Shown here: positions 1 through 64,000 of the stretch, in pieces | Layout: the number at the start of each line of letters is the position of its first letter | Position numbering within the stretch: position 1 is the stretch's first letter | Assembly: GCA_905182195.1 (NCBI GenBank) | Contig: CAJJAW010000002.1 | Coordinates: forward strand, 1-64,000 | Reading direction: 5' to 3' | From: Alphaproteobacteria bacterium UBA4588 | GTDB lineage: Bacteria; Pseudomonadota; Alphaproteobacteria; Rhodobacterales; Rhodobacteraceae | Length of the DNA stretch: 64,000 nt | Notes under the pieces: generated by a model | Told to the model about the DNA's origin: nothing | Databases searched by the model: none | What the model saw: the letters and a program-made list of their open reading frames with translations, nothing else | Made by a program: the position numbers and the translations under genes

Positions 1-40
1 TTAATGAATCTGATATCTTATCCTATATGAAAACGCTGGC

Positions 41-769
41 ATGAGTACGGTTGCAGTTATTGGAGCAGCCGGTGGCATTGGTCGAGTTCTTGTGGATGAG
101 CTGAGCGCAAATGGTAGCAATGTAATTGCCTTGGATCTTCCCACTTCCCTACGCGCTCACCCTTTAAAATGTACTTCAATACCTATTGACATACTTGACA
201 CCGAAAGCATCGATCTAGCTACCAACATTGTCAGAAGCATGAATTTGGAACTTGACGGGTTGGTAAACCTTGCTGGTTATACCAAGGGTGTGAGGCCCTT
301 GGTCGAGATGGATTTAGCCACTTTTGATGATACCATTATGGGTAATTTAAGGGGTGTTTTCACAAGTACGCGCGAGCTGCTCCCGCTTATGGCTCAAAAT
401 GGGTCGATCGTGACTGTTGCATCGGGATTGGCACAATCCATTCGACCGGGGCATGGTGCCTATGCGATGGCGAAAGCGGGTATAATTGCAATGACGAAAA
501 CTCTAGCCATTGAGGAATCTCCACGTCTACGAGTAAACGCAGTCGCGCCAGGGCCAGTACAAACTGCCTTTTTGACCGGAGGGACAGGAGTTTCTAATGA
601 AGATCAGGCATGTATCATCGATGTTGAAAAATTGGCGTCAGCAACACCCCTTGGACGGATAGCCATTCCCACAGATGTAACGGGTCCCATCAGATTTTTA
701 CTCAGTGATCAAAGCGGTTTTATGACAGGTCAGGTTCTCTGGATTAATGGAGGAGCATATATGCCATGA
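41..769 (+). CDS. SDR family NAD(P)-dependent oxidoreductase
   Basis: Classical short-chain dehydrogenase/reductase, 242 aa, the usual length. It has the N-terminal Rossmann dinucleotide loop GAAGGIGR (residues 8-15), an NLAGY segment equivalent to the NNAG motif, the catalytic Ser in the VASGLA stretch and the YAMAK form of the YxxxK active site, followed by NAVAPG. The C-terminal FMTGQVLWINGGAYMP is typical of FabG-like members. The substrate cannot be told from sequence. No operon partner is visible because the window starts 40 bp upstream and the next gene is on the other strand. Confidence 0.9.
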   Translation: MSTVAVIGAAGGIGRVLVDELSANGSNVIALDLPTSLRAHPLKCTSIPIDILDTESIDLATNIVRSMNLELDGLVNLAGYTKGVRPLVEMDLATFDDTIMGNLRGVFTSTRELLPLMAQNGSIVTVASGLAQSIRPGHGAYAMAKAGIIAMTKTLAIEESPRLRVNAVAPGPVQTAFLTGGTGVSNEDQACIIDVEKLASATPLGRIAIPTDVTGPIRFLLSDQSGFMTGQVLWINGGAYMP

Positions 770-901
770 GTGGTACCCAGTCTAAAAATGTGGGGACGCC
801 TTGAAAAGCTGTTCAAGATTTGCCCCTCTCTTCGAATGAAGTAATATTTAAGCATTTTTTTATTTAGTAAATTTGGGTTTGGTATTCTTAACGTTGTGTA
901 T

Positions 902-1783
902 CTAAATACTATCCAAGAAAACTGGCATAAAGACGTCTTTATGCCGCGTCACATGGCATCTACCTGTATTCCCAAAGTGCATTGGTATGAGAATCCTAGA
1001 AGTATCACACAGGTCCTCCAAAAGTGTGATGCGAGTTTGTCGAGCAAGCAGCGGGTCAGAGCAAAAGGCACTGCTCCAACCTGGTTGAACCATTTGAATG
1101 GGAGAGTGAAGGGTATCGCCACAAAACACGCCAGTATGGCCCTCACAACTTGCATAAATACTCATATGGCCAGGTGTGTGCCCAGCAGATAATTTCAAAA
1201 CAAGACCATCAGCCAGTTGGAAACCATCAGTGACCAAATCCATTTGACCTGACTCCATGACAGGCAAGACGCTGTCCTGAAAGCAACCGTGGCCGACTGG
1301 CCCCTCACTGGCCGCTATTTCTGCCTCCCAATGGGCATATTCAGTTTGCCCGGTGATATAGCGCGCGTTTGGGAAAGTTGGTACCCACTGGCCATTTTCA
1401 AGCTTTGTGTTCCAACCCACATGATCAGCGTGCAGATGGGTGCAAAAAACAATATGGATGTCTTCCGGTTGCAACCCAGCATCGGCCAGCGCCTCCGTCC
1501 AAGACTTATCGTTGCGTTCATGCCAATCAGATCGGGCCGGACGTTGCTTGTGGTTTCCAACACATGCATCTACTAAAATATTTCTACCATTGCGCTTTAA
1601 AAGCCAAGAACGGACGGCCAAGCGGACATTTCCATCTCTGAGTAAGTTAGGCTCTAACCAATGAAGATGGCTTTGCAATTTTTGATAATCTGATTTTGGG
1701 AAGATGATTGTGAGAGGGATATCGAACGAACGTATATCGCATATCTCCGTTACCGTCATATCACCAATTGAAAATTTTAACAT
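902..1783 (-). CDS. MBL fold metallo-hydrolase
   Basis: Metallo-beta-lactamase-fold hydrolase, 293 aa. The zinc-binding HxHxDH motif is complete in THLHADHVGW (about residues 115-124), with further ligands in GHTPGHMS, FCGDTLHSP and PMHFGN, in the order expected for the family. There is no signal peptide, so it is probably cytoplasmic. Members close to this arrangement are often lactonase-like or generic hydrolases, but the substrate is not identifiable. It is convergent with the SDR gene and separated from the fMet tRNA by about 400 bp of AT-rich DNA. ORFs on the opposite strand here are shadows. Confidence 0.88.
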   Translation of the reverse strand: MLKFSIGDMTVTEICDIRSFDIPLTIIFPKSDYQKLQSHLHWLEPNLLRDGNVRLAVRSWLLKRNGRNILVDACVGNHKQRPARSDWHERNDKSWTEALADAGLQPEDIHIVFCTHLHADHVGWNTKLENGQWVPTFPNARYITGQTEYAHWEAEIAASEGPVGHGCFQDSVLPVMESGQMDLVTDGFQLADGLVLKLSAGHTPGHMSIYASCEGHTGVFCGDTLHSPIQMVQPGWSSAFCSDPLLARQTRITLLEDLCDTSRILIPMHFGNTGRCHVTRHKDVFMPVFLDSI

Positions 1784-2152
1784 TCTGCTACCCTAATACA
1801 AGTGCTGAAACCCGTTAGGGTTTGATTAGCTAAATTAAAAATAAATATAAAGTTATGACGCCTACGACTGTGCCACTTAATAAATTATATGGATATAATT
1901 TTTTTATCTTGCTACTAATAAAAACCAAACATAAGAAATTTTGTGCCAGGATTTAAAGAAAAAGGGCTTATTTAAGCTTGGTTACGGGAACCGTATTAAA
2001 CTTTGGCCGAACACATTATAAGCTAAGAACAAATTAATTAATAAAGTGGTTAGGGGAATAATTGATGTAGTAACTAATGGAATGGTGAAGGAAGTGGTCA
2101 AAAATGATCACTTTTGATGACTCCACTAATTTTCTTAGTTGATACATATAAA
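1784..2152. other. AT-rich intergenic region
   Basis: About 370 bp between the MBL hydrolase start and the tRNA-fMet terminator. It is strongly AT-rich and has no supported ORF. It presumably holds the promoter of the MBL hydrolase. No structured RNA was recognised. Confidence 0.5.
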
Positions 2153-2176
2153 AAGCCCTTGCAAAAACAAGGGCTT
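2153..2176 (-). terminator. Rho-independent terminator of tRNA-fMet
   Basis: A perfect 9-bp stem (aagcccttg / caagggctt) with a 6-nt loop lies just past the 3' end of the minus-strand tRNA. Read on the minus strand it is followed by TTTTTATAT, a typical intrinsic terminator. Confidence 0.8.
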
Positions 2177-2186
2177 ACTTGGTACT

Positions 2187-2263
<77 letters not shown>

Positions 2264-2340
2264 CCAAGTCTGCATTGGTTAGTCGCTCAACCAACAAATC
2301 ACAATAGGCAAATAGCAGAATACTTATCGAAAAGCCTTAA

Positions 2341-3876
2341 TTATTTCATCGACATACGCAACGCGTCTGCATAGTGCTTGCCAACGGCTCCGTCACTAGC
2401 CTTTTCAACTACATCATGCATCACGCCATCCGATAAGCCCGCACCATTTTTGACAAAACTGAGCGGACCATCCCAATCAAAGTTTCGGTAAACCGCAGCA
2501 GACTGAGCAAATGGAGGTGACTGAGCAAAAAGTTGGAACGTGAGTCGGTGACCAGCATAATCTGAATTCAGCAAATCACGGGCAAAAGCCAACAACTTTC
2601 GACGATCTTCAGCCACCCAGTGCTCATTGATAGTATAATATTTATCCATCCATGGCTTTGTTTCTGACGACTCAAACGTGGCAACATTTGGAGTGACGCA
2701 AATTTGCCCACCACAAAGTTCTCGAGCAATATGCATCATCTTCGGCAAGTTGTTGAGCGCGTGGCACCGCCCAGTCATAAGCAGGGATTGGTTGGGCATC
2801 ATCAATCCCGCCGGAGATGTCTCACCCAGTGCAATCGAGGCGGTTAGGTGTGCGTTGATCCCCTCTCGCCAAATCGCCAATTCAGATAGCTTTTCTTGGA
2901 CCGCCGGTTGCTTCTCCAGCCCAGTTTGACGCGCATTAAACAGCGCCGCACCTATCATTTGGTCTGCCTGTTTCAATGTGCGTTGCACGAAGGCAAACGC
3001 TGAATACCGATGCAGGGTCGCACGAATGAAGCTGGCCGCACGCGTGTGCCGATAGAATAAAACGTTCTCCCAAGGTATCAAAACGTTGTCAAAAATAACA
3101 ATGGTATCGACTTCATCAAATCGATTTGCTAGTGGATAGTCACGGTGATCTGCTCGTGGACAGCCCCCATGAGCACCGGCAAACCCACCACGACAGATAA
3201 ACTTTAGACCAGGCGAACCCAAGTCACAAATAAATCCAACAGCATAATCAGATAGTTCCGCGTTCCCCCAATTGGCTATGGTGGGTTTGGTGAAGGCTTG
3301 GTTGGCGTAGGCCGCCGCAGTTTCATATTTTGCGCCTCGCACGACGATGCCAGCATCCGTTTCTTTCACCACATGCAAAAGCATATCAGGGTCTTGATCT
3401 TGCGGCGCTAGGGACCGGTCACCCTTTGGATCAGTATTGGCCGATACATGAAATGGATCACCCTTCAAAACTTTACCAATATGCATTTCAATATTCTTGG
3501 CAAATTGGGGGTCAACCTCATTGAGCACATCTGTCCCGTCAAATAGAGACCACATCTCGCCCACGGTCTCATCGCCAACCCGGGTTACAACGCCACCAAT
3601 ATCTTCCATCAACAAGTCCGTCGCACGACGCTTGGCCCACCAATCATCTTGTGTATAAGGCAAGGCACTGCCAATCGCGTTAACGTCTGGGCCCTGGGTC
3701 ACCGTCATAACATCACGCGTTGCAGGATCATGGGCCATGTCATACATGCGCGCCCTAATATCTATAAGAGGCTTAAACATCGGATGGGCGGTCACGTCTT
3801 TGACGCGCTCGCCGTTCATGAAGACCTCACGATTGTCCTTAATCGAGTCGCGGTATTCATCACCAGTCCTGATCAT
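2341..3876 (-). CDS. 4-hydroxyphenylacetate 3-hydroxylase (HpaB/PvcC) family monooxygenase
   Basis: 511 aa, the full length of the HpaB family of FADH2-dependent aromatic monooxygenases, which use reduced flavin supplied by a separate reductase. The N-terminal segment (TGDEYRDSIKDNREVFMNGERV) and the central FDEVDTIVIFDNVLIPWENV and C-terminal LCGGQ regions are typical. The start has a good ribosome site (AGGAG, 8 nt upstream). It is divergent from the agmatinase-family gene across about 400 bp. No flavin reductase (HpaC) gene is visible nearby, so the reductant source and the aromatic substrate are unknown. HpaB, PvcC and 4-nitrophenol or chlorophenol monooxygenases all share this fold. Confidence 0.85.
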   Translation of the reverse strand: MIRTGDEYRDSIKDNREVFMNGERVKDVTAHPMFKPLIDIRARMYDMAHDPATRDVMTVTQGPDVNAIGSALPYTQDDWWAKRRATDLLMEDIGGVVTRVGDETVGEMWSLFDGTDVLNEVDPQFAKNIEMHIGKVLKGDPFHVSANTDPKGDRSLAPQDQDPDMLLHVVKETDAGIVVRGAKYETAAAYANQAFTKPTIANWGNAELSDYAVGFICDLGSPGLKFICRGGFAGAHGGCPRADHRDYPLANRFDEVDTIVIFDNVLIPWENVLFYRHTRAASFIRATLHRYSAFAFVQRTLKQADQMIGAALFNARQTGLEKQPAVQEKLSELAIWREGINAHLTASIALGETSPAGLMMPNQSLLMTGRCHALNNLPKMMHIARELCGGQICVTPNVATFESSETKPWMDKYYTINEHWVAEDRRKLLAFARDLLNSDYAGHRLTFQLFAQSPPFAQSAAVYRNFDWDGPLSFVKNGAGLSDGVMHDVVEKASDGAVGKHYADALRMSMK

Positions 3877-4292
3877 CTCACGCGCTCCTTATGACATTTT
3901 CAGTAAGGGACGCATGATTGAACGGGCCCCTTCACACTCGATCGTGTCACAAACCATCCACTTTTCAAGTACAATCTCAAATAACAGTTTCGGTGGGGCG
4001 ACTGCCCCAAGCATGCCAATTGACAAACATGCTGGACCACCTGCCCCACCCACCTCATTCACATGCCATAGCCTTTGGCATCATCCGTCCCCACGCCGCA
4101 CGCCTAAATTCATATGGGATCGCACCTATTTCTCGCTCACTAATTTGCTGACCTTGATCCAATCAGCCAAATTCTAGTCTCAGTGGGATTTCGGCTTAGA
4201 TGAGGATACTGCCCTAGGTACCAAATTTGGCGTCGACATTTTCGCAGTTTTGCCACAACAGTAGCTCTGTAAACTTTCAAACGGGGCCACTT
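3877..4292. other. Divergent intergenic region
   Basis: About 415 bp between the start codons of the HpaB-family gene (minus) and the ureohydrolase (plus). It must hold both promoters. No convincing operator repeat or riboswitch was seen. The ORFs of 77-146 aa listed here have no recognisable features and are rejected. Confidence 0.45.
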
Positions 4293-5246
4293 ATGTCAGA
4301 CCATGGATACGCAGCAGGACGATTGAACTTGCCTTTCGTTGGAATTTCCACATTTGGCAAACGCCCATATATTGCGGATTGGGACGCCATAAACGCAGAC
4401 GTAGCTGTATTGGGAGCGCCTTACGATTTTGGCACTCAGTGGCGCCCCGGCGCGCGGTTTGGACCAAGAGCTGTGCGCGAGGCCTCAACCTTATTTTCAT
4501 TCGGCCATGCTGGCGCATACGACCACGAGGATGATGCCACCTATCTAGCCAGTGACGTACGTATAGTGGATATTGGTGACGCCGATATAATCCACACCAA
4601 AACTAAAGAAAGCCACGCAAACATAGAATTTGGGGTGCGCAAGATCTTAGCCGCAGGCGCACTTCCCGTGGTGATAGGTGGTGATCACTCGATCAACATT
4701 CCCTGTATAAACGCATTTTCGGATCAAGACCCAGTGCATATTGTGCAGATCGATGCTCATCTTGATTTTGTCGATGAGCGCCACGGCGTGACCGCCGGGC
4801 ATGGCAACCCAATGCGCCGCGCTATTGAAAAGCCTTGGGTCAGTGGCATGACGCAATTGGGGATCAGAAACGTGAGTTCTACTGCCAAGGAAGGCTATGA
4901 GGATGCGCGGGCGCGCGGCTCTGATATTCTTTCTGTGCGCCAAGTTCAAAAGCTGGGGATCGACGCGGTGCTGGAGCGCATTCCATTGGGCGCGCGCTAT
5001 TATGTAACAATCGACATTGACGCCTTCTGCCCATCAATTGCGCCAGGAACTGGCACGCCAAGCCATGGCGGCTTTCTTTACTATGACGTGCTAGAAATAC
5101 TGCAGGGCTTAGCGAAACGCGGTCAAGTGGCTGGTATCGACTTGGTAGAGGTCGCCCCAGCTTATGATCCGACCGACAGCACGCAAATTTTAGCTGCACA
5201 ATTGCTTTTAAACTTCATAGGGTTCATTTTTCATGCACAAAAGTGA
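4293..5246 (+). CDS. speB: Agmatinase / ureohydrolase family protein
   Basis: Arginase/agmatinase superfamily enzyme that hydrolyses a guanidino compound to urea and an amine using two Mn2+ ions. All metal-binding signatures are present in order: GGDHS, IDAHLDF and DIDAFCPSIAPGTGTPSHGG. I prefer the ATG at 4293 (MSDHGYAAGR), which gives 317 aa, the family length. The track start at 4227 adds a low-complexity leader. Agmatinase is the commonest annotation, but guanidinobutyrase or another specificity cannot be excluded from motifs. It is convergent with the TIM-barrel gene downstream, only 19 bp away. Confidence 0.8.
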   Translation: MSDHGYAAGRLNLPFVGISTFGKRPYIADWDAINADVAVLGAPYDFGTQWRPGARFGPRAVREASTLFSFGHAGAYDHEDDATYLASDVRIVDIGDADIIHTKTKESHANIEFGVRKILAAGALPVVIGGDHSINIPCINAFSDQDPVHIVQIDAHLDFVDERHGVTAGHGNPMRRAIEKPWVSGMTQLGIRNVSSTAKEGYEDARARGSDILSVRQVQKLGIDAVLERIPLGARYYVTIDIDAFCPSIAPGTGTPSHGGFLYYDVLEILQGLAKRGQVAGIDLVEVAPAYDPTDSTQILAAQLLLNFIGFIFHAQK

Positions 5247-5265
5247 TTGAACTGAGCAGTTTAGC

Positions 5266-6108
5266 CTAGGCATCGCCGCCGAGGTCGTCCCAGATCTCAT
5301 GTACCCAGGATTTTATTTGCAAAGCCTCTTGCCAGCGGTTCGACATTTCGCGCCCATCGGGCCCAGTCATGGCATATTCAGGGGGGCCGAGTTCACACAG
5401 GAAAATACAGTCACCCATGCTGCGTTTGCGCCAATCTTGGAGGCCCTCACGCCACCAACCCTTAAACAGCTCCACCCATTTTTGATTTTGTGGAAAATCG
5501 AGTTGTAGCTGGATTTGCTGGCGGCTCGCCACACGACCTTGGAAGCTGTCTGAGCGCTGCAAAATCCTAGTGATCAACCCCATGTCTCGGTCAGACATCG
5601 GAAACCAAAACTCACGATCCACCACATAGTGGCTGAGGTCAGCACACATCCGCATTTCAGGAATGGCGTCCAGAAGACATAGGGTTGAGTAAAGGTCATT
5701 AGTGATACAATTTCGGTGGCTCTCAAATTGCACTGGTACACCTATTAGATCAGCCATATCCATCCACTGGCGTATCACAGGGATCATACCATCTACTGAA
5801 AGAGGCATCACTTGGCCAATCACATCCACAAAGGGGCTGCCAAAATCCTTAGCCATAACCAAAGTTTCACGCAAACCTTCAACACTTTTAGGGAAGGCAA
5901 CAATCAAAGGTGTTAGCCCATGGCGCTCCATATGCGGGCGGATTTCATGAGCCTGCGCCACGTCACCAGCACCTAAGTCAATTGCCATTCCATCATAACC
6001 AGCATTGGCCACCATCTCGCAGACCTGATCATAAGGCAGTTTAACACCTGTCTGATCGTGGGGCTGCATGGCCCAAAGGCTCGTATAAGTTTTGAGGTGC
6101 TGAGGCAT
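5266..6108 (-). CDS. Sugar phosphate isomerase/epimerase (xylose isomerase-like TIM barrel)
   Basis: About 280 aa, AP endonuclease 2 / xylose isomerase-like TIM barrel. Visible elements are the N-terminal SLWAMQPHD strand, YDGMAIDLGAGD, QFESHRNCITND and MRMCADLSHYVVDRE, which carry the acidic and histidine metal ligands expected of the fold. I chose the ATG at 6108 because TTGGAGAGCTCG gives a properly spaced ribosome site. The track start at 6135 adds nine residues. The family includes sugar epimerases and inosose dehydratases, so the exact reaction is unknown. It is transcribed in the same direction as the desaturase and acyl-CoA synthetase genes upstream, but is separated from them by about 125 bp. 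Confidence 0.75.
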   Translation of the reverse strand: MPQHLKTYTSLWAMQPHDQTGVKLPYDQVCEMVANAGYDGMAIDLGAGDVAQAHEIRPHMERHGLTPLIVAFPKSVEGLRETLVMAKDFGSPFVDVIGQVMPLSVDGMIPVIRQWMDMADLIGVPVQFESHRNCITNDLYSTLCLLDAIPEMRMCADLSHYVVDREFWFPMSDRDMGLITRILQRSDSFQGRVASRQQIQLQLDFPQNQKWVELFKGWWREGLQDWRKRSMGDCIFLCELGPPEYAMTGPDGREMSNRWQEALQIKSWVHEIWDDLGGDA

Positions 6109-6260
6109 CGAGCTCTCCAATAACATTTTAATCATTAAAAATGCTTCACCGCCAAAGTGAAGCAGAGAAGTTCATTCGTATCCAGAGCTAGGTTTGCAGT
6201 CTTGGCCTATGTCACAGGCAAAAGTGTATTGATACAGAACAGAGTTATAAAACGCATAAC

Positions 6261-7268
6261 TTAATCTACCGCAACACGGACCCGCCCCCCGTCAGTAGGC
6301 ACGACCCAGACTTCGTTTTGCGGCCACTGGCTTTCATCCTTTTGCATCAACCGTTTAATCACTTCAATCTGAAACTCTATCCAACCCATCCTATGAACAG
6401 TACCCGCCTGTGCTTCTATTTTTGCGTTCAATTGGCGCAATTTCCAAAATGGCACAGAAGGGAAAACGTGGTGTGCAGTGTGGTAGGGCATTTGCCAGCA
6501 AAGCCATCGCATCAACGCATTTGTGCGGGTAGAGCGGGTGTTTTCGAGTATATCGTCCTCATGGCTTAATCCCAGATGCTCAATAGTATTTTGCAGCTGA
6601 TGGATCGGTTTGGTTAGCACTATTGGTAAAATCCAAAAGACCATCACCGCCCAGCTTTGCATTGCAAATGAAACCGCCACGATGAGGACGTAAAGAGCCA
6701 CATGAATTCTACTCTCACGGACCACCTTTGCCTCCTCCTCAGCACGGATAAAGGGTTCAATTATTACACCACGAGAGCGACGGATCACTCCAAATACACG
6801 GTTGCGCCAATAGGTGATACCCGACATCCACAGCAAATAGGTCGTCAACGTATAAGGCTCGCGCACCAACTCGCCATCTTTCTCCCAGCTTTGGGTGTAT
6901 GTGTGGTGTGCAAAATGCATCACTTGATCATAATCACGCGGAAAAATCATCGCAAAGCCAATTAACCGGCCAAAAACCTCATTTAGCTTGCGAGTAGCAA
7001 AAACAGTTGCATGGCTTAGCTCGTGCTGCGCGGCATATAGAAAGTTGAGCAACACTCCTAAAACAAAGCCCGTCACCCAAACCCAGCCAGTACTCAATAC
7101 GAGACTATGCAGATAACCCACCAGAAGGATTATCCCCAGATGGCTTGCCATTTGCCCCGCACCCCAAAGATTGGAACGCGTATTCAGCATTTTTAATTCT
7201 GCCGGTGTCACCAGTTTGCGGCGTGAAAACGATGCTTCCATTACAGCCTCATATCTAAACTTCTTCAT
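6261..7268 (-). CDS. Fatty acid desaturase family protein
   Basis: Integral-membrane di-iron desaturase/hydroxylase. The three histidine boxes are present: HELSH, HFAHHTYTQ and HTAHHVFPSVPF, separated by hydrophobic stretches that would form two transmembrane hairpins. The ORF track starts at a TTG at 7349. The ATG at 7268 (MKKFRYEAV) is a more ordinary start and gives about 335 aa, but neither has a clear ribosome site. It lies 20-100 bp downstream of the acyl-CoA synthetase on the same strand, so the two are probably co-transcribed and act together on an acyl chain. Members of this family also include carotenoid hydroxylases and ketolases, so the substrate is inferred only. Confidence 0.82.
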   Translation of the reverse strand: MKKFRYEAVMEASFSRRKLVTPAELKMLNTRSNLWGAGQMASHLGIILLVGYLHSLVLSTGWVWVTGFVLGVLLNFLYAAQHELSHATVFATRKLNEVFGRLIGFAMIFPRDYDQVMHFAHHTYTQSWEKDGELVREPYTLTTYLLWMSGITYWRNRVFGVIRRSRGVIIEPFIRAEEEAKVVRESRIHVALYVLIVAVSFAMQSWAVMVFWILPIVLTKPIHQLQNTIEHLGLSHEDDILENTRSTRTNALMRWLCWQMPYHTAHHVFPSVPFWKLRQLNAKIEAQAGTVHRMGWIEFQIEVIKRLMQKDESQWPQNEVWVVPTDGGRVRVAVD

Positions 7269-7368
7269 CAGTCTAAGGACGGTGGTTAAGTCTGTCCAGT
7301 CTAGCAGTGAATGCAAAAGCTCACCGCATTTAATACGCCTGTGAGACAATTTCTATAAGGCGCACAAC

Positions 7369-9249
7369 CTAACTTAAGCGTTCCCAGGGCCGGGTAAAGC
7401 CACCCAGCACCTCGGTAATGGCGCCATCATCTGCACCGCCAACAACTTGAGCAACAAGCCCACGCTGCTTATCCTCCACAACGCTTTCCACTTGCGCATC
7501 CAGGCCGGCCTCAGCAAGCATGGTATTATAGACCCGGGTGATAGCCGATTTCCTAAGTGCTGGTTTGAAAACTTTGCCCACTGCTGTCTTGGGTAACTCT
7601 GGTAAAATTTCGATATATTTTGGCTGTGCTGCACGTTCTGTTAAGCGCTCATTGGCAAAGGAAATCAGCGCCTCTGGCGTCACAGAGCCGCCAGCCACCA
7701 ACTCAACGTATGCGCATGGGATTTCGCCAGCATGCGCGTCAGGCTGCCCAATCGCACCAACAAAACCAACGGCTTCGTGACCGGCCAACACCTCTTCAAT
7801 CTGAGCTGGGTCTATATTGTGCCCACCACGAATGATCAGATCTTTCGCCCGGCCGGTGACCCAAAGATAGCCATCCTCATCCATCCTGCCCAGATCACCA
7901 GTCCGCAAGTAATTATTAAAATAGTAAAGGTCTTTGTTTTTAGCATTCTCTGTATAGGTGTTCCCAGCAAAAACGCCGGGGCTTTCCACACAGATCTCAC
8001 CAATTTCGTTAGCAGCGCATTCTTCAGGTCCATTAGCCATATCCAACAAAATCTTCACATTGGTATGCGGCAATGGAATACCAACAGACCCAACCTTTTT
8101 GAGCCCTTGGTCAGGGTTGCAAGAGACCAAGCAGGTCACCTCAGTCAGCCCATACCCTTCTACAATTTCAATACCCGTGGCTTTTTCAAATCGTTTGAAT
8201 AATTCCACCGGCAGAGGCGACGACCCCGAAAATGCAGTTTTCAGGGTGGAAATATCTGCATCCACGGGCCGTTGCATCAACGCTGAAATCGCCGTAGGAA
8301 CTGTGATCATAAACGACACGTTCCACCGCTCAATGAGTTTCCAGAAGTTATCAAATACGCCCTCACCGCGATATCCCTGAGGAGTTGGAAATACCACATG
8401 CGCACCAGAACTGATCATGGCCATTAGTATAACATGGCAGGCGAACACATGAAACAATGGCAGTGGGCAAATGATGGTGTCTTCTGAGGTAAACAACATC
8501 CGATCACCAAGCCAGCCGTTATACACAATACCTGAATATTTATGCTGGGCCACCTTGGGCATGCCAGTAGTCCCACCAGTATGAAAATATGCAGCCACTC
8601 GGTCTTCCGCGGTATCGGCAAAATCAATAACACGGTTTTGCCGATCAAGTTCAGCATTGAAATCCATAATCTTAGCAGAATGAGTGGCCACCACCTTTGG
8701 CCGAACCAGCGATACAATCCAAGATTTTGGTGGCGTCAGATAGCGGTTGAGATCTACCTCCAAAACTGTCTCCACATTGGGGGCCTGGGCCACTGCATCA
8801 GCTGCCAATTGTGCCAAATTCGTTTTTGGGAACCCGCGCAGTGTGACCAAAACCTTGGCATTGGTTTCGCGCAAAATCGCTGCAATCTGGTCTGGTTCCA
8901 ACAGTGGATTAATCGGATTTGCGATGCCAGAGATGCTGCCACCGATCAGGGTAAGCGCTGCCTCATTACAAATTGGTAGCAGATAGGCCACAACATCAGT
9001 CTCACCGATCCCCAAGCGTCGAAACATATTCGCTGCCTGCACCGATTTATCACGAAATTCCTGCCAGCTTAGGGTTTCGGCATTATCTTTTGGGCCAGCG
9101 GTTATCTGAAAGCTAACGCCTGGGCGTTGACCATGGCGCTGTGCGACAGAATTTATGAACTCATACATGGTTTTGGGAACGTCACGCTCAACCCAGGGCA
9201 TTTCATTTTCAACTGCGTCCCGATCGGCTTTTGTTGCAAAGCTCATCAT
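7369..9249 (-). CDS. Acyl-CoA synthetase (AMP-binding)
   Basis: 626 aa ANL-superfamily adenylating enzyme that activates a carboxylate as acyl-AMP and then acyl-CoA. The phosphate loop YFHTGGTTGMPK, the A5 motif EGYGLTE, the LRTGDLG motif and the C-terminal hinge GRAKDLIIRGGHNIDP are all present, with the catalytic Lys in PKTAVGKVFK. A GGGAGAGA ribosome site precedes the ATG at 9249. It resembles the group of long acyl-CoA synthetases in Rhodobacterales with unassigned substrates. Together with the adjacent desaturase it suggests modification or recycling of a long-chain fatty acid. Confidence 0.88.
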   Translation of the reverse strand: MMSFATKADRDAVENEMPWVERDVPKTMYEFINSVAQRHGQRPGVSFQITAGPKDNAETLSWQEFRDKSVQAANMFRRLGIGETDVVAYLLPICNEAALTLIGGSISGIANPINPLLEPDQIAAILRETNAKVLVTLRGFPKTNLAQLAADAVAQAPNVETVLEVDLNRYLTPPKSWIVSLVRPKVVATHSAKIMDFNAELDRQNRVIDFADTAEDRVAAYFHTGGTTGMPKVAQHKYSGIVYNGWLGDRMLFTSEDTIICPLPLFHVFACHVILMAMISSGAHVVFPTPQGYRGEGVFDNFWKLIERWNVSFMITVPTAISALMQRPVDADISTLKTAFSGSSPLPVELFKRFEKATGIEIVEGYGLTEVTCLVSCNPDQGLKKVGSVGIPLPHTNVKILLDMANGPEECAANEIGEICVESPGVFAGNTYTENAKNKDLYYFNNYLRTGDLGRMDEDGYLWVTGRAKDLIIRGGHNIDPAQIEEVLAGHEAVGFVGAIGQPDAHAGEIPCAYVELVAGGSVTPEALISFANERLTERAAQPKYIEILPELPKTAVGKVFKPALRKSAITRVYNTMLAEAGLDAQVESVVEDKQRGLVAQVVGGADDGAITEVLGGFTRPWERLS

Positions 9250-9356
9250 TCTCTCCCGATCCTGAAACCAAAACTACTTTCCGTAGTGTTTTTAATAGGA
9301 TGATTAGTTTTAACAGATTTCGCAAGGCTTATGGCAAAGCCTTAGCTTGAGCCAGT

Positions 9357-11146
9357 TTAGGAAGCGCTCTCTTCCGTAAATTGCAACTTGGCCAAGCGCG
9401 CATAAAGCCCGCCTTCACTGACCAATGTAGCATGTGTGCCCTGCGCAACAATCTGGCCCTGATCCATTACCAGAATGCGATCAGCTTTTTTCACCGTAGC
9501 TAAGCGATGCGCTACTACTAATGTCGTCCGGTCTTTAGACAAAACTTCAAATGCCTTTTGAACCAGAGCCTCACTCTCGCCATCAAGCGCCGAGGTTGCC
9601 TCGTCGAGCAAAAGAACAGGCGCATCGCGCAATATGGCCCTCGCAATTGCAATCCGCTGCTTCTGCCCACCCGACAACATAACACCACGCTCACCAACGT
9701 AGCTGTCATAGCCTTCTGGCAAAGCTAATATGAAATCATGGGCAGCTGCCGCTTTTGCAGCTGCAATCACCTCATCTTTGTCGCGTCAGGACGACCAAAA
9801 AGAATATTGTCATAGGCAGAGCAAGCAAAAATTACTGGGTCTTGCGGTACCAAGGCCATAAATCTTCGAAATGCACTGCGCTCCATCTCTGGTAAAGCGA
9901 TGCCGCCAAAGCTAATTTGGCCCTCTTGCGGGTCATAAAAACGCTGCAGCATTTGAATGATTGTTGATTTCCCAGCTCCTGACGGCCCAACCAAGGCGAC
10001 GGTCTCACCCGGATTAATAGTGAAACTCACCTTATCAAGCGCCAAGGCATCAGGGCGATTGGGGAATGTGAAATTAACTTTGTCAAAAACCACAGCACCA
10101 GCTTTTGGTGCCCGTGGGTTTTGGGGATCCGCAATCGTGTCTTGGGCATTCAACAGCTCGACCAAGCGCTCTGTGGCACCAGCGGCTCGTTGCAACTCTG
10201 ACCAAAGCTCCGACAAAGCTGCAGTGGAGCTGGCCACGATGGTGGCATAAATCACAAACTGGACCAGTTGGCCGGCCGAGGTGACGCCGCTCCGTACATC
10301 AATCGCACCAACCCATAAAACGCCCATCACACCGCTAAAGGCCACAAAGATAATAATCATTGTAATTAATGCGCGCACTTTGATGCGTGCTTTTGCGCTG
10401 TCAAAAGCTTTTTCAGTCACACCTGCAAACTCTGACAGGCTTCGAACCTCATGGGTAAAAGCCTGCACAGTTTGCACCGACAAAAGAGATTCGGAGGCCT
10501 TGCCTGATGAGGCTGCAATCCAATCTTGGTTTTTGCGTGACAGCCCACGCAGCTTGCGGCCCAATGCCAAAATTGGCCCAAGGATTAGCGGCACGATCAA
10601 TAATACCAAACCGGTGAGTTTGGGCGATGTCCAAAACATCATCACAAGCCCACCAGACATCATTAACATATTGCGTAAAAGCCAGCTGGCCGAAGATCCA
10701 ACGACCGACAGAATAAGAGTTGTGTCTGTAGTAATTCTACTTAGCACCTCACCCGTCATCAATTTTTCGAAATAGGCCGGCGACATCCCAATCATACGTT
10801 CAAAAATCGCTTTTCGGATATCAGCCACCACACGTTCACCTAGACGCGTGACAACATAGTATCGCAACCCAGTGCCCAGCGCGAAGATCGCAGCAACTAT
10901 AATGGCACCGAGGAAATACCGATTCAAAAGAGCCACGTCGCCCACGGCAAAACCATCTATAACCTGGCGCGCGGCCAAAGGCAGCACAAGCGACACACTG
11001 GCTGTGATGGTCAAGGCAATAAGCGCAAGAATTACCAACAGCTTATAGGGAGCAAAATAGGGAACCAACGCGCGCAAAACCCCAACCTGCTTGGAGGATG
11101 CACGATCCTCTGCCACATCAGCAACTGACTTTGGTCCCCGTGCCAT
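9357..11146 (-). pseudogene. ABC exporter (fused permease-ATPase), split by a 1-nt frameshift
   Basis: Together the two ORFs encode one ABC-B/MsbA-like half-exporter of about 596 aa. The upstream ORF (9767-11146, 459 aa) has six membrane helices, then Walker A GPSGAGKST, the Q-loop and ends in [10 protein letters not shown]. The downstream ORF (9357-9770) restarts with [12 protein letters not shown] and carries [14 protein letters not shown], Walker [10 protein letters not shown] and the H-loop VVAHR. Restoring one G (AAAG|GATGAGGTG) yields the uninterrupted family consensus [11 protein letters not shown]. The reading frames overlap by GTGA, so coupled translation of two chains is formally possible, but a split between Walker A and the signature would normally destroy the ATPase. 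Sequencing error is a real alternative. Confidence 0.8.
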
Positions 11147-11325
11147 ACTCGTTCCCCTATTTTCTCATCCGATGTATCTTCCGCGGTGTATACCAACAAG
11201 AGGGCAATAAAGTTTATCCATCAATTTATATGTTCCATATGTATTATTTTCACAGAACGCCTGCCTTGAGAACTAAATCGCTCATAGTTTGCAGTCTGTA
11301 ATTAATATTCTATGAAATAGAGAGT

Positions 11326-11343
11326 TTGGAGCGGGTAGCGGGA
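11326..11343 (+). repeat. Distal att-like direct repeat (copy of tRNA-Gly 3' end)
   Basis: TTGGAGCGGGTAGCGGGA, identical to 17778-17795 and in the same orientation. In the tRNA copy it spans the 3' half of the T stem, the acceptor strand and CCA. Sequence on both sides differs between the copies, so the identity is not part of a longer duplication. It marks the far end of the island. Confidence 0.75.
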
Positions 11344-11764
11344 GTTCATTTCCTTTGCCCAGTACCAATCAAATATCCAAGTAAGCAATATCAATAAGTT
11401 ATGACAACCACTATGAAACGCAAGTGGCTATTTTTGTCTACTGTGTCGTACCACAGCTAACTGCAGTCACTGTACGTGATGACAATGTACGTGTGTGGTT
11501 ACGTATGCCTGACGTAATTCCTTATCGTTACTAGTACAGGGGATGTGATGGGTGGTGATGGTGATACATATACATGTTGTTAAGCACACCTACAGACTGT
11601 CAGCCAAGGCAAGGCACTGTACGTGTCGATCACTTACTGTGACCCTACCCATAAACGTCGCAGTTGCGACATTTTGATATTACATGGGGGGGCAAGGGCC
11701 AGTGGGGGTACGTGGGGTATATATACATGTAGGACTACACTCATGGGGGTTTTGGTTTGGGGGT
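11344..11764. other. Non-coding island edge
   Basis: About 420 bp without a supported gene. It contains several short reiterated words around gtacgtg (near 11470-11620) and a run of G-rich tracts (11690-11760), but no recognisable element. Confidence 0.4.
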
Positions 11765-11884
11765 ATGTCGAAAAAAACAACAGGCTGTTTGAACAGACAC
11801 AACAAGTTCTTCAATCCTAAACCTGCTAAATCAAAGTCTGTACAATACACGCCAGATGAAATTGTAATGCCAAAGAATTACTAG
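11765..11884 (+). CDS. Small hypothetical protein (39 aa)
   Basis: An ATG at 11765 preceded by a G-rich stretch (TTTGGGGGT) opens a 39-codon ORF, MSKKTTGCLNRHNKFF...PDEIVMPKNY. Composition (basic start, mixed polar end) is protein-like, but nothing is recognised. It sits alone near the distal end of the island. A chance ORF is quite possible. Confidence 0.3.
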   Translation: MSKKTTGCLNRHNKFFNPKPAKSKSVQYTPDEIVMPKNY

Positions 11885-11948
11885 AAATGACAGGGATTAG
11901 TTATATGGATAACAAACCCAAAACCTGTCTGTAATAGATGAGCTTATA

Positions 11949-12479
11949 ATGAGAAAACTAACTTTCCTTTTTTACCTTACTTTTTTAACTCCTAATATTG
12001 TGACAGGTAATTTGGTAGAAATTTATTCTCTGGACCAGATGGATGACCCACGGGGTTTTTGTATAGACATAAGAGGCCATAAATCTAAAGCAAAAACCAA
12101 TTCAGGACTTCAGGCACATACCTGTTACTCATACCAAGGTAGCATTGCCGTTGATCAGGGTTTTGACTTGCTTAGGTTGGATAAAGGCCAATTTCGTTTA
12201 CCTGCCTTTGATGTGTGTATGGAAGCAGACTCAAATACTGCGTCAGCATCTTTGCGACTAAGCAAATGCCAAGATGAGGAACTTCAGAAATTTGACTGGG
12301 ATAACAACGGTAGAATTTATCTGATCAGTAATATGAAATTATGCCTTACTGTTGCCCAAGGAAAATCTAGGAAAGGTGGAGGTGGCTCGCCAATACATCT
12401 AATGAGAAATCTTTCACTGGAGCTTTGCGGTGATACGCTACAAGCATTTCAAATGTGGGGTGCAAGAAGTGAACGGTAA
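11949..12479 (+). CDS. Secreted ricin B-type lectin-like protein
   Basis: 176 aa with an N-terminal signal peptide (MRKLTFLFYLTFLTPNIVTG). The mature part has cysteine-flanked segments (RGFCIDI, DVCMEA, LSKC) and LQKFDWD...LISNMKLCLTV, which resemble the QxW and C-L-T-V repeats of beta-trefoil ricin-type lectins, so carbohydrate binding at the cell surface or periplasm is a reasonable guess. A second short frame, 12460-12567, overlaps its end. Function not demonstrated. The gene is alone on the plus strand among minus-strand island genes. Confidence 0.55.
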   Translation: MRKLTFLFYLTFLTPNIVTGNLVEIYSLDQMDDPRGFCIDIRGHKSKAKTNSGLQAHTCYSYQGSIAVDQGFDLLRLDKGQFRLPAFDVCMEADSNTASASLRLSKCQDEELQKFDWDNNGRIYLISNMKLCLTVAQGKSRKGGGGSPIHLMRNLSLELCGDTLQAFQMWGARSER

Positions 12480-12567
12480 AGCAATAGACATAGATACTAT
12501 CATCACAGGTGATGACGATGTTTCACAATGGCGAGAGAGACATCAGCTTTGGTATGCCCAGCGCTAA
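12460..12567 (+). CDS. Possible 35-aa ORF overlapping the lectin-like gene
   Basis: GTG-initiated frame VQEVNGKAIDIDTIITGDDDVSQWRERHQLWYAQR, overlapping the end of the lectin-like gene by 20 nt in another frame and ending within the next gene's stop region. The composition looks coding. It may be a tiny gene, or the remains of a frameshifted C-terminus. Confidence 0.22.
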   Translation: MQEVNGKAIDIDTIITGDDDVSQWRERHQLWYAQR

Positions 12568-13064
12568 TTACCCTCAAACCTGTAAAGCCAATCTTTAGAT
12601 AGCTTTGGATCATAGTCATCAAAACTAAGGTCATCGTATAAGATTGATAGGCCACGAGCAGCCCATGTCACCCCGTAATTATATGCCTGTTGATAAAGTA
12701 TGGCTGCCTTAAGTAGGTCTTGCGGCACACCCTCTCCAAAGTGATGTAGTGTGGCGAGAGCAAATGTTGCGGCTGCATAACCCATCTCATGAGAGTAAGT
12801 TATGTCACTCTTTGCTTCTTCGTAAGAACCAGAACTCAAATAACCTCTCGCCCTCAGCAGATAATACCTTGGAAGGTTTTCGTTTTGTTTGTTAATCGCT
12901 ATCGTGCAAACCTCAATAAGCTTTGCGCCTTGGATGTCTTGGAACTTCACTGGCTCTGAGATTGATAGTGGATCAGCCTCCAGAGATCCATGAAGGTCAC
13001 ATTCCTCAACGGCATAAGCTTTGCTGGAGAGTGCAGTGCATATGAGTAAAATAATAATGCGCAT
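12564..13064 (-). CDS. Secreted Sel1-like repeat protein
   Basis: 166 aa with a signal peptide (MRIIILLICTALSSKAYA). The second half contains a Sel1-type repeat, ATFALATLHHFGEGVPQDLLKAAILYQQAYNYG, preceded by a TPR-like helix pair (YLLRARGYLSSGSYEEAKSDI). Such alpha-solenoids bind partner proteins in the periplasm; no enzyme motif is present. It follows the phosphatase gene by 4 bp on the same strand, so the 12564-14212 genes form an operon-like run. Confidence 0.65.
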   Translation of the reverse strand: MRIIILLICTALSSKAYAVEECDLHGSLEADPLSISEPVKFQDIQGAKLIEVCTIAINKQNENLPRYYLLRARGYLSSGSYEEAKSDITYSHEMGYAAATFALATLHHFGEGVPQDLLKAAILYQQAYNYGVTWAARGLSILYDDLSFDDYDPKLSKDWLYRFEGN

Positions 13065-13068
13065 TCAG

Positions 13069-13623
13069 TCAGTCCAAGCGAAACACTTTTCGTCTCTTAG
13101 TAAGGGTGTTGTACGCAACGAACTCTCCACTTCCTACTGAGGCTCCAGTAGTGGCGTTGATAATCACCTGATGAGTTACCATTAAAGTCACCCCTTCGGT
13201 AAGCTCCTTAAGCCTTATGCTTAACTTATCCAGTGTGTTGTGTTTGTTGGCATAGCCCTGAAAGAAGGAGTTTAAGCCCGAAAAGGTTCTCCACTGACCT
13301 ATTTTCATGAGTTCTGTGGTTTCTTTGCAGCGACACCACTCACTTGATAATATTCGGATGAAACGGAAACCACTGTCCTTGATCGCAACACCAATGTCAC
13401 TGGCTTGTTTTCTCCCCGCTGAGCCTAAGTTTCTCTGAGTATTACAGTCAATCAGTGAGAAATTAGCAGGATCTCCATAACCAGGCGCTAATGCGTGCCG
13501 CATGAAAATAACATTGGCGTCAACTTCTGTTATCGCATTCATGAGAATGTTTTGACTTTCAGCACTAACTTGGTTGGTGGCAATGACAAGAAACGCTAGA
13601 ATGGAAGTCAATTGGCTTAACAT
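13069..13623 (-). CDS. Periplasmic histidine phosphatase superfamily protein
   Basis: 184 aa. After a signal-like hydrophobic start (MLSQLTSILAFLVIATNQVSA) comes IFMRHALAPG, the RH(G/A) signature with the phospho-accepting His, then GRKQA, SSEWCRCKETTELM and LMVTHQVI, matching the conserved Arg and second His of the superfamily. The RHA rather than RHG form is common in Rhodobacterales secreted members. Substrate unknown. It overlaps the zinc-ribbon gene upstream by 7 nt and abuts the Sel1-like gene, so co-expression is likely. Confidence 0.7.
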   Translation of the reverse strand: MLSQLTSILAFLVIATNQVSAESQNILMNAITEVDANVIFMRHALAPGYGDPANFSLIDCNTQRNLGSAGRKQASDIGVAIKDSGFRFIRILSSEWCRCKETTELMKIGQWRTFSGLNSFFQGYANKHNTLDKLSIRLKELTEGVTLMVTHQVIINATTGASVGSGEFVAYNTLTKRRKVFRLD

Positions 13624-13865
13624 AGCTTCACCTTAACCGCAGCCCCATCTAAGGCTACACCACCATTACCTTTGTAGATGATTTGAAAAGTGTTCTCACC
13701 TTTGGCCTTACACTGCTTGCACCTAAACTTCTTACTTACATCGTGAACCGTAGCTTCCGCACCTACCACAAGTATTAGGTTGGCTACTTCAAGCATTGAG
13801 TGGTGCTTGCATAAGCCACAGGTGATGCTGAGTGTGTGGTCAGGAATCATCTTGAGTTGGGTCAT
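13617..13865 (-). CDS. Small double-CxxC zinc-ribbon protein
   Basis: 82 aa, cytoplasmic by sequence. It has CGLC near residue 16 and CKQC near residue 49 (SKKFRCKQCKAKGENTFQIIYKGN), which could form one zinc ribbon. No named family is recognised. The second half is closely similar to another, untracked ORF at 14358-14531 (QKFRCQKCTVKGKNTYQIIYN), so the island carries two paralogs. It overlaps the phosphatase gene and follows the SMR gene by 5 bp. Confidence 0.6.
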   Translation of the reverse strand: MTQLKMIPDHTLSITCGLCKHHSMLEVANLILVVGAEATVHDVSKKFRCKQCKAKGENTFQIIYKGNGGVALDGAAVKVKLC

Positions 13866-13870
13866 TTTAT

Positions 13871-14212
13871 TTATCTGAGTTGCCCTAGTAAGTTAATCAT
13901 CAAGACGCCAACTACTATTAAGAATAGCCCAACCATAGTCGGTACATTTGGGATTTGATTAAACTTAATAATACCAACAACAGATGTCGCTATTATGCAG
14001 ATACCAGCATACGATGCATAGGTTATTCCAACTGGCAATGATTTCATTACCTGCGACAAGCAAAACATACACAATATTATCGTGGTTATACTTAGCAGCG
14101 ACGGTAATATTTTTGTGAACCCATTTGCACTGTTGGCAAAGGTAGCAGATGCAGTTCCAAATCCCACAGCCAAGACCAAAACCAGATAAGGAAGTAGAGT
14201 TTTTACCATCAT
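13871..14212 (-). CDS. SMR-family-like four-helix membrane protein, atypical
   Basis: 113 aa with four hydrophobic helices and clear small-multidrug-resistance similarity: NGFTKILPSLLSI, LSQVMKSLPVGITYASYAGI, FNQIPNVPTMVGLFLIVVGVLMINL. The membrane-embedded glutamate of helix 1 (Glu14 in EmrE), essential for proton-drug exchange, is missing; the aligned stretch reads LVLAVGFGTASATF. The helix-3 Trp is also replaced by Tyr. It is therefore probably not a classical drug/proton antiporter. The ATG overlaps the stop of a 27-residue leader ORF upstream. Confidence 0.65.
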   Translation of the reverse strand: MMVKTLLPYLVLVLAVGFGTASATFANSANGFTKILPSLLSITTIILCMFCLSQVMKSLPVGITYASYAGICIIATSVVGIIKFNQIPNVPTMVGLFLIVVGVLMINLLGQLR

Positions 14213-14292
14213 GTCCTCCTAAAGGTAGATAATACTAATACTGGTGAAGAGAGCGTCATCAGGAACGCAAGGATGATCGTGAGGTGCTTCAT
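14209..14292 (-). CDS. 27-aa hydrophobic leader or signal-peptide remnant
   Basis: MKHLTIILAFLMTLSSPVLVLSTFRRT, ending in TGA that overlaps the SMR-like start codon (ATGATG). It has the shape of a lipoprotein/secretory signal peptide cut off from its mature part, and its 3' end carries the AGGAGG that serves the next gene. It is either a deletion remnant or a translationally coupling leader. Confidence 0.3.
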   Translation of the reverse strand: MKHLTIILAFLMTLSSPVLVLSTFRRT

Positions 14293-14357
14293 ATTCTAAC
14301 CTTAATGCTAAATCTCTCAACACGATCTTAGCTTAGCTTCATTGAGTTACAAAGAGG

Positions 14358-14531
14358 TTAGTCCTTAGTCATATCTAAGTAGCCTGCAAAGAAAGCCATG
14401 AAGCCAACAAGTATTAGCAAGTACGATGTTATGTTGTAAATGATCTGGTACGTGTTTTTGCCCTTAACTGTACACTTCTGACAGCGGAACTTTTGGCATA
14501 CACCATGGACTTTAGCATCGTCTTCAAACAC
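14358..14531 (-). CDS. Zinc-ribbon half plus transmembrane helix, 57 aa
   Basis: Not in the ORF track because of length. A GTG start at 14531 with GGGAGG 10 nt upstream opens VFEDDAKVHGVCQKFRCQKCTVKGKNTYQIIYN followed by a hydrophobic helix (YLLILVGFMAFFAGYL). The first part aligns with residues 36-68 of the 82-aa zinc-ribbon protein at 13617-13865. Only one CxxC (CQKC) plus one further Cys is present. The paralogy, and conservation of residues in different codons, argue for real coding history, though it may be a degraded copy. Confidence 0.45.
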   Translation of the reverse strand: MFEDDAKVHGVCQKFRCQKCTVKGKNTYQIIYNITSYLLILVGFMAFFAGYLDMTKD

Positions 14532-14679
14532 AGACTAGCATCCTCCCGGCATATTCAGTAATATCCCACCATGCACCTGAGAAAACAGATTATGACTTAG
14601 ATCAAATAAGTACTAAATTACCTGATAGTCTATAGCTCGCATTTGATAGTATTATTATTAAGGTTTAAATTGGTGAATA

Positions 14680-15027
14680 ATGGAAAAAGTAAACTATAAA
14701 TCTGGCAGCATAATATTTGACCAAGGCGAAGCCGCAACCCAACTATTTGTAATTTCTTCAGGAAAAGTTGGTATATATTTTCCAACAAATGAATTTACTG
14801 AAGAGCCAAATATTGTACTCAATAGCCCCGAAATATTTGGGGAAATGGGGCTGATCGATGATGCTTTACGAATGGCGGGAGCAAAAGCAGAAACCGATTG
14901 TATGTTGATTTCGGTTTCAAAAGTTGAATTTGAACAAAAGCTAGAAAATTCTGATGTTATAATTCGAGGCGTAGTAGCCGCTTTATCACAACGTCTTCGG
15001 CAACTTCAAAAAAAGAAGTTAAAATAA
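14680..15027 (+). CDS. Stand-alone cyclic nucleotide-binding domain protein
   Basis: 115 aa comprising only a Crp/cNMP-binding beta-barrel: YKSGSIIFDQGEAATQLFVISSGKVGIY, then the phosphate-binding cassette FGEMGLIDDALRMAGAKA with the conserved Glu and Arg, and a short C-terminal helix (VVAALSQRLRQLQKKKLK). No HTH, kinase or channel part is attached. Such single-domain proteins are thought to act as cAMP/cGMP-responsive partners, but no partner is evident here. A terminator-like hairpin follows. Confidence 0.78.
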   Translation: MEKVNYKSGSIIFDQGEAATQLFVISSGKVGIYFPTNEFTEEPNIVLNSPEIFGEMGLIDDALRMAGAKAETDCMLISVSKVEFEQKLENSDVIIRGVVAALSQRLRQLQKKKLK

Positions 15028-15077
15028 ATATAGTAAGCCTTATTTACAAAAACTGATTGGTTCGCACAACAGAAATA

Positions 15078-15105
15078 GCCCAAGACCAACTTAATGATCT
15101 TGGGC
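15078..15105 (+). terminator. Hairpin terminator after the cNMP-binding gene
   Basis: An 8-bp perfect stem gcccaaga / tcttgggc with a 12-nt loop, 50 bp past the stop codon. Only a short T run (acttttgg) follows, so termination strength is uncertain. Confidence 0.5.
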
Positions 15106-15175
15106 ACTTTTGGCCTTCATGTAGGGAGATGCTCGAGTTGGGCACTTAGAACTGAAGCTCTAAGCCCATATTATA

Positions 15176-15580
15176 TTATTTACAGGGGTAAAGATTCCAC
15201 TCTGCTTTGCCCTCTGGATCAGATTCGTAAGTGAACATGTAATACTTACCATTCAGTTCAGATAATGCTTCAGATGTAGTTTCAAATATAGCGCCGCCTC
15301 TAAACGATACGCCACCAGCTTCCGTCATGTTTCCAACACCATCACACTTATATGTGGCAACACCTTCTGCACAAAATATGACTCCAGCATGAGCATGGCC
15401 TAACCAAGAACCATCAGGTTTCATGTGAGCGGTAAATGATGCTTGTGTCTGAACATCATGGCCTAGCAGTTTCCCGCCACCAACAGTGTTTGTTTCCATA
15501 GCAGGTAATCCATATTGCCCAGAGTCTATCGGCTTACTGGTTTCCTGAAGGGTCATTGATCCGGCTTTATTACCAAGCAT
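15176..15580 (-). CDS. Hypothetical protein, cupin-like length
   Basis: 134 aa, not recognised. A strong AGGAG ribosome site precedes the ATG. The sequence is beta-rich, with GHAHAGVIFCAEGVATYKCDG in the middle, which could be a small beta-barrel with two histidines and hints at a cupin-like fold, but the full cupin motif is not there. No signal peptide or membrane segment. It is monocistronic on the minus strand. Confidence 0.5.
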   Translation of the reverse strand: MLGNKAGSMTLQETSKPIDSGQYGLPAMETNTVGGGKLLGHDVQTQASFTAHMKPDGSWLGHAHAGVIFCAEGVATYKCDGVGNMTEAGGVSFRGGAIFETTSEALSELNGKYYMFTYESDPEGKAEWNLYPCK

Positions 15581-15753
15581 TTTTATTCTCCTATGTTTTT
15601 TGCCAATAAGTAGTATGAAAACTTAGAAAGCCATATCCATAAAATGAAGTAAACCTATAGTTGACTATTTTTATCAGATATATATAAATTTATTTTTATA
15701 GCTAAATAATTGCTTCAGTCGCAATGTAAAATGAAGTGAAAAGGAAGAATTTG

Positions 15754-16038
15754 ATGCCTAGTATTCTAGTAACAGTAAAAATTTCAAAAGGTTTTAAAAC
15801 TTGGTCAGAAATGGCGAAGTCATTTGATGACGAAATGCCTGAGCACGGCGGTAAAATAGTATGGGCCGCCACTAACCCCGATGAAACTGAAATCTATTGT
15901 ATGATGGATGTGCCCGACCCAGAATTTATGAAGACATTTGGTGAGCGTCCTGATGTCAGAAAAAGACGTGAGGATGCTGGTGCTGATGTTTCATCAACTA
16001 CAGTTATAACTCAGATTGGCGATTATTGGTTAGGATAA
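15754..16038 (+). CDS. Small conserved-looking hypothetical protein (94 aa)
   Basis: I place the start at 15754 (MPSILVTVKISKGF), 8 nt after AAGGAAG, rather than the track start at 15736. The pattern, with a leading strand, a helix (WSEMAKSFDDEMPEHGGKIVW), then DETEIYCMMDVPDPEFMKTF, suggests a ferredoxin-like alpha/beta fold of the DUF3303 or dimeric alpha-beta barrel type. No catalytic residue can be named. Confidence 0.5.
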   Translation: MPSILVTVKISKGFKTWSEMAKSFDDEMPEHGGKIVWAATNPDETEIYCMMDVPDPEFMKTFGERPDVRKRREDAGADVSSTTVITQIGDYWLG

Positions 16039-16141
16039 GGTAGTCATTTGATCTTCGAAGAATAAACTATGGTACACTACCAGTGGGCTATTACAGCCTG
16101 CTGCTTAACCAAAAAAGAAATATAATCAGGATACTAAAATA

Positions 16142-16468
16142 ATGTCGATTTATGAAAGATGGAACGAAGCATGGAACAATAATGATGCTACTGCAGCATT
16201 CGAATGTTTCCATGATGATTTTGAATTCAAATTTCATTCAAGCGGTAACGTAATGAAAAAATCCGATATGAGCGTTGAGATGATGACGAAGATGATGCAA
16301 AATGAAACGCTTACAAACCAACGCTGTATTTATGAAAATGATGACATTTGCGTTTTCCACCAGGTTTCTAAGTTTGCAAGCGGTGACAAAGAAGCCGTTA
16401 TGATGGTCAGTCTCAAAAAAGATGGACTGATATGGAGAACTGAGACAGGAGCAACGCCACTCAAGTAA
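16142..16468 (+). CDS. NTF2-like / SnoaL-type small protein
   Basis: 108 aa. The opening MSIYERWNEAWNNNDATAAFECFHDDFEFKFHSSG, followed by a helical linker and antiparallel strands (ICVFHQVSKFASGDKEAVMMVSLKKDGLIWRTETGATPL), is typical of the NTF2-like cone fold. These proteins are small isomerases, hydrolases or ligand binders. The role is unknown. It lies 100 bp after the 94-aa gene on the same strand. Confidence 0.6.
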   Translation: MSIYERWNEAWNNNDATAAFECFHDDFEFKFHSSGNVMKKSDMSVEMMTKMMQNETLTNQRCIYENDDICVFHQVSKFASGDKEAVMMVSLKKDGLIWRTETGATPLK

Positions 16469-16595
16469 TCATTTTTGTGGGCTCTCTTTAAGCATCTAAA
16501 ATCAAAAATTAGGAAAGAAAATAACAATAGTTAAGACTAGAGTTCTTATGAATTTGTGTACCAATATTTAGTTGAGCCAAACGTGCATTATCACT

Positions 16596-17201
16596 TTATT
16601 TCCAATCGACCCGATACATGGCTTCGTTCCGTTTCATAAATGGTAGGGTGAACGGGCCGTTATAGGTGGCCATCAGTGGGTCTCCGATTGTAGGAATATT
16701 AGCTTTTCCTAAGGCTCCTTTAAGTAGAGCGGAGTGTTTATTGTAGTTTTTACTGGTTGAGCGCCCTGAGTATTTAATAACCGCATAAAATCCACCTTTA
16801 ACCGTAATCAATTCGATATTGTCTGCATCTGGAGTTGGGGCTGATTGCTTTGTGAAACTTTTAGGCAAAAAGAAAATCATGGCAGAGCTGTTATCGTTGT
16901 TCGACTGCAGCACAGGAACAGTCATCGCAATTTTTGATGAACTTTCATTTGAGCCTGAGATATATTTAAATAACCGCCTAAAGGCTCCATTTTGACCGCT
17001 AGTCTGCATAGTTTGTACGGCGAGCCTATCTTGATATTGCCTTATTTCATAAACATCTGTCGCTTTGATTAGTTTATAATCTGGTTCTTCATACGCCATT
17101 GCGTTTCCAGTCATAAATAAGAAAATAGCAACAATAAGACCGAAGAATTTGCACACTAATTTAATGCGTTTTGTCATGATGCTATGGCCCATATTCTTCA
17201 T
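16596..17201 (-). CDS. SOUL-family heme-binding protein, secreted
   Basis: Up to 201 aa (an internal ATG at 17177 gives 193). A signal peptide (KLVCKFFGLIVAIFLFMTGNAMA) precedes YEEPDYKLIKATDVYEIRQYQDRLAVQT, RLFKYISGSNESSSKIAMTVPVLQ and FTLPFMKRNEAMYRVDW, the classic SOUL/heme-binding-protein pattern. Expected to be periplasmic; members bind heme or other tetrapyrroles. It lies immediately downstream of the truncated integrase on the same strand and is island cargo. Confidence 0.8.
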   Translation of the reverse strand: MKNMGHSIMTKRIKLVCKFFGLIVAIFLFMTGNAMAYEEPDYKLIKATDVYEIRQYQDRLAVQTMQTSGQNGAFRRLFKYISGSNESSSKIAMTVPVLQSNNDNSSAMIFFLPKSFTKQSAPTPDADNIELITVKGGFYAVIKYSGRSTSKNYNKHSALLKGALGKANIPTIGDPLMATYNGPFTLPFMKRNEAMYRVDWK

Positions 17202-17216
17202 GTTGATTGCAAATAA

Positions 17217-17702
17217 TTAGCACTTTTGTGGGTTGTTATCAATGTATACTAAACTAACGCAATTTGAACAGACTGAAGCGGCATCAGATGACGAATACGC
17301 ATCAAGAGGCCGGTCGCCTAAATGTTGGATCACATATCCAACATTTCTTCTTGCTACTTTGAAGAATTGATCCCCTCTGCCAATATCTTTTAGCCGGCAA
17401 TATTTTTCCAATGCATCAGACAGTTTTGGAGAAAATGATGTGAATGTGTTTGTTGGTTGTCCCTTGATTAGTAACTCTGCAGCGGGAACTTCCATCTGAG
17501 AAATACGCATCTTTAGCCAGAAGTCATCAAGTTTACTGGCAAGAGAATGACTAGCCTTCAACGCAGAGTTTTTACTACGGGTCTTTAAACATATCACAAT
17601 GCGAGGTCGTGCATAATGACATTGCAGATCATTCGGCACATGTCTGGTGAAGTAAAATACGCCGCCTTTATTCATTAAATAATGAGCATCTTTGTCTACC
17701 AT
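17217..17702 (-). pseudogene. Truncated tyrosine-type site-specific integrase
   Basis: N-terminal part of a Rhodobacterales-type phage/island integrase: AHYLMNKGGVFYFTRHVPNDLQCHYARPRIVICLKTRSKNSA is the DUF6538-like arm-binding module, followed by the start of the core-binding domain (FSPKLSDALEKYCRLK...YVIQHLGDRPLDAYSSSDAAS). After that the sequence turns into unrelated residues and stops, so the whole catalytic domain with the R-H-R-Y residues is missing. I use the ATG at 17702. It sits beside tRNA-Gly and points into the island, as a functional integrase would. Confidence 0.75.
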
Positions 17703-17777
17703 GTCGTATACTCCACATAACCTGCAAAACAAAACATGCCTACAGATCAAGTGTTTATAAATATTGATGGAAATTTA

Positions 17778-17795
17778 TTGGAGCGGGTAGCGGGA
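17778..17795 (+). repeat. Proximal att-like direct repeat within tRNA-Gly
   Basis: TTGGAGCGGGTAGCGGGA at the 3' end of tRNA-Gly(TCC), identical to 11326-11343. Confidence 0.75.
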
Positions 17796-17852
17796 ATCGA
17801 ACCCGCGCCTTAAGCTTGGAAGGCTCTTATGATACCATTTCACCATACCCGC
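17779..17852 (-). tRNA. tRNA-Gly (anticodon TCC)
   Basis: 74-nt cloverleaf on the minus strand: GCGGGTA acceptor, D arm with GGT, anticodon loop CTTCCAA (TCC), T arm GGTTCGATTCC, encoded CCA. Its 3' end serves as the integration site of the island at lower coordinates. Confidence 0.95.
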
Positions 17853-18156
17853 ACCGTGACTTCGGAGTATGCTAGCCAAAATTTGACGTCAAGTCCGGAA
17901 GTGTGAAACCCCCATACCAGCGGGTTACTTTTTGCGCCCATTTAACCTCAAAATGAGAGGTTTTTACAGTGTTGTTGTCTGGCCTATCCCGTTGGCACTT
18001 AGATGTAATCACCACAATTCAACACTTTTGAATTCAGCAATCATATTAGTTTTCAAGAGCCCTATTCCATTGCCCTCGTACAAAACCCATTTTTGGTGCA
18101 ATTTAAATTACTATTGTTGATGATTGGAAACATGCTCTCAGTTTGGGCATAGTGAT

Positions 18157-18696
18157 TCACTCCATTTTGGCTAGTTCTGCCTCGATAGCTTTGATGACAC
18201 TGCGCGACATCAGAGCAGTAAGCGAACGCCCAGTCCCCACAACATCGCCATCTACACCAATTAAAACCTTGTTGAAATTCCAAGATGGGACGAAGCCAAC
18301 CTCAGCCTCAACCGCCTTAAAGAATGAGTGCGCACTTGCTTCTTTAACTGACAATGTCTCACTCATTGGCATATTAATGTCATAGTTAAGTTCACAGAAG
18401 TCTTTAATCTCAGCATAGCTACTAAGCTCTTGATTGAAGTCATCCAATGGTACTGCAACCATACCAAAACCTGCCTCACGGTAATTGTCGTAAAGCTTTT
18501 GTAGAGATACGTATTGGCGGGTAAACGCACACATTGATGCCGTATTTACAACCAAATATGGTTTACCTGCCCACTGCTGAGTTTCGATTTTTCCGCCATA
18601 AATCGATGGGAACGAAATATTGGAAACCTCACCCACGGACTGTGTAGAGTAACCGCATATGCTAATGGCCAAAATGAAAGCTGATAAATTTTTCAT
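18157..18696 (-). CDS. Glutathione peroxidase family protein, secreted
   Basis: 179 aa thiol peroxidase with a signal peptide (MKNLSAFILAISICGYSTQSVG). The active-site segment reads NTASMCAFTRQYVSLQKLY, with cysteine instead of selenocysteine, and the resolving/structural parts FNQE and WNFNKVLIGVDGDVV are present. It should reduce hydroperoxides in the periplasm, probably with thioredoxin-like donors. The catalytic Gln region is shortened (PLDDFNQE instead of PCNQF). It stands just outside the island boundary. Confidence 0.85.
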   Translation of the reverse strand: MKNLSAFILAISICGYSTQSVGEVSNISFPSIYGGKIETQQWAGKPYLVVNTASMCAFTRQYVSLQKLYDNYREAGFGMVAVPLDDFNQELSSYAEIKDFCELNYDINMPMSETLSVKEASAHSFFKAVEAEVGFVPSWNFNKVLIGVDGDVVGTGRSLTALMSRSVIKAIEAELAKME

Positions 18697-18986
18697 CCGT
18701 TATTACCCCTTCATTAGTAATATGCAAAACTTCTGAAGATAGATCATACTATTATGAGAAAATCATAACAAGAATTTCACTTAATCGACGTTGCACTGTG
18801 GACGATATTCCTTCTAGACCACCCTAAAATGATGTTTTTACAGTGCAGTTTTCCTACCAGATTTATCTAGTGCATGGTGGATAGCGTAGCAAACCACCTA
18901 CCGTGACGTATCAGTAGAATAAATAGTTAACACCCGAAGCTAACTAGGTTACACCAGTAAGGTAGTACACGGTAACGGGAGCTAAA

Positions 18987-19481
18987 ATGCCATACTCTAC
19001 AAGCAAAGCGGCAAGGGTGTCAGGGGTAAGCAAGACTACGATTCACAAGTGGATCAAGTCTGGTAAGCTGTCAGCCTCTAAGCTTGAAGACGGTACATAC
19101 GCTATTGATGAAAGTGAGTTGGCTAGGGTTACTTCGCACCGTGAAAAGATTTCGCTATCTAGACCTTTCACACCATCACCTGAGGATAACGCTGTACCTA
19201 AAGCTGTGCCCCTTGATCTGAGTATTTATAGGGCAAATACAATACATGAGCTAAAGTTTGAGGCTGCTCTTGAGGCTGCAACCTATGAGCGTAAACTTCT
19301 ACAGCAACAGGTTGACCAGTTAACAGTGACTGCTAGCGAAGCCAAAGATCGGGCGGAGCAAGCTGAGGAACGAACAGACGAGGCTAGAAAACAGTATCAT
19401 GAGAGCATTCAAACGCTCACCAGACTGCTTGAAGATAAAAGACCTGCCCCGCCACGTACGAGGTTTCTGGGCATTTTCTGA
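18987..19481 (+). CDS. HTH DNA-binding protein with C-terminal coiled coil
   Basis: 164 aa. The N-terminal MPYSTSKAARVSGVSKTTIHKWIKSGKLSASKLEDGTYAID is a MerR/excisionase-like winged helix. Residues about 85-150 form a long charged coiled coil (YERKLLQQQVDQL...EDKRP), and the protein ends in a basic-aromatic tail. This layout is typical of DNA-binding proteins encoded on plasmids and phages of Rhodobacterales, often beside replication genes; none is present here. The upstream 290 bp is gene-free. Possibly a leftover of a mobile element. Confidence 0.65.
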   Translation: MPYSTSKAARVSGVSKTTIHKWIKSGKLSASKLEDGTYAIDESELARVTSHREKISLSRPFTPSPEDNAVPKAVPLDLSIYRANTIHELKFEAALEAATYERKLLQQQVDQLTVTASEAKDRAEQAEERTDEARKQYHESIQTLTRLLEDKRPAPPRTRFLGIF

Positions 19482-19585
19482 ACTGTGGTGGTTAACCTTA
19501 AGGGTGTTTGGGCTTACGTTAACGGCTTGTCGCAAGTTCCACTCATAGCACACTAAACCAAGCTCACAGAAATGTTATTGGGCCT

Positions 19586-20182
19586 TTAGTTACCGCACTT
19601 GGTATAAGCGCTGCTGATACACTCTTTAGACATATCTTGGGCTTTGGAGATGTCAGATTTAGCCATTTCTTCTGCTATAAAATCTCTTCGCACTCCCGCT
19701 TCGGGCGCGCCATTTTCAAAGGCTAGGTTGATCCACATGTAAGCAGTTAAATTGCTCTGGGTAACACCATCACCAAAGTAGTACAAAATTCCTAGATTAT
19801 CTTGGGCTATTGCATTGCCTTGTTCAGCAGCCAGCCTGTACCAATTAGCAGCCTCAACAAAATCTTGAGGTACGCCTATGCCGTTGCGGTAAATTGCCCC
19901 AAGGTTTAATTGGGCATCACCATGTGCTTGTTCAGCTGCCAACCGGTACCACTTCACTGCTTCAGCTTTGTCTTGCGTGAGGCCTTGGCCATTATCATAC
20001 ATAAATCCAAGATTGTATTGAGCTTCAATATTACCTTGTTCAGCTAGGGGCTCCCACTCTCTCAGGGCTGTATCATAATTGCCTGCGTCATGGGCCTTTA
20101 GGCCTTTATCAAAATTTTGCGCTGCCAATGGAGAGAGAACTAAAGACAATGCGGTAGCTAATACAGTAATTATAAACTTCAC
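19586..20182 (-). CDS. Secreted Sel1 repeat protein
   Basis: 198 aa, GTG start, signal peptide (MKFIITVLATALSLVLSPLAAQ). Three to four Sel1 repeats follow, including WEPLAEQGNIEAQYNLGFMYDNGQGLTQDKAEAVKWYRLAAEQAHGDAQLNLGAIYRNGIGVPQD. Periplasmic protein-protein interaction scaffold; no catalytic motif. It is related in type to the Sel1-like island protein at 12564 but much more regular. Monocistronic. Confidence 0.8.
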   Translation of the reverse strand: MKFIITVLATALSLVLSPLAAQNFDKGLKAHDAGNYDTALREWEPLAEQGNIEAQYNLGFMYDNGQGLTQDKAEAVKWYRLAAEQAHGDAQLNLGAIYRNGIGVPQDFVEAANWYRLAAEQGNAIAQDNLGILYYFGDGVTQSNLTAYMWINLAFENGAPEAGVRRDFIAEEMAKSDISKAQDMSKECISSAYTKCGN

Positions 20183-20802
20183 GCTGGATGGCCTTAAAAT
20201 TTAAATGTGTCTACATTTGCGCACTCATAGGAGACGGTCAACAAGCGACCACCCAAACTACGAATTTTTCAAATTTATTGTAATCAATTTAGGTAACCTT
20301 AGCAATCTCATCACATAATATCCTCTATAAATAAAAATGAGCCCTTCAACTGCTTAAGCTTCATCCCACTCCCTTGCATTAAACTATTACATCAGCATTT
20401 TTATTGGGGAAATATATTTCGATGTAAGCTATTTTCGTTCTATTAGAAGCTAGGTGGTTGCAAGCTATTCCTGCCATAGTTTAAGGTCGAAAGCTATTCT
20501 CCAAAAACCAGATTGCCGCGCGGCTAAGTTCGACGTTGAACCCATGTATTCAACAAATACCAAAAATTTAGGGACAAAAATAAAAACCTGCCAGAAAGTA
20601 TAACCTCTCAGTGGTTTTTTTCGATACTCCTGTTGGGTCGGTGAGCTCAAAAATTTTAAAACTGTTCTGCTTAAAAACTCGTCCACTCGCCGTGAGGAAG
20701 TTTTGCCTGACAGCATCTGGACATTCACTCAACGCAAATAGCACTATCTCAAATAAATCTGTCGATTCGATACAAAAGCCCAGAAGTCAACGAGGACACA
20801 CG
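20183..20802. other. Gene-free AT-rich region
   Basis: About 620 bp between the Sel1 gene and the aminotransferase start. The ORF at 20465-20728 and the track's N-terminal extension of the aminotransferase have no protein-like features. It presumably contains promoters for both flanking genes. Confidence 0.45.
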
Positions 20803-21984
20803 ATGCAAACAGTCAAAAACTTTGATCGGATTGGCGAAGAAAACGCCTTTGCTGTACTTGGGCGTGCGGGTGAATTAGCGGCCGGTGGCATGGACGTCAT
20901 TAACCTTGGGATTGGGCAGCCCGACTTTCCTACTCCTGAAAATATCGTCGAAGCTGCTGTTCGAGCGCTGCGCGATGGCCATCACGGCTATACTGATGCC
21001 ACTGGCATTTTGCCCTTGCGTGAAGCAGTCAGCGCCGATTTGTATCGCCGCTACCAAACTGAAGTGAGCCCAGCGAATGTGTTGATTGTGCCTGGTGGGA
21101 AAGTCACCATGTTCACGGCCATATTGATGTTCGGGGAGCCCGGGGCTGAAATACTTTACCCGGACCCAGGCTTTCCGATTTACCGCTCTATGATCGAGTA
21201 CACTGGTGCAACACCTATTCCAGTACCCATTCGTGAGGAAAATGGCTTTGCGTTTTCGGCTGACGAAACCCTAAAGCTGATTGGACCAAAAACTCGACTG
21301 TTAATTTTGAACTCTCCAGCCAATCCCTGTGGCGGTATTACGCCGCGCGCAGAGATAGACAAGTTGATTGCTGGCTTAGCCCACCATCCGCATGTCGCCA
21401 TACTATCTGACGAAATATATGATCAGATGTTTTACGATGGCGAGAAACATGTAAGTCTTTTATCATATCCCGAAATCCGAAATCGGCTAATTGTGCTAAA
21501 TGGTTGGTCTAAAACATATGCAATGACGGGGTGGCGGTTAGGCTATTCTATTTGGCCTGATGAATTGTATAATAAGGCTCGTAAGTTGGCAGTTAATGCA
21601 TGGTCTTGCGTCAATGCGCCTGCACAATATGCAGCAATCGAAGCGCTTACTGGTCCTCAGGATGCCGTAGGTAAAATGGTTGCAGAATTTGACGCCCGAC
21701 GTAAAAGTGTCGTGCACCTTTTAAATGATCTTCCAGGTGTCTCCTGCATTGTTCCAAAAGGTGCCTTTTATGCTTTTCCTAACATATCCCTAACAGGATG
21801 GCTGGCAAAAGACCTGGCGCGCGAATTACTAGAAAAAACAGGCGTTGCGACTATTGGAGGTCCAGATTTTGGCACCCTTGGGGAGGGATATATTCGAATA
21901 TCCTATGCTAACAGCCAGGAAAACATAGCCCGCGCATTGGGTCGGATTAAAACATTTTTGGAGACGACACAATCAGGCAGTTGA
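20803..21984 (+). CDS. PLP-dependent class I/II aminotransferase
   Basis: I start at 20803 (MQTVKNFDRIGEENAF), after AACGAGGACACACG, giving 393 aa, the family length; the track start adds 64 unrelated residues. Fold type I features: LGIGQPDFPTPENI, the NSPANPCGG motif, DEIYDQM and the PLP Schiff-base lysine in NGWSKTYAMTGWRLGY, with the C-terminal Arg in YIRISYA. It resembles aspartate/aromatic aminotransferase-like enzymes, but the amino donor cannot be assigned. It is separated from the CIA30-like gene by 85 bp. Confidence 0.88.
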   Translation: MQTVKNFDRIGEENAFAVLGRAGELAAGGMDVINLGIGQPDFPTPENIVEAAVRALRDGHHGYTDATGILPLREAVSADLYRRYQTEVSPANVLIVPGGKVTMFTAILMFGEPGAEILYPDPGFPIYRSMIEYTGATPIPVPIREENGFAFSADETLKLIGPKTRLLILNSPANPCGGITPRAEIDKLIAGLAHHPHVAILSDEIYDQMFYDGEKHVSLLSYPEIRNRLIVLNGWSKTYAMTGWRLGYSIWPDELYNKARKLAVNAWSCVNAPAQYAAIEALTGPQDAVGKMVAEFDARRKSVVHLLNDLPGVSCIVPKGAFYAFPNISLTGWLAKDLARELLEKTGVATIGGPDFGTLGEGYIRISYANSQENIARALGRIKTFLETTQSGS

Positions 21985-22069
21985 TTATTTACAATAGCTG
22001 TCGAATTTATAAATATGACAGCCAACCTACGTCCAGATCGGATGTATAAGGTGGAGCTAAGGCAGTAAA

Positions 22070-22616
22070 ATGTTCAGTAAGAAAACATTGCAGGGACTAG
22101 TAACTGGTACTTTTTTTGTGGCTTCAACGTGCGGTGGGGCAATGGCTGAAAACCTTATTCGAACAGGCCAGTGGACCTATTTGGCAGACACCGTGATGGG
22201 GGGGGAGTTCGGAGGGACGTGCTGAATTTGAAAATAGTGGATCGGATAAAACTATAAGGCTAATAGGTGAGGTCTCTACAGCCAATAATGGAGGCTTCAT
22301 ACAGGTGAGGTCATCAGTTCCTTGGGCACTTGCAAAGGGCAAAACAGGTATAAAATTAAAGGTTAAGGGTAATGGAGAGACTTACTATCTACATATCAGA
22401 AATTCAAGCACACGCCTACCTTGGCATTACTACCAACAGGGCTTTGATACGACCAATACTTGGCAGGAGATTGATCTGCCCTTTCAATCTTTTGTGAAGT
22501 CTTCATCACTCATGCGGACTGTAATAAAACAAGCTACAATTAAGACCATAGGCATTGTTGCATATGGTAAAGACCACACAGCGGATATTTCAGTTATAAG
22601 TTTGGAATTTTACTAA
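22070..22616 (+). pseudogene. CIA30-family protein, frameshifted in a G tract
   Basis: Frame 1 (22070-22225) encodes a signal peptide (MFSKKTLQGLVTGTFFVASTCGGAMA) and QWTYLADTVMGG, then runs out of frame. The second frame continues SSEGRAEFENSGSDKTIRLIGEVSTANNGGFIQVRS...YYQQGFDTTNTWQEIDLPFQSF, the CIA30 (complex I intermediate-associated protein 30) domain. Removing one G from ATG plus seven Gs restores an uninterrupted protein of about 180 aa. Candidate explanations are a slipped-strand mutation, phase variation, or a homopolymer sequencing error. Bacterial CIA30 proteins bind carbohydrate-like ligands or act on the periplasmic side; the exact role is unknown. Confidence 0.75.
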
Positions 22617-22760
22617 ATTAAGAAAATTTGAGTGCACTTTTTACAGAGCAAGCACACGCAAAAGCTGGTTAATATTAATGTTAGTTAAGTTAGGCTGGGC
22701 TGGGCTGGGAACTAACGCTTTCGACAGTCAGGAACCAGCCCAAACCCTCTTTGGTCTCTT

Positions 22761-23546
22761 TCAAATTATTTTTTCAAGACTTTGTTCTTCGCAAAAGAAA
22801 ACGTAATTTATAACTCCACGAACTGGTCCGTCCGTGGGTGTCATACAGGGATCTATGCATTTTGCTGAGTAACCAGCTTTTGCAAATAAAGAAAAAACTT
22901 CGTTAGCAGAACCCTTCTGTGCCGATTCTGTTCCCTCTGATATTGTTTCTACTATCCAAATGGGGCGAGGCCAGGCAGCGATCAGTTTTTTTGCGCCCAG
23001 AAGCGCCTTATATTCCAAACCTTCAACATCTACCAAAATTAACAGTTGCTCGTTTTTGTTTGGCATCTTGATAACATCGTCAAGGCAAACAACTGGTACT
23101 CTCTGCGCTAGACTCTTGGGGTTATTCCCCCAATCCTTCAAAAGCGAAGCGCCGGTACCTACCCCATAAATTGTCTCAACACCCGTAGCATCGCTAACCG
23201 CTGCCGGTATAACTGTGACTTGATCTGTCAGTGAGTTTATCTCTAAATTTTGCAATAAAAACTGTACGGTTTGAGGCACGGGCTCAAAGGCAGTAACAGC
23301 TAGCCCACTTTGTCGAGCAAGTAAGACGTAAACCCCGACATTAGCTCCCACATTTATAAACCTGTGTGACTTAGATAATAGTTGGCGAAAAAACTTAATT
23401 TCTTCGACTTCCCAGTTATCATGAAAAAGATAAGAGGGACCTTTCATAAGGAACCCAAGGGGCGTCTTTTTAGGAGGTTTCATAAGGCGCCGACGATTAA
23501 TGCGAAGAAGGTTCCAGGATCGAAAGCGATCTATAACATATTTCAT
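22761..23546 (-). CDS. FkbM family methyltransferase
   Basis: 261 aa SAM-dependent methyltransferase. FINVGANVGVYVLLARQSGLAVTAFEPVPQTVQFLLQNLEINSL contains the nucleotide-binding loop and acidic residue; VDVEGLEYKALLGA is the FkbM-type post-motif. FkbM enzymes O-methylate sugars or secondary metabolites, so surface glycan decoration is a plausible role, and the next gene is a large surface protein, though divergently transcribed. No signal peptide. Substrate unknown. Confidence 0.85.
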   Translation of the reverse strand: MKYVIDRFRSWNLLRINRRRLMKPPKKTPLGFLMKGPSYLFHDNWEVEEIKFFRQLLSKSHRFINVGANVGVYVLLARQSGLAVTAFEPVPQTVQFLLQNLEINSLTDQVTVIPAAVSDATGVETIYGVGTGASLLKDWGNNPKSLAQRVPVVCLDDVIKMPNKNEQLLILVDVEGLEYKALLGAKKLIAAWPRPIWIVETISEGTESAQKGSANEVFSLFAKAGYSAKCIDPCMTPTDGPVRGVINYVFFCEEQSLEKII

Positions 23547-23906
23547 AATTTACACATTTCGTTGTTCAATGGAAAAGACTGCGCGAGAGCGCATGACCTG
23601 AGTTTTAAAGAAGTAGCCTTATAAATGGAACTGCTAGAATAAAGTCCCATCAGTCTAGTGCAAGTACTAGCCATTTTTCTACCTCTAGTAATTTTTATCT
23701 CTTTAAAATCGTATGAGTATTCAGTCGATTTACGACGCGCGTAAGCAGCAAAAAATTTCTTACTTATATAAAAATGGACAATTCCATAAAATCACGTAAC
23801 GTAAGGCCTTGAAATATAAAAATATAGAATCGGTAAGTTGAGACCCAAATCACGTATTGATCTAAACTTTCTTGTAATTGGTCGTTAAATTGCAAGAGGA
23901 GCTGCA
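23547..23906. other. Divergent intergenic region before the adhesin
   Basis: About 360 bp, AT-rich, between the FkbM gene and the large surface-protein gene. It must contain both promoters. No operator-like symmetry was recognised. Confidence 0.4.
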
Positions 23907-26102
23907 ATGGCCAGGCCTATAAATAATGATTATGTCCCCATGGTCAACAAAAGTGCTCTGGGTATAATATCTCAGTCATTTTCCAAATGTGATTATACTC
24001 AGTTTGGCTTCCGGCTTGCAGCCAATCCCTCGCTTAAAATAGCGGGCCTTATTACTGCGCTTTCTACTGCATACGACTGGCTCTGCTCTGCACGCAACAG
24101 CACTGTGATGCCATATTACCTTAAATCCATAATAATCTCTTTTGCCATATGGATGAGCCTATCTACTGGAGTAATATCTCAAACGACAAATTATAAATAT
24201 GATATTATTTGGACTGGTAACGAAGGTTCAACAGCCACTGGGGCAGTTGTATTCAACACACTAAATCCTTCTTGCTCTTTCACGCTTTGCCCTAATGTTG
24301 AGTCTTTTAATATCTCAGTCGAAGGACAAAATTTCACAAAATCCGATTTTACATTCAGGGTCAACGTTGGTACTTTGGACCCACAAAACACATCCAACCT
24401 TGCTAACACCCTACCGGACTTTAACATTCGCGCCATCACACGCACAGCATCCAGCCCATATGGTGTGTGGTACAATGTCTTCACAACAACCACCGGCGCT
24501 ATGGTTTTGAACGACAGTAATGTAAGGTATTCAATTACTAGTTTCTCATTAGCTTCATCAGACACAACGCCACCAACTCTGGCGATTACCGCAGCTGAGG
24601 TGAGCGACGGCGCTACATCCAATGATGCAACCCTGGCCCTGACCTTTACGGCGAGTGAAGCCACATCCAACTTTGTTGTCGGCGACATCACCGTGAGCAA
24701 CGGCACTTTGAGTAGCTTTGCTGCAGCATCATCAACTGTCTATACAGCAACATTCACCCCTACTGCCGCGGGGGCGACAACAGTTGATGTTGCAGGCGGC
24801 GCCTTTACAGATGGCGCAGGCAATGCAAACACAGCTGCCACACAGTTCAATTGGACCTTCGACAGCACAGCGCCAACACTTGCGATTACCGCAGCTGAGG
24901 TGAGCGACGGCGCTACATCCAATGATGCAACCCTGGCCCTGACCTTTACGGCGAGTGAAGCCACATCCAACTTTGTTGTCGGCGACATCACCGTGAGCAA
25001 CGGCACTTTGAGTAGCTTTGCTGCAGCATCATCAACTGTCTATACAGCAACATTCACCCCTACTGCCGCGGGGGCGACAACAGTTGATGTTGCAGGCGGC
25101 GCCTTTACAGATGGCGCAGGCAATGCAAACACAGCTGCCACACAGTTCAATTGGATCTTCGACAGCACAGCGCCAACACTTGCGATTACCGCAGCTGAGG
25201 TGAACGACGGCGCTACATCCAATGATGCAACCCTGGCCCTGACCTTTACGGCGAGTGAAGCCACATCCAACTTTGTTGTCGGCGACATCACCGTGAGCAA
25301 CGGCACTTTGAGTAGCTTTGCTGCAGCATCATCAACTGTCTATACAGCAACATTCACCCCTACTGCCGCGGGGGCGACAACAGTTGATGTTGCAGGGGGC
25401 GCCTTTACAGATGGCGCAGGCAATGCAAACACAGCTGCCACACAGTTCAATTGGACCTTCGACAGCACAGCGCCAACACTTGCGATTACCGCAGCTGAGG
25501 TGAGCGACGGCGCTACATCCAATGATGCAACCCTGGCCCTGACCTTTACGGCGAGTGAAGCCACATCCAACTTTGTTGTCGGCGACATCACCGTGAGCAA
25601 CGGCACTTTGAGTAGCTTTGCTGCAGCATCATCAACTGTCTATACAGCAACATTCACCCCTGCCGCAGATGGGGCGACAACAATTGATGTTGCAGGGGGC
25701 GCCTTTACGGATGGCGCAGGCAATGCCAACACAGCTGCCACACAGTTCAATTGGACCTTCGACAGCACAGCGCCAACACTTGCGATTACCGCAGCTGAGG
25801 TGAACGACGGCGCTACATCCAATGATGCAACCCTGGCCCTGACCTTTACCGCGAGTGAAGCCACATCCAACTTTGTTGTCGGCGACATCACCGTGAGCAA
25901 CGGCACTTTGAGTAGCTTTGCTGCAGCATCATCAACTGTCTATACAGCAACATTCACCCCTGCCGCAGTGGGGCGACAACAGTTGATGTTGCAGGGGGCG
26001 CCTTTACGGATGGCGCAGGCAATGCCAACACAGCTGCCACACAGTTCAATTGGACCTTCGACACGACCTACCCAACACTTGCGATTACCGCAGCTGAGGT
26101 GA
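23907..26102 (+). CDS. Ig-like repeat surface protein, N-terminal ORF of a frameshifted gene
   Basis: 731 codons. The start at 23907 has a strong GAGGAG ribosome site and gives a 67-residue extension before a conventional signal peptide (MPYYLKSIIISFAIWMSLSTGVIS), reminiscent of extended signal regions of large autotransporters. After an N-terminal domain (YKYDIIWTGNEGS...) five near-identical 100-aa repeats begin with LAITAAEVSDGATSNDATLALTFTASEATSNFVVGDITVSNG and end GNANTAATQFNWTFDSTAP, a bacterial Ig-like (Big_12-type) domain found in adhesins. In repeat 5 a missing A (GCCGCAG|TGGGG instead of GCCGCAGATGGGG, near 25968) shifts the frame; the last 45 codons are out of frame. Confidence 0.75.
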   Translation: MARPINNDYVPMVNKSALGIISQSFSKCDYTQFGFRLAANPSLKIAGLITALSTAYDWLCSARNSTVMPYYLKSIIISFAIWMSLSTGVISQTTNYKYDIIWTGNEGSTATGAVVFNTLNPSCSFTLCPNVESFNISVEGQNFTKSDFTFRVNVGTLDPQNTSNLANTLPDFNIRAITRTASSPYGVWYNVFTTTTGAMVLNDSNVRYSITSFSLASSDTTPPTLAITAAEVSDGATSNDATLALTFTASEATSNFVVGDITVSNGTLSSFAAASSTVYTATFTPTAAGATTVDVAGGAFTDGAGNANTAATQFNWTFDSTAPTLAITAAEVSDGATSNDATLALTFTASEATSNFVVGDITVSNGTLSSFAAASSTVYTATFTPTAAGATTVDVAGGAFTDGAGNANTAATQFNWIFDSTAPTLAITAAEVNDGATSNDATLALTFTASEATSNFVVGDITVSNGTLSSFAAASSTVYTATFTPTAAGATTVDVAGGAFTDGAGNANTAATQFNWTFDSTAPTLAITAAEVSDGATSNDATLALTFTASEATSNFVVGDITVSNGTLSSFAAASSTVYTATFTPAADGATTIDVAGGAFTDGAGNANTAATQFNWTFDSTAPTLAITAAEVNDGATSNDATLALTFTASEATSNFVVGDITVSNGTLSSFAAASSTVYTATFTPAAVGRQQLMLQGAPLRMAQAMPTQLPHSSIGPSTRPTQHLRLPQLR

Positions 26103-26380
26103 GCGACGGCGATATATCCAATAATGCAACTCTGGCCCTGATCTTTACGGCGAGTAAAGCCACATCCAACTTTGTTGTCGGCGACATCACCGTGAGCAAT
26201 GGCACTTTGAGTAGCTTTGTTGCGGCATCACCAACTGTCTATATAGCAATATTAACCCCTGCCACAGATGGGGCGACAACAATTGATGTTGCAGGGGGCG
26301 CCTTTACGGATGGCGCAAGCAATGCCAACACAGCTGCGACACAGTTCAATTGGACCTTCGATAGCACGGCGCCAACACTC
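24582..26380 (+). repeat. Six tandem 300-bp repeats encoding Ig-like domains
   Basis: Units begin with gcgattaccgcagctgag at 24582, 24882, 25182, 25482, 25782 and 26081. The first four are exactly 300 bp and nearly identical at DNA level, differing at a few positions (gtgagc/gtgaac; actgccgcg/gccgcagat). Unit 5 is 299 bp because of the frameshifting deletion, and unit 6 has many substitutions. Such identity implies recent duplication or gene conversion, and makes copy number unstable and hard to assemble. Confidence 0.95.
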
Positions 26381-28438
26381 AGCAGTGTCAGCATAGCTTC
26401 AAATAACGCCACAACTACGACAGCAAACATAGATGATGTTGTAACCCTCACACTCACAGCATCTGAAGTAATTCGTACACCGGTTGTCACCTTTCTATCA
26501 GGTGGTGCGGCTATCAAGGACACGTCTGTTACCTACGCAAAAGCAAGTGGAAACACTTGGACTGCGGCCTATACAGTCAATAAGGATGATACCTTTGGAG
26601 TTGGTCAAGTTACCTACAGCATCGCCTTTATTGACGCTGCAAATAACACTGGAACAGCTGTGACCAACGGCACTGGTAGCGTTACTATGCCAGCCGTCAC
26701 TGTGCCTGACTTCAGTTCATCTGACGACGGTATAGGCTCTGCCACAAAAGCCGCGAATACTCAGAGCTCGTATAGTGTTTACGATGGAGGCATACCTGTC
26801 GCCGTTATTCTCAGGGATGGAAATAATGCGCAACTCACAGATACTTCTCTTATATCTAGCGTCACTGTTTCAATCGTTTCTGGTGAGGGAACCCTATCAA
26901 CAAACCCCACCGGAACTACTATAACGATACCCAATGATGGTGACGCTGTATTCAGCTTCGAGATCATATCTACCACAGGTGGTGTAGTTTCCGTGAGCGC
27001 AACTGTCGTTACAACAAATGGCGTTAAACATATCCTCCCAAACAATTTGGATGTAGCATTTGTTGAAAATGCAGCTTCAGCAACTGGTAAAATTAATATT
27101 GTTACGCAACCTGCACTTGGTGGAACTACCGCAGTGTTGAATGGTGACCTTCTATCCACTCAGCCTGTAGTGCGCTTGTTGGATAACAATGGGGCATTAA
27201 AGTCATCAGACAGTTCAACAGAAGTAACTGCACGTATAGTGAGTGGAGCAGACGGGTCTCTAAATGCAAATGGACCGGCCACTAAGGTGCAAGTTGTAAA
27301 TGGAATTGCAACCTTCACTGGCCTCAAATTAACAGGCAATGCTAACCAGGCGTACCGATTAGTGTTTATGGCAACAAATTACGTTCCCGCTATATCGCAA
27401 GAAATGAGCCTGACACCAAACGAAGTATTCACGGCGGTTAAAACAGACATCAAGGACAAGCTGGCGTCAAATGCTCAAACACAACTTAATGCCCTCAGTA
27501 CCAACATATCCTCTATTATGTCCTCAGCACGAAGCCGTTTCGTGAACAAAGACACTGGCCGTTCTCAAGATGGCAAAAACACAGATCTAAGCGGTCAGGT
27601 TTCCACAGGCGGATCTAACCTAAACGGTACGACGCAACGCAACTTCATATCAGCCGACGGTAAGGCAACTAAGATTTTAGAAGCACAGTTCAGCTATACA
27701 AAAACTAAAGAAGGTCTAAAGTCCCAGAGCGCCTCTGGCCACATCTTATGGGAACAACAGTTATCTGACTTCTTATCGGTTGGCCGTTTCCTCGGTGTCT
27801 CCGTGGGCGATGCTAGCACTGTAGCCACAAATAAAATCGACATTGACTTCAAGGGCGTGCAAGTAGGTACTTATTTAGTGAGTAGCTTCAAAGACAGCCT
27901 TATTTTTGATACTTATGTTGCTGGTTCCATTATTGAGAATAAGGTGGATATAACATCTGGAGCGATGACAGCGAGCTCAACCTATCTCAGTAAAATAATT
28001 ACATCAGGCGCATCCATAACTGGGAGAATGGATATAGAGCCGTTTGAGATACGACCAACACTTTCAGCAGATATAAGTCACGTGTTTGGGCAGGCCGCTG
28101 ACTTCAATGTAGCAGTTGGTACTGCTACTTCTATTCAGCAAATCTCTTATGATGAAATTAGCAAGGGCCAGATAACCTTTGCACCAGAGACTAGGCTGCC
28201 TATCAGGCTTGGTGGGAAGTACTGGGATAAGGCCTCAGTCATTGCATTAACACCCAATGTGAAGTGTCGCTATTTCAAGCAAAGCACCAATCTAAATGAA
28301 TGTGGTCAGGGTTTAGCACTAAGATTTAACGTCACCACTAAAGATGGTCTTAAAAGTCTCTCCGCTAAAGCTGGGCTGGATCGAATTGGTAGTGAAACAA
28401 CAACTACGTTAAAGTTGATGTTTCACTCAATGTTCTAA
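26099..28438 (+). CDS. Ig-like repeat surface protein, C-terminal ORF with barrel-like end
   Basis: 779 codons; in the intact gene this frame would join the preceding ORF near 25968. It contains the diverged sixth Ig repeat, another Ig-like domain (TLSSVSIASNNATTTTANIDDVVTLTLTASEVIRTPVVTFLSGG), two further beta-sandwich-like segments (around KAANTQSSYSVYDGGIPVAVILRDGN and GTTAVLNGDLLSTQPVVRLLDNNG), a helical linker (VFTAVKTDIKDKLASNAQTQLNALSTNISSIM), and about 270 C-terminal residues of alternating beta strands ending in LKLMFHSMF. The terminal Phe and strand pattern suggest an outer-membrane autotransporter-like barrel. Restored, the protein would exceed 1,500 aa. Confidence 0.7.
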   Translation: MSDGDISNNATLALIFTASKATSNFVVGDITVSNGTLSSFVAASPTVYIAILTPATDGATTIDVAGGAFTDGASNANTAATQFNWTFDSTAPTLSSVSIASNNATTTTANIDDVVTLTLTASEVIRTPVVTFLSGGAAIKDTSVTYAKASGNTWTAAYTVNKDDTFGVGQVTYSIAFIDAANNTGTAVTNGTGSVTMPAVTVPDFSSSDDGIGSATKAANTQSSYSVYDGGIPVAVILRDGNNAQLTDTSLISSVTVSIVSGEGTLSTNPTGTTITIPNDGDAVFSFEIISTTGGVVSVSATVVTTNGVKHILPNNLDVAFVENAASATGKINIVTQPALGGTTAVLNGDLLSTQPVVRLLDNNGALKSSDSSTEVTARIVSGADGSLNANGPATKVQVVNGIATFTGLKLTGNANQAYRLVFMATNYVPAISQEMSLTPNEVFTAVKTDIKDKLASNAQTQLNALSTNISSIMSSARSRFVNKDTGRSQDGKNTDLSGQVSTGGSNLNGTTQRNFISADGKATKILEAQFSYTKTKEGLKSQSASGHILWEQQLSDFLSVGRFLGVSVGDASTVATNKIDIDFKGVQVGTYLVSSFKDSLIFDTYVAGSIIENKVDITSGAMTASSTYLSKIITSGASITGRMDIEPFEIRPTLSADISHVFGQAADFNVAVGTATSIQQISYDEISKGQITFAPETRLPIRLGGKYWDKASVIALTPNVKCRYFKQSTNLNECGQGLALRFNVTTKDGLKSLSAKAGLDRIGSETTTTLKLMFHSMF

Positions 28439-29110
28439 GGTCGATACAATGCTAAAGCACCGAACTTGTTGTGACGGGTGATTTTGATAACCTACCGGGC
28501 CAAGGCAAAAGGGCCCGAGGTTCGAGGCGCACGCTCCTTGCTGAGTGAGCCCCAGTCCATGGTCCCGCACCAATAAGGCCGCCAGAAGCTGTTGCTTCCT
28601 ATGGTGGGTTTTCCCATTGCCCACGGTTGATTGTGACAATCTGAAGAACGTATTAGGCAAGCCGGTCACACCATGCACGTCTATTCTTCGATCCGCCCTT
28701 TCAAGAGTACTGTCTCACCAGAGAACAAGCACTACAAATATATACCCAAACGCGTTTCTCACAAGCAAACTAGCAAGTTTATTTTATTATGACCTTTGAA
28801 GTTTTCCGCATCTATCACCGCCAGCATCTTAACCCATCCCATTAAATAACAATAGTTAACAGGGCCAACGGCCTCATTGTAGTCCTGTAAGGGTGAAAGT
28901 GCCTGTGATAGTACCTACTAGCTTGCAAAATAATATAAGGGGTTTAGCTCTCGTGTCGCTGCGAGGCGATTATTTCCACTGGTGGAGCCAGCTTCCATTG
29001 GGGGAGATAATTTAGTTACTTCTTGATCTATGCTGTTATCCTTCTCGCCTCTTGCAAGGGTTTATTTTAAGATAGCACCAGAGAATTGAACGAATATTTG
29101 GAGTTACTTT
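28439..29110. other. Intergenic region with a GC-rich structured segment
   Basis: About 670 bp. The segment 28480-28680 is much more GC-rich than its surroundings and contains strong inverted repeats (cgggcc...ggcccg near 28496-28520; gtggg...cccac near 28602-28622). The two ORFs drawn over it on opposite strands look like artefacts. It could encode a structured RNA, but I cannot match it to 6S, SRP, RNase P or tmRNA. Confidence 0.4.
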
Positions 29111-29299
29111 ATGGAATTTGGATTTGGATTTGCTCGCGCTTTTTGGACTGAGCATTGGGCGGTTGGAGCCGCGCTTTTGTTCACATGGCTTCTAATTTAT
29201 GGACAAGAGAAGAAAGGCCAAACTTTAGCCCTTAAGATTGAAGGGCTAGAGGACACTGTCAAAAAGTTGTCCAACAAACTGGATGAATTGAAGCAATAA
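29111..29299 (+). CDS. Small membrane protein with coiled coil (62 aa)
   Basis: MEFGFGFARAFWTEHWAVGAALLFTWLLIYGQEKKGQTLALKIEGLEDTVKKLSNKLDELKQ: one transmembrane helix (about residues 16-30) followed by a basic stop-transfer and a short amphipathic coiled coil. A GGAG lies 8 nt before the ATG. The topology is that of a real single-pass protein, perhaps a partner or regulator of a membrane complex; not assigned to a family. It stands alone. Confidence 0.5.
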   Translation: MEFGFGFARAFWTEHWAVGAALLFTWLLIYGQEKKGQTLALKIEGLEDTVKKLSNKLDELKQ

Positions 29300-29749
29300 T
29301 TGCCCAAGCACTTTCCACTGGTGGGCAGCCTTAATTTCTATTGGTGGGTGTCTTATGCGTTCAGTTTGCTACGGTTGTTGAAACAAACAAAGGAGAGCCA
29401 ATACAGTGAGGCATGTTTGAAGTGCTATGCGTATCATTGGGGTAACTTAACCAAATGCAGGGCGTGAAGGGCAGTCGTAGTGTCACAACTCAGATTGAGC
29501 CAAGGCACTCCCCAAAATTACAGGAAACAACAGAATTACTTCGACCCTTATGATAACCTTGGGGGGGTATGTAAGTAAGTTCAAGTCAGACCACTCATAT
29601 AAGTCATAATAATAAGGTAAATATATCATATGTTATTAAGGGGGTTAGCTGTTGTGATTGTTTTCAATATGTTGTTATTGCGATGAAGTTATCGCTGGAG
29701 GAAATTGTGCAGCTGTATTGCCTCTGACAGCCCCTACAGTGGAGCATTC
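29300..29749. other. Intergenic region upstream of rarD
   Basis: About 450 bp with no supported gene. It has short reiterated motifs (ttccactggtgggc, tctattggtgggtg) that also occur at 28974-29008. No known element was recognised. Confidence 0.35.
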
Positions 29750-30652
29750 ATGCAAAAGCCAACGACGCCCCCCAGTGGCGATACCCTGTCTGGTTTTTGT
29801 TTTGCTTTTGGTGCCTATTTCCTTTGGGGGTTTCTACCAATTTATATGAAGATGTTGTCGCACTTTCCATCCGCAGAGGTCGTTGCACATCGAGTGATTT
29901 GGTCTGTGCCTATTGCAGGTATTTTACTAATATTAATGGGTCGTACTAAGGATATTCGTGCCGCTATTTTAAATCCTAAAACGCTTGCAATGGGGTGTTT
30001 GACTGCTTCATTGATCACGACCAACTGGGGCGTTTATGTCTGGGCCATTTCAACAGACCGCACACTGGACGCTGCCCTTGGTTATTACATCAATCCGTTA
30101 TTCAGTGTTGGCCTAGGCGCGATCTTTTTGCGTGAGTCAATTACACGTTCTCAAATCGCTGCGATTGCCTTGGCGGCTGCTGCTGTGGTTTTTCTGGCAG
30201 TTTCAAACGGATCAGTACCGTGGGTATCGATTGGACTGACCGTTACCTGGGGTTTTTATGCATTGTGTAAAAAACAGCTGCCGATCGGCCCAAATCAGGG
30301 GTTTTTGCTAGAGGTACTCATCCTATTTGTCCCCGCACTGACCTATGTTGGCTGGCTCACCTCGCAGGGCCAAAATCATTTTGATCTGAGCATGACGTAC
30401 AACACTTGGTTGCTGTTGGGCTGTGGCCTTATTACAGCCGTACCGTTATTGCTTTACGCTAATGGAGCAAAGGGCCTGCAGCTGACAAGCATTGCAATCA
30501 TGCAATACATTGCACCCACATTGATATTCTTGGTTGCGGTTTTCGTTTTTGATGAAGAGTTTGGCCAAGCCCGCATGATAGCTTTTCCAATGATATGGCT
30601 GGCACTGGTCATTTATTCGGTTTCGATGTTTCGTAACATGCGTAGTGTCTAA
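29750..30652 (+). CDS. rarD: EamA family transporter RarD
   Basis: 300 aa from the ATG at 29750 (MQKPTTPPSGDTLSG), 6 nt after GGAG; the track start is 15 codons longer. Ten hydrophobic segments in two EamA halves. The RarD signatures are clear: FLWGFLPIYMKML, VVAHRVIWSVP, NWGVYVWAISTDRTLDAALGYYINPLFSVGLG and LQYIAPT-like MQYIAPTLIFLVAV. It belongs to the drug/metabolite transporter superfamily; the exported compound is not known. Monocistronic. Confidence 0.88.
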   Translation: MQKPTTPPSGDTLSGFCFAFGAYFLWGFLPIYMKMLSHFPSAEVVAHRVIWSVPIAGILLILMGRTKDIRAAILNPKTLAMGCLTASLITTNWGVYVWAISTDRTLDAALGYYINPLFSVGLGAIFLRESITRSQIAAIALAAAAVVFLAVSNGSVPWVSIGLTVTWGFYALCKKQLPIGPNQGFLLEVLILFVPALTYVGWLTSQGQNHFDLSMTYNTWLLLGCGLITAVPLLLYANGAKGLQLTSIAIMQYIAPTLIFLVAVFVFDEEFGQARMIAFPMIWLALVIYSVSMFRNMRSV

Positions 30653-30886
30653 TATAGGTTTTCTGGCTATGGTGCTAAGCTAGCAAAGCGATGTCAGACA
30701 AAGTTGGGATCAGGCGTTGCTAAAGTGCGAACAAGAACCACGAGATGGTTAAGGGTAAACAGTAATTCAATATGACCTAACTTAAGATGGTACCTGATCT
30801 ACCGTCAAATGCTGACGTTTTGAAACCCATATTGAACTAAAAAACTAATGAATTAAATGGGTTATGAAATAACTTATTGATTTAAG

Positions 30887-30963
30887 TGGTGTCCCCTGAA
30901 GGATTCGAACCCTCGACCTGCCGATTAGAAGTCGGCTGCTCTATCCAGCTGAGCTAAGGAGAC
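30887..30963 (-). tRNA. tRNA-Arg (anticodon TCT)
   Basis: 77-nt cloverleaf on the minus strand: GTCTCCT acceptor with AGGGGAC, D arm GCTCAGCTGGATAGAGC, anticodon loop CTTCTAA (TCT), T arm GGTTCGAATCC and encoded CCA. Confidence 0.95.
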
Positions 30964-31404
30964 ATATGTTGCTTGACTAATACGCCCCAGAAAAATTATC
31001 CAGAGAGAATAAGCATTTTTATGATGGGTGGACTATATCGTGGCTGACTGCGGGTTAACATGATTAACTTAAATCTTCTTTAAATGCTTCGTCCCTTAAT
31101 CATTACTTATGATCTTGCTAGAGTATGCTTGATAGCAGCCACATTAACTGGCTGTATTCTTGAGGCATTACTCCAAGAGCCTTTCAATACATTACCCAGA
31201 CGTTTTGCATAAGCTGCAGCTTTACCAGGATCTTTGAAGAGTGCTAATCTTATAAAGGAGCCATAGGCTTGAACTGCGCGTTTAGGCACACGACGATTAT
31301 AATACTAGCTGCGTGAGATACTTGATGTGTACTGAATGTGTGACACGGCAATACCCCTCGATTGTTAAACTCGAAGGAATCACAATAAGTTGATACAGAG
31401 TATC
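30964..31404. other. Region between tRNA-Arg and tRNA-Leu
   Basis: About 440 bp. Apart from one doubtful 60-aa ORF there is nothing recognisable. No second tRNA or terminator of good quality was seen. Confidence 0.35.
31107..31289 (-). CDS. Doubtful small ORF (60 aa)
   Basis: GTG-initiated basic polypeptide (MPKRAVQAYGSFIRLALFKDPGKAAAYAKRLGNVLKGSWSN...). The helical, Arg/Lys-rich composition is protein-like and may be the remnant of a larger gene, but there is no clear ribosome site and no recognised family. Confidence 0.28.
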   Translation of the reverse strand: MPKRAVQAYGSFIRLALFKDPGKAAAYAKRLGNVLKGSWSNASRIQPVNVAAIKHTLARS

Positions 31405-31491
31405 TGGTGCGGTCGGCGGGACTCGAACCCGCACGAGTGTTACCTCACAGCGACCTCAACGCTGCGCGTCTACCAATTCCGCCACGACCGC
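31405..31491 (-). tRNA. tRNA-Leu (anticodon GAG)
   Basis: 87-nt class II tRNA on the minus strand: GCGGTCG acceptor, anticodon stem-loop CAGCG TTGAGGT CGCTG (GAG), long variable arm, T arm GGTTCGAGTCC and encoded CCA. Confidence 0.95.
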
Positions 31492-31556
31492 TTGCCACAG
31501 TGAATATAGTGGCGCATATCGAAACGATGAAACGGACTCAAGGGCTGTAACGCGAA

Positions 31557-32252
31557 ATGATGCCACAAGAAGGAACTTTTTTAAATGTAGAGTGGAAAAC
31601 ATCCACTGAGCTTGTACCGTACGCCCAAGCAGTGGCTTGGATGGAAGGCCGCGTAGCCCAAATTTTAGCTGGCACCGCCCCCGAAGTTATATGGTTACTA
31701 GAACATCCACCACTTTATACCGCTGGTACCAGCGCTGATGCAAACGACCTTATTGATCCTGATCGCTTCCCAGTCTTTCAGGCGCAGCGCGGCGGGCAAT
31801 ATACCTACCATGGCCCAGGGCAGAGGGTAATATATGTATTGCTGGATGTTGGAAAACGCGGTCGCGACGTGCGCAAATTTGTAAAAAACCTAGAAAATTG
31901 GGTGATCAGTACTTTGGCTGAATTCAATGTGGTTGGCGAAATTCGTCAGGGCCGGGTAGGCGTATGGGTGCAGCGACAAGACAAGCCATTAAGTGCCTCA
32001 GACACAATCATAGAAGATAAAATAGCCGCGATTGGCATTCGCTTGCGCAAATGGGTTAGCTTTCATGGCATTTCGATAAACCTAGAGCCAGAACTTGAGC
32101 ATTTCTCCGGCATAGTGCCCTGTGGCATAGCAGAACATGGAGTGACATCCTTAGTAGATTTAGGTCTTCCAATTACGATGGGAGATCTCGATCTCGCTCT
32201 GAAGCGCTGTTTTGAGCAGAACTTCCCAAATCCACAACGCTCTAAAATCTAA
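31557..32252 (+). CDS. lipB: Lipoyl(octanoyl) transferase
   Basis: 231 aa. Transfers octanoyl groups from acyl carrier protein to the lipoyl domains of 2-oxoacid dehydrogenases and GcvH, the first step of lipoate synthesis. Signatures: [24 protein letters not shown], the catalytic lysine in [18 protein letters not shown] and the catalytic cysteine in SGIVPCGI. Cytoplasmic. It is followed by a long hairpin and then ctaD on the same strand. Confidence 0.95.
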
Positions 32253-32341
32253 ATGTTCACGCATCTATTTGTTTTTTAATTATTTTGTGATTAAATTTTG
32301 CACTCCTTCACATCAATTTGAAATTATTTTTGGGCATTAAG

Positions 32342-32387
32342 TGGCACAGGCAAAGGCCCTAGCCCTCCAAGGCCTTTGCCTGCGCCA
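32342..32387 (+). terminator. Long GC-rich hairpin downstream of lipB
   Basis: A 17-bp stem with one mismatch, tggcacaggcaaaggcc / ggcctttgcctgcgcca, and a 12-nt loop. ATTTTAA follows, so it may act as a terminator, but the U tract is short. It could also be an mRNA-stabilising or regulatory structure before ctaD. Confidence 0.55.
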
Positions 32388-32519
32388 TTTTAACCCATCA
32401 AAAACACGGATCTGCGCGTTGCGCTGTAGGCTTGTGGGGGGTAGAGACTAACTCAGAAAGAAATAAGACTGCTGCGAGTCGGCCGTTTTGCTTCGATAGT
32501 AAATAAACGGGAGAGCCTG

Positions 32520-34193
32520 ATGGCCGACGCAGCCGTACACGGACACGATCACGAAGATAAGCGCGGGTTCTTTACGCGTTGGTTTATGTCAACCAATCAC
32601 AAAGACATTGGTATCCTTTATTTGTTGACCGGCGGTTTGGCCGGATTTGTCTCAGTTGCCTTCACCGTATACATGCGGATGGAGCTAATGGAGCCTGGCG
32701 TACAATACATGTGTATGGAAGGCGCACGGATTACTGCCGCTGCCGTAGGCGATTGCACTCCGAACGGGCACCTATGGAACGTTTTGATAACCGGCCACGG
32801 TATCTTGATGATGTTTTTTGTAGTTATTCCTGCTTTGTTTGGTGGATTTGGTAACTACTTTATGCCTTTACAGATCGGCGCGCCAGACATGGCCTTCCCC
32901 CGGATGAACAATCTGTCCTACTGGATGTATGTTGCCGGCACCACAATGGCAATATTATCAGTAGTTATGCCAGGTGGAAATGGGCAAGCTGGCTCCGGTG
33001 TGGGGTGGGTTTTGTACCCACCACTGTCGGTGAACGAGGGTGGCATGTCCATGGACTTTGCCATTTTCGCGGTACATTTATCTGGTGCCTCATCAATCTT
33101 AGGTGCGATCAATATGATCACAACCTTTCTCAATATGCGGACGCCAGGCATGACATTGTTTAAAGTGCCACTGTTTTCATGGTCAATCTTTGTAACTTCA
33201 TGGTTGATTTTGCTTGCGCTGCCAGTTTTGGCAGGCGCGATCACCATGTTATTGACCGACAGAAACTTTGGCACGGCATTCTTTGATCCAGCTGGTGGTG
33301 GGGATCCAATCCTCTACCAGCACATCCTATGGTTTTTTGGACATCCTGAAGTTTACATCGTGATCTTGCCAGCTTTTGGTATTGTATCGCATGTAATCGC
33401 AACCTTCTCGAAAAAACCAGTTTTTGGTTACCTCCCAATGGTATGGGCTTTAATCGCTATTGGCGCTCTGGGCTTCGTCGTTTGGGCACACCACATGTAC
33501 ACAGTTGGCATGTCCCTGACCCAGCAATCATATTTCATGTTGGCTACTATGGTCATCGCTGTGCCCACGGGGGTTAAGATATTTTCATGGATTGCCACAA
33601 TGTGGGGCGGATCTATCGAATTTAAAACACCTATGCTATTTGCTGTTGGCTTTGTTTTTATGTTCACCGTTGGTGGCGTAACAGGCATAGTTTTGTCCCA
33701 GGCTGCAGTCGATAGAGCATATCACGATACATATTATGTTGTGGCTCACTTCCACTATGTAATGGCGATTGCGGCCGCCTTTGGTATCTTTGCAGGTGTT
33801 TACTTCTACCTACCTAAGATGGCCGGTCGTTGGTATAATGAAACTCTCGGAAAAATCCACTTTTGGATGTTCTTTATCGGAACCAACATCACCTTCTTCC
33901 CACAGCACTTCCTCGGGCGCCAAGGGATGCCACGTCGATATATCGATTATCCTGAGGCCTTTGCTTATTGGAACTATTGGTCAAGCTGGGGCGCTTTCTT
34001 ATCCTTTGCATCTTTCCTCTTATTCATTGGTATTGTATTTTGGGCGGTCTTCGCTGGCCGCCGCGTGAATGCAAATAACCCATGGAACGAATGGGCCGAT
34101 ACACTCGAGTGGACTATCCCATCTCCTCCACCAGAGCACACCTTCGAAATACTAGCAAAGCAAGAAGACTGGGATAGAAGCTCCTCCCACTAA
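32520..34193 (+). CDS. ctaD: Cytochrome c oxidase subunit I (aa3 type)
   Basis: 557 aa with 12 membrane helices; catalytic subunit of the proton-pumping terminal oxidase. Heme and copper ligands are in place: [11 protein letters not shown] (heme a), [14 protein letters not shown] (CuB and the His-Tyr crosslink), HHMYTVGM (CuB) and [14 protein letters not shown] (heme a3 and heme a). The FFGHPEVY type marks an A-type oxidase. The GGGAGAGCCTG ribosome site supports the ATG at 32520. Subunits II and III are not adjacent, as is usual in Rhodobacterales. A good terminator follows. Confidence 0.97.
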
Positions 34194-34216
34194 ATAGTGG
34201 TGCAAATACAATCGCT

Positions 34217-34247
34217 GAAAAAGCTCTGGGTTTTCTGGAGCTTTTTC
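34217..34247 (+). terminator. Rho-independent terminator of ctaD
   Basis: A perfect 10-bp stem gaaaaagctc / gagctttttc with an 11-nt loop, 23 bp after the stop. The right arm ends in a T run. Confidence 0.85.
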
Positions 34248-34553
34248 ATTGGTTAATAATTACTTCTTATAACAGTACGTATTCTAGGGTTTTGGTTGTA
34301 TTTTCTCACTCATAATTATTTCAGCTCTAGGCTGATTTAGTCCGTAAAATAGAAAATACTATTATTCTAATAAGTACCCAATTAGATTTAGTTTAATTTT
34401 GGTTTTTAGAAAGCACCTATTCGGGGTTGTCTAATGTTCCATGACCGCTGTCAAATAGCAAAGATTAATATTTTATAATCATATGCAGCGCTTATATTTT
34501 GTGGCTAGCGCTTTCAGGACACGTTTCGAATAGCGCAAAACAGTCCACCCTTT
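34248..34553. other. AT-rich gap after ctaD
   Basis: About 300 bp, very AT-rich, between the ctaD terminator and the convergent yqeY end. No gene or structured element seen. Confidence 0.45.
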
Positions 34554-35012
34554 TTAACTCAGCTGCGCTTTCACAAATCCACCAACTTTTCCAAAATCCA
34601 ACTGGCCAGTGTATTTAGCTTTAAGAACGCCCATAACTTTACCCATATCGCGAATCGAATTAGCATCAGCTTCGGCAATGGCATCGGCAATCACTTGCTC
34701 AGTTTCTGTAGCGCTCAGTTGACGCGGTAAAAACTCTTCCACGATAGTAATTTCAGACAGCTCTTTTTCAGCCAATTCGAGTCGTCCACCTTCTTCATAT
34801 GCGCGCGCACTCTCTTGGCGTTGTTTGACCATTTTGCTTAAAATAGCCAATAAAGTATCATCAGAGACCCCGGTTTCATTGCCTTCGGCTCGTGCATCAA
34901 TGTCGCGATCCTTGATGGCAGCATTAATGAGACGCAAGGTCATCAAGCGTGTTGCATCCTTAGCTCTCATCGCGTCTTTAAGCGACGTGCCCAACCGTTC
35001 TCGTAAATTCAT
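34554..35012 (-). CDS. GatB/YqeY domain-containing protein
   Basis: 152 aa, the size of the stand-alone YqeY family. MNLRERLGTSLKDAMRAKDATRLMTLRLINAAIKDRDID and the C-terminal DMGKVMGVLKAKYTGQLDFGKVGGFVKAQL are the two halves of the GatB-tail-like helical fold, which may bind tRNA as in amidotransferase GatB. Its exact role is not known. It is divergent from carA, a conserved arrangement in alphaproteobacteria. Confidence 0.9.
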   Translation of the reverse strand: MNLRERLGTSLKDAMRAKDATRLMTLRLINAAIKDRDIDARAEGNETGVSDDTLLAILSKMVKQRQESARAYEEGGRLELAEKELSEITIVEEFLPRQLSATETEQVIADAIAEADANSIRDMGKVMGVLKAKYTGQLDFGKVGGFVKAQLS

Positions 35013-35151
35013 GTTCTGTTGATCTCCGAACCGTTCAGATTACTCACTATACTGGTATAATAAACGATTTACAACATTAGTAGGGCCCCCTAGCCCTTGA
35101 CCACCACCAGTTCTGACTTTACCACCTCCGCAATCTGCCAGGGGTATTTTC

Positions 35152-36315
35152 ATGACAATGTCATCGAACCAAAAACCGACTGCTTGCCTCGTGCTTGCAG
35201 ACGGATCCATTTTTTATGGCCATGGGTTTGGCGCTACCGGAACCGCCGTCGCTGAGCTTTGCTTTAACACTGCTATGACAGGCTACCAGGAGATTATGAC
35301 TGATCCCTCCTATGCTGGCCAAATCGTAACCTTCACCTTCCCGCATATAGGAAATACCGGCTTCACAGCAGAAGATGATGAAGCCACAGATCCTTTTGCG
35401 GCTGGTATGGTTGTAAAATGGGATCCAACAGATCCATCCAGCTGGCGGGCGCAAGATGAGCTAGCACCTTGGCTCAAAGCCAGTGGCCGCATCGCCATTG
35501 GTGGCATCGACACCCGAAGATTGACGCGCACTATCCGCCAACAGGGTGCGCCACACGTTGCACTTTGCCATAACCCTGAGGGTTATTTTGATGTAAAAGA
35601 TCTGCTCTTGCAGGCACAGGCTTTTGCCGGACTGGAAGGGCTGGATCTCGCAAAAGATGTAAGCTGCACACAGCCTTACAAATGGAATGAAAAACGCTGG
35701 GCTTGGGGCGAAGGCTACGTAAAGGAAAGCGCACCAAAATATAAAGTTGTGGCCATAGACTATGGTGCAAAGCGCAATATCCTGCGTTCCCTTGCCTCAG
35801 TTGGATGCGATGTGACTGTTCTACCTGCCTTCGCCACGGCTGAGGACATTTTGACATATAAACCTGACGGCATATTCCTATCCAACGGTCCCGGAGATCC
35901 GGCAGCAACCGGCATCTATGCCGTCCCAATTATCCAAGAAATCTTAGCTCAAACCAATATTCCTCTTTTTGGCATTTGTCTGGGGCATCAGATGTTGGCC
36001 CTGGCGCTTGGCGCCAAAACAATAAAGATGAGCCACGGCCACCATGGCGCTAACCACCCCGTAAAGGACTTGGAAAGTAATAAGGTCGAAATCACTTCAA
36101 TGAACCACGGCTTCACAGTAGATAGTCAAACCCTTCCAGCAGGTGTTATTGAAACGCATATATCACTGTTTGATGGGTCAAACTGTGGTATTCGCATGGC
36201 TGATCGGCCCGTTTTTTCTGTTCAACATCATCCTGAAGCAAGCCCTGGCCCACAGGATAGTTTTTACCTGTTTGAAAAATTTTCAGCAGAAATGCAGAGC
36301 ACGCTAACCTCATAG
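35152..36315 (+). CDS. carA: Carbamoyl-phosphate synthase small subunit
   Basis: 387 aa glutaminase subunit of carbamoyl phosphate synthetase, feeding arginine and pyrimidine synthesis. N-terminal CPSase_sm domain (LADGSIFYGHGFGATGTAVAELCFNTAMTGYQEIMTDPSYAGQI) and C-terminal class I GATase with nucleophile FGICLGHQM and catalytic HHPEASPGP. The second ATG at 35158 is an equally possible start. The large subunit carB is not adjacent. Confidence 0.95.
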   Translation: MTMSSNQKPTACLVLADGSIFYGHGFGATGTAVAELCFNTAMTGYQEIMTDPSYAGQIVTFTFPHIGNTGFTAEDDEATDPFAAGMVVKWDPTDPSSWRAQDELAPWLKASGRIAIGGIDTRRLTRTIRQQGAPHVALCHNPEGYFDVKDLLLQAQAFAGLEGLDLAKDVSCTQPYKWNEKRWAWGEGYVKESAPKYKVVAIDYGAKRNILRSLASVGCDVTVLPAFATAEDILTYKPDGIFLSNGPGDPAATGIYAVPIIQEILAQTNIPLFGICLGHQMLALALGAKTIKMSHGHHGANHPVKDLESNKVEITSMNHGFTVDSQTLPAGVIETHISLFDGSNCGIRMADRPVFSVQHHPEASPGPQDSFYLFEKFSAEMQSTLTS

Positions 36316-36519
36316 AGGTTTTGACCATCTTTAAAAACTGTTCCTAAATGATCTGACAGTCTATTCTATTAGCTATGGCTAAGGTTTTTCCTGATATACA
36401 AAATAAACCTTTCCAAAGTCGCTGCTGATATGGCATCAAATGTGAAATTTTGTTCCCATGCTCTCGTTTAATTTTTTGGGCTAAAATGACTCGATTTCTC
36501 AGGCCGATGTCAGCGAAGA

Positions 36520-37167
36520 CTATTCGCCAGCATCATGCTGCAGGCGGGTAATAAAGGCTTGGCTCAAGTGTTGCCTAACCGCCTGATAGGCCGCAGCTCC
36601 ATTGCGCTCTGAGATCGCTGTAACAATCGCTTGATGCTCATCCAACGCGACTGGGCCACGGCCCTCCACCGCAAGTGATGTCGTGGCTAAGAGCGCCATC
36701 GAGCGGTGCACAAGGTCCAGTTGTTGAACCAGAAACCGGTTATGTGAGGCCAAATGTAATTGCTTGTGGAACCTTTTGTTGGACCGCGACAAAGCAGATG
36801 CATCATGTGTCCACGTCCGGTCAGCGCCTACCATCTGTTGCAATACATCAATCTCTTCTTCAGAGGCATGTTGCGCAGCCAACCGCGCTGCCAATCCTTC
36901 AAGCTCAGTGCGCACTACATAAAGTTCAGCCATCTGGTTATGATCTAAAGACGCCACGATCAAGCTGCGGCCTTCACGGGTCAAAAGACTTTGGGTTTCC
37001 AACCGCTGCAACGCCTCACGGATTGGAGTGCGTGACACGCCAAATCGTTCGGCTAATTCACTTTCAACCAAACGACTACCGGGTTTATAAATGCCCACAT
37101 CTATTGCTTCTAAGATCAGCACATAGGCATCGCGTTGTTCGGATCGTAAAGAGATTGTTGACGTCAT
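36520..37167 (-). CDS. GntR family transcriptional regulator (FadR/FCD type)
   Basis: 215 aa. N-terminal winged helix (YKPGSRLVESELAERFGVSRTPIREALQRLETQSLLTREGRSLIV) and C-terminal all-helical FCD ligand domain (ELEGLAARLAAQHASEEE, RSNKRFHKQLHLASHN, EHQAIVTAI), in which Asp/His residues bind a metal and an organic acid. It probably represses a catabolic or biosynthetic gene. The divergent neighbour is a HAD phosphatase across 100 bp, but the target is unknown. Confidence 0.9.
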   Translation of the reverse strand: MTSTISLRSEQRDAYVLILEAIDVGIYKPGSRLVESELAERFGVSRTPIREALQRLETQSLLTREGRSLIVASLDHNQMAELYVVRTELEGLAARLAAQHASEEEIDVLQQMVGADRTWTHDASALSRSNKRFHKQLHLASHNRFLVQQLDLVHRSMALLATTSLAVEGRGPVALDEHQAIVTAISERNGAAAYQAVRQHLSQAFITRLQHDAGE

Positions 37168-37269
37168 AATAGGCTCTTTTTGGATCAGTTGTTGGAGTAT
37201 GGGCTAGGATGTCCAGCCTAGCAAGCGTTTCGCCATTGATCCTACTGCGCCATTTGGTACCACTACCCC

Positions 37270-37962
37270 ATGAACTTTGATGAATTCCGTAATATCGACA
37301 CATGGATCTTTGATCTCGACAACACGCTGTATCCACCAGAGGTGCGACTGTTTGATCAAATTGAACAAAAAATGCGATACTTTGTGGCTAACTTCCTTGG
37401 TATTAGCCTCGCTGAAGCAGACCTGATGAGGGCGCAATATTGGCGTAGCCATGGCACAACCCTCGCTGGCATGATGGAAAATCACGCAATGCCTCCACAT
37501 GAATTTTTGCGCAATGTGCATGAAATTGATTTCTCAGTCCTGCCATCTTCCCAAAATCTGGCTCAATTAATTTCAGCACTGCCCGGTCGTAAAATCGTTT
37601 ATACTAATGGCACCGAACCCTATGCTAGGAGCGTTCTTGCGGCCCGCGGATTAGAACAAGAGTTTGAGTCTGTCTACGGCATTGAACATGCCAGCTACCA
37701 ACCAAAGCCTCGAGCGGAGGCGTTTCACGAGGTCTTTGCACGTGCAAAAGTGATCCCAAATACGGCCGCAATGTTTGAGGATGACCCACGCAATCTGGAG
37801 GTGCCCGCACATTTGGGGCTAAAAACTATTTTTATTTCCCCAGACCTTATATTTCCAGATTATGTAGACATGGCCCATTCTGATCTTGAAACGTTTTTGT
37901 CACACTTGGTCGCAGCCTGCTTTTCAGAACGGTTTTCCAGCTTAGGTAGCGCGGTATGGTAG
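37270..37962 (+). CDS. Pyrimidine 5'-nucleotidase family HAD hydrolase
   Basis: 230 aa. HAD motif I WIFDLDNTLYPPE, motif II YTNGT, a conserved lysine in YQPKPRAEAF and motif IV FEDDPRNLE. The DLDNTLYP form is that of the pyrimidine 5'-nucleotidase / SDT1-like group, which dephosphorylates UMP and related nucleotides. The stop overlaps the start of the UbiH-type gene (GTATGGTAG), so the two are co-translated. Confidence 0.85.
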   Translation: MNFDEFRNIDTWIFDLDNTLYPPEVRLFDQIEQKMRYFVANFLGISLAEADLMRAQYWRSHGTTLAGMMENHAMPPHEFLRNVHEIDFSVLPSSQNLAQLISALPGRKIVYTNGTEPYARSVLAARGLEQEFESVYGIEHASYQPKPRAEAFHEVFARAKVIPNTAAMFEDDPRNLEVPAHLGLKTIFISPDLIFPDYVDMAHSDLETFLSHLVAACFSERFSSLGSAVW

Positions 37963-39143
37963 ATCATAAAGATATCGTAATTTCAGGCGGTGGCATCGCC
38001 GGTCTGGTGGCTGCCGTAGCCTTTGGCGATGCAGGGTTCGACGTGCTCTGCGTCGATCCAAAACCCCCTGTTACCAACCGCGACACGACTGGCGCAGATC
38101 TGCGCACCACCGCCTATTTGCAACCGGGGCAAACCTTTCTACAGACGATTGGCATCTGGCCTTTGGTCGCAGATCGCAGCGCACCGCTGCAAATCATGCG
38201 GATTGTTGATGCAGCGGGCCCAGATTTGGTCACCAAGGATTTCAACGCTACAGATATCTCGGATGCGCCGTTTGGCTGGAATGTGGGCAATTGGGATATG
38301 CGAGATGGGCTGTTGAGCCGGATTGCGGCGCTTCCCAATGTCGTCTTCGAGCCGGGCCTGTCCACGACCTCCACAAACACCCGCAGCACCGAGGCTCGTG
38401 TCACGCTCAGCGATGGGCGGTTGATTTCTTGTCAGCTGTTGATTGCCGCCGATGGGCGCGACAGCGCAATTCGTAAAACTGCCAGAATTGCAGCCAAACG
38501 CTCAGAGTTTGGCCAATTGGCCTTAAGCTTCGCTGTGACCCATGCCATGGGCCATGATAATATCTCAACCGAGGTCCATAAAGGCGGCGGGCCCTTCACG
38601 CTTGTGCCCCTGCCAGACTTTGAGGGTCAACCCTCTTCGGCAGTGGTTTGGATGGATAAGATCTTGGACATTCAAGCGATGCAGGCCTTGTCTATCGATG
38701 AGTTCAACGCCGAGATAACTGAGCGTTCAGCGGGCGTATTGGGGCCACTCAGCCTAATCACCGCCCGAACAGCTTGGCCGATCATCAGCCAGTTGGCCGG
38801 CAGCTTTTACAGTGAACGGACGGCCTTCATCGCGGAAGCTGCCCACGTGGTGCCCCCCATCGGGGCGCAGGGTTTGAACTTGAGCCTTGGCGATATCGAG
38901 ACCCTGTTGGAGCTGGTGAAAGCATCCCCCGGCGGCATTGGTGAACTTCCAGTGTTGAAAAAATATCACCAGGTCCGCAGGCCCATTGCACAGTCACGAG
39001 TGATCGGTGTTGGCGCGTTGAACCGCGCGTCGAAGGCTGAGGGGCCGGCGGCCACACGCGCGCGGGCTTTGGGGTTGGACGCAATCCACCGGATTGCGCC
39101 GCTCCGCCGTGCTTTGATGCATCTTGGACTGGGAACGCGTTAA
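37956..39143 (+). CDS. UbiH/UbiF/COQ6 family FAD-dependent hydroxylase
   Basis: 395 aa flavoprotein monooxygenase. FAD-binding GGGIAGLVAAVAFGDAGFDVLCVD at the N-terminus, the DG motif LLIAADGRDSAIRK, and the C-terminal GAQGLNLSLGDIETL that contacts the flavin ribityl chain. The family hydroxylates the benzoquinone ring in ubiquinone synthesis, and other ubi genes are not adjacent. It overlaps the HAD gene by 7 nt upstream and the convergent class V aminotransferase by 4 nt. Confidence 0.88.
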   Translation: MVDHKDIVISGGGIAGLVAAVAFGDAGFDVLCVDPKPPVTNRDTTGADLRTTAYLQPGQTFLQTIGIWPLVADRSAPLQIMRIVDAAGPDLVTKDFNATDISDAPFGWNVGNWDMRDGLLSRIAALPNVVFEPGLSTTSTNTRSTEARVTLSDGRLISCQLLIAADGRDSAIRKTARIAAKRSEFGQLALSFAVTHAMGHDNISTEVHKGGGPFTLVPLPDFEGQPSSAVVWMDKILDIQAMQALSIDEFNAEITERSAGVLGPLSLITARTAWPIISQLAGSFYSERTAFIAEAAHVVPPIGAQGLNLSLGDIETLLELVKASPGGIGELPVLKKYHQVRRPIAQSRVIGVGALNRASKAEGPAATRARALGLDAIHRIAPLRRALMHLGLGTR

Positions 39144-40273
39144 GCGGCCAGAATTTGATCTAAGGCGTTTTCCAATCGGGCCACGCTGGCATCCACATCA
39201 TAGAGTTTGTCCAAGCCAAATAGTCCCAAACGGAAACTGCTGTAGGCCGGACCTTCATCGCATTGCAACGGCACGCCCGCTGCAATCTGCAAACCCAAGG
39301 ATGCGAAGGGCTTGCCGGTTTGCATTTCAGGGCTGGAAGCGAAGCTGACCACAACACCCGGCGCGCCAAAACCATCGGCGGCCACAGACGCAAAACCACG
39401 TTCAGCCAAAGCCGCACGAACGCGATTGCCTTGCTCCCATTGCGCGGCTAAAAGTTTTTCAAACCCGTAGGCTTTCGTTTCAATCATCGTATCGCGGAAT
39501 GCAGTGAGGGCGTCAGTTGGCATCGTCGCATGATAGGCATGACCGCCGTTTTCATAGGCTTCCATGATCGACAACCACTTACCCAGATCCACAGCGAAGC
39601 TGTTAGATTGGTTTGCTTTCACTGCCGCCATTCCAGCCTCAGACATCATTACCATGCCCGCAGAGGGCGAGGCGGACCAACCTTTTTGCGGCGCAGAGAT
39701 CAAAAGATCAACGCCAGTGGCGCGCATATCAACCCAAGCACAGCCAGAGGCAATACAATCCAATACGAACAACCCCCCATAAGCGTGCACCGCATCTGTA
39801 ACCGCTTTGATATAGGAGTCGGGCAATATCATTCCAGAGGAGGTTTCCACATGCGGGGCAAAGACCACATCGGGTTGATCGGCAGTGATCTTGGCCACCA
39901 CCTCTTCGATGGGCGCGGGGGCGAAGGCCGCTTGCGCATCATTGCCAGTGCGCCGAGCCTTCATCACGGTTTCGCTTGCAGGAATACCACCCGCCTCAAA
40001 GATTTGCGACCAACGGAAGGAAAACCACCCATTGCGCAGGACCATCACGCGCTTATCAACCGCAATCTGCCGCGCTACAGCTTCCATACCAAAGGTGCCA
40101 CCCCCAGGAACCAAAGCCACCGCATCAGCGGCATAAACCTCTTTGAGGGTCGACGAAATATCGCGCATCACTCCTTGAAATTTCACGCTCATATGGTTCA
40201 GTGAACGATCGGTAAAAACCACAGAATATTCTAACAGGCCATCGGGGTCGACTGTGTTTAGCAAAGCGGGCAT
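39140..40273 (-). CDS. Class V PLP-dependent aminotransferase
   Basis: About 377 aa from the ATG at 40273, chosen for the AGGAG 7 nt upstream; the track start (40354) adds 27 codons. Fold type I/class V: LVPGGGTFGMEAVARQ, FVLDCIASG, and the PLP lysine in LISAPQKGWSASPSAG. It is most like the alanine-glyoxylate/serine-glyoxylate/pyridoxamine-pyruvate aminotransferase group. No pathway partner is adjacent. It stands 90 bp downstream of the Lrp gene on the same strand and could be under its control. Confidence 0.82.
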   Translation of the reverse strand: MPALLNTVDPDGLLEYSVVFTDRSLNHMSVKFQGVMRDISSTLKEVYAADAVALVPGGGTFGMEAVARQIAVDKRVMVLRNGWFSFRWSQIFEAGGIPASETVMKARRTGNDAQAAFAPAPIEEVVAKITADQPDVVFAPHVETSSGMILPDSYIKAVTDAVHAYGGLFVLDCIASGCAWVDMRATGVDLLISAPQKGWSASPSAGMVMMSEAGMAAVKANQSNSFAVDLGKWLSIMEAYENGGHAYHATMPTDALTAFRDTMIETKAYGFEKLLAAQWEQGNRVRAALAERGFASVAADGFGAPGVVVSFASSPEMQTGKPFASLGLQIAAGVPLQCDEGPAYSSFRLGLFGLDKLYDVDASVARLENALDQILAA

Positions 40274-40366
40274 TTGGGGAACTCCTATATCGTTAACCAC
40301 AACATAAATTCCTTCGCCCCGGTATGCACGGTCTATTTTCGATATGCCTTGCACGGCACACCAGTT

Positions 40367-40822
40367 TCATAACGGGCCGCTCAGGCGTTCCTCACTAAGC
40401 AGCACATTGGCCTCAACTTCGCCCACGCCCGGCAATGCCATGATGCGGCGCCGCAAAACCCGCTCAAAATCAGAAATATCACGCGCCACAACCCGCAACC
40501 TGTAATCATAAAGACCCAATACATGCTGCACAGTTTGCACTTCGGGAATAGCCGTCACCGCGCGTTCAAAGTCTTCCAAACTCACCCGCCCTTTGGTGGC
40601 CAGTTTTACGCCAAGAAAGACCGTGACCCCAAATCCAAGTGCCTCCGCATCCAAATCAATCCGCCGGCTCGCCAAGACACCAGCCTCTTGCAACCTCTTG
40701 ATGCGCCGCCATGTCGCGGGTTGGCTTAGACCCAAGCCCCGTCCCAAAGAACCCGCAGATTGAGTCGCATCTTGCGACAGAGCCCGCAACAACGCAAAAT
40801 CAAGATCATCCCAAGGTGTCAT
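40367..40822 (-). CDS. Lrp/AsnC family transcriptional regulator (second of pair)
   Basis: 151 aa. N-terminal HTH (DFALLRALSQDATQSAGSLGRGLGLSQPATWRRIKRLQEAGVL) and C-terminal RAM ligand-binding domain (AIPEVQTVQHVLGLYDYRLRVVARDISDFERVL). Its start overlaps the stop of the upstream Lrp gene by 4 nt (ATGA), so the two are co-translated. Both run divergently from ilvC, which suggests amino-acid-responsive control of branched-chain synthesis. Confidence 0.9.
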   Translation of the reverse strand: MTPWDDLDFALLRALSQDATQSAGSLGRGLGLSQPATWRRIKRLQEAGVLASRRIDLDAEALGFGVTVFLGVKLATKGRVSLEDFERAVTAIPEVQTVQHVLGLYDYRLRVVARDISDFERVLRRRIMALPGVGEVEANVLLSEERLSGPL

Positions 40823-41274
40823 AACGGCAGGGTCTCCGCTGTTTTCAGCGTGGCCACATGCATCAGTGCTTCCAGTTCCGAGATATGGGGCAGGCTCAAA
40901 ATTTCATTTCGGTAGAGCTTTTGGTAGTCAGCCATATCTTTGGCAATCACCGATAGTCGCACATCCACGCGGCCCAGAAACGTTTGAATTGCGGTCACTT
41001 GCCGAATTTCACGCGCCGCGGCTAAAAATTCATCAAAAGCTTTAGCATTGGTTTTATCCAGCGTGAAACGCAGGCTCACCTCTACCGCGTAGCCCAAAAC
41101 CGCCCAATCAATCACGGCATATTGCCCGCGCAAAATACCCTGCGTCTTCAATCGCTCCAAGCGCCGCGCCACAGTGGCGGGTTGCGATTGGCAGCGCTCC
41201 GCCACCTCCGCAATGGGGGCCGCAGGGTCAGATTGGAGAAAGCGCAGAATGCGCCGATCAAGATCATCAAGCAT
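40819..41274 (-). CDS. Lrp/AsnC family transcriptional regulator (first of pair)
   Basis: 151 aa with the same layout as its partner: HTH (LDRRILRFLQSDPAAPIAEVAERCQSQPATVARRLERLKTQGIL) and RAM domain (REIRQVTAIQTFLGRVDVRLSVIAKDMADYQKLY). The two proteins have equal length but differ widely in sequence, consistent with ancient duplication and possible heterodimers. It is divergent from ilvC over 136 bp of AT-rich DNA. Confidence 0.9.
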   Translation of the reverse strand: MLDDLDRRILRFLQSDPAAPIAEVAERCQSQPATVARRLERLKTQGILRGQYAVIDWAVLGYAVEVSLRFTLDKTNAKAFDEFLAAAREIRQVTAIQTFLGRVDVRLSVIAKDMADYQKLYRNEILSLPHISELEALMHVATLKTAETLPL

Positions 41275-42433
<1,159 letters not shown>

Positions 42434-42522
42434 TCTTGCGATGGGCTTTGGCTCATTCTAGGCAGAGGGGCACGGCTATAATGGCTGGGCCCTTTTGAAT
42501 TTCCACACATGAAAGCACGCGC

Positions 42523-43446
42523 ATGACATCTCCTGGATTGATCAACTGGCTACGCATTGCCTTCATCGCTCTAATTTGGGGCGGGGCGTTTATGGTTGTT
42601 CGGGTGGCTCTACGTGATTTTGCGCCGCTGTCCCTGGCTGCGGGGCGGATCACCATTGGCGCACTGTCACTGTATATGCTCATGCGCTGGCGCGGGGTTG
42701 CACTCCCGTCGTTCGCCGATGCTCGGCTTTGGCGCTTTGTGGCATTGGTTGGCCTTCTGTCCAGCGCAATCCCCTTTGCCTTGCTCAGCTGGGGCCAACA
42801 GCATGTGCCTTCAGCTTTTGCCGGGATGACAATGGCGGCTTTGCCGATTTTTGTTTTGCCGCTCGCCCATTTCTTAGTGCCCGGTGAACGGGTCTACATG
42901 CGCAAGATCATCGGATTTAGCGTTGGATTTCTCGGAGCCATTTTGCTGATCGGTACCAGTGGCTTGGGCCTGGCGGAAGGTCCGCTGGAGGCCACAGCCC
43001 GCTTTGCCTGTGTTGCGGCGGCCTTTTGCTATGCCTGTGGCTCCATCGCAACGCGCCAATGCCCACCGGTGAATGAGCTGGCCCTGTCCACCGCCTCACT
43101 GATCGTGGCGGTTTTGATTTTGGTACCGATTGCCTTGGTGGTCGACGGCTGGCCTGCCATGCCAAGCGCCACCGGCTTAGTGGCCATTCTCTACCTCGGG
43201 CTGATCCCTACTGCGCTTGCCTTTATCATCAAAGTTGCGGTGATCCGCAGCGCCGGACCATCTTTTATGACTCTCACAAACTATCAAGTACCTGTTTGGT
43301 CTGTCCTCTTTGGCAGCTTATTTTTAGGGGAAACTCTGCCTGCCACCTTGTTTGTGGCACTGGCCTTGATCCTGCTCGGCGTGGCGATCATCCAAGCGGG
43401 GGTTCTCCGCTCAATTTTCAGCCGCGGACAGCCGCCCAAAGCCTAA
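42523..43446 (+). CDS. EamA/DMT family transporter
   Basis: 307 aa with ten predicted helices in two EamA repeats. N-terminal IALIWGGAFMVVRVAL and the second-half LGLIPTALAFIIKVAVIRSAGPSFMTLTNYQVPVWSVLFGSLFLGETL are characteristic. Substrate unknown; exporters of amino acids or metabolites are typical. Its last 29 nt overlap the convergent end of folP. Confidence 0.88.
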   Translation: MTSPGLINWLRIAFIALIWGGAFMVVRVALRDFAPLSLAAGRITIGALSLYMLMRWRGVALPSFADARLWRFVALVGLLSSAIPFALLSWGQQHVPSAFAGMTMAALPIFVLPLAHFLVPGERVYMRKIIGFSVGFLGAILLIGTSGLGLAEGPLEATARFACVAAAFCYACGSIATRQCPPVNELALSTASLIVAVLILVPIALVVDGWPAMPSATGLVAILYLGLIPTALAFIIKVAVIRSAGPSFMTLTNYQVPVWSVLFGSLFLGETLPATLFVALALILLGVAIIQAGVLRSIFSRGQPPKA

Positions 43447-44404
43447 GCGCCTGGACCGTTGGCAACACGTCGTGCACGCGGATGATTTGAGCGCCCTGCG
43501 CCACCGCAGCCAAAGCCACAGCCACAGATCCCGGCATGCGGTCTTCTGCCTGCTCGGCACCAGAAATTGTGCCAATGAAGCGCTTGCGCGACGCGCCCAA
43601 CAAGATCGGGCAGCCAAGTCCATGGAACAGAGCCAATCCGCGCAACAATGCCAAATTATGCTCTAAGGTTTTACCAAAGCCGATGCCCGGATCCACGATG
43701 ATTTTGTCGCGCGCAATCCCATGCCCCAAAGCAAATTCAATCCGCACGGCAAGGTAGTCATAGACATCCAGCAGCACATCTTCATAGGTGGCATGTTGCT
43801 GCATGGTCTTGGGGTCACTCGGCGCATGCATCAAACAGATAGGCGCGCCCGAACGCGCAGCCAAGCTGGCCATATCTTCGTCAAAGCTCAAAGCAGAGAC
43901 GTCATTGATCCAATCGGCACCTGCCGCCACGGCAGCTTCGGCCACGCTGGCCTTTCTTGTGTCGATAGACAATGGCAGGGCAATCTCTTGCCGCAACTCA
44001 GCCACGGCGGGGACTGTGCGGGCAATCTCATCGGCCACATCCACATAATCCGCCCCGGGTCGCGTGCTTTCTCCACCTATATCCACGATATCGGCTCCGT
44101 CTCGTCGCATGGTTTGCGCATGGGCCATGGCGGCAGCAAGCCTGTCAAACTGACCACCATCAGAGAAGCTGTCGGGTGTGGCGTTGAGAACACCCATGAC
44201 CTGCGGGCGAGACATCCCATCAGTGCCCAAATCCGGACGAGGGTCTGTCAGCCGCTGAAAAGCCTCTTCAGGGATATCGGCAGCCCTGCAAATACGAGGC
44301 TTTGTCCCGCGCTGCAACACTTCGATTTGCGAAAAACGGCACCAACCAACAGCCAGTAAAAACTGGCCCCGCTCTTCAATCAAAGGGCGGTAATAGGCCG
44401 TCAT
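43418..44404 (-). CDS. folP: Dihydropteroate synthase
   Basis: 328 aa, folate pathway enzyme joining pABA to dihydropterin pyrophosphate. TIM-barrel motifs: MGVLNATPDSFSDGGQF, VDIGGESTRPGADYV, WINDVSA, DPGIGFGKTLEHN and GASRKRFIG. It starts with an N-terminal extension of about 60 residues before MGVLNATPD. The start overlaps the folB stop by 4 nt (ATGA), so folB-folP are one operon. The 3' end overlaps the convergent transporter gene. Confidence 0.95.
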   Translation of the reverse strand: MTAYYRPLIEERGQFLLAVGWCRFSQIEVLQRGTKPRICRAADIPEEAFQRLTDPRPDLGTDGMSRPQVMGVLNATPDSFSDGGQFDRLAAAMAHAQTMRRDGADIVDIGGESTRPGADYVDVADEIARTVPAVAELRQEIALPLSIDTRKASVAEAAVAAGADWINDVSALSFDEDMASLAARSGAPICLMHAPSDPKTMQQHATYEDVLLDVYDYLAVRIEFALGHGIARDKIIVDPGIGFGKTLEHNLALLRGLALFHGLGCPILLGASRKRFIGTISGAEQAEDRMPGSVAVALAAVAQGAQIIRVHDVLPTVQALRLWAAVRG

Positions 44405-45324
44405 AGCTTAGCCTGATCGACCTGCGCTTCTCGGGCAATGGCCAACTCACCAGTGGGTGCGGCACCAACAAATACCACCTGCACCGCCTGCATTTCTTTG
44501 GCGAACCATTCCACCAGAGCAGCCATATCTACCATATGGGTGGGCGGCCCATCGACGGCATCCAAAACAATCTTCGACGGAGCCCAAACGCTTATCTGGT
44601 CATGACGCATGCCCCAATCTAGCTCAGTCTTGGTGCAGACAACCACACAACGGTCATCGTGGCTGGCCAACACCCAAGCATTTTGCTCAATCGCCAGCAA
44701 ATCAATGCGGCGTTGCACCATTTTATGTTGAAACACTTGTGGCGGAGCGGTTTGCGGCGTGTCGACACAGATGATCACCGGGCGGTCATTGGTCTCGGCC
44801 GCTGCAACCCAATCCGAAAGATTATCGCCAGATACTACAGAATTAGCCAGAAACAGCACGATGGGATGCGGTGTATCTTCCAATCTGCGCAGACCGGCAT
44901 CCAAAGCCCGTGTCCGTGCTCTGACAATCTCCACGCCCAAATTGCCCGGGCCACGGTCAATTTTCTCAATACGCACGAAAACACGTTGCGCCTGTGGGGC
45001 CAAAAGAATGCGATCTGCAACCCGTTCTGCTAAGGTTTCCAGCAAATTTAGCCGTTCCTCGGAAAGAGCCGCCTCAATAGCTTCGGTGACGCGGTCATAC
45101 GATAAGATCCGGTCAACATCATCTTGAATTTCAGCATTCAAAGGCTGAACTTCAACCACAACATCGAAACGAATACGCTGAGTCGTGCCTCGTTCTGCCT
45201 GAAACGCACCTATTTCAACCGTAATAATATGATCTCTAACAGATATTCGGTCACAAGTACCTAGAGCGGTGGCCTCTGAGCGAGCTAACGGATGCGCAAA
45301 GGCATGTTCAAGATCATCTGTCAT
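44401..45324 (-). CDS. folB: Dihydroneopterin aldolase with a C-terminal extension
   Basis: 307 aa, more than twice the usual 120-aa FolB. Residues about 25-140 are the FolB domain: ISVRDHIITVEIGAFQAERGTTQRIRFDVVVE with the catalytic Glu, LSYDRVTEAI with the conserved Tyr, and VFVRIEKIDRG with the catalytic Lys. The remaining about 165 residues (HPIVLFLANSVVSGDNLSDW...APTGELAIAREAQ) are an alpha/beta segment I do not recognise. The active site looks complete, so aldolase activity is expected. FolB-like proteins of this length occur in Rhodobacterales. Confidence 0.88.
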   Translation of the reverse strand: MTDDLEHAFAHPLARSEATALGTCDRISVRDHIITVEIGAFQAERGTTQRIRFDVVVEVQPLNAEIQDDVDRILSYDRVTEAIEAALSEERLNLLETLAERVADRILLAPQAQRVFVRIEKIDRGPGNLGVEIVRARTRALDAGLRRLEDTPHPIVLFLANSVVSGDNLSDWVAAAETNDRPVIICVDTPQTAPPQVFQHKMVQRRIDLLAIEQNAWVLASHDDRCVVVCTKTELDWGMRHDQISVWAPSKIVLDAVDGPPTHMVDMAALVEWFAKEMQAVQVVFVGAAPTGELAIAREAQVDQAKL

Positions 45325-45374
45325 TTAAATGCTCTCCGGCCCTGACATTACCATAATCGGCGCAGCAGCAGAAT

Positions 45375-46043
45375 TTAATTATCAGCACTGTTTTTAACAG
45401 GTTTATAAAATTTGTGTATCCCAATTGTAGCCGTATGCTCAAAACGTCGCGCCCAAGAAGGTTGGACCGATGTGGTGTGGTAGTAAGTAGCCCCACCACT
45501 CAAATCCCGTATGCCACCGTCGATCATAACCCCAGCAATGCCAACTATCTGGTCATAAACTTCTCTATTAGCGACACGTTCAAGCTTTCCATCGCAGGTA
45601 TAGCTGAACTGGCAGGCATGCTTTCGCCCAGTGCCTTGGTTTACAACCCTACAAATGCTATTGGGAAATTTCGAGCTGTCCACACGATTTAGAATCACTT
45701 CAGCCACCGCAAACTGGCCTTTAACCGGTTCACCACGTGCCTCAAAATACAGAGCTTCTGCCAAACATTTCCATTGGAGGTTTGGCCGGTTTTTAGGACG
45801 CATTGATGTCAGCAAAATACTACGTTCTTTGGGACGCATTGAAGTAAATAAATTGTTTTTTTGTAATGGTATGGATGTGGTAATTAACGATTCAGGCGTC
45901 AGTGTTTTGACAAATTCTTTCAGAAAAAAATGCACATTCAATTCTGCGGCTTCAATAGACCGCAGGACAAAAAGTTGAACCAAAAGCACATAGCATAAAG
46001 TTACCAAAACGGAGCGCATGAAGCCAATCCCCATAGCTAAAAG
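45375..46043 (-). CDS. SleB-type cell wall hydrolase
   Basis: About 222 aa. I prefer the ATG at 46043 (MGIGFMRSVLVTLCYVLLVQLFVLRSIEA), a better secretory signal than the track start at 46103. The C-terminal domain LAEALYFEARGEPVKGQFAVAEVILNRVDSSKFPNSICRVVNQG...CQFSYTCDGK is the Hydrolase_2/SleB fold with the catalytic Glu in YFEARGE. Expected to cut peptidoglycan in the periplasm; in Rhodobacterales SleB-like enzymes are not spore-linked. Confidence 0.85.
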   Translation of the reverse strand, partial: LLAMGIGFMRSVLVTLCYVLLVQLFVLRSIEAAELNVHFFLKEFVKTLTPESLITTSIPLQKNNLFTSMRPKERSILLTSMRPKNRPNLQWKCLAEALYFEARGEPVKGQFAVAEVILNRVDSSKFPNSICRVVNQGTGRKHACQFSYTCDGKLERVANREVYDQIVGIAGVMIDGGIRDLSGGATYYHTTSVQPSWARRFEHTATIGIHKFYKPVKNSADN

Positions 46044-46138
46044 TTCCCAGCAGTCTATTCGGCTATAAGAAAATATGCAGGTTACGTCTAGTGACTGCGT
46101 CAAAAGTAAATTATTTTGACTGGAATGCGACCTTTACA

Positions 46139-48679
46139 TCAATGTTTCAGCTGGTCTGAAATTGCGCATTGTGCTGCCGCAAGACGAGCCACAGGTACCC
46201 GAAACGGTGAGCAAGACACGTAAGTAAAACCACATTTTCGGATAAAGGCAATAGCCTTAGGATCACCACCATGCTCACCACAAATCGACAGAACTACTTC
46301 AGGGCGCGCCGCCCGGCCACGCTCAGCGCCCAATATTAGAAGCTCGCCAACACCATCTGTATCAAGGCTATGAAACGGATCTTCCTCATAGACACCTTGT
46401 TGAACATAAGAAGACATAAACCGGCCAGCATCATCTCGAGACAACCCATAGGTCATCTGCGTGAGATCATTTGTACCAAAACTCAAGAACTGGGAATGGG
46501 CCGCGATTTCACCCGCGCGCAGAGCTGCACGCGGGGTTTCAACCATGACACCCAACGAATAGGTGAAACTGTTCCCACGCTCTGTACGCACAGCCGCCGC
46601 CGCAGTATCAATCCGCGCCTTTACTAATTCCACTTCTCGGCAGGCGGAGACTAAAGGGATCATGATTTCAGGGGCGGCATCAACGCCACTATCAATTGCA
46701 GCCTCAAATATTGCACGGGCCTGCATGTCGTAAATCTCAGGCACAGTGATCCCAAGACGTACGCCGCGCAGTCCTAGCATGGGATTATACTCAGACAACT
46801 GCGCCACCCGCTCTGTAACTCTAGACAGCGGTAGATTCAGGGCCTCAGCCAAGTCGCGTAAACCGCTGCGATCTGCAGGCAAGAACTCATGCAGCGGCGG
46901 ATCCAAAAGTCGGATGCAAACAGGTCTGCCTTCCATGATTTGGAACAACTCAGTGAAATCTGCCCGCTGCATTGGTAACAGGCGCTCAAGAGATGCGGCG
47001 CGATCGTCTTCATTTTCAGCAAAAATCATCTCGCGCATCACCGTCAAGCGATCCGCCTCAAAAAACATATGCTCGCTGCGACACAAGCCAATCCCATCAG
47101 CTAGAAAGTTTTTGGCCGTCTGCGCATCGCGGGGCGTATCCGCATTAGCACGAATGCCAATATCGCGCAGATCATCAGCCCAGCTCAGTAATGTGATCAC
47201 AGTACTATCAAGGCCGGCTTCAACCGTCTCGACATGCCCCACAAGGATCTCTCCTAGGGTTCCATCAACGGTGATCACGTCACCTTCACGCAAAATCTGT
47301 TGATTTCTACCAACCACAATATTCTTCTGTGCATCAATGCTCATGTCAAATGCACCCACTACGCAGGGCAAGCCTAGACCGCGGCCGATCACCGCTGCGT
47401 GGCTTGTCACGCCACCACGCTCGGTCAACACCGCAACCGCCGAATGCATGCCACGAATGTCCTCCGGTCCAGTTTCACGCCGGACCAGAACAGCAGCCTC
47501 CCCACGCGCGGCACAGGCTTGTGCATCTGAGGCGGTAAACACAATCTTACCTGTGGCAGCGCCTGGACTGGCCGCGATGCCTTTTGCCAAAACCGTGCGG
47601 GCAGCATTGGGCGCCACTTGACGGTGTAGCAATTCCGATAAAGCCTTAGGGTCTACACGCATCAGCGCTTCTTCACGCGGAATAACGCCATCATTGGCCA
47701 GATCGACTGCTATATGCACGGCGGCACTGGAGGATCGAATAATCCGCACAGCATCCAATATCACCAATTCACCATTCTCAAGCGTAAACTCAATTTGCAT
47801 CTCTTCGCGCAAACGTTGCCTTGCCACAACTGAATGCGCTAAGAGTTCTCCAAACACTTCAGGACAGGTCTCCTCAAAAGACGGGCCACGAGGGTCTTTG
47901 GTTAAATATAGAGATCCCGCTTGTCGATCTAAAGCTTCGCGGCCCTGAGACTGGCGCAGATATCGGCCATGGATTTCCGGCAGGCCAGTCTCAGATGAAG
48001 CGAATTGTATTACACCAGATCCACATTCCCCAGGCCCAACCCCAATCGCCATCGCCTGGACCACAAGCCCAAGTCCCGCATCAACTGGTGCGCCTTTGGC
48101 TTGGCGCAACAGGCGCGCACTGGTTCCCTCCCAAGCGCGAGCCATAGACCGCAACACATACGCCAATTGTATATCTACTGCTTGCGGAAACGGCTCGTCA
48201 GCCTCCTCAGCATAGGTGGACAATGCGGTTATTACATCCTCCGCAGTAGGTGTTTCTGGATCTTCGAAAGCATCAGGATCAAGTCGGGCTACATGCGTCG
48301 CATAGGCATTGATGAACCGCAGATAGAGTACTGCCGCCGAAGTCTCGCCCAAGGTCCCAGACAAAGAAGCGAATTTCGCGTCGTTCATGCCTATGTTCAA
48401 AATAGCGCCAGGGCCACCCCAATCTGGGCTGCCAGAAGATGGCCGAACTGAAAGTAATGGTGTCTCGTCAAAATGCGGCAGCACGAGATTAAGATCGATC
48501 GCATTACCAGTAGCCATTTTATGCACAGCAGCAAAAGACAGGGCAACAGTGGTCGGCACAGGCATATCGAGTCGGATCAAACGTTGCGCACATTTTGCCC
48601 GCCCACCGTAAGCCGCTGCTGTCATGGGAGTGGTACTTTTTACCAACACGATGGGTGCGTATACTAGATCATTCTGCAC
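46139..48679 (-). CDS. PPDK-like PEP/pyruvate-binding protein, divergent
   Basis: 846 aa with the pyruvate phosphate dikinase layout: N-terminal ATP-grasp-like region, swivelling phosphohistidine domain (GGVTSHAAVIGRGLGLPCVVG, catalytic His), and a C-terminal PEP TIM barrel (RSEHMFF, SFGTNDLTQMTYGLSRDD, SICGEHGGDP). Yet the N-terminal nucleotide-binding part departs from true PPDK: the glycine-rich KGANLAEM is replaced by YGGRAKCAQRL, and MPGMMDTVLNLG by DWGGPGAILNIG. It is probably a paralog of PPDK with altered or unknown chemistry. It lies 64 bp downstream of glyS on the same strand. Confidence 0.75.
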   Translation of the reverse strand: MQNDLVYAPIVLVKSTTPMTAAAYGGRAKCAQRLIRLDMPVPTTVALSFAAVHKMATGNAIDLNLVLPHFDETPLLSVRPSSGSPDWGGPGAILNIGMNDAKFASLSGTLGETSAAVLYLRFINAYATHVARLDPDAFEDPETPTAEDVITALSTYAEEADEPFPQAVDIQLAYVLRSMARAWEGTSARLLRQAKGAPVDAGLGLVVQAMAIGVGPGECGSGVIQFASSETGLPEIHGRYLRQSQGREALDRQAGSLYLTKDPRGPSFEETCPEVFGELLAHSVVARQRLREEMQIEFTLENGELVILDAVRIIRSSSAAVHIAVDLANDGVIPREEALMRVDPKALSELLHRQVAPNAARTVLAKGIAASPGAATGKIVFTASDAQACAARGEAAVLVRRETGPEDIRGMHSAVAVLTERGGVTSHAAVIGRGLGLPCVVGAFDMSIDAQKNIVVGRNQQILREGDVITVDGTLGEILVGHVETVEAGLDSTVITLLSWADDLRDIGIRANADTPRDAQTAKNFLADGIGLCRSEHMFFEADRLTVMREMIFAENEDDRAASLERLLPMQRADFTELFQIMEGRPVCIRLLDPPLHEFLPADRSGLRDLAEALNLPLSRVTERVAQLSEYNPMLGLRGVRLGITVPEIYDMQARAIFEAAIDSGVDAAPEIMIPLVSACREVELVKARIDTAAAAVRTERGNSFTYSLGVMVETPRAALRAGEIAAHSQFLSFGTNDLTQMTYGLSRDDAGRFMSSYVQQGVYEEDPFHSLDTDGVGELLILGAERGRAARPEVVLSICGEHGGDPKAIAFIRKCGFTYVSCSPFRVPVARLAAAQCAISDQLKH

Positions 48680-48742
48680 TGCGGCATCCTTTTCTTCAAC
48701 TCCAGCATAGGCCCCTGTCGAAGTAGCGCAAGAGGACTGTGA

Positions 48743-50800
48743 TCAACCTTCCAGTTTGGACAGATCTGCCACGGAGAGGCAGGTGGTTCTGATACGGCTA
48801 AGCAAATTTAAACGGTTGCGTCGTATCATTGCGCTGTCCGCATTGATCTTCACCGCATCAAAAAACAAATCAATTGGGCCACGCAATATAGACAAAGCCG
48901 CCATAGCAGTTGAAAAATCCTGTGCGTCCATGGCTGGCTTGATCTGCGCATCCGCCACATCCAACGCCGCAAATAGTGCCTTTTCAGCATCACTTTCCGC
49001 AAACTTTACATCTGCGCCATAGCTGTATTCCACTCCATCTTTCTCTTCGGCTTGGCTAAGAATGTTATTGGCACGCTTGAACCCTTGGATGAGGTTCTCA
49101 CCATCATCTGTAGCTAATGTCAGCTGCAAAGCTTGTGCACGTTTGGCCAACAATGCCAGATCATCACTGGCAGACATCACGACGCAAGCGTCAATTACGT
49201 CATGGCGAATGCCTTGATCACGTAGAAAAACCTTCAGGCGGTCTTGAAAAAATCCAAGCAGATCAACCGCACCTGCTCCAACATCTGCAGGTTTGAGAAT
49301 TGCAGCCAGCGGCAACGTCAGCTGGTTCTCCATAATCAACCGGATCACACCTAAAGCCGCACGGCGCAAAGCAAAGGGGTCTTTGGAGCCAGTTGGCTTT
49401 TCATCAATCGCCCAAAACCCGGTCAACATGTCCAGCTTATCCGCCAAGGCTACTGCTACTGAGACGGGGGCCGTCGGCACGTCATCCGAGGGGCCCAGTG
49501 GTGAGTAATGGTCTTCACAGGCTGCGGCTATATCCTTACCCATACCTGCTTCCAAGGCATAATAACGCCCCATCAAGCCCTGCAGTTCAGGGAATTCATA
49601 AACCATTTCAGAGCTAAGATCAGCCTTAGCTACCAGAGCTGCTTTTTCCACAATATCTGCATCACATCCAACAATGGGAGCTAACTCCCGTGCCAACGTG
49701 GCAATGCGCTTAATCCGGTCGGATTGACTGCCCAACTGATTGTGGAATGTGACATTCTCCAAATCACTTTGCCATTTCAGCATGCCGGTTTTGGCTTCGC
49801 GCAGATCATTTTCCCAAAAGAACTTCGCATCAGCCAAACGCGCGGCAAGCACCTTTTGGTTACCCTTAAGGATTGTAGCACCTTGATCTGCCGTCTCGAT
49901 ATTAGCCACAGTCACAAAGCGCTCAATGCGACCAGTTTTTGGATTAGACACAGAAAAAAACTTTTGGTGCTCCTTCATGGAAGTTTTTAGTACTTCTGGC
50001 GGTAGACCAAGAAAATCATCGTCAATCTGACCCATTAACACTACAGGCCATTCAACCAGACCTGATACTTCAGCCAAAAGGCCCAAATCTTCTACCACGT
50101 CCTGACCCAGGGCAAAGGCTTGGCTGGTCGCCTCTTGCCAGATTGCAGCGCTGCGCTCATCGCAACGCAATATCACCTTAGCGCGTTTTAATTTAGCCTC
50201 ATAGTCATCAAAGTCATTCACCGTGAAGACATCATCAGCCATAAAGCGATGGCCTCGTGTGGTATTACCCGCAGATATACCATCAATTTCAAGTGGCACA
50301 ATTTGGGTTTCAACTTCATTCGACAGCAGACACAGGATTGACTGCAACGGCCGCACCCAACGCAGACTACCACTGCCCCAGCGCATTGATTTTGGCCATG
50401 GGAAATTACGTATTGTGACCTCGAGTTCCTCGGCCACAATCTCTGCGGCAGGACGGCCTGGTTTGGTAATATTAGCAAAATAGACTTGACCTTTTTTGTC
50501 GTCTCTGACTTCAAGATCATCCAGGGTTAGACTTGCACCACGTAAAAACCCCTGTATAGCCTGATCAGGTGCGCCAACTTTGGGCCCCTTACGCTCTTCT
50601 TGAACGGTAGGACTGGCTTCAAGTAGGCCCTCAATAGCCAAGGTTAAACGGCGCGGGGTGTGAAATGCCGCCGCGCTGGCATAGGTAAGCCCAGCATCAA
50701 CTATGCCGTTGGTCATCAGCTTCTTTAGGTTTTCAGCCGCTTGTGCCTGAAAGCCTGCTGGAATTTCTTCAGAAAAAAGCTCGATTAGAAGATCAGCCAT
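48743..50800 (-). CDS. glyS: Glycyl-tRNA synthetase beta subunit
   Basis: 685 aa from the ATG at 50800 (MADLLIELFSEEIPAG), which follows GGAAAGGGATCAATA. Beta chain of the bacterial alpha2beta2 glycyl-tRNA synthetase; contributes tRNA binding. Signatures include the N-terminal FSEEIPAG, SMRWGSGSLRWVRPL, VLKTSMKEHQKFFSV, RLADAKFFWENDL and the C-terminal DALR-type anticodon-binding region. The start overlaps the stop of the small membrane protein upstream by one nucleotide (TAATG). Confidence 0.95.
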   Translation of the reverse strand: MADLLIELFSEEIPAGFQAQAAENLKKLMTNGIVDAGLTYASAAAFHTPRRLTLAIEGLLEASPTVQEERKGPKVGAPDQAIQGFLRGASLTLDDLEVRDDKKGQVYFANITKPGRPAAEIVAEELEVTIRNFPWPKSMRWGSGSLRWVRPLQSILCLLSNEVETQIVPLEIDGISAGNTTRGHRFMADDVFTVNDFDDYEAKLKRAKVILRCDERSAAIWQEATSQAFALGQDVVEDLGLLAEVSGLVEWPVVLMGQIDDDFLGLPPEVLKTSMKEHQKFFSVSNPKTGRIERFVTVANIETADQGATILKGNQKVLAARLADAKFFWENDLREAKTGMLKWQSDLENVTFHNQLGSQSDRIKRIATLARELAPIVGCDADIVEKAALVAKADLSSEMVYEFPELQGLMGRYYALEAGMGKDIAAACEDHYSPLGPSDDVPTAPVSVAVALADKLDMLTGFWAIDEKPTGSKDPFALRRAALGVIRLIMENQLTLPLAAILKPADVGAGAVDLLGFFQDRLKVFLRDQGIRHDVIDACVVMSASDDLALLAKRAQALQLTLATDDGENLIQGFKRANNILSQAEEKDGVEYSYGADVKFAESDAEKALFAALDVADAQIKPAMDAQDFSTAMAALSILRGPIDLFFDAVKINADSAMIRRNRLNLLSRIRTTCLSVADLSKLEG

Positions 50801-51318
50801 TATTGATCCCTTTCCGGGCAATTGTCAGATGCCTGAGAGCCATCATAAAGCTTATCACCACAGTCATTGATTTGGTGCCATACAAATCCTCGACCATCGC
50901 CATAGATCGCTACAATCCGGTCTATGCCAAATTCGAAATTAGCTTCACCCATATAGGCTATCGCCATACCCGATTCTAAATCTTTGCCAATTTGGTTTGC
51001 ATCAAAACAGCTAAACCAATCCGGTGCATTACGCGGTTCCGGATTTGTAACTGTGGTGAAGGTTTCCGTTAAAAGCTCAGTGCTCAGCGATGTCCTGAAG
51101 CAGGCACGATAGCGGATAGGACTGCTGTTGGCATCGATACCTTCAAAAGCTGACACGGGAATACGCTCAGAATCACCACTCGTCACAGAGGTTAGCGCCA
51201 CATCACCCTGATTGAAGGTTTCATAATAGCCATAAACTTGAGCGTAATAGACACCTATTCCAAACACTGCTGTGACCGCTAGTATACCGCCACTTACCAA
51301 TTTTCCACTCACAGCCAT
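50800..51318 (-). CDS. DUF6446-type single-pass membrane protein between glyQ and glyS
   Basis: 172 aa from the ATG at 51318 ([27 protein letters not shown]); the track start is 50 codons too long. One N-terminal helix, then a periplasmic domain with RIPVSAFEGIDANSSPIRYRACF, DWFSCFDANQIGKDLESGMAIAYMGEANFEFGIDRIVAIYGDGRGFVWHQINDCG. It appears to be the DUF6446 family, found in the glyQ-glyS operon of Rhodobacterales. The start overlaps the glyQ stop by one base (TGATG) and its stop overlaps the glyS start by one base (TAATG). Function unknown. Confidence 0.85.
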   Translation of the reverse strand: MAVSGKLVSGGILAVTAVFGIGVYYAQVYGYYETFNQGDVALTSVTSGDSERIPVSAFEGIDANSSPIRYRACFRTSLSTELLTETFTTVTNPEPRNAPDWFSCFDANQIGKDLESGMAIAYMGEANFEFGIDRIVAIYGDGRGFVWHQINDCGDKLYDGSQASDNCPERDQ

Positions 51319-52232
51319 CAGATCCCCCCTGCCGCTGCAGTTTGCACAAAAGCATCCGCACATTTTGTAGCTAAAGACCTGACACGGCCTATATACGCCT
51401 GCCGTTCTGTGACCGAGATCACGCCCCGCGCGTCTAAAAGGTTGAACATGTGACTGGCTTTGATGCATTGATCATAAGCCGGGTGCGCCATTATAATGTG
51501 TTTACCCGTTTTAGGATCTAAATGGTCCTGCGCTAAAATGTTTTCACATTCTGTTTCTGCTTCTTTAAATTGGCGTAGCAGAACATCCGTATTGGCAACA
51601 TCGAAATTCCAACGGGCATATTCTTCTTCAGTCTGCTTGAAGATATCACCATAGCTCAGTGGAATTGGCGCTAAGGGATCGTTGAACGGCATATCCATCA
51701 CATGATCCACACCCAGCACATACATCGCTAAACGCTCTAAGCCATAAGTCAACTCACCAGACACAGGATTGCAATCATGGCCACCAACCTGTTGGAAATA
51801 AGTAAACTGTGACACCTCCATACCATCACACCAAACCTCCCAACCAAGCCCCCAAGCTCCAAGAGTAGGGCTTTCCCAATCGTCCTCAACAAAGCGGATA
51901 TCATGCACGGCCATGTCGATGCCAATAACCTTTAAGCTCCCCAAATATAGCTCTTGCAGATTAGGTGGACTAGGCTTGATTACTACTTGATATTGGTAAT
52001 AATGCTGGAGCCGATTAGGGTTTTCACCGTAGCGCCCATCAGTGGGGCGCCGCGATGGCTGGACATAGGCCACAGCCCAAGGCTTAGAGCCTAGGGCGCG
52101 CAATGTTGTGGCAGGATGAAATGTTCCCGCACCCACCTCCATATCATAAGGCTGCAAAATCGCACAGCCGTGTCCCGCCCAATAACTTTGAAGGCGCAAA
52201 ATAATCTCTTGAAATGATTTTGGAGTATTCAT
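51318..52232 (-). CDS. glyQ: Glycyl-tRNA synthetase alpha subunit
   Basis: 304 aa from the ATG at 52232 ([48 protein letters not shown]); the track start adds 20 codons. Class II catalytic subunit with [64 protein letters not shown] and the C-terminal helical tail. First gene of the glyQ-DUF6446-glyS set, coupled by one-base overlaps. Confidence 0.97.
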
Positions 52233-52395
52233 GAAGTCCTCGGCCACTCTGATGGCGTCTGAATAGGCTGTGCGTTGGCCAGCGTCAATCAAGCCACCGA
52301 TGCTAAATCATCGCAAACCTAGAAAGGTTTTCTTGTTGTCTTGATTTGCAGTACAATCACACAAATAAGAGCTCAAAGATTTTAAAGGCCAAAAG

Positions 52396-54147
52396 ATGAA
52401 AAAATCCATGATCCAATGCACAGTTGCGATTTTCCTATTTTGGAGCTACGCCGCTTTAGCACAACTTGCGTCAACAGGCAGTGTTTGGATACAACTTGAG
52501 GCACAACCAGATCGCCCATCTGCCATGCAGAGCATCGAGCGTTATATGCGAGATTTTGGCAATGTGGTTGGATTTAATATTGGGGCAGGATGGTTTGGCG
52601 TCGCGCTTGGCCCTTACGAAGAAGACGCTGTGGAGGCGGTTTGGCAAGAGTTTCACAGGTCGGGGCTGATACCACGCACCAGTTTCATCACCACCGGTAC
52701 CTCTTACCGAAGTCAAATCCCTCTCCCAACTGTAGCACAGGACGACCCAGCTCAGCCAACCAGTCCTGAAATGCTTTCTGTAGCGATGGTTCCTGTTGGA
52801 ACCATCGCTACCTCCGAATTAAGCAGAGCCAAGCAACGCGACAAAGCATTAGAAACAGAACAGGCGATGAACATTTCAGAAAAAAAATACCTGCAACGGG
52901 CGTTAGCTTGGGTTGGATTTTATGAAAGCGCTATTGACGGTCTTTATGGCCGCGCCACCAGGAGCGCTATGTCGCTCTGGCAAATCTCCAATGGCTATGA
53001 TGAGACTGGTGTTTTAACAACTTTACAACGTGATGAATTGATTTCAAATTACACAAGACTTTTGGCAGGGCTAGACTTTATACAAACCATTGAAACTAAA
53101 GCAGGCATCTCAATCCAGGTCCCCAACGCCATTCTTGGTGCCCCAAAATATGATGAGCCTTTTGTCCGTTTTGAAGCTAACGACGGCAGTGTTATAAAGG
53201 TAATTTTAATAAGCCAAACTGGTGACGAAGCGAGGCTTAAAGCACTATATCAAGTCATTCAAACCCTTAGTATTATTCCAAAAAATGGCGCGCGGAAGCT
53301 TAACAAATCAAACTTCACTATCGAGGCCTTCAACAGCGAGCTACACACCACTGGCTTTGCGCAGTTACGCGACGGCCATATAAAGGGTGCATTATTGGTC
53401 TGGCCCGTGGGCGATGACGCCCGCAGAGAACGCGTGGCAGATGAGATTTTTAATAGCTTCAATACCCTGCCAGGTGCCTTGGCAGACGCTACCATTTTTG
53501 AGAATGGGTTTATACCAAAAGATTTGCTTTCTGGCCTAGGCATCCGTCAACCAAAATTTGTTCAATCAGGCGTCTTCTTGAACGCCACTGGTATGATTTT
53601 AACAGCTGCACGGGACTTTGGAAGCTGCGACCTGATCGAGCTGGGAGATGGGGTAAATGCCCAAGTTGTGATCGAGAATGCCCACCTGGCTGTTTTGGAA
53701 GCGCTGCAAGACATTACCCCAGCAATTGTGCCTGAATTTCAATCACTACCCCTGCTTGCTCCAAGGCGCATCTCCATTGGCGGATATTCCTACAGCGGAC
53801 AATTGAGTATGCCAACCGTAACACTGGGCATTTTGCAGGATGTCAAAAACCTTGAGGGTGAGCGGGACATCGCTCGACTTGAGATCAACACACTGCCGGG
53901 TGATATCGGTGGCCCACTGTATGACCAAAACGGTGCCGTAGTTGGAGTCTTGTTGCCAAACCCCAAGACTGTGGACCGGCAATTACCAAGTAACGTGAAA
54001 TTCGCAGCTACATGGGGTATGATATCCCCCCTTCTACAGCAAGAGAATGTGCCAGTAGCCTCAGCGGTTTCAAGCGTTTTAATGGATGCAATTGATCTAT
54101 CCAATATTGCGAAAAATACCGTGGCGCTAATAAAATGTTGGGACTGA
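52396..54147 (+). CDS. Peptidoglycan-binding / trypsin-like pseudoprotease
   Basis: 583 aa secreted protein. Order: signal peptide (MKKSMIQCTVAIFLFWSYAALA); a SPOR-like region (WIQLEAQPDRPSAMQSIERYMRDF); a PG_binding_1 repeat (YLQRALAWVGFYESAIDGLYGRATRSAMSLWQ); and a C-terminal trypsin-like domain (VFLNATGMILTAARDFGSCDLIEL...INTLPGDIGGPLYDQNGAVVGVLLP). In the trypsin part the usual GDSGGP reads GDIGGP and the TAAH reads TAAR, so both catalytic Ser and His appear to be lost. It is divergent from glyQ. Probably a periplasmic binding or scaffold protein rather than a protease. Confidence 0.72.
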   Translation: MKKSMIQCTVAIFLFWSYAALAQLASTGSVWIQLEAQPDRPSAMQSIERYMRDFGNVVGFNIGAGWFGVALGPYEEDAVEAVWQEFHRSGLIPRTSFITTGTSYRSQIPLPTVAQDDPAQPTSPEMLSVAMVPVGTIATSELSRAKQRDKALETEQAMNISEKKYLQRALAWVGFYESAIDGLYGRATRSAMSLWQISNGYDETGVLTTLQRDELISNYTRLLAGLDFIQTIETKAGISIQVPNAILGAPKYDEPFVRFEANDGSVIKVILISQTGDEARLKALYQVIQTLSIIPKNGARKLNKSNFTIEAFNSELHTTGFAQLRDGHIKGALLVWPVGDDARRERVADEIFNSFNTLPGALADATIFENGFIPKDLLSGLGIRQPKFVQSGVFLNATGMILTAARDFGSCDLIELGDGVNAQVVIENAHLAVLEALQDITPAIVPEFQSLPLLAPRRISIGGYSYSGQLSMPTVTLGILQDVKNLEGERDIARLEINTLPGDIGGPLYDQNGAVVGVLLPNPKTVDRQLPSNVKFAATWGMISPLLQQENVPVASAVSSVLMDAIDLSNIAKNTVALIKCWD

Positions 54148-54250
54148 CGGATATAATCCAGCTGCTGACCGAGTTGTATTTAGCCTTACTGAAACGGCAA
54201 AAAACCAAACTACAGTTGACGATTTTACTGCTACACGGCACAGGTGAGGT

Positions 54251-54589
54251 ATGATAATTTATAAAATACTCCGGCCCGCTGAATGGCAGGCTCTTCAAGC
54301 TCAGGGTGACACAGCCGGTGCGCCGATTGATCTGGCCGATGGTTACATTCATTTTTCCACCGCGTCGCAGGCGAAAGAAACTGCAGACAAGCACTTTGTG
54401 AGTATAGAAGGCCTATACCTTGCAGCCGTAGACATTGAGGCTCTAGGTAACGATGTGGTTTGGGAAGTATCACGCGGTGGAGCTAAATTTCCACATCTTT
54501 ATGCCCGCTTGCGGCTCAGCGATGTGATTTGGTGCCTACCACTGCCACTTGCCGAAGGGCGCCACCAGTTTCCAGATCAAATGGTATGA
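54251..54589 (+). CDS. DUF952 domain-containing protein
   Basis: 112 aa. [19 protein letters not shown]...[26 protein letters not shown] and [18 protein letters not shown] are the DUF952 pattern (a small ART-like fold of unknown activity). The stop TGA overlaps the pyrD ATG (ATGA), so it is translated together with pyrD, a common arrangement in this group. Confidence 0.9.
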
Positions 54590-55647
54590 GCATGCTGGAG
54601 AAAATTGGCCTCAACCTGCTAAACTGTTTTGACCCAGAACGCGCGCACAGCCTGTCGATCCAAGCTCTGAAGCTTGGCCTTGCCCCCCTGCACGGTGGCG
54701 CTGTATCCCGCTCATGTCTCAAAACATCCATGGGCGGCATCGCCTTGGCTAACCCTGTTGGACTAGCAGCAGGCTACGATAAAAACGCCCAAGCCTTGGG
54801 TCCCATGTCCAAAGCTGGGTTTGGTTTTTTGGAAGTAGGTGCAGCCACACCACGCCCACAAGTAGGCAATCCAAAACCCAGACTGTTTAGGCTTAGGGAA
54901 GATTATGCCGTGATCAACCAGTTTGGCTTTAACAATATAGGCATTGATGCCATTGTGCGACGCCTCGCAGGGACGCCCACACCAATTCCGCGCGGATTGA
55001 ATTTGGGCGCCAATAAAGACAGTCCAGACAGCGCTGATGATTTTGGCCATGTCCTTACCAAAGCTGCCCCACACATTGATTTTGCAACGGTAAACGTCTC
55101 TTCACCCAACACTGAAAAACTCCGTGATCTTCAGGGCAAAGCAGCATTGGAAGATCTGCTCAGCCGGGTGAATGAGGCCAATTCAAAACTGGCAGAGCCT
55201 ATTCCTATTTTTCTCAAAATCGCGCCAGACTTGACCGATACAGAAATACAAGACATCGCGGATTTGGCTGTAGCAGCTGGTCTGGCTGCAATAGTCTGTA
55301 CTAACACCACACTAGACCGTGACGGACTCACCTCTTCAAATCGTATTCAAAAAGGAGGGCTCTCAGGGCAGCCTTTGTTTGAGAAATCAACGCGGGTCTT
55401 AGCAAAAATGCGAATCGCAACTCATGGCAGGATCGATCTCGTTGGTGTGGGTGGTATCGGCTCCGCCGCAGACGCATATGCAAAAATCCAAGCTGGCGCC
55501 TGTGCTGTGCAACTCTATTCAGCAATGGTTTATCAGGGCCTGTCTTTGGTACCGAAGATAGCAATTGGTATAGATCAATTGCTGACTAAAGATGGGTTTG
55601 ACCAGTTGGGGCAAGCAATTGGTCTGACCACAGAAAGCTGGCTGTAA
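54586..55647 (+). CDS. pyrD: Quinone-dependent dihydroorotate dehydrogenase (class 2)
   Basis: 353 aa from the ATG at 54586 ([28 protein letters not shown]); the track start at 54529 is too long. Fourth step of pyrimidine synthesis, coupled to ubiquinone at the membrane. Class 2 features: N-terminal helical quinone-binding region, [13 protein letters not shown], the catalytic serine in [16 protein letters not shown], and FMN-binding GVGGIGSA. Confidence 0.95.
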
Positions 55648-55653
55648 TAGAAA

Positions 55654-56979
55654 TCAAATTACAGCAGTGGCGCGTTCTAAGGCTGGATATCTCAGGGCCA
55701 AGGTAACACCACGTAGGATCAAAAATCCATTCATGGCCAGCCAAAGGCCATGGTTTCCAAAGCCTGGAAAAAGCAGGGCAACCAGCGCGCAATAGCCCAA
55801 AAATGACAAGATCATCATATTGCGCATATCGCGAGTACGAGTGGCACCAATAAATACGCCATCGAGCATCCACGCAAGAGCCCCCAGAAGTGGCGCCAAG
55901 GCAGTATGAGGCAAATACAAACGGGCAGCAGCCTGCACAGCAACATCTTTTGCCATCAAATCAATCACCCATGGCCCCACAGCCCAAAATATGACTGCCA
56001 TCAAAACCCCCAAACTAAAGGTCCAAATCGCTGTGAGTGAAGCTGCTCGCCGCAGCTGCGCCACGGCTCGTGCGCCCACTGCTTGGCCAACTAAAGATTC
56101 GGCAGCAAAGACAAACCCATCCATCGCATGGGCAGCCATATACACAAATTGTAGTAAAACTTGATTGCCCGCCAAGGTGACGTCCCCCAAATCTGCACCA
56201 AAGAATAGAAAGCTCACAAATCCGGCCTGTAACAAAACCGAGCGGATCAGAATGTCTACATTTACCTGTGCCATACGGATCAATCGCTCACGGTCAAAAA
56301 CCTGCTGCCATATTGACCCAGAAAATCCTGAAAGAACAGAGCGACATAGATACATTCCAAGGGCCAGCCCACCCCATTCTGCTATTAGAGTTGCAATTGC
56401 AACGCCCTCCACTCCAAGGCCCAGTCCCAAAACAAACCACAGATCTAGAATGATATTGGACACATTCATCAGCAATTGGATCATAAGGACAGCGCCAGTG
56501 CGCTCTTGCGCAATTAGCCAGCCGCTTAGTCCGTAGATCGCAATGGCCGCTGGCGCAGACCAAATCCTAATAGACATATACTGGCGTGCCAAATCCTCCA
56601 CTTCAGCCGAGGCTGGAGACACCCAAAATGCGCCTAAAAATAATGGTACCTGAAACAGAACAAACGCAAGTCCCGCAATCAAACCAATACCGGTCGCCCT
56701 AAAAAACAGGGCGTTAACTTCGCGATGATCTCCAGCGCCAAAGGCTTGGCTTGTCAATCCGACCGTACCCATTCGTAGAAATCCAAAGATCCAATACAGG
56801 GCGCCCAGGATAATTGCACCAATGCCAACCGCACCGATGGGGGCTGCCACACCCATTTGACCAATAACACCTGTGTCGACCGCTCCAAGAATTGGCACTG
56901 TGGCGTTAGAAATTACAATAGGGATGGCAATGGTTAGCACCCTTCGGTGTGTAATCCCAAACGTATGATCAGACATCAC
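55654..56979 (-). CDS. MATE family efflux transporter (DinF-like)
   Basis: 441 aa with twelve hydrophobic segments. FGITHRRVLTIAIPIVISNATVPILGAVDTGVIGQMG is the N-terminal MATE half, and LLQAGFVSFLFFGADLGDVTLAGNQVLLQFVYMAAHAMDGFVFAAESLVGQAVGAR the second. DinF-type members export organic cations or other small molecules using Na+ or H+. The 5' end overlaps the thioesterase stop by 11 nt, so it ends a three-gene operon. Confidence 0.9.
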   Translation of the reverse strand: MMSDHTFGITHRRVLTIAIPIVISNATVPILGAVDTGVIGQMGVAAPIGAVGIGAIILGALYWIFGFLRMGTVGLTSQAFGAGDHREVNALFFRATGIGLIAGLAFVLFQVPLFLGAFWVSPASAEVEDLARQYMSIRIWSAPAAIAIYGLSGWLIAQERTGAVLMIQLLMNVSNIILDLWFVLGLGLGVEGVAIATLIAEWGGLALGMYLCRSVLSGFSGSIWQQVFDRERLIRMAQVNVDILIRSVLLQAGFVSFLFFGADLGDVTLAGNQVLLQFVYMAAHAMDGFVFAAESLVGQAVGARAVAQLRRAASLTAIWTFSLGVLMAVIFWAVGPWVIDLMAKDVAVQAAARLYLPHTALAPLLGALAWMLDGVFIGATRTRDMRNMMILSFLGYCALVALLFPGFGNHGLWLAMNGFLILRGVTLALRYPALERATAVI

Positions 56980-57469
56980 GCTGCGGCATCAAAAAATGAC
57001 CAGAAGCCTGCGCAAAAAGCCGTTCACGGTTATCCTGCCAAGCCTCTACATGAACAGAAGCATAGCGCCGGCCAGATCTATTAACTCGAGCCCGCGCATA
57101 GGCATCGCGGGGTAGCCCTACCCGCAGGTAATCCACCGTGAAATCAATAGTTTTAGGCAAGCCTAAAACACCACTTTGTACCGCTTCAATATCTAAGACT
57201 TCCCCTTCAATCTCATCCCAAAGAGAGGTCCATGCCAGCCCAATAATAGCGGTAACCTCCAAGAATGCAGCTGTCGCCCCACCGTGCAGCGCGGGCAACA
57301 TAGGGTTGCCAATCAAATCATTATGAAAAGCCATAGTTGCAGTCAATTGATCCCCATGCCGGTCAAAACTAACACCCAAAAATTCGATGTAGGGCACTTG
57401 ATTTACGATTACTGATAGCGCAAGATCGCGGCGTCGTTTCACCTGAATGACGGGCTCTGGGGGTTTCAT
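56969..57469 (-). CDS. PaaI family hotdog thioesterase (second)
   Basis: 166 aa hotdog-fold protein: NPMLPALHGGATAAFLEVTAIIGL contains the HGG loop of 4-hydroxybenzoyl-CoA/PaaI thioesterases, followed by TIDFTVDYLRVGLPRDAYARARVNRSGRRYASVHVEAWQ. Hydrolyses an acyl- or aryl-CoA, probably as a tetramer. It overlaps the upstream thioesterase by 4 nt and the MATE gene by 11 nt. Confidence 0.85.
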   Translation of the reverse strand: MKPPEPVIQVKRRRDLALSVIVNQVPYIEFLGVSFDRHGDQLTATMAFHNDLIGNPMLPALHGGATAAFLEVTAIIGLAWTSLWDEIEGEVLDIEAVQSGVLGLPKTIDFTVDYLRVGLPRDAYARARVNRSGRRYASVHVEAWQDNRERLFAQASGHFLMPQRDV

Positions 57470-57894
57470 GCCTGCCCCTTTTCAACTGTAAAAGCTCCAG
57501 TCGCTGTTGCAACCGGGCGCGCTGTGTCTGCATCACAGGCTGTGGCCCGCACAAAGGCTACAGTGCGGGTGACATGATAGCATTCGGCCGTAGCAGTGAT
57601 CGTTTGGCCAGGTGTCGCAGGGCGCATGTAATCAATTCTGAGATCCAAAGTTGCGGTGCCAAGCCCTGCTAGAGGATGGGCCACAACAGCAGCACCTCCC
57701 GCAGTGTCCATCAATGCAGAAACTGCGCCACCATGAATTACCTTCGTGAGAGGATCCCCAATTAAAGCTTTGTCATAGGGCATTGAGATAACAGCTCGGC
57801 CTTCACCAAGTTCTTCAACCTTCATCCCCAACCTTTGGGAATGTGGGATGGCATTGATGAATTGGCGCGCAGCATCGATCTCTTTTTGTATCAT
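57466..57894 (-). CDS. PaaI family hotdog thioesterase (first)
   Basis: 142 aa. DPLTKVIHGGAVSALMDTAGGAAV carries the HGG loop and Asp of the PaaI group; TLDLRIDYMRPATPGQTITATAECYHVTRTVAFVRATA is the hotdog sheet. First gene of a tightly overlapped operon with a second thioesterase and a MATE exporter. Its promoter lies next to the two Fur/Mur-like sites of the divergent metal transporter. Confidence 0.88.
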   Translation of the reverse strand: MIQKEIDAARQFINAIPHSQRLGMKVEELGEGRAVISMPYDKALIGDPLTKVIHGGAVSALMDTAGGAAVVAHPLAGLGTATLDLRIDYMRPATPGQTITATAECYHVTRTVAFVRATACDADTARPVATATGAFTVEKGQA

Positions 57895-57946
57895 AGTCGC
57901 GGTTATTGGGCTTCAATCATGGATTGCCAAGCAGTTTATTTATACT

Positions 57947-57969
57947 TGCGAATTATTCTCAATTTATGC
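57947..57969. promoter_or_regulatory. Fur/Mur-like operator, copy 1
   Basis: TGCGAATTATTCTCAATTTATGC, an imperfect palindrome matching the alphaproteobacterial Fur/Mur (manganese/iron) box TGCNAATNATTCTCANTTGCA. Shares TTGCGAANNATTCTCANTT with the second copy 24 nt downstream. Confidence 0.55.
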
Positions 57970-57970
57970 T

Positions 57971-57991
57971 TGCGAACCATTCTCATTTGCA
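57971..57991. promoter_or_regulatory. Fur/Mur-like operator, copy 2
   Basis: TGCGAACCATTCTCATTTGCA, a near-consensus 21-bp Fur/Mur box, 15 nt upstream of the transporter ATG. Tandem with copy 1, so the promoter could bind two dimers and respond to Mn2+ or Fe2+. Confidence 0.62.
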
Positions 57992-58005
57992 GTAAGAAAT
58001 TAAGA

Positions 58006-59148
58006 ATGAAATCACAGCCAAATACACAGACATTCATAGCAACTGATATGGTGGGACCATTTCGGATCCAACGATTGGTGGTCCTTTGCATCATCTTAGT
58101 TTTGGCTTTAGCACCTAGCTACCTGGGCTCGCTGACGCGCGCACTGATGGTCGACGCCTATGTCCAAGTATCGTCTTTTGTTGCGGCAACACTATTACTT
58201 TTTTACGGTGCAGAACGATTGTTTAATTTTGACATTGGATCCGCTCTAAAAAAATCTCGTGGATTCCAAGTTCCACTAGCAGCGCTTTTGGGCGCAACAC
58301 CAGGTTGCGGAGGGGCCGTTGTGGTTGTTGCTGCTTATTCTTCAGGTAACGTTGGGTTTGGAGCAGTAGTAGCAACTTTGACCGCGACAATGGGGGATGC
58401 TGCATTTCTACTCATAGCGATCCGACCAGAGGCTGCAATGGTCATTCTTCCCTTGTCCTTTACGGTAGGTATAGTAGCAGGCTGGCTCGTAGATCGCTTT
58501 AACAAGATTGATTTAACTCCCGACCCCTCCAAGCACTGTGGAATTGCACCTGTTATTGGAAAGGTTCGCTGGCAAGATTACGGTTATGTGCTACTAGCAA
58601 TACCTGGTCTAGCCATTGGCGTTACTCAGTTAAGTGGAGCAGACATTTTTGCTATATATAATTCATATTTAGTATTTACAGTTGCACTCACAGGTACTTT
58701 TCTTGGGATATTTATATGGGCTACATCCCCATTAAAAGCGATGACTAATCTTGCAGATCACCCCCTAACACGTATGGCAGAAGAAACATCTTTTATTTCA
58801 ATATGGGTTATTGGCGCTTACTTGGCTTATGACTATGCCGATGCATTTGCAGGTCTGGATTTGGAGGCTGCATTTGGATCTGTTGGTATTTTATTACCTT
58901 TACTGGGTGTACTAGTCGGCTTTATTCCTGGCTGCGGGCCTCAAGTACTAATCGCAACACTGTACATAAACGGCGTCGTTCCCTTTGCTTCCTTGATCGG
59001 CAACGCTATATCTAATGATGGCGACGCTTTGTTTCCAGCAATAGCACTCAACCCGCGGGCAGCCATCGTGGCCACCGGCTATTCAGCAATCCCAGCCTTG
59101 GTGGTGGGTTACGGGTTTTATTTTGTTGCGCCTAATTTCATGAACTGA
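58006..59148 (+). CDS. Predicted manganese/heavy-metal exporter (ArsP_2-like)
   Basis: 380 aa from the ATG at 58006 (MKSQPNTQTF); the track start at 57835 is too long and would run across the operators. About ten membrane helices in two halves, each with a buried PGCG motif: ALLGATPGCGGAVVVVAAY and GVLVGFIPGCGPQVLIATLY, plus TMGDAAFLLIA and ISNDGDALFPAIAL. This is the putative manganese transporter/ArsP_2 (PF11449-type) family. The tandem Fur/Mur operators upstream support a metal role. The direction of transport is not proven. Confidence 0.75.
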   Translation: MKSQPNTQTFIATDMVGPFRIQRLVVLCIILVLALAPSYLGSLTRALMVDAYVQVSSFVAATLLLFYGAERLFNFDIGSALKKSRGFQVPLAALLGATPGCGGAVVVVAAYSSGNVGFGAVVATLTATMGDAAFLLIAIRPEAAMVILPLSFTVGIVAGWLVDRFNKIDLTPDPSKHCGIAPVIGKVRWQDYGYVLLAIPGLAIGVTQLSGADIFAIYNSYLVFTVALTGTFLGIFIWATSPLKAMTNLADHPLTRMAEETSFISIWVIGAYLAYDYADAFAGLDLEAAFGSVGILLPLLGVLVGFIPGCGPQVLIATLYINGVVPFASLIGNAISNDGDALFPAIALNPRAAIVATGYSAIPALVVGYGFYFVAPNFMN

Positions 59149-59195
59149 CCACTTGACCCTCCAGCGAAGAAGAATAGGTTTACGGAGGGGGAATT

Positions 59196-59564
59196 ATGAC
59201 AAAAGATAAGCTATCGTTCAAACAGATGTGTGCTGAATTTGACGTGACGCCCAGAACGTTGCGTTATTACGAATACATTGAACTGCTGCAACCAGAACGT
59301 GTGGGCCGTTCTCGTTTCTATAACGCGCGGGAGGTTGCTAGGATGACGTTAATAATGCGCGGTAGGCGCTTCGGGTTTAGCCTTGAAGAGTTGCGTCAAT
59401 GGCTCCAAATTTATGACAAGGATGGCAGCACTGCTCAGATGCAGGCTTGGGTGCCAATAGCGCAGGGCAAGCTTGTAGCTTTGAAGCAGCAGCAAAAAGA
59501 AATTTCTGATGCCGTCACAGAACTATCCGAAATGATCCAATCGGTTTCATCGGAACTGCCTTAA
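59196..59564 (+). CDS. MerR family transcriptional regulator
   Basis: 122 aa. N-terminal MerR winged helix FKQMCAEFDVTPRTLRYYEYIELLQPERVGRSRFYNAREVARM and a C-terminal helix for dimerisation (VPIAQGKLVALKQQQKEISDAVTELSEMI). No cysteine cluster for metal sensing is seen. In Rhodobacterales a MerR gene of this kind commonly precedes acyl-CoA dehydrogenase or beta-oxidation genes and controls them. The GGAGGGGGAATT site precedes the ATG. A GST gene and fadA/fadJ follow on the same strand. Confidence 0.87.
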   Translation: MTKDKLSFKQMCAEFDVTPRTLRYYEYIELLQPERVGRSRFYNAREVARMTLIMRGRRFGFSLEELRQWLQIYDKDGSTAQMQAWVPIAQGKLVALKQQQKEISDAVTELSEMIQSVSSELP

Positions 59565-59684
59565 TAGCAAAATAGTAAAATATTTGTAGGCCCGCGTAAT
59601 ACATTTCATTCAAAATAGGCGTACCTATATGAAGATATTAAAATTGCCCAACCATTGCCAACTGAAACAAAGTTAGGAGTTAAT

Positions 59685-60318
59685 ATGACTGTTAAACTAC
59701 ATTGCTTCGGGGAAAGCGGAAATGCATATAAAGCGGCTTTGACCCTTGAACTTGCAGGTATGAACTGGGAACCTACTTTTGTTGATTTTTTTGCAGGCGC
59801 AGCACGCAGCGCTGAATATCATGACCTGAACGTGATGGCTGAAGCACCAGTATTAGTTCATGGTGATTTCACTCTGTCGCAATCTGGGGCCATTCAACAA
59901 TGGGTGGTCGATCAAACCGGAAAGTTAGGCGGTGCGCCAGAAGATAAATACGAAGTACTGCGCTGGCTATTATTTGATAATCATAAAATGTCCTCCCAAG
60001 CCGGCGTGACCCGGTTTTTGATGAACTTTCTACCAGAAGACAAACGACCCATTGCAGCGATAAAATTTTTACAGGGCCGCGTAATGGCTGCACTAAATAC
60101 TCTTGATACCCATCTGGAAGGCCGCACGTGGGTCGTTGGCAAGACAATGACTATCGCTGATATCGCCAAATTGCGGCTACCTTTTTTATCCTGAGCCTTA
60201 CGGATTTGTCCGAAAAAGTTGGCCAAATATTGATGCATGGTTAGGCCAGATCGAATCTACGCCAGGGTGGAAGCACCCATATGATTTAATGCCAGGCAAT
60301 CCATCGGACCGCGCATAG
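59685..60318 (+). pseudogene. Glutathione S-transferase, frameshifted near the C-terminus
   Basis: Start at 59685 (MTVKLHCFGESGNAYKAALTLELAGMNW), after TTAGGAGT. Thioredoxin-like N-terminal domain (FGESGNAYKAALTLEL; LVHGDFTLSQSGAIQQWV) and helical C-terminal domain. The annotated ORF stops at 60194 with ADIAKLRLPFLS. Deleting one A in GCCAAATTG restores ADIANCGYLFYPEPYGFVRKSWPNIDAWLGQIESTPGWKHPYDLMPGNPSDRA, the expected GST end. The frameshift sits in a 3-A run at about 60168-60170. It may be a real mutation or a sequencing error. Confidence 0.78.
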
Positions 60319-60329
60319 GGGAACTTACA

Positions 60330-61541
60330 ATGGCCGATGCTTACATTTACGATTCAGTTCGCACCCCACGCGGCAAAGGGCGCAACAATGGTAGCCTGAA
60401 TGAGGTGACGGCAGCACGTCTGTCAGCCTTGATACTTAATGCGTTGCGGCAGCGCAATGGCTTAGACGGCCATGCGGTGGAAGATGTGATCTGGGGCAAT
60501 GCTACCCAGGTGATGGAGCAAGGTGGATGTTTAGCACGCACAGCTGTGCTGGCATCAGATCTCGATCAAAGCATCCCCGGCCTATCTATCAATCGCTTTT
60601 GCGCCAGCGGTATGGAGGCGGTTAATCTGGCCGCCAATCAAATCAGAGGCGGCGCAGGGGAAGCCTATATAGCTGGTGGTGTTGAGATGATGAGCCGCGT
60701 ACCGATGGGCAGCGATGGGGCTGCGATTGCCGTCGATCCATCAATTGCGATGGCACACCATTTTGTGCCGCAGGGTATTTCCGCTGATATCGTTGCCACA
60801 GAATACGGGTTTTCGCGCGAAGATGCCGACATGTTAGCAGTCGAAAGCCAAAGACGCGCTGCTGCCGCTTGGGTGGGCCACCGCTTTGATGGTTCTGTGA
60901 TTGCTGTACATGATCTCAATGGCCTTTCCATTTTGGAGCGTGATGAATATCTCCGTCCTGGCACAGACTTGCAATCACTTGGTGGCCTGAAACCAGCCTT
61001 CAAAGACATGGGTGAATCTATGCCAGGCTTTGATAAGGTTGCCTTGATGAAATACCCTCACTTGGAGAGGATAAACCATATTCACCACGCCGGAAATTCC
61101 TCCGGCATCGTCGATGGTGCAGCTGGTCTTTTAATTGGCTCCAAAGACTATGGCAAAGCCCATGGCTTGAAACCCCGCGCTGTGATCCGTGGCACCGCTA
61201 AAATTGGCACTGACCCCACAATCATGCTGACAGGGCCCGTGCCAGTCACCGAAAAAGTTCTGGCGGACAATGGCATGTCCATTTCAGATATTGACCTGTT
61301 TGAGGTAAATGAAGCTTTTGCTGCAGTTGTTCTACATTTCATGCAGGCCTTCAATGTCGATGATAGCAAGGTTAATGTGAACGGTGGTTCTATAGCCATG
61401 GGTCACCCCTTGGGGGCCACGGGTGCTATCATCATCGGCACTTTGCTTGATGAATTGGAGCGCACTGGCAAAGGCATCGGGCTGGCAACTCTTTGCGTCG
61501 CGTCAGGGATGGGTGCAGCCACCATCATTGAACGTATTTAA
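60330..61541 (+). CDS. fadA: Acetyl-CoA C-acyltransferase (thiolase, FadA)
   Basis: 403 aa biosynthetic/degradative thiolase-fold enzyme, completing fatty acid beta-oxidation by cleaving 3-ketoacyl-CoA. Active-site Cys in NRFCASGMEAVNLA, His in NGGSIAMGHPLGATGA and the second Cys in ATLCVASGMGAATIIE. It starts 12 nt after the restored GST stop and is followed at about 300 bp by fadJ on the same strand, so the MerR-GST-fadA-fadJ run is probably one functional unit. Confidence 0.93.
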   Translation: MADAYIYDSVRTPRGKGRNNGSLNEVTAARLSALILNALRQRNGLDGHAVEDVIWGNATQVMEQGGCLARTAVLASDLDQSIPGLSINRFCASGMEAVNLAANQIRGGAGEAYIAGGVEMMSRVPMGSDGAAIAVDPSIAMAHHFVPQGISADIVATEYGFSREDADMLAVESQRRAAAAWVGHRFDGSVIAVHDLNGLSILERDEYLRPGTDLQSLGGLKPAFKDMGESMPGFDKVALMKYPHLERINHIHHAGNSSGIVDGAAGLLIGSKDYGKAHGLKPRAVIRGTAKIGTDPTIMLTGPVPVTEKVLADNGMSISDIDLFEVNEAFAAVVLHFMQAFNVDDSKVNVNGGSIAMGHPLGATGAIIIGTLLDELERTGKGIGLATLCVASGMGAATIIERI

Positions 61542-61839
61542 TGTACTAAAATTATGAGGATCTCATAGATTAATGTGACAGACTACCGCTAACCTTTTGT
61601 AATTTCATAAATCACCTAAAACATACACAAGGTGATTGCGATGGCTGTACGGAAAAAGAAACAATTATAGACACCAATCCAACCCAAATCTGTTCCAAAG
61701 AGACGCCCAAAAAATAATGCAGATAAACACACTGCGATATTGATATTTATGTCATAAATTTAAATAATTCATTCGATGATAAACGCCTTGGGCCACTGCG
61801 ACAGGTTTCCCCAATAAGATCCAATTTAAAAGGAGTTCC
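61542..61839. other. fadA-fadJ intergenic region
   Basis: About 300 bp. It holds a 9-codon open frame (MAVRKKKQL then stop, near 61641) of no significance, and the AGGAG ribosome site of fadJ (61831-61835). A separate promoter for fadJ is possible. Confidence 0.4.
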
Positions 61840-64000
61840 ATGTCTGATTTTACCACAACGAAAGACGCTGACGGCGTCACCACAGTCACCTGGGATTGTG
61901 TTGGTCGAACGATGAATGTGATGACTGAACAGGGGTTCGCTGACCTAAACGCCATAGTCGATAGTTGTATCACAGATGAGACTGTAAAAGGCGTGATAAT
62001 CACCTCTGCCAAAGCTGACTTTGCGGCTGGCATGGATCTCACAGTAATTTCTAAAATTAGGGAGAAAACCCCCGCAAATCCAGCGCAGGGCTGTTTCGAC
62101 ATGGTCATGCAAATTCATCAAATTTTGCGTAAAATCGAACTTGCAGGCATGGATTTCAAAACCAAAAAAGGTGGCAAACCCTTTGTTGCAGTACTTCCCG
62201 GCACAGCGCTGGGGATTGGCCTGGAAATCCCATTGGCATGCCATCACATCATTGCCACAGACAATCCAAAAGCCAAAATTGGCCTACCAGAAATCAAGGT
62301 TGGGATCTTCCCAGGTGCGGGCGGGACTACGCGCTTGGTGCGTAAAATGGGCGCCTTGGCCGCTAGCCCATTTCTGCTGGAAGGTAAATTGAGCACGCCA
62401 GCCAAGGCTTTGGCTGCTGGCATTATCGATGCCGTCAGCAACGAAGCTTTACAAAATGCCAAAGCATGGATCATGGATTCTCAGGATGCAGATTTAGTCA
62501 AGCCCTGGGATGCACCTGGCTATAAAATGCCGGGTGGCGCCCCCTATCATCCAGTTGGGTTCATAACTTTTATTGGAGCATCTGCTATGGTTAATGGTCA
62601 AACAAGAGGCGTTTATCCAGCAGCCAAAGCCTTGCTAAGTGCAGTATACGAGGGAGCGTTGGTATCCTTTGACACAGCTTTGAAAATCGAAGCCCGGCAC
62701 TTCACTTCAGTATTGTTGGACCCTTCCTCAGCCAACATGATCCGCAGCTTATTTATCAATAAGGGCGCGTTGGAAAAGGGCGCCGTGCGGCCTGTCGATG
62801 TGAAGGACCAATCAGTACTTAAAGTTGGCATTATCGGAGCTGGCATGATGGGTGCAGGTATCGCCTTAGTCTCCGCTCAGGCGGACATTGATGTGGTATT
62901 GATAGATCAAAACCAAGAGGCTGCTAACAAAGGCAAAGCCTATGTAGAAGCCCATTGTGACAAAGGAATTACACGCAAAAAGAGCACATCAGAGCGAAAG
63001 AAGGTATTGCTCGCTCGGATCAATGCCACCACCGATTATAAAGCCTTGGTCGATTGCGACCTGATCATTGAAGCCGTGTTTGAAGACCCGGCTGTCAAAG
63101 CTGAGGTTACCCAGAATGTGGAGGTCGTGATCGGTAAAGATTGTATTTTTGCAACCAACACCTCCACCCTTCCAATTTCAGATTTAGCCAAGGCCAGCAC
63201 AAGGCCGGAGCAATTTATCGGAATTCACTTTTTCAGCCCAGTCGATAAAATGCGTCTGGTAGAGATCATCAAATACAAAGACACCGGAGATCGGGCGGTG
63301 GCCAAGGCTTTGGATTATGTTCGCCAAATCCGCAAAACGCCCATCGTTGTCAACGATGCAAGGTTTTTTTATGCGAATCGCTGCGTCATCCCCTACATCA
63401 ACGAAGGCATACGCATGGTGAAAGAAGGCGTTGAACCCGCCTTGATTGAAAATGCCGCCAAATTGATGGGTATGCCACTGGGCCCACTTCAGCTGAACGA
63501 TGAAACCTCGATTGATTTGGGCGTAAAAATCGCCAAGGCCACCAAAGCGGCCATGGGGGCGGATTACGACAATGACCAAGCTGATGAGGTTTTGTTTTGG
63601 CTGTTTGATCAAGGCCGATTGGGACGTAAATCCGCGGCAGGTTTTTATGAATACGATGTGCGCGGCAAGCGAGTGGGCATTTGGCAAGGCCTGCGGGATC
63701 AATACACCAAAGAGGGCGCAGATCCCGAGCTGATCGAAGTGCAGCACAGACTTATGTTTGCTCAAACTCTAGAGGCGGTGCGCGCCTTGCAAGAGGGTGT
63801 TCTGATGGATGTACGCGAGGGCGATGTGGGGGCTATTTTAGGTTGGGGCTTTGCGCCTTGGTCTGGTGGACCATTGTCTTGGTTTGATATGCTGGGCACG
63901 GAATATGCGGTTGCCCGCTGTGATGAATTGGAATTCGCCTATGGCCCACGGTTCGCAGCACCCGATTTGTTGCGGGAAATGGCCGAAGAAGGCGATGCGT
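61840..64000 (+). CDS. fadJ: Fatty acid oxidation complex alpha subunit (enoyl-CoA hydratase / 3-hydroxyacyl-CoA dehydrogenase), partial
   Basis: Not in the ORF track because it runs off the window end. I translated it from the ATG at 61840 (AGGAG 4 nt upstream) to 64000 without a stop, 720 codons. The first about 290 residues are a crotonase domain (GLPEIKVGIFPGAGGTTRLV). From about residue 325 comes an NAD-binding domain (VGIIGAGMMGAGIALVSAQ), the dehydrogenase active-site region (IGIHFFSPVDKMRLVEII) and the C-terminal 3HCDH part (MPLGPLQLNDETSIDLGV). It performs hydration and dehydrogenation in beta-oxidation. The last residues are missing. Confidence 0.93.
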   Translation, partial: MSDFTTTKDADGVTTVTWDCVGRTMNVMTEQGFADLNAIVDSCITDETVKGVIITSAKADFAAGMDLTVISKIREKTPANPAQGCFDMVMQIHQILRKIELAGMDFKTKKGGKPFVAVLPGTALGIGLEIPLACHHIIATDNPKAKIGLPEIKVGIFPGAGGTTRLVRKMGALAASPFLLEGKLSTPAKALAAGIIDAVSNEALQNAKAWIMDSQDADLVKPWDAPGYKMPGGAPYHPVGFITFIGASAMVNGQTRGVYPAAKALLSAVYEGALVSFDTALKIEARHFTSVLLDPSSANMIRSLFINKGALEKGAVRPVDVKDQSVLKVGIIGAGMMGAGIALVSAQADIDVVLIDQNQEAANKGKAYVEAHCDKGITRKKSTSERKKVLLARINATTDYKALVDCDLIIEAVFEDPAVKAEVTQNVEVVIGKDCIFATNTSTLPISDLAKASTRPEQFIGIHFFSPVDKMRLVEIIKYKDTGDRAVAKALDYVRQIRKTPIVVNDARFFYANRCVIPYINEGIRMVKEGVEPALIENAAKLMGMPLGPLQLNDETSIDLGVKIAKATKAAMGADYDNDQADEVLFWLFDQGRLGRKSAAGFYEYDVRGKRVGIWQGLRDQYTKEGADPELIEVQHRLMFAQTLEAVRALQEGVLMDVREGDVGAILGWGFAPWSGGPLSWFDMLGTEYAVARCDELEFAYGPRFAAPDLLREMAEEGDA

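Follow-up and report, generated by a model that had tools for sequence, protein, structure and literature searches.

The question raised by this locus is whether a run of near-identical repeats, interrupted by a break in the reading frame, belongs to one gene for a surface protein. In the window (the whole stretch of DNA that was analysed, 64,000 nucleotides), positions 23907/24108-28438 are likely to form a single gene, whose product would be a surface stalk protein of one chain, and the gap in repeat unit 5 is most likely an assembly error.

Tandem Repeats Finder showed a period of 300 with 6.0 copies and 96% matches (score 3229) at window 24573-26379, and a repeat search showed six copies with spacings of 300, 300, 300, 300, and 299. 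The self-identity at offset 300 within the array was 0.83, whereas 200 shuffles gave 0.25 (maximum 0.28). The array is real and lies far outside random expectation, and a scan of 464 kb of the contig found no comparable array besides one perfect 594-bp doublet. A sequence-only reading of the same DNA had described six 300-bp repeats at 24582-26380, which is this array with its units phased differently. The six-unit array was confirmed, and the length of 300 bp held for units 1-4 and 6, while unit 5 was 299 bp. In coding register (24573-26371), the units are as follows:

24573..24872, + strand: repeat unit 1, Big_12 Ig-like domain, 300 bp
24873..25172, + strand: repeat unit 2, 300 bp, with 3 differences from unit 1
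25173..25472, + strand: repeat unit 3, 300 bp, with 4 differences from unit 1
25473..25772, + strand: repeat unit 4, 300 bp, with 9-11 differences from units 1-3
25773..26071, + strand: repeat unit 5, 299 bp, frame shifted by the missing base near 25969, stop at 26100
26072..26371, + strand: repeat unit 6, 300 bp, oldest copy, differences mostly of the C>T and G>A type

Pairwise comparison showed 3-4 base differences among units 1-3 and 10-18 between unit 5 and units 1-4, with clustered differences at the end of unit 5, where CACGACCTAC stands in place of CAGCACAGCG. Unit 6 had 18-29 base differences from all other units, in agreement with its earlier description as an older, diverged copy. 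Identical runs between units reached 274 bp. The unit alignment contained 10 informative columns, and 9 of these fit, or are compatible with, a split between units 1-3 and units 4-6. Column 32 (G/A; GGAGAG across units 1-6) conflicts with six informative columns and gives a four-gamete conflict. The earlier claim that variants are mixed among units held for column 32, where all four combinations with the block of units 1-3 and units 4-6 occur, and did not hold for the other sites. The conflict at this one incompatible site, which is what suggests exchange between units, would also fit duplication of a unit pair, with recurrent mutation as a possible alternative.

Six Big_12 (PF19078) matches of 56-72 bits each were obtained, exactly one per unit and in register, all exceeding the curated 27-bit cut-off, and the assignment of the units to Ig domains was upheld. 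The units are 100 aa long, with a protein identity to the first unit of 83-95%. AlphaFold modelled a single unit as a seven-strand sandwich, with moderate confidence (pLDDT 70). Comparison of this model with the PDB gave weak matches, none with E < 0.001, among which Yersinia InvE ranked first and InvD within the top ten, while a direct search of solved structures with the repeat units gave no match.

One base is absent from unit 5 at aligned column 197 (window ~25969), so the frame from 23907 ends at 26102 and the remainder lies in another frame at 26099-28438. The parts of the gene and its upstream border are as follows:

23838..23980, + strand: copy (76% identical) of a junction between flagellar genes of motB-fliD type, with the ribosome-binding site and first ~27 codons
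23907..26102, + strand: upstream ORF, 731 aa as mechanically read
26099..28438, + strand: downstream ORF, 779 aa, with unit 6, Ig-like middle domains, and barrel
26372..27350, + strand: middle region with a weak Big_3_3-like match
27401..28435, + strand: C-terminal linker helix and outer-membrane barrel domain, with terminal Phe and conserved CxnCGxG

The ATG at 23907 sits inside the flagellar-junction copy, which has its counterpart on contig C8 of the same genome; the motB/fliD-type names come from reading the neighbouring ORFs, not from a family search. Sequence like this copy is also present in G018 and G016. ATG 24108 or GTG 24105 is more likely than 23907 to be the biological start, and a hydrophobic, signal-peptide-like segment, assessed by hydropathy only, occupies residues 72-90 of the 731-aa ORF, directly after ATG 24108. 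The downstream 779-aa ORF lacks both a start and a signal peptide, and its aa 1-357, to which the middle region belongs, are 52% identical to a protein of the complete relative G012. In the best reading, the chain is predicted to run from a signal peptide through the N-terminal region, the Ig stalk, and the middle domains to a barrel anchor. The surface location proposed earlier gains indirect support from the N-terminal signal-peptide-like segment and from the outer-membrane barrel with which the downstream ORF ends, although the frame between stalk and anchor is broken. The sequence-only reading overlooked this barrel anchor as well as the 1-bp deletion of unit 5 that interrupts the gene.

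The C-terminal domain of about 300 aa belongs to a barrel family with an invariant final Phe and an invariant C...CGxG, and the barrel of the repeat gene keeps the residues that are invariant in the family. The barrel domain was present in 20 of the 199 genomes sampled across the Rhodobacteraceae, and some relatives combine the same barrel family with Big_12 domains. This barrel family, present in about 10% of those genomes, is without a Pfam model of its own. The window's own barrel gave no significant match to Pfam, while some barrel relatives matched Autotransporter PF03797 over the same stretch (2e-4 to 3e-16). Profile-profile comparison with clear PF03797 members gave 97% (E 9e-11) for the wide barrel-family alignment and 67% (E 5e-5) for the narrow barrel alignment. 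AlphaFold on the barrel (four sequences) gave a pLDDT of 30, and the barrel profile matched only OmpX among solved structures, at E 0.75. These profile comparisons suggest, and do not prove, that the barrel is a member of a wider autotransporter-barrel group and distant kin of PF03797. A profile search of genome contigs with the barrel alignment found three Planktomarina MAGs, while the 692-aa query found no match in the genome contigs and none of the viral contigs searched was matched. No Rfam match was found at window 22-30 kb.

For the break in unit 5, 145 conserved genes were compared with the complete relative. Frame breaks were found in 6 of the 145 genes, one of which was also flagged in the reverse comparison and was discounted; in that comparison, 1 of 135 genes was broken in G012, and this was the discounted locus. 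At least 5 of the 145 conserved genes were therefore broken, and the breaks numbered up to seven over some 150 kb of coding sequence. Several breaks were at homopolymers, a pattern described for long-read assemblies (PMC12007338). The unit 5 frameshift is probably an assembly or sequencing error because conserved genes of the same assembly are also broken. The breaks at homopolymers include a frame change at a G8 run (22.2 kb) in a CIA30-type gene (window 22109-22613) and one at a T6 run in a GST gene (window 59655-60315). An ABC transporter (window 9767-11146, - strand) is frameshifted with its remainder in another frame below 9767. An 817-aa conserved gene on contig C2 (~170780-172904) has up to three apparent breaks and is either a pseudogene or a case of clustered errors.

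A real frameshift, with the locus either a decaying pseudogene or the source of a truncated, unanchored Ig protein, is judged unlikely. It would account for a 1-bp deletion that is not in any homopolymer, for a unit 6 that is rich in amino-acid changes behind the break (dN 0.054 vs dS 0.077 to unit 4), and for a gene that lies in a region non-syntenic with the complete relative and is missing from the other members of the genus that were sampled. Against this, the 779-aa frame past the break has no further stop, unit 5 is still coding-like past the deletion, and the family-invariant barrel residues are kept, while the frame-break density of about 1 per 20 kb leads to about 0.2 breaks expected in a gene of this length. 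If the deletion were real, the clone would make only a truncated, anchorless protein.

The state of the assembly also bears on the copy number. A sugar-ABC permease gene on the same contig (L050 11331-12519; C2:295331-296519) contains the perfect, in-frame 594-bp tandem duplication, which is suspicious, being either a recent duplication or an assembly artefact, and tandem copy numbers in this assembly therefore need care. That the copy number or part of the array is likewise a false tandem duplication, as this doublet and the indel errors of the assembly might suggest, is nevertheless improbable: the units show structured differences of 3-29 bases, a pattern that false copying of one unit would not produce, and an array of 1.8 kb is short for long reads. 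The concern over an assembly artefact raised in the sequence-only reading was partly justified, given the frame breaks, several of them at homopolymers, and the suspicious duplication, while the structured unit differences oppose a wholly false array.

Comparison with the complete relative showed that window 31.5-64 kb is collinear with G012 and window 1-31 kb is not, which places the repeat gene in a variable stretch. The gene is near tRNA genes. A truncated integrase-like ORF lies beside tRNA-Gly at window 17217-17852 (- strand). No equivalent near-identical Big_12 array was found in the other sampled Planktomarina genomes (19, one per species), and a literature search for Planktomarina Ig repeats found no papers. 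In three relatives, the homologous gene is cut off by the contig end within its Ig-coding frame; the contig-end sequences did not recur within their contig, so repeat collapse is not proved.

Contig C5 of the same genome carries a giant Ig-repeat gene with the same barrel family (L022 4277-16572). The tandem array of this gene consists of 4.1 copies of a 336-bp Ig unit (95%), and of its two frame breaks one lies within that array. With this second young array, young Ig arrays arose at least twice in the genome. Gain and loss of units is a plausible source of length variation, as proposed earlier, and would fit the near-identity of the units, the second young array, and the one recombination-compatible site. 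The C5 gene also bears on a further explanation, by which the deletion is real and is removed or spread by unit recombination, the array being an on/off switch of anchoring as well as a length switch. The unit that holds the lesion has neighbours with identical runs of 43-118 bp, and the C5 paralog is likewise frame-broken inside tandem repeats, but both lesions are explained by the general level of frame breaks in this assembly, and such a switch is considered very improbable. If it were true, one repeat array would control both the length of the surface stalk and its anchoring.

The protein was compared with known systems. In Periscope proteins, a single surface chain carries tandem domains of high mutual identity, and recombination alters how many there are (Whelan et al. 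2021, PMC8201768; review PMC9704523); SasG, Rib, Sgo_0707, and CdrA are examples. For Gram-negative bacteria, the review cites inverse autotransporters that contain Ig repeats. The sequence criterion for Periscope proteins is tandem folded domains of >50 residues with >=80% identity, and the units here are of 100 aa with 83-95% identity and one Pfam domain each. Also shared, on the one-gene reading, are a single chain whose folded domains, repeated in tandem with very high DNA identity, lie between the N-terminal region and a C-terminal anchor, and the recombination proposed between repeats. The differences are that the anchor here is an outer-membrane barrel and not a sortase site, that no N-terminal ligand domain was identified, and that the frame is broken between stalk and anchor.

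Inverse autotransporters (type Ve: intimin, invasin, InvD/InvE) share an outer-membrane barrel with an Ig-like stack, and InvE and InvD were the best weak fold matches of the unit model. Type Ve was rejected, since it needs an N-terminal barrel and a C-terminal Ig passenger, and the barrel here is C-terminal. Classical autotransporters (type Va, PF03797) are alike in having a passenger, a linker helix, a C-terminal barrel, and a final aromatic residue, and in the remote profile similarity to PF03797. A signal-like segment (by hydropathy only), a passenger before the barrel, and a final Phe were all found here, while the passenger is an Ig stack and not a beta-helix and the window's own barrel is below the Pfam cut-off. 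Among proteins with Ig arrays and the same barrel family, the C5 gene of the same genome (G000) has units of another Ig type (DUF5707/PKD-like matches), while a 2347-aa protein of G188 has a diverged Big_12 array with no tandem repeat at the DNA level. The repeat protein is, from its sequence, a candidate Periscope protein with the classical autotransporter domain order.

For the working of such a protein, we infer that a Sec signal would export it and that the C-terminal barrel would insert into the outer membrane, presumably by BAM, carrying the N-terminal part outside. The six Big_12 Ig-like domains would stack as a rod and keep the N-terminal region off the cell. The near-identical 300-bp units would have come from tandem duplication and been homogenised by exchange between units, and recombination over the identical runs would change the unit number in 300-bp steps, by which the length of the stalk may vary in populations. 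Binding would be a function of the exposed protein if the earlier proposal of an adhesin were correct; no ligand-binding domain was identified in the repeat protein, and the adhesin role is a guess.

The broken unit 5 indicates that frame breaks of draft assemblies can hide within repeat genes. Most known repeat surface proteins of variable length come from pathogens and commensals. The Planktomarina candidate, from an abundant free-living marine roseobacter, would carry its Ig stalk on a C-terminal barrel and suggests that such a device may also be in use in the open sea, where, as a speculation, its role would perhaps be attachment, or defence against phages and grazers.
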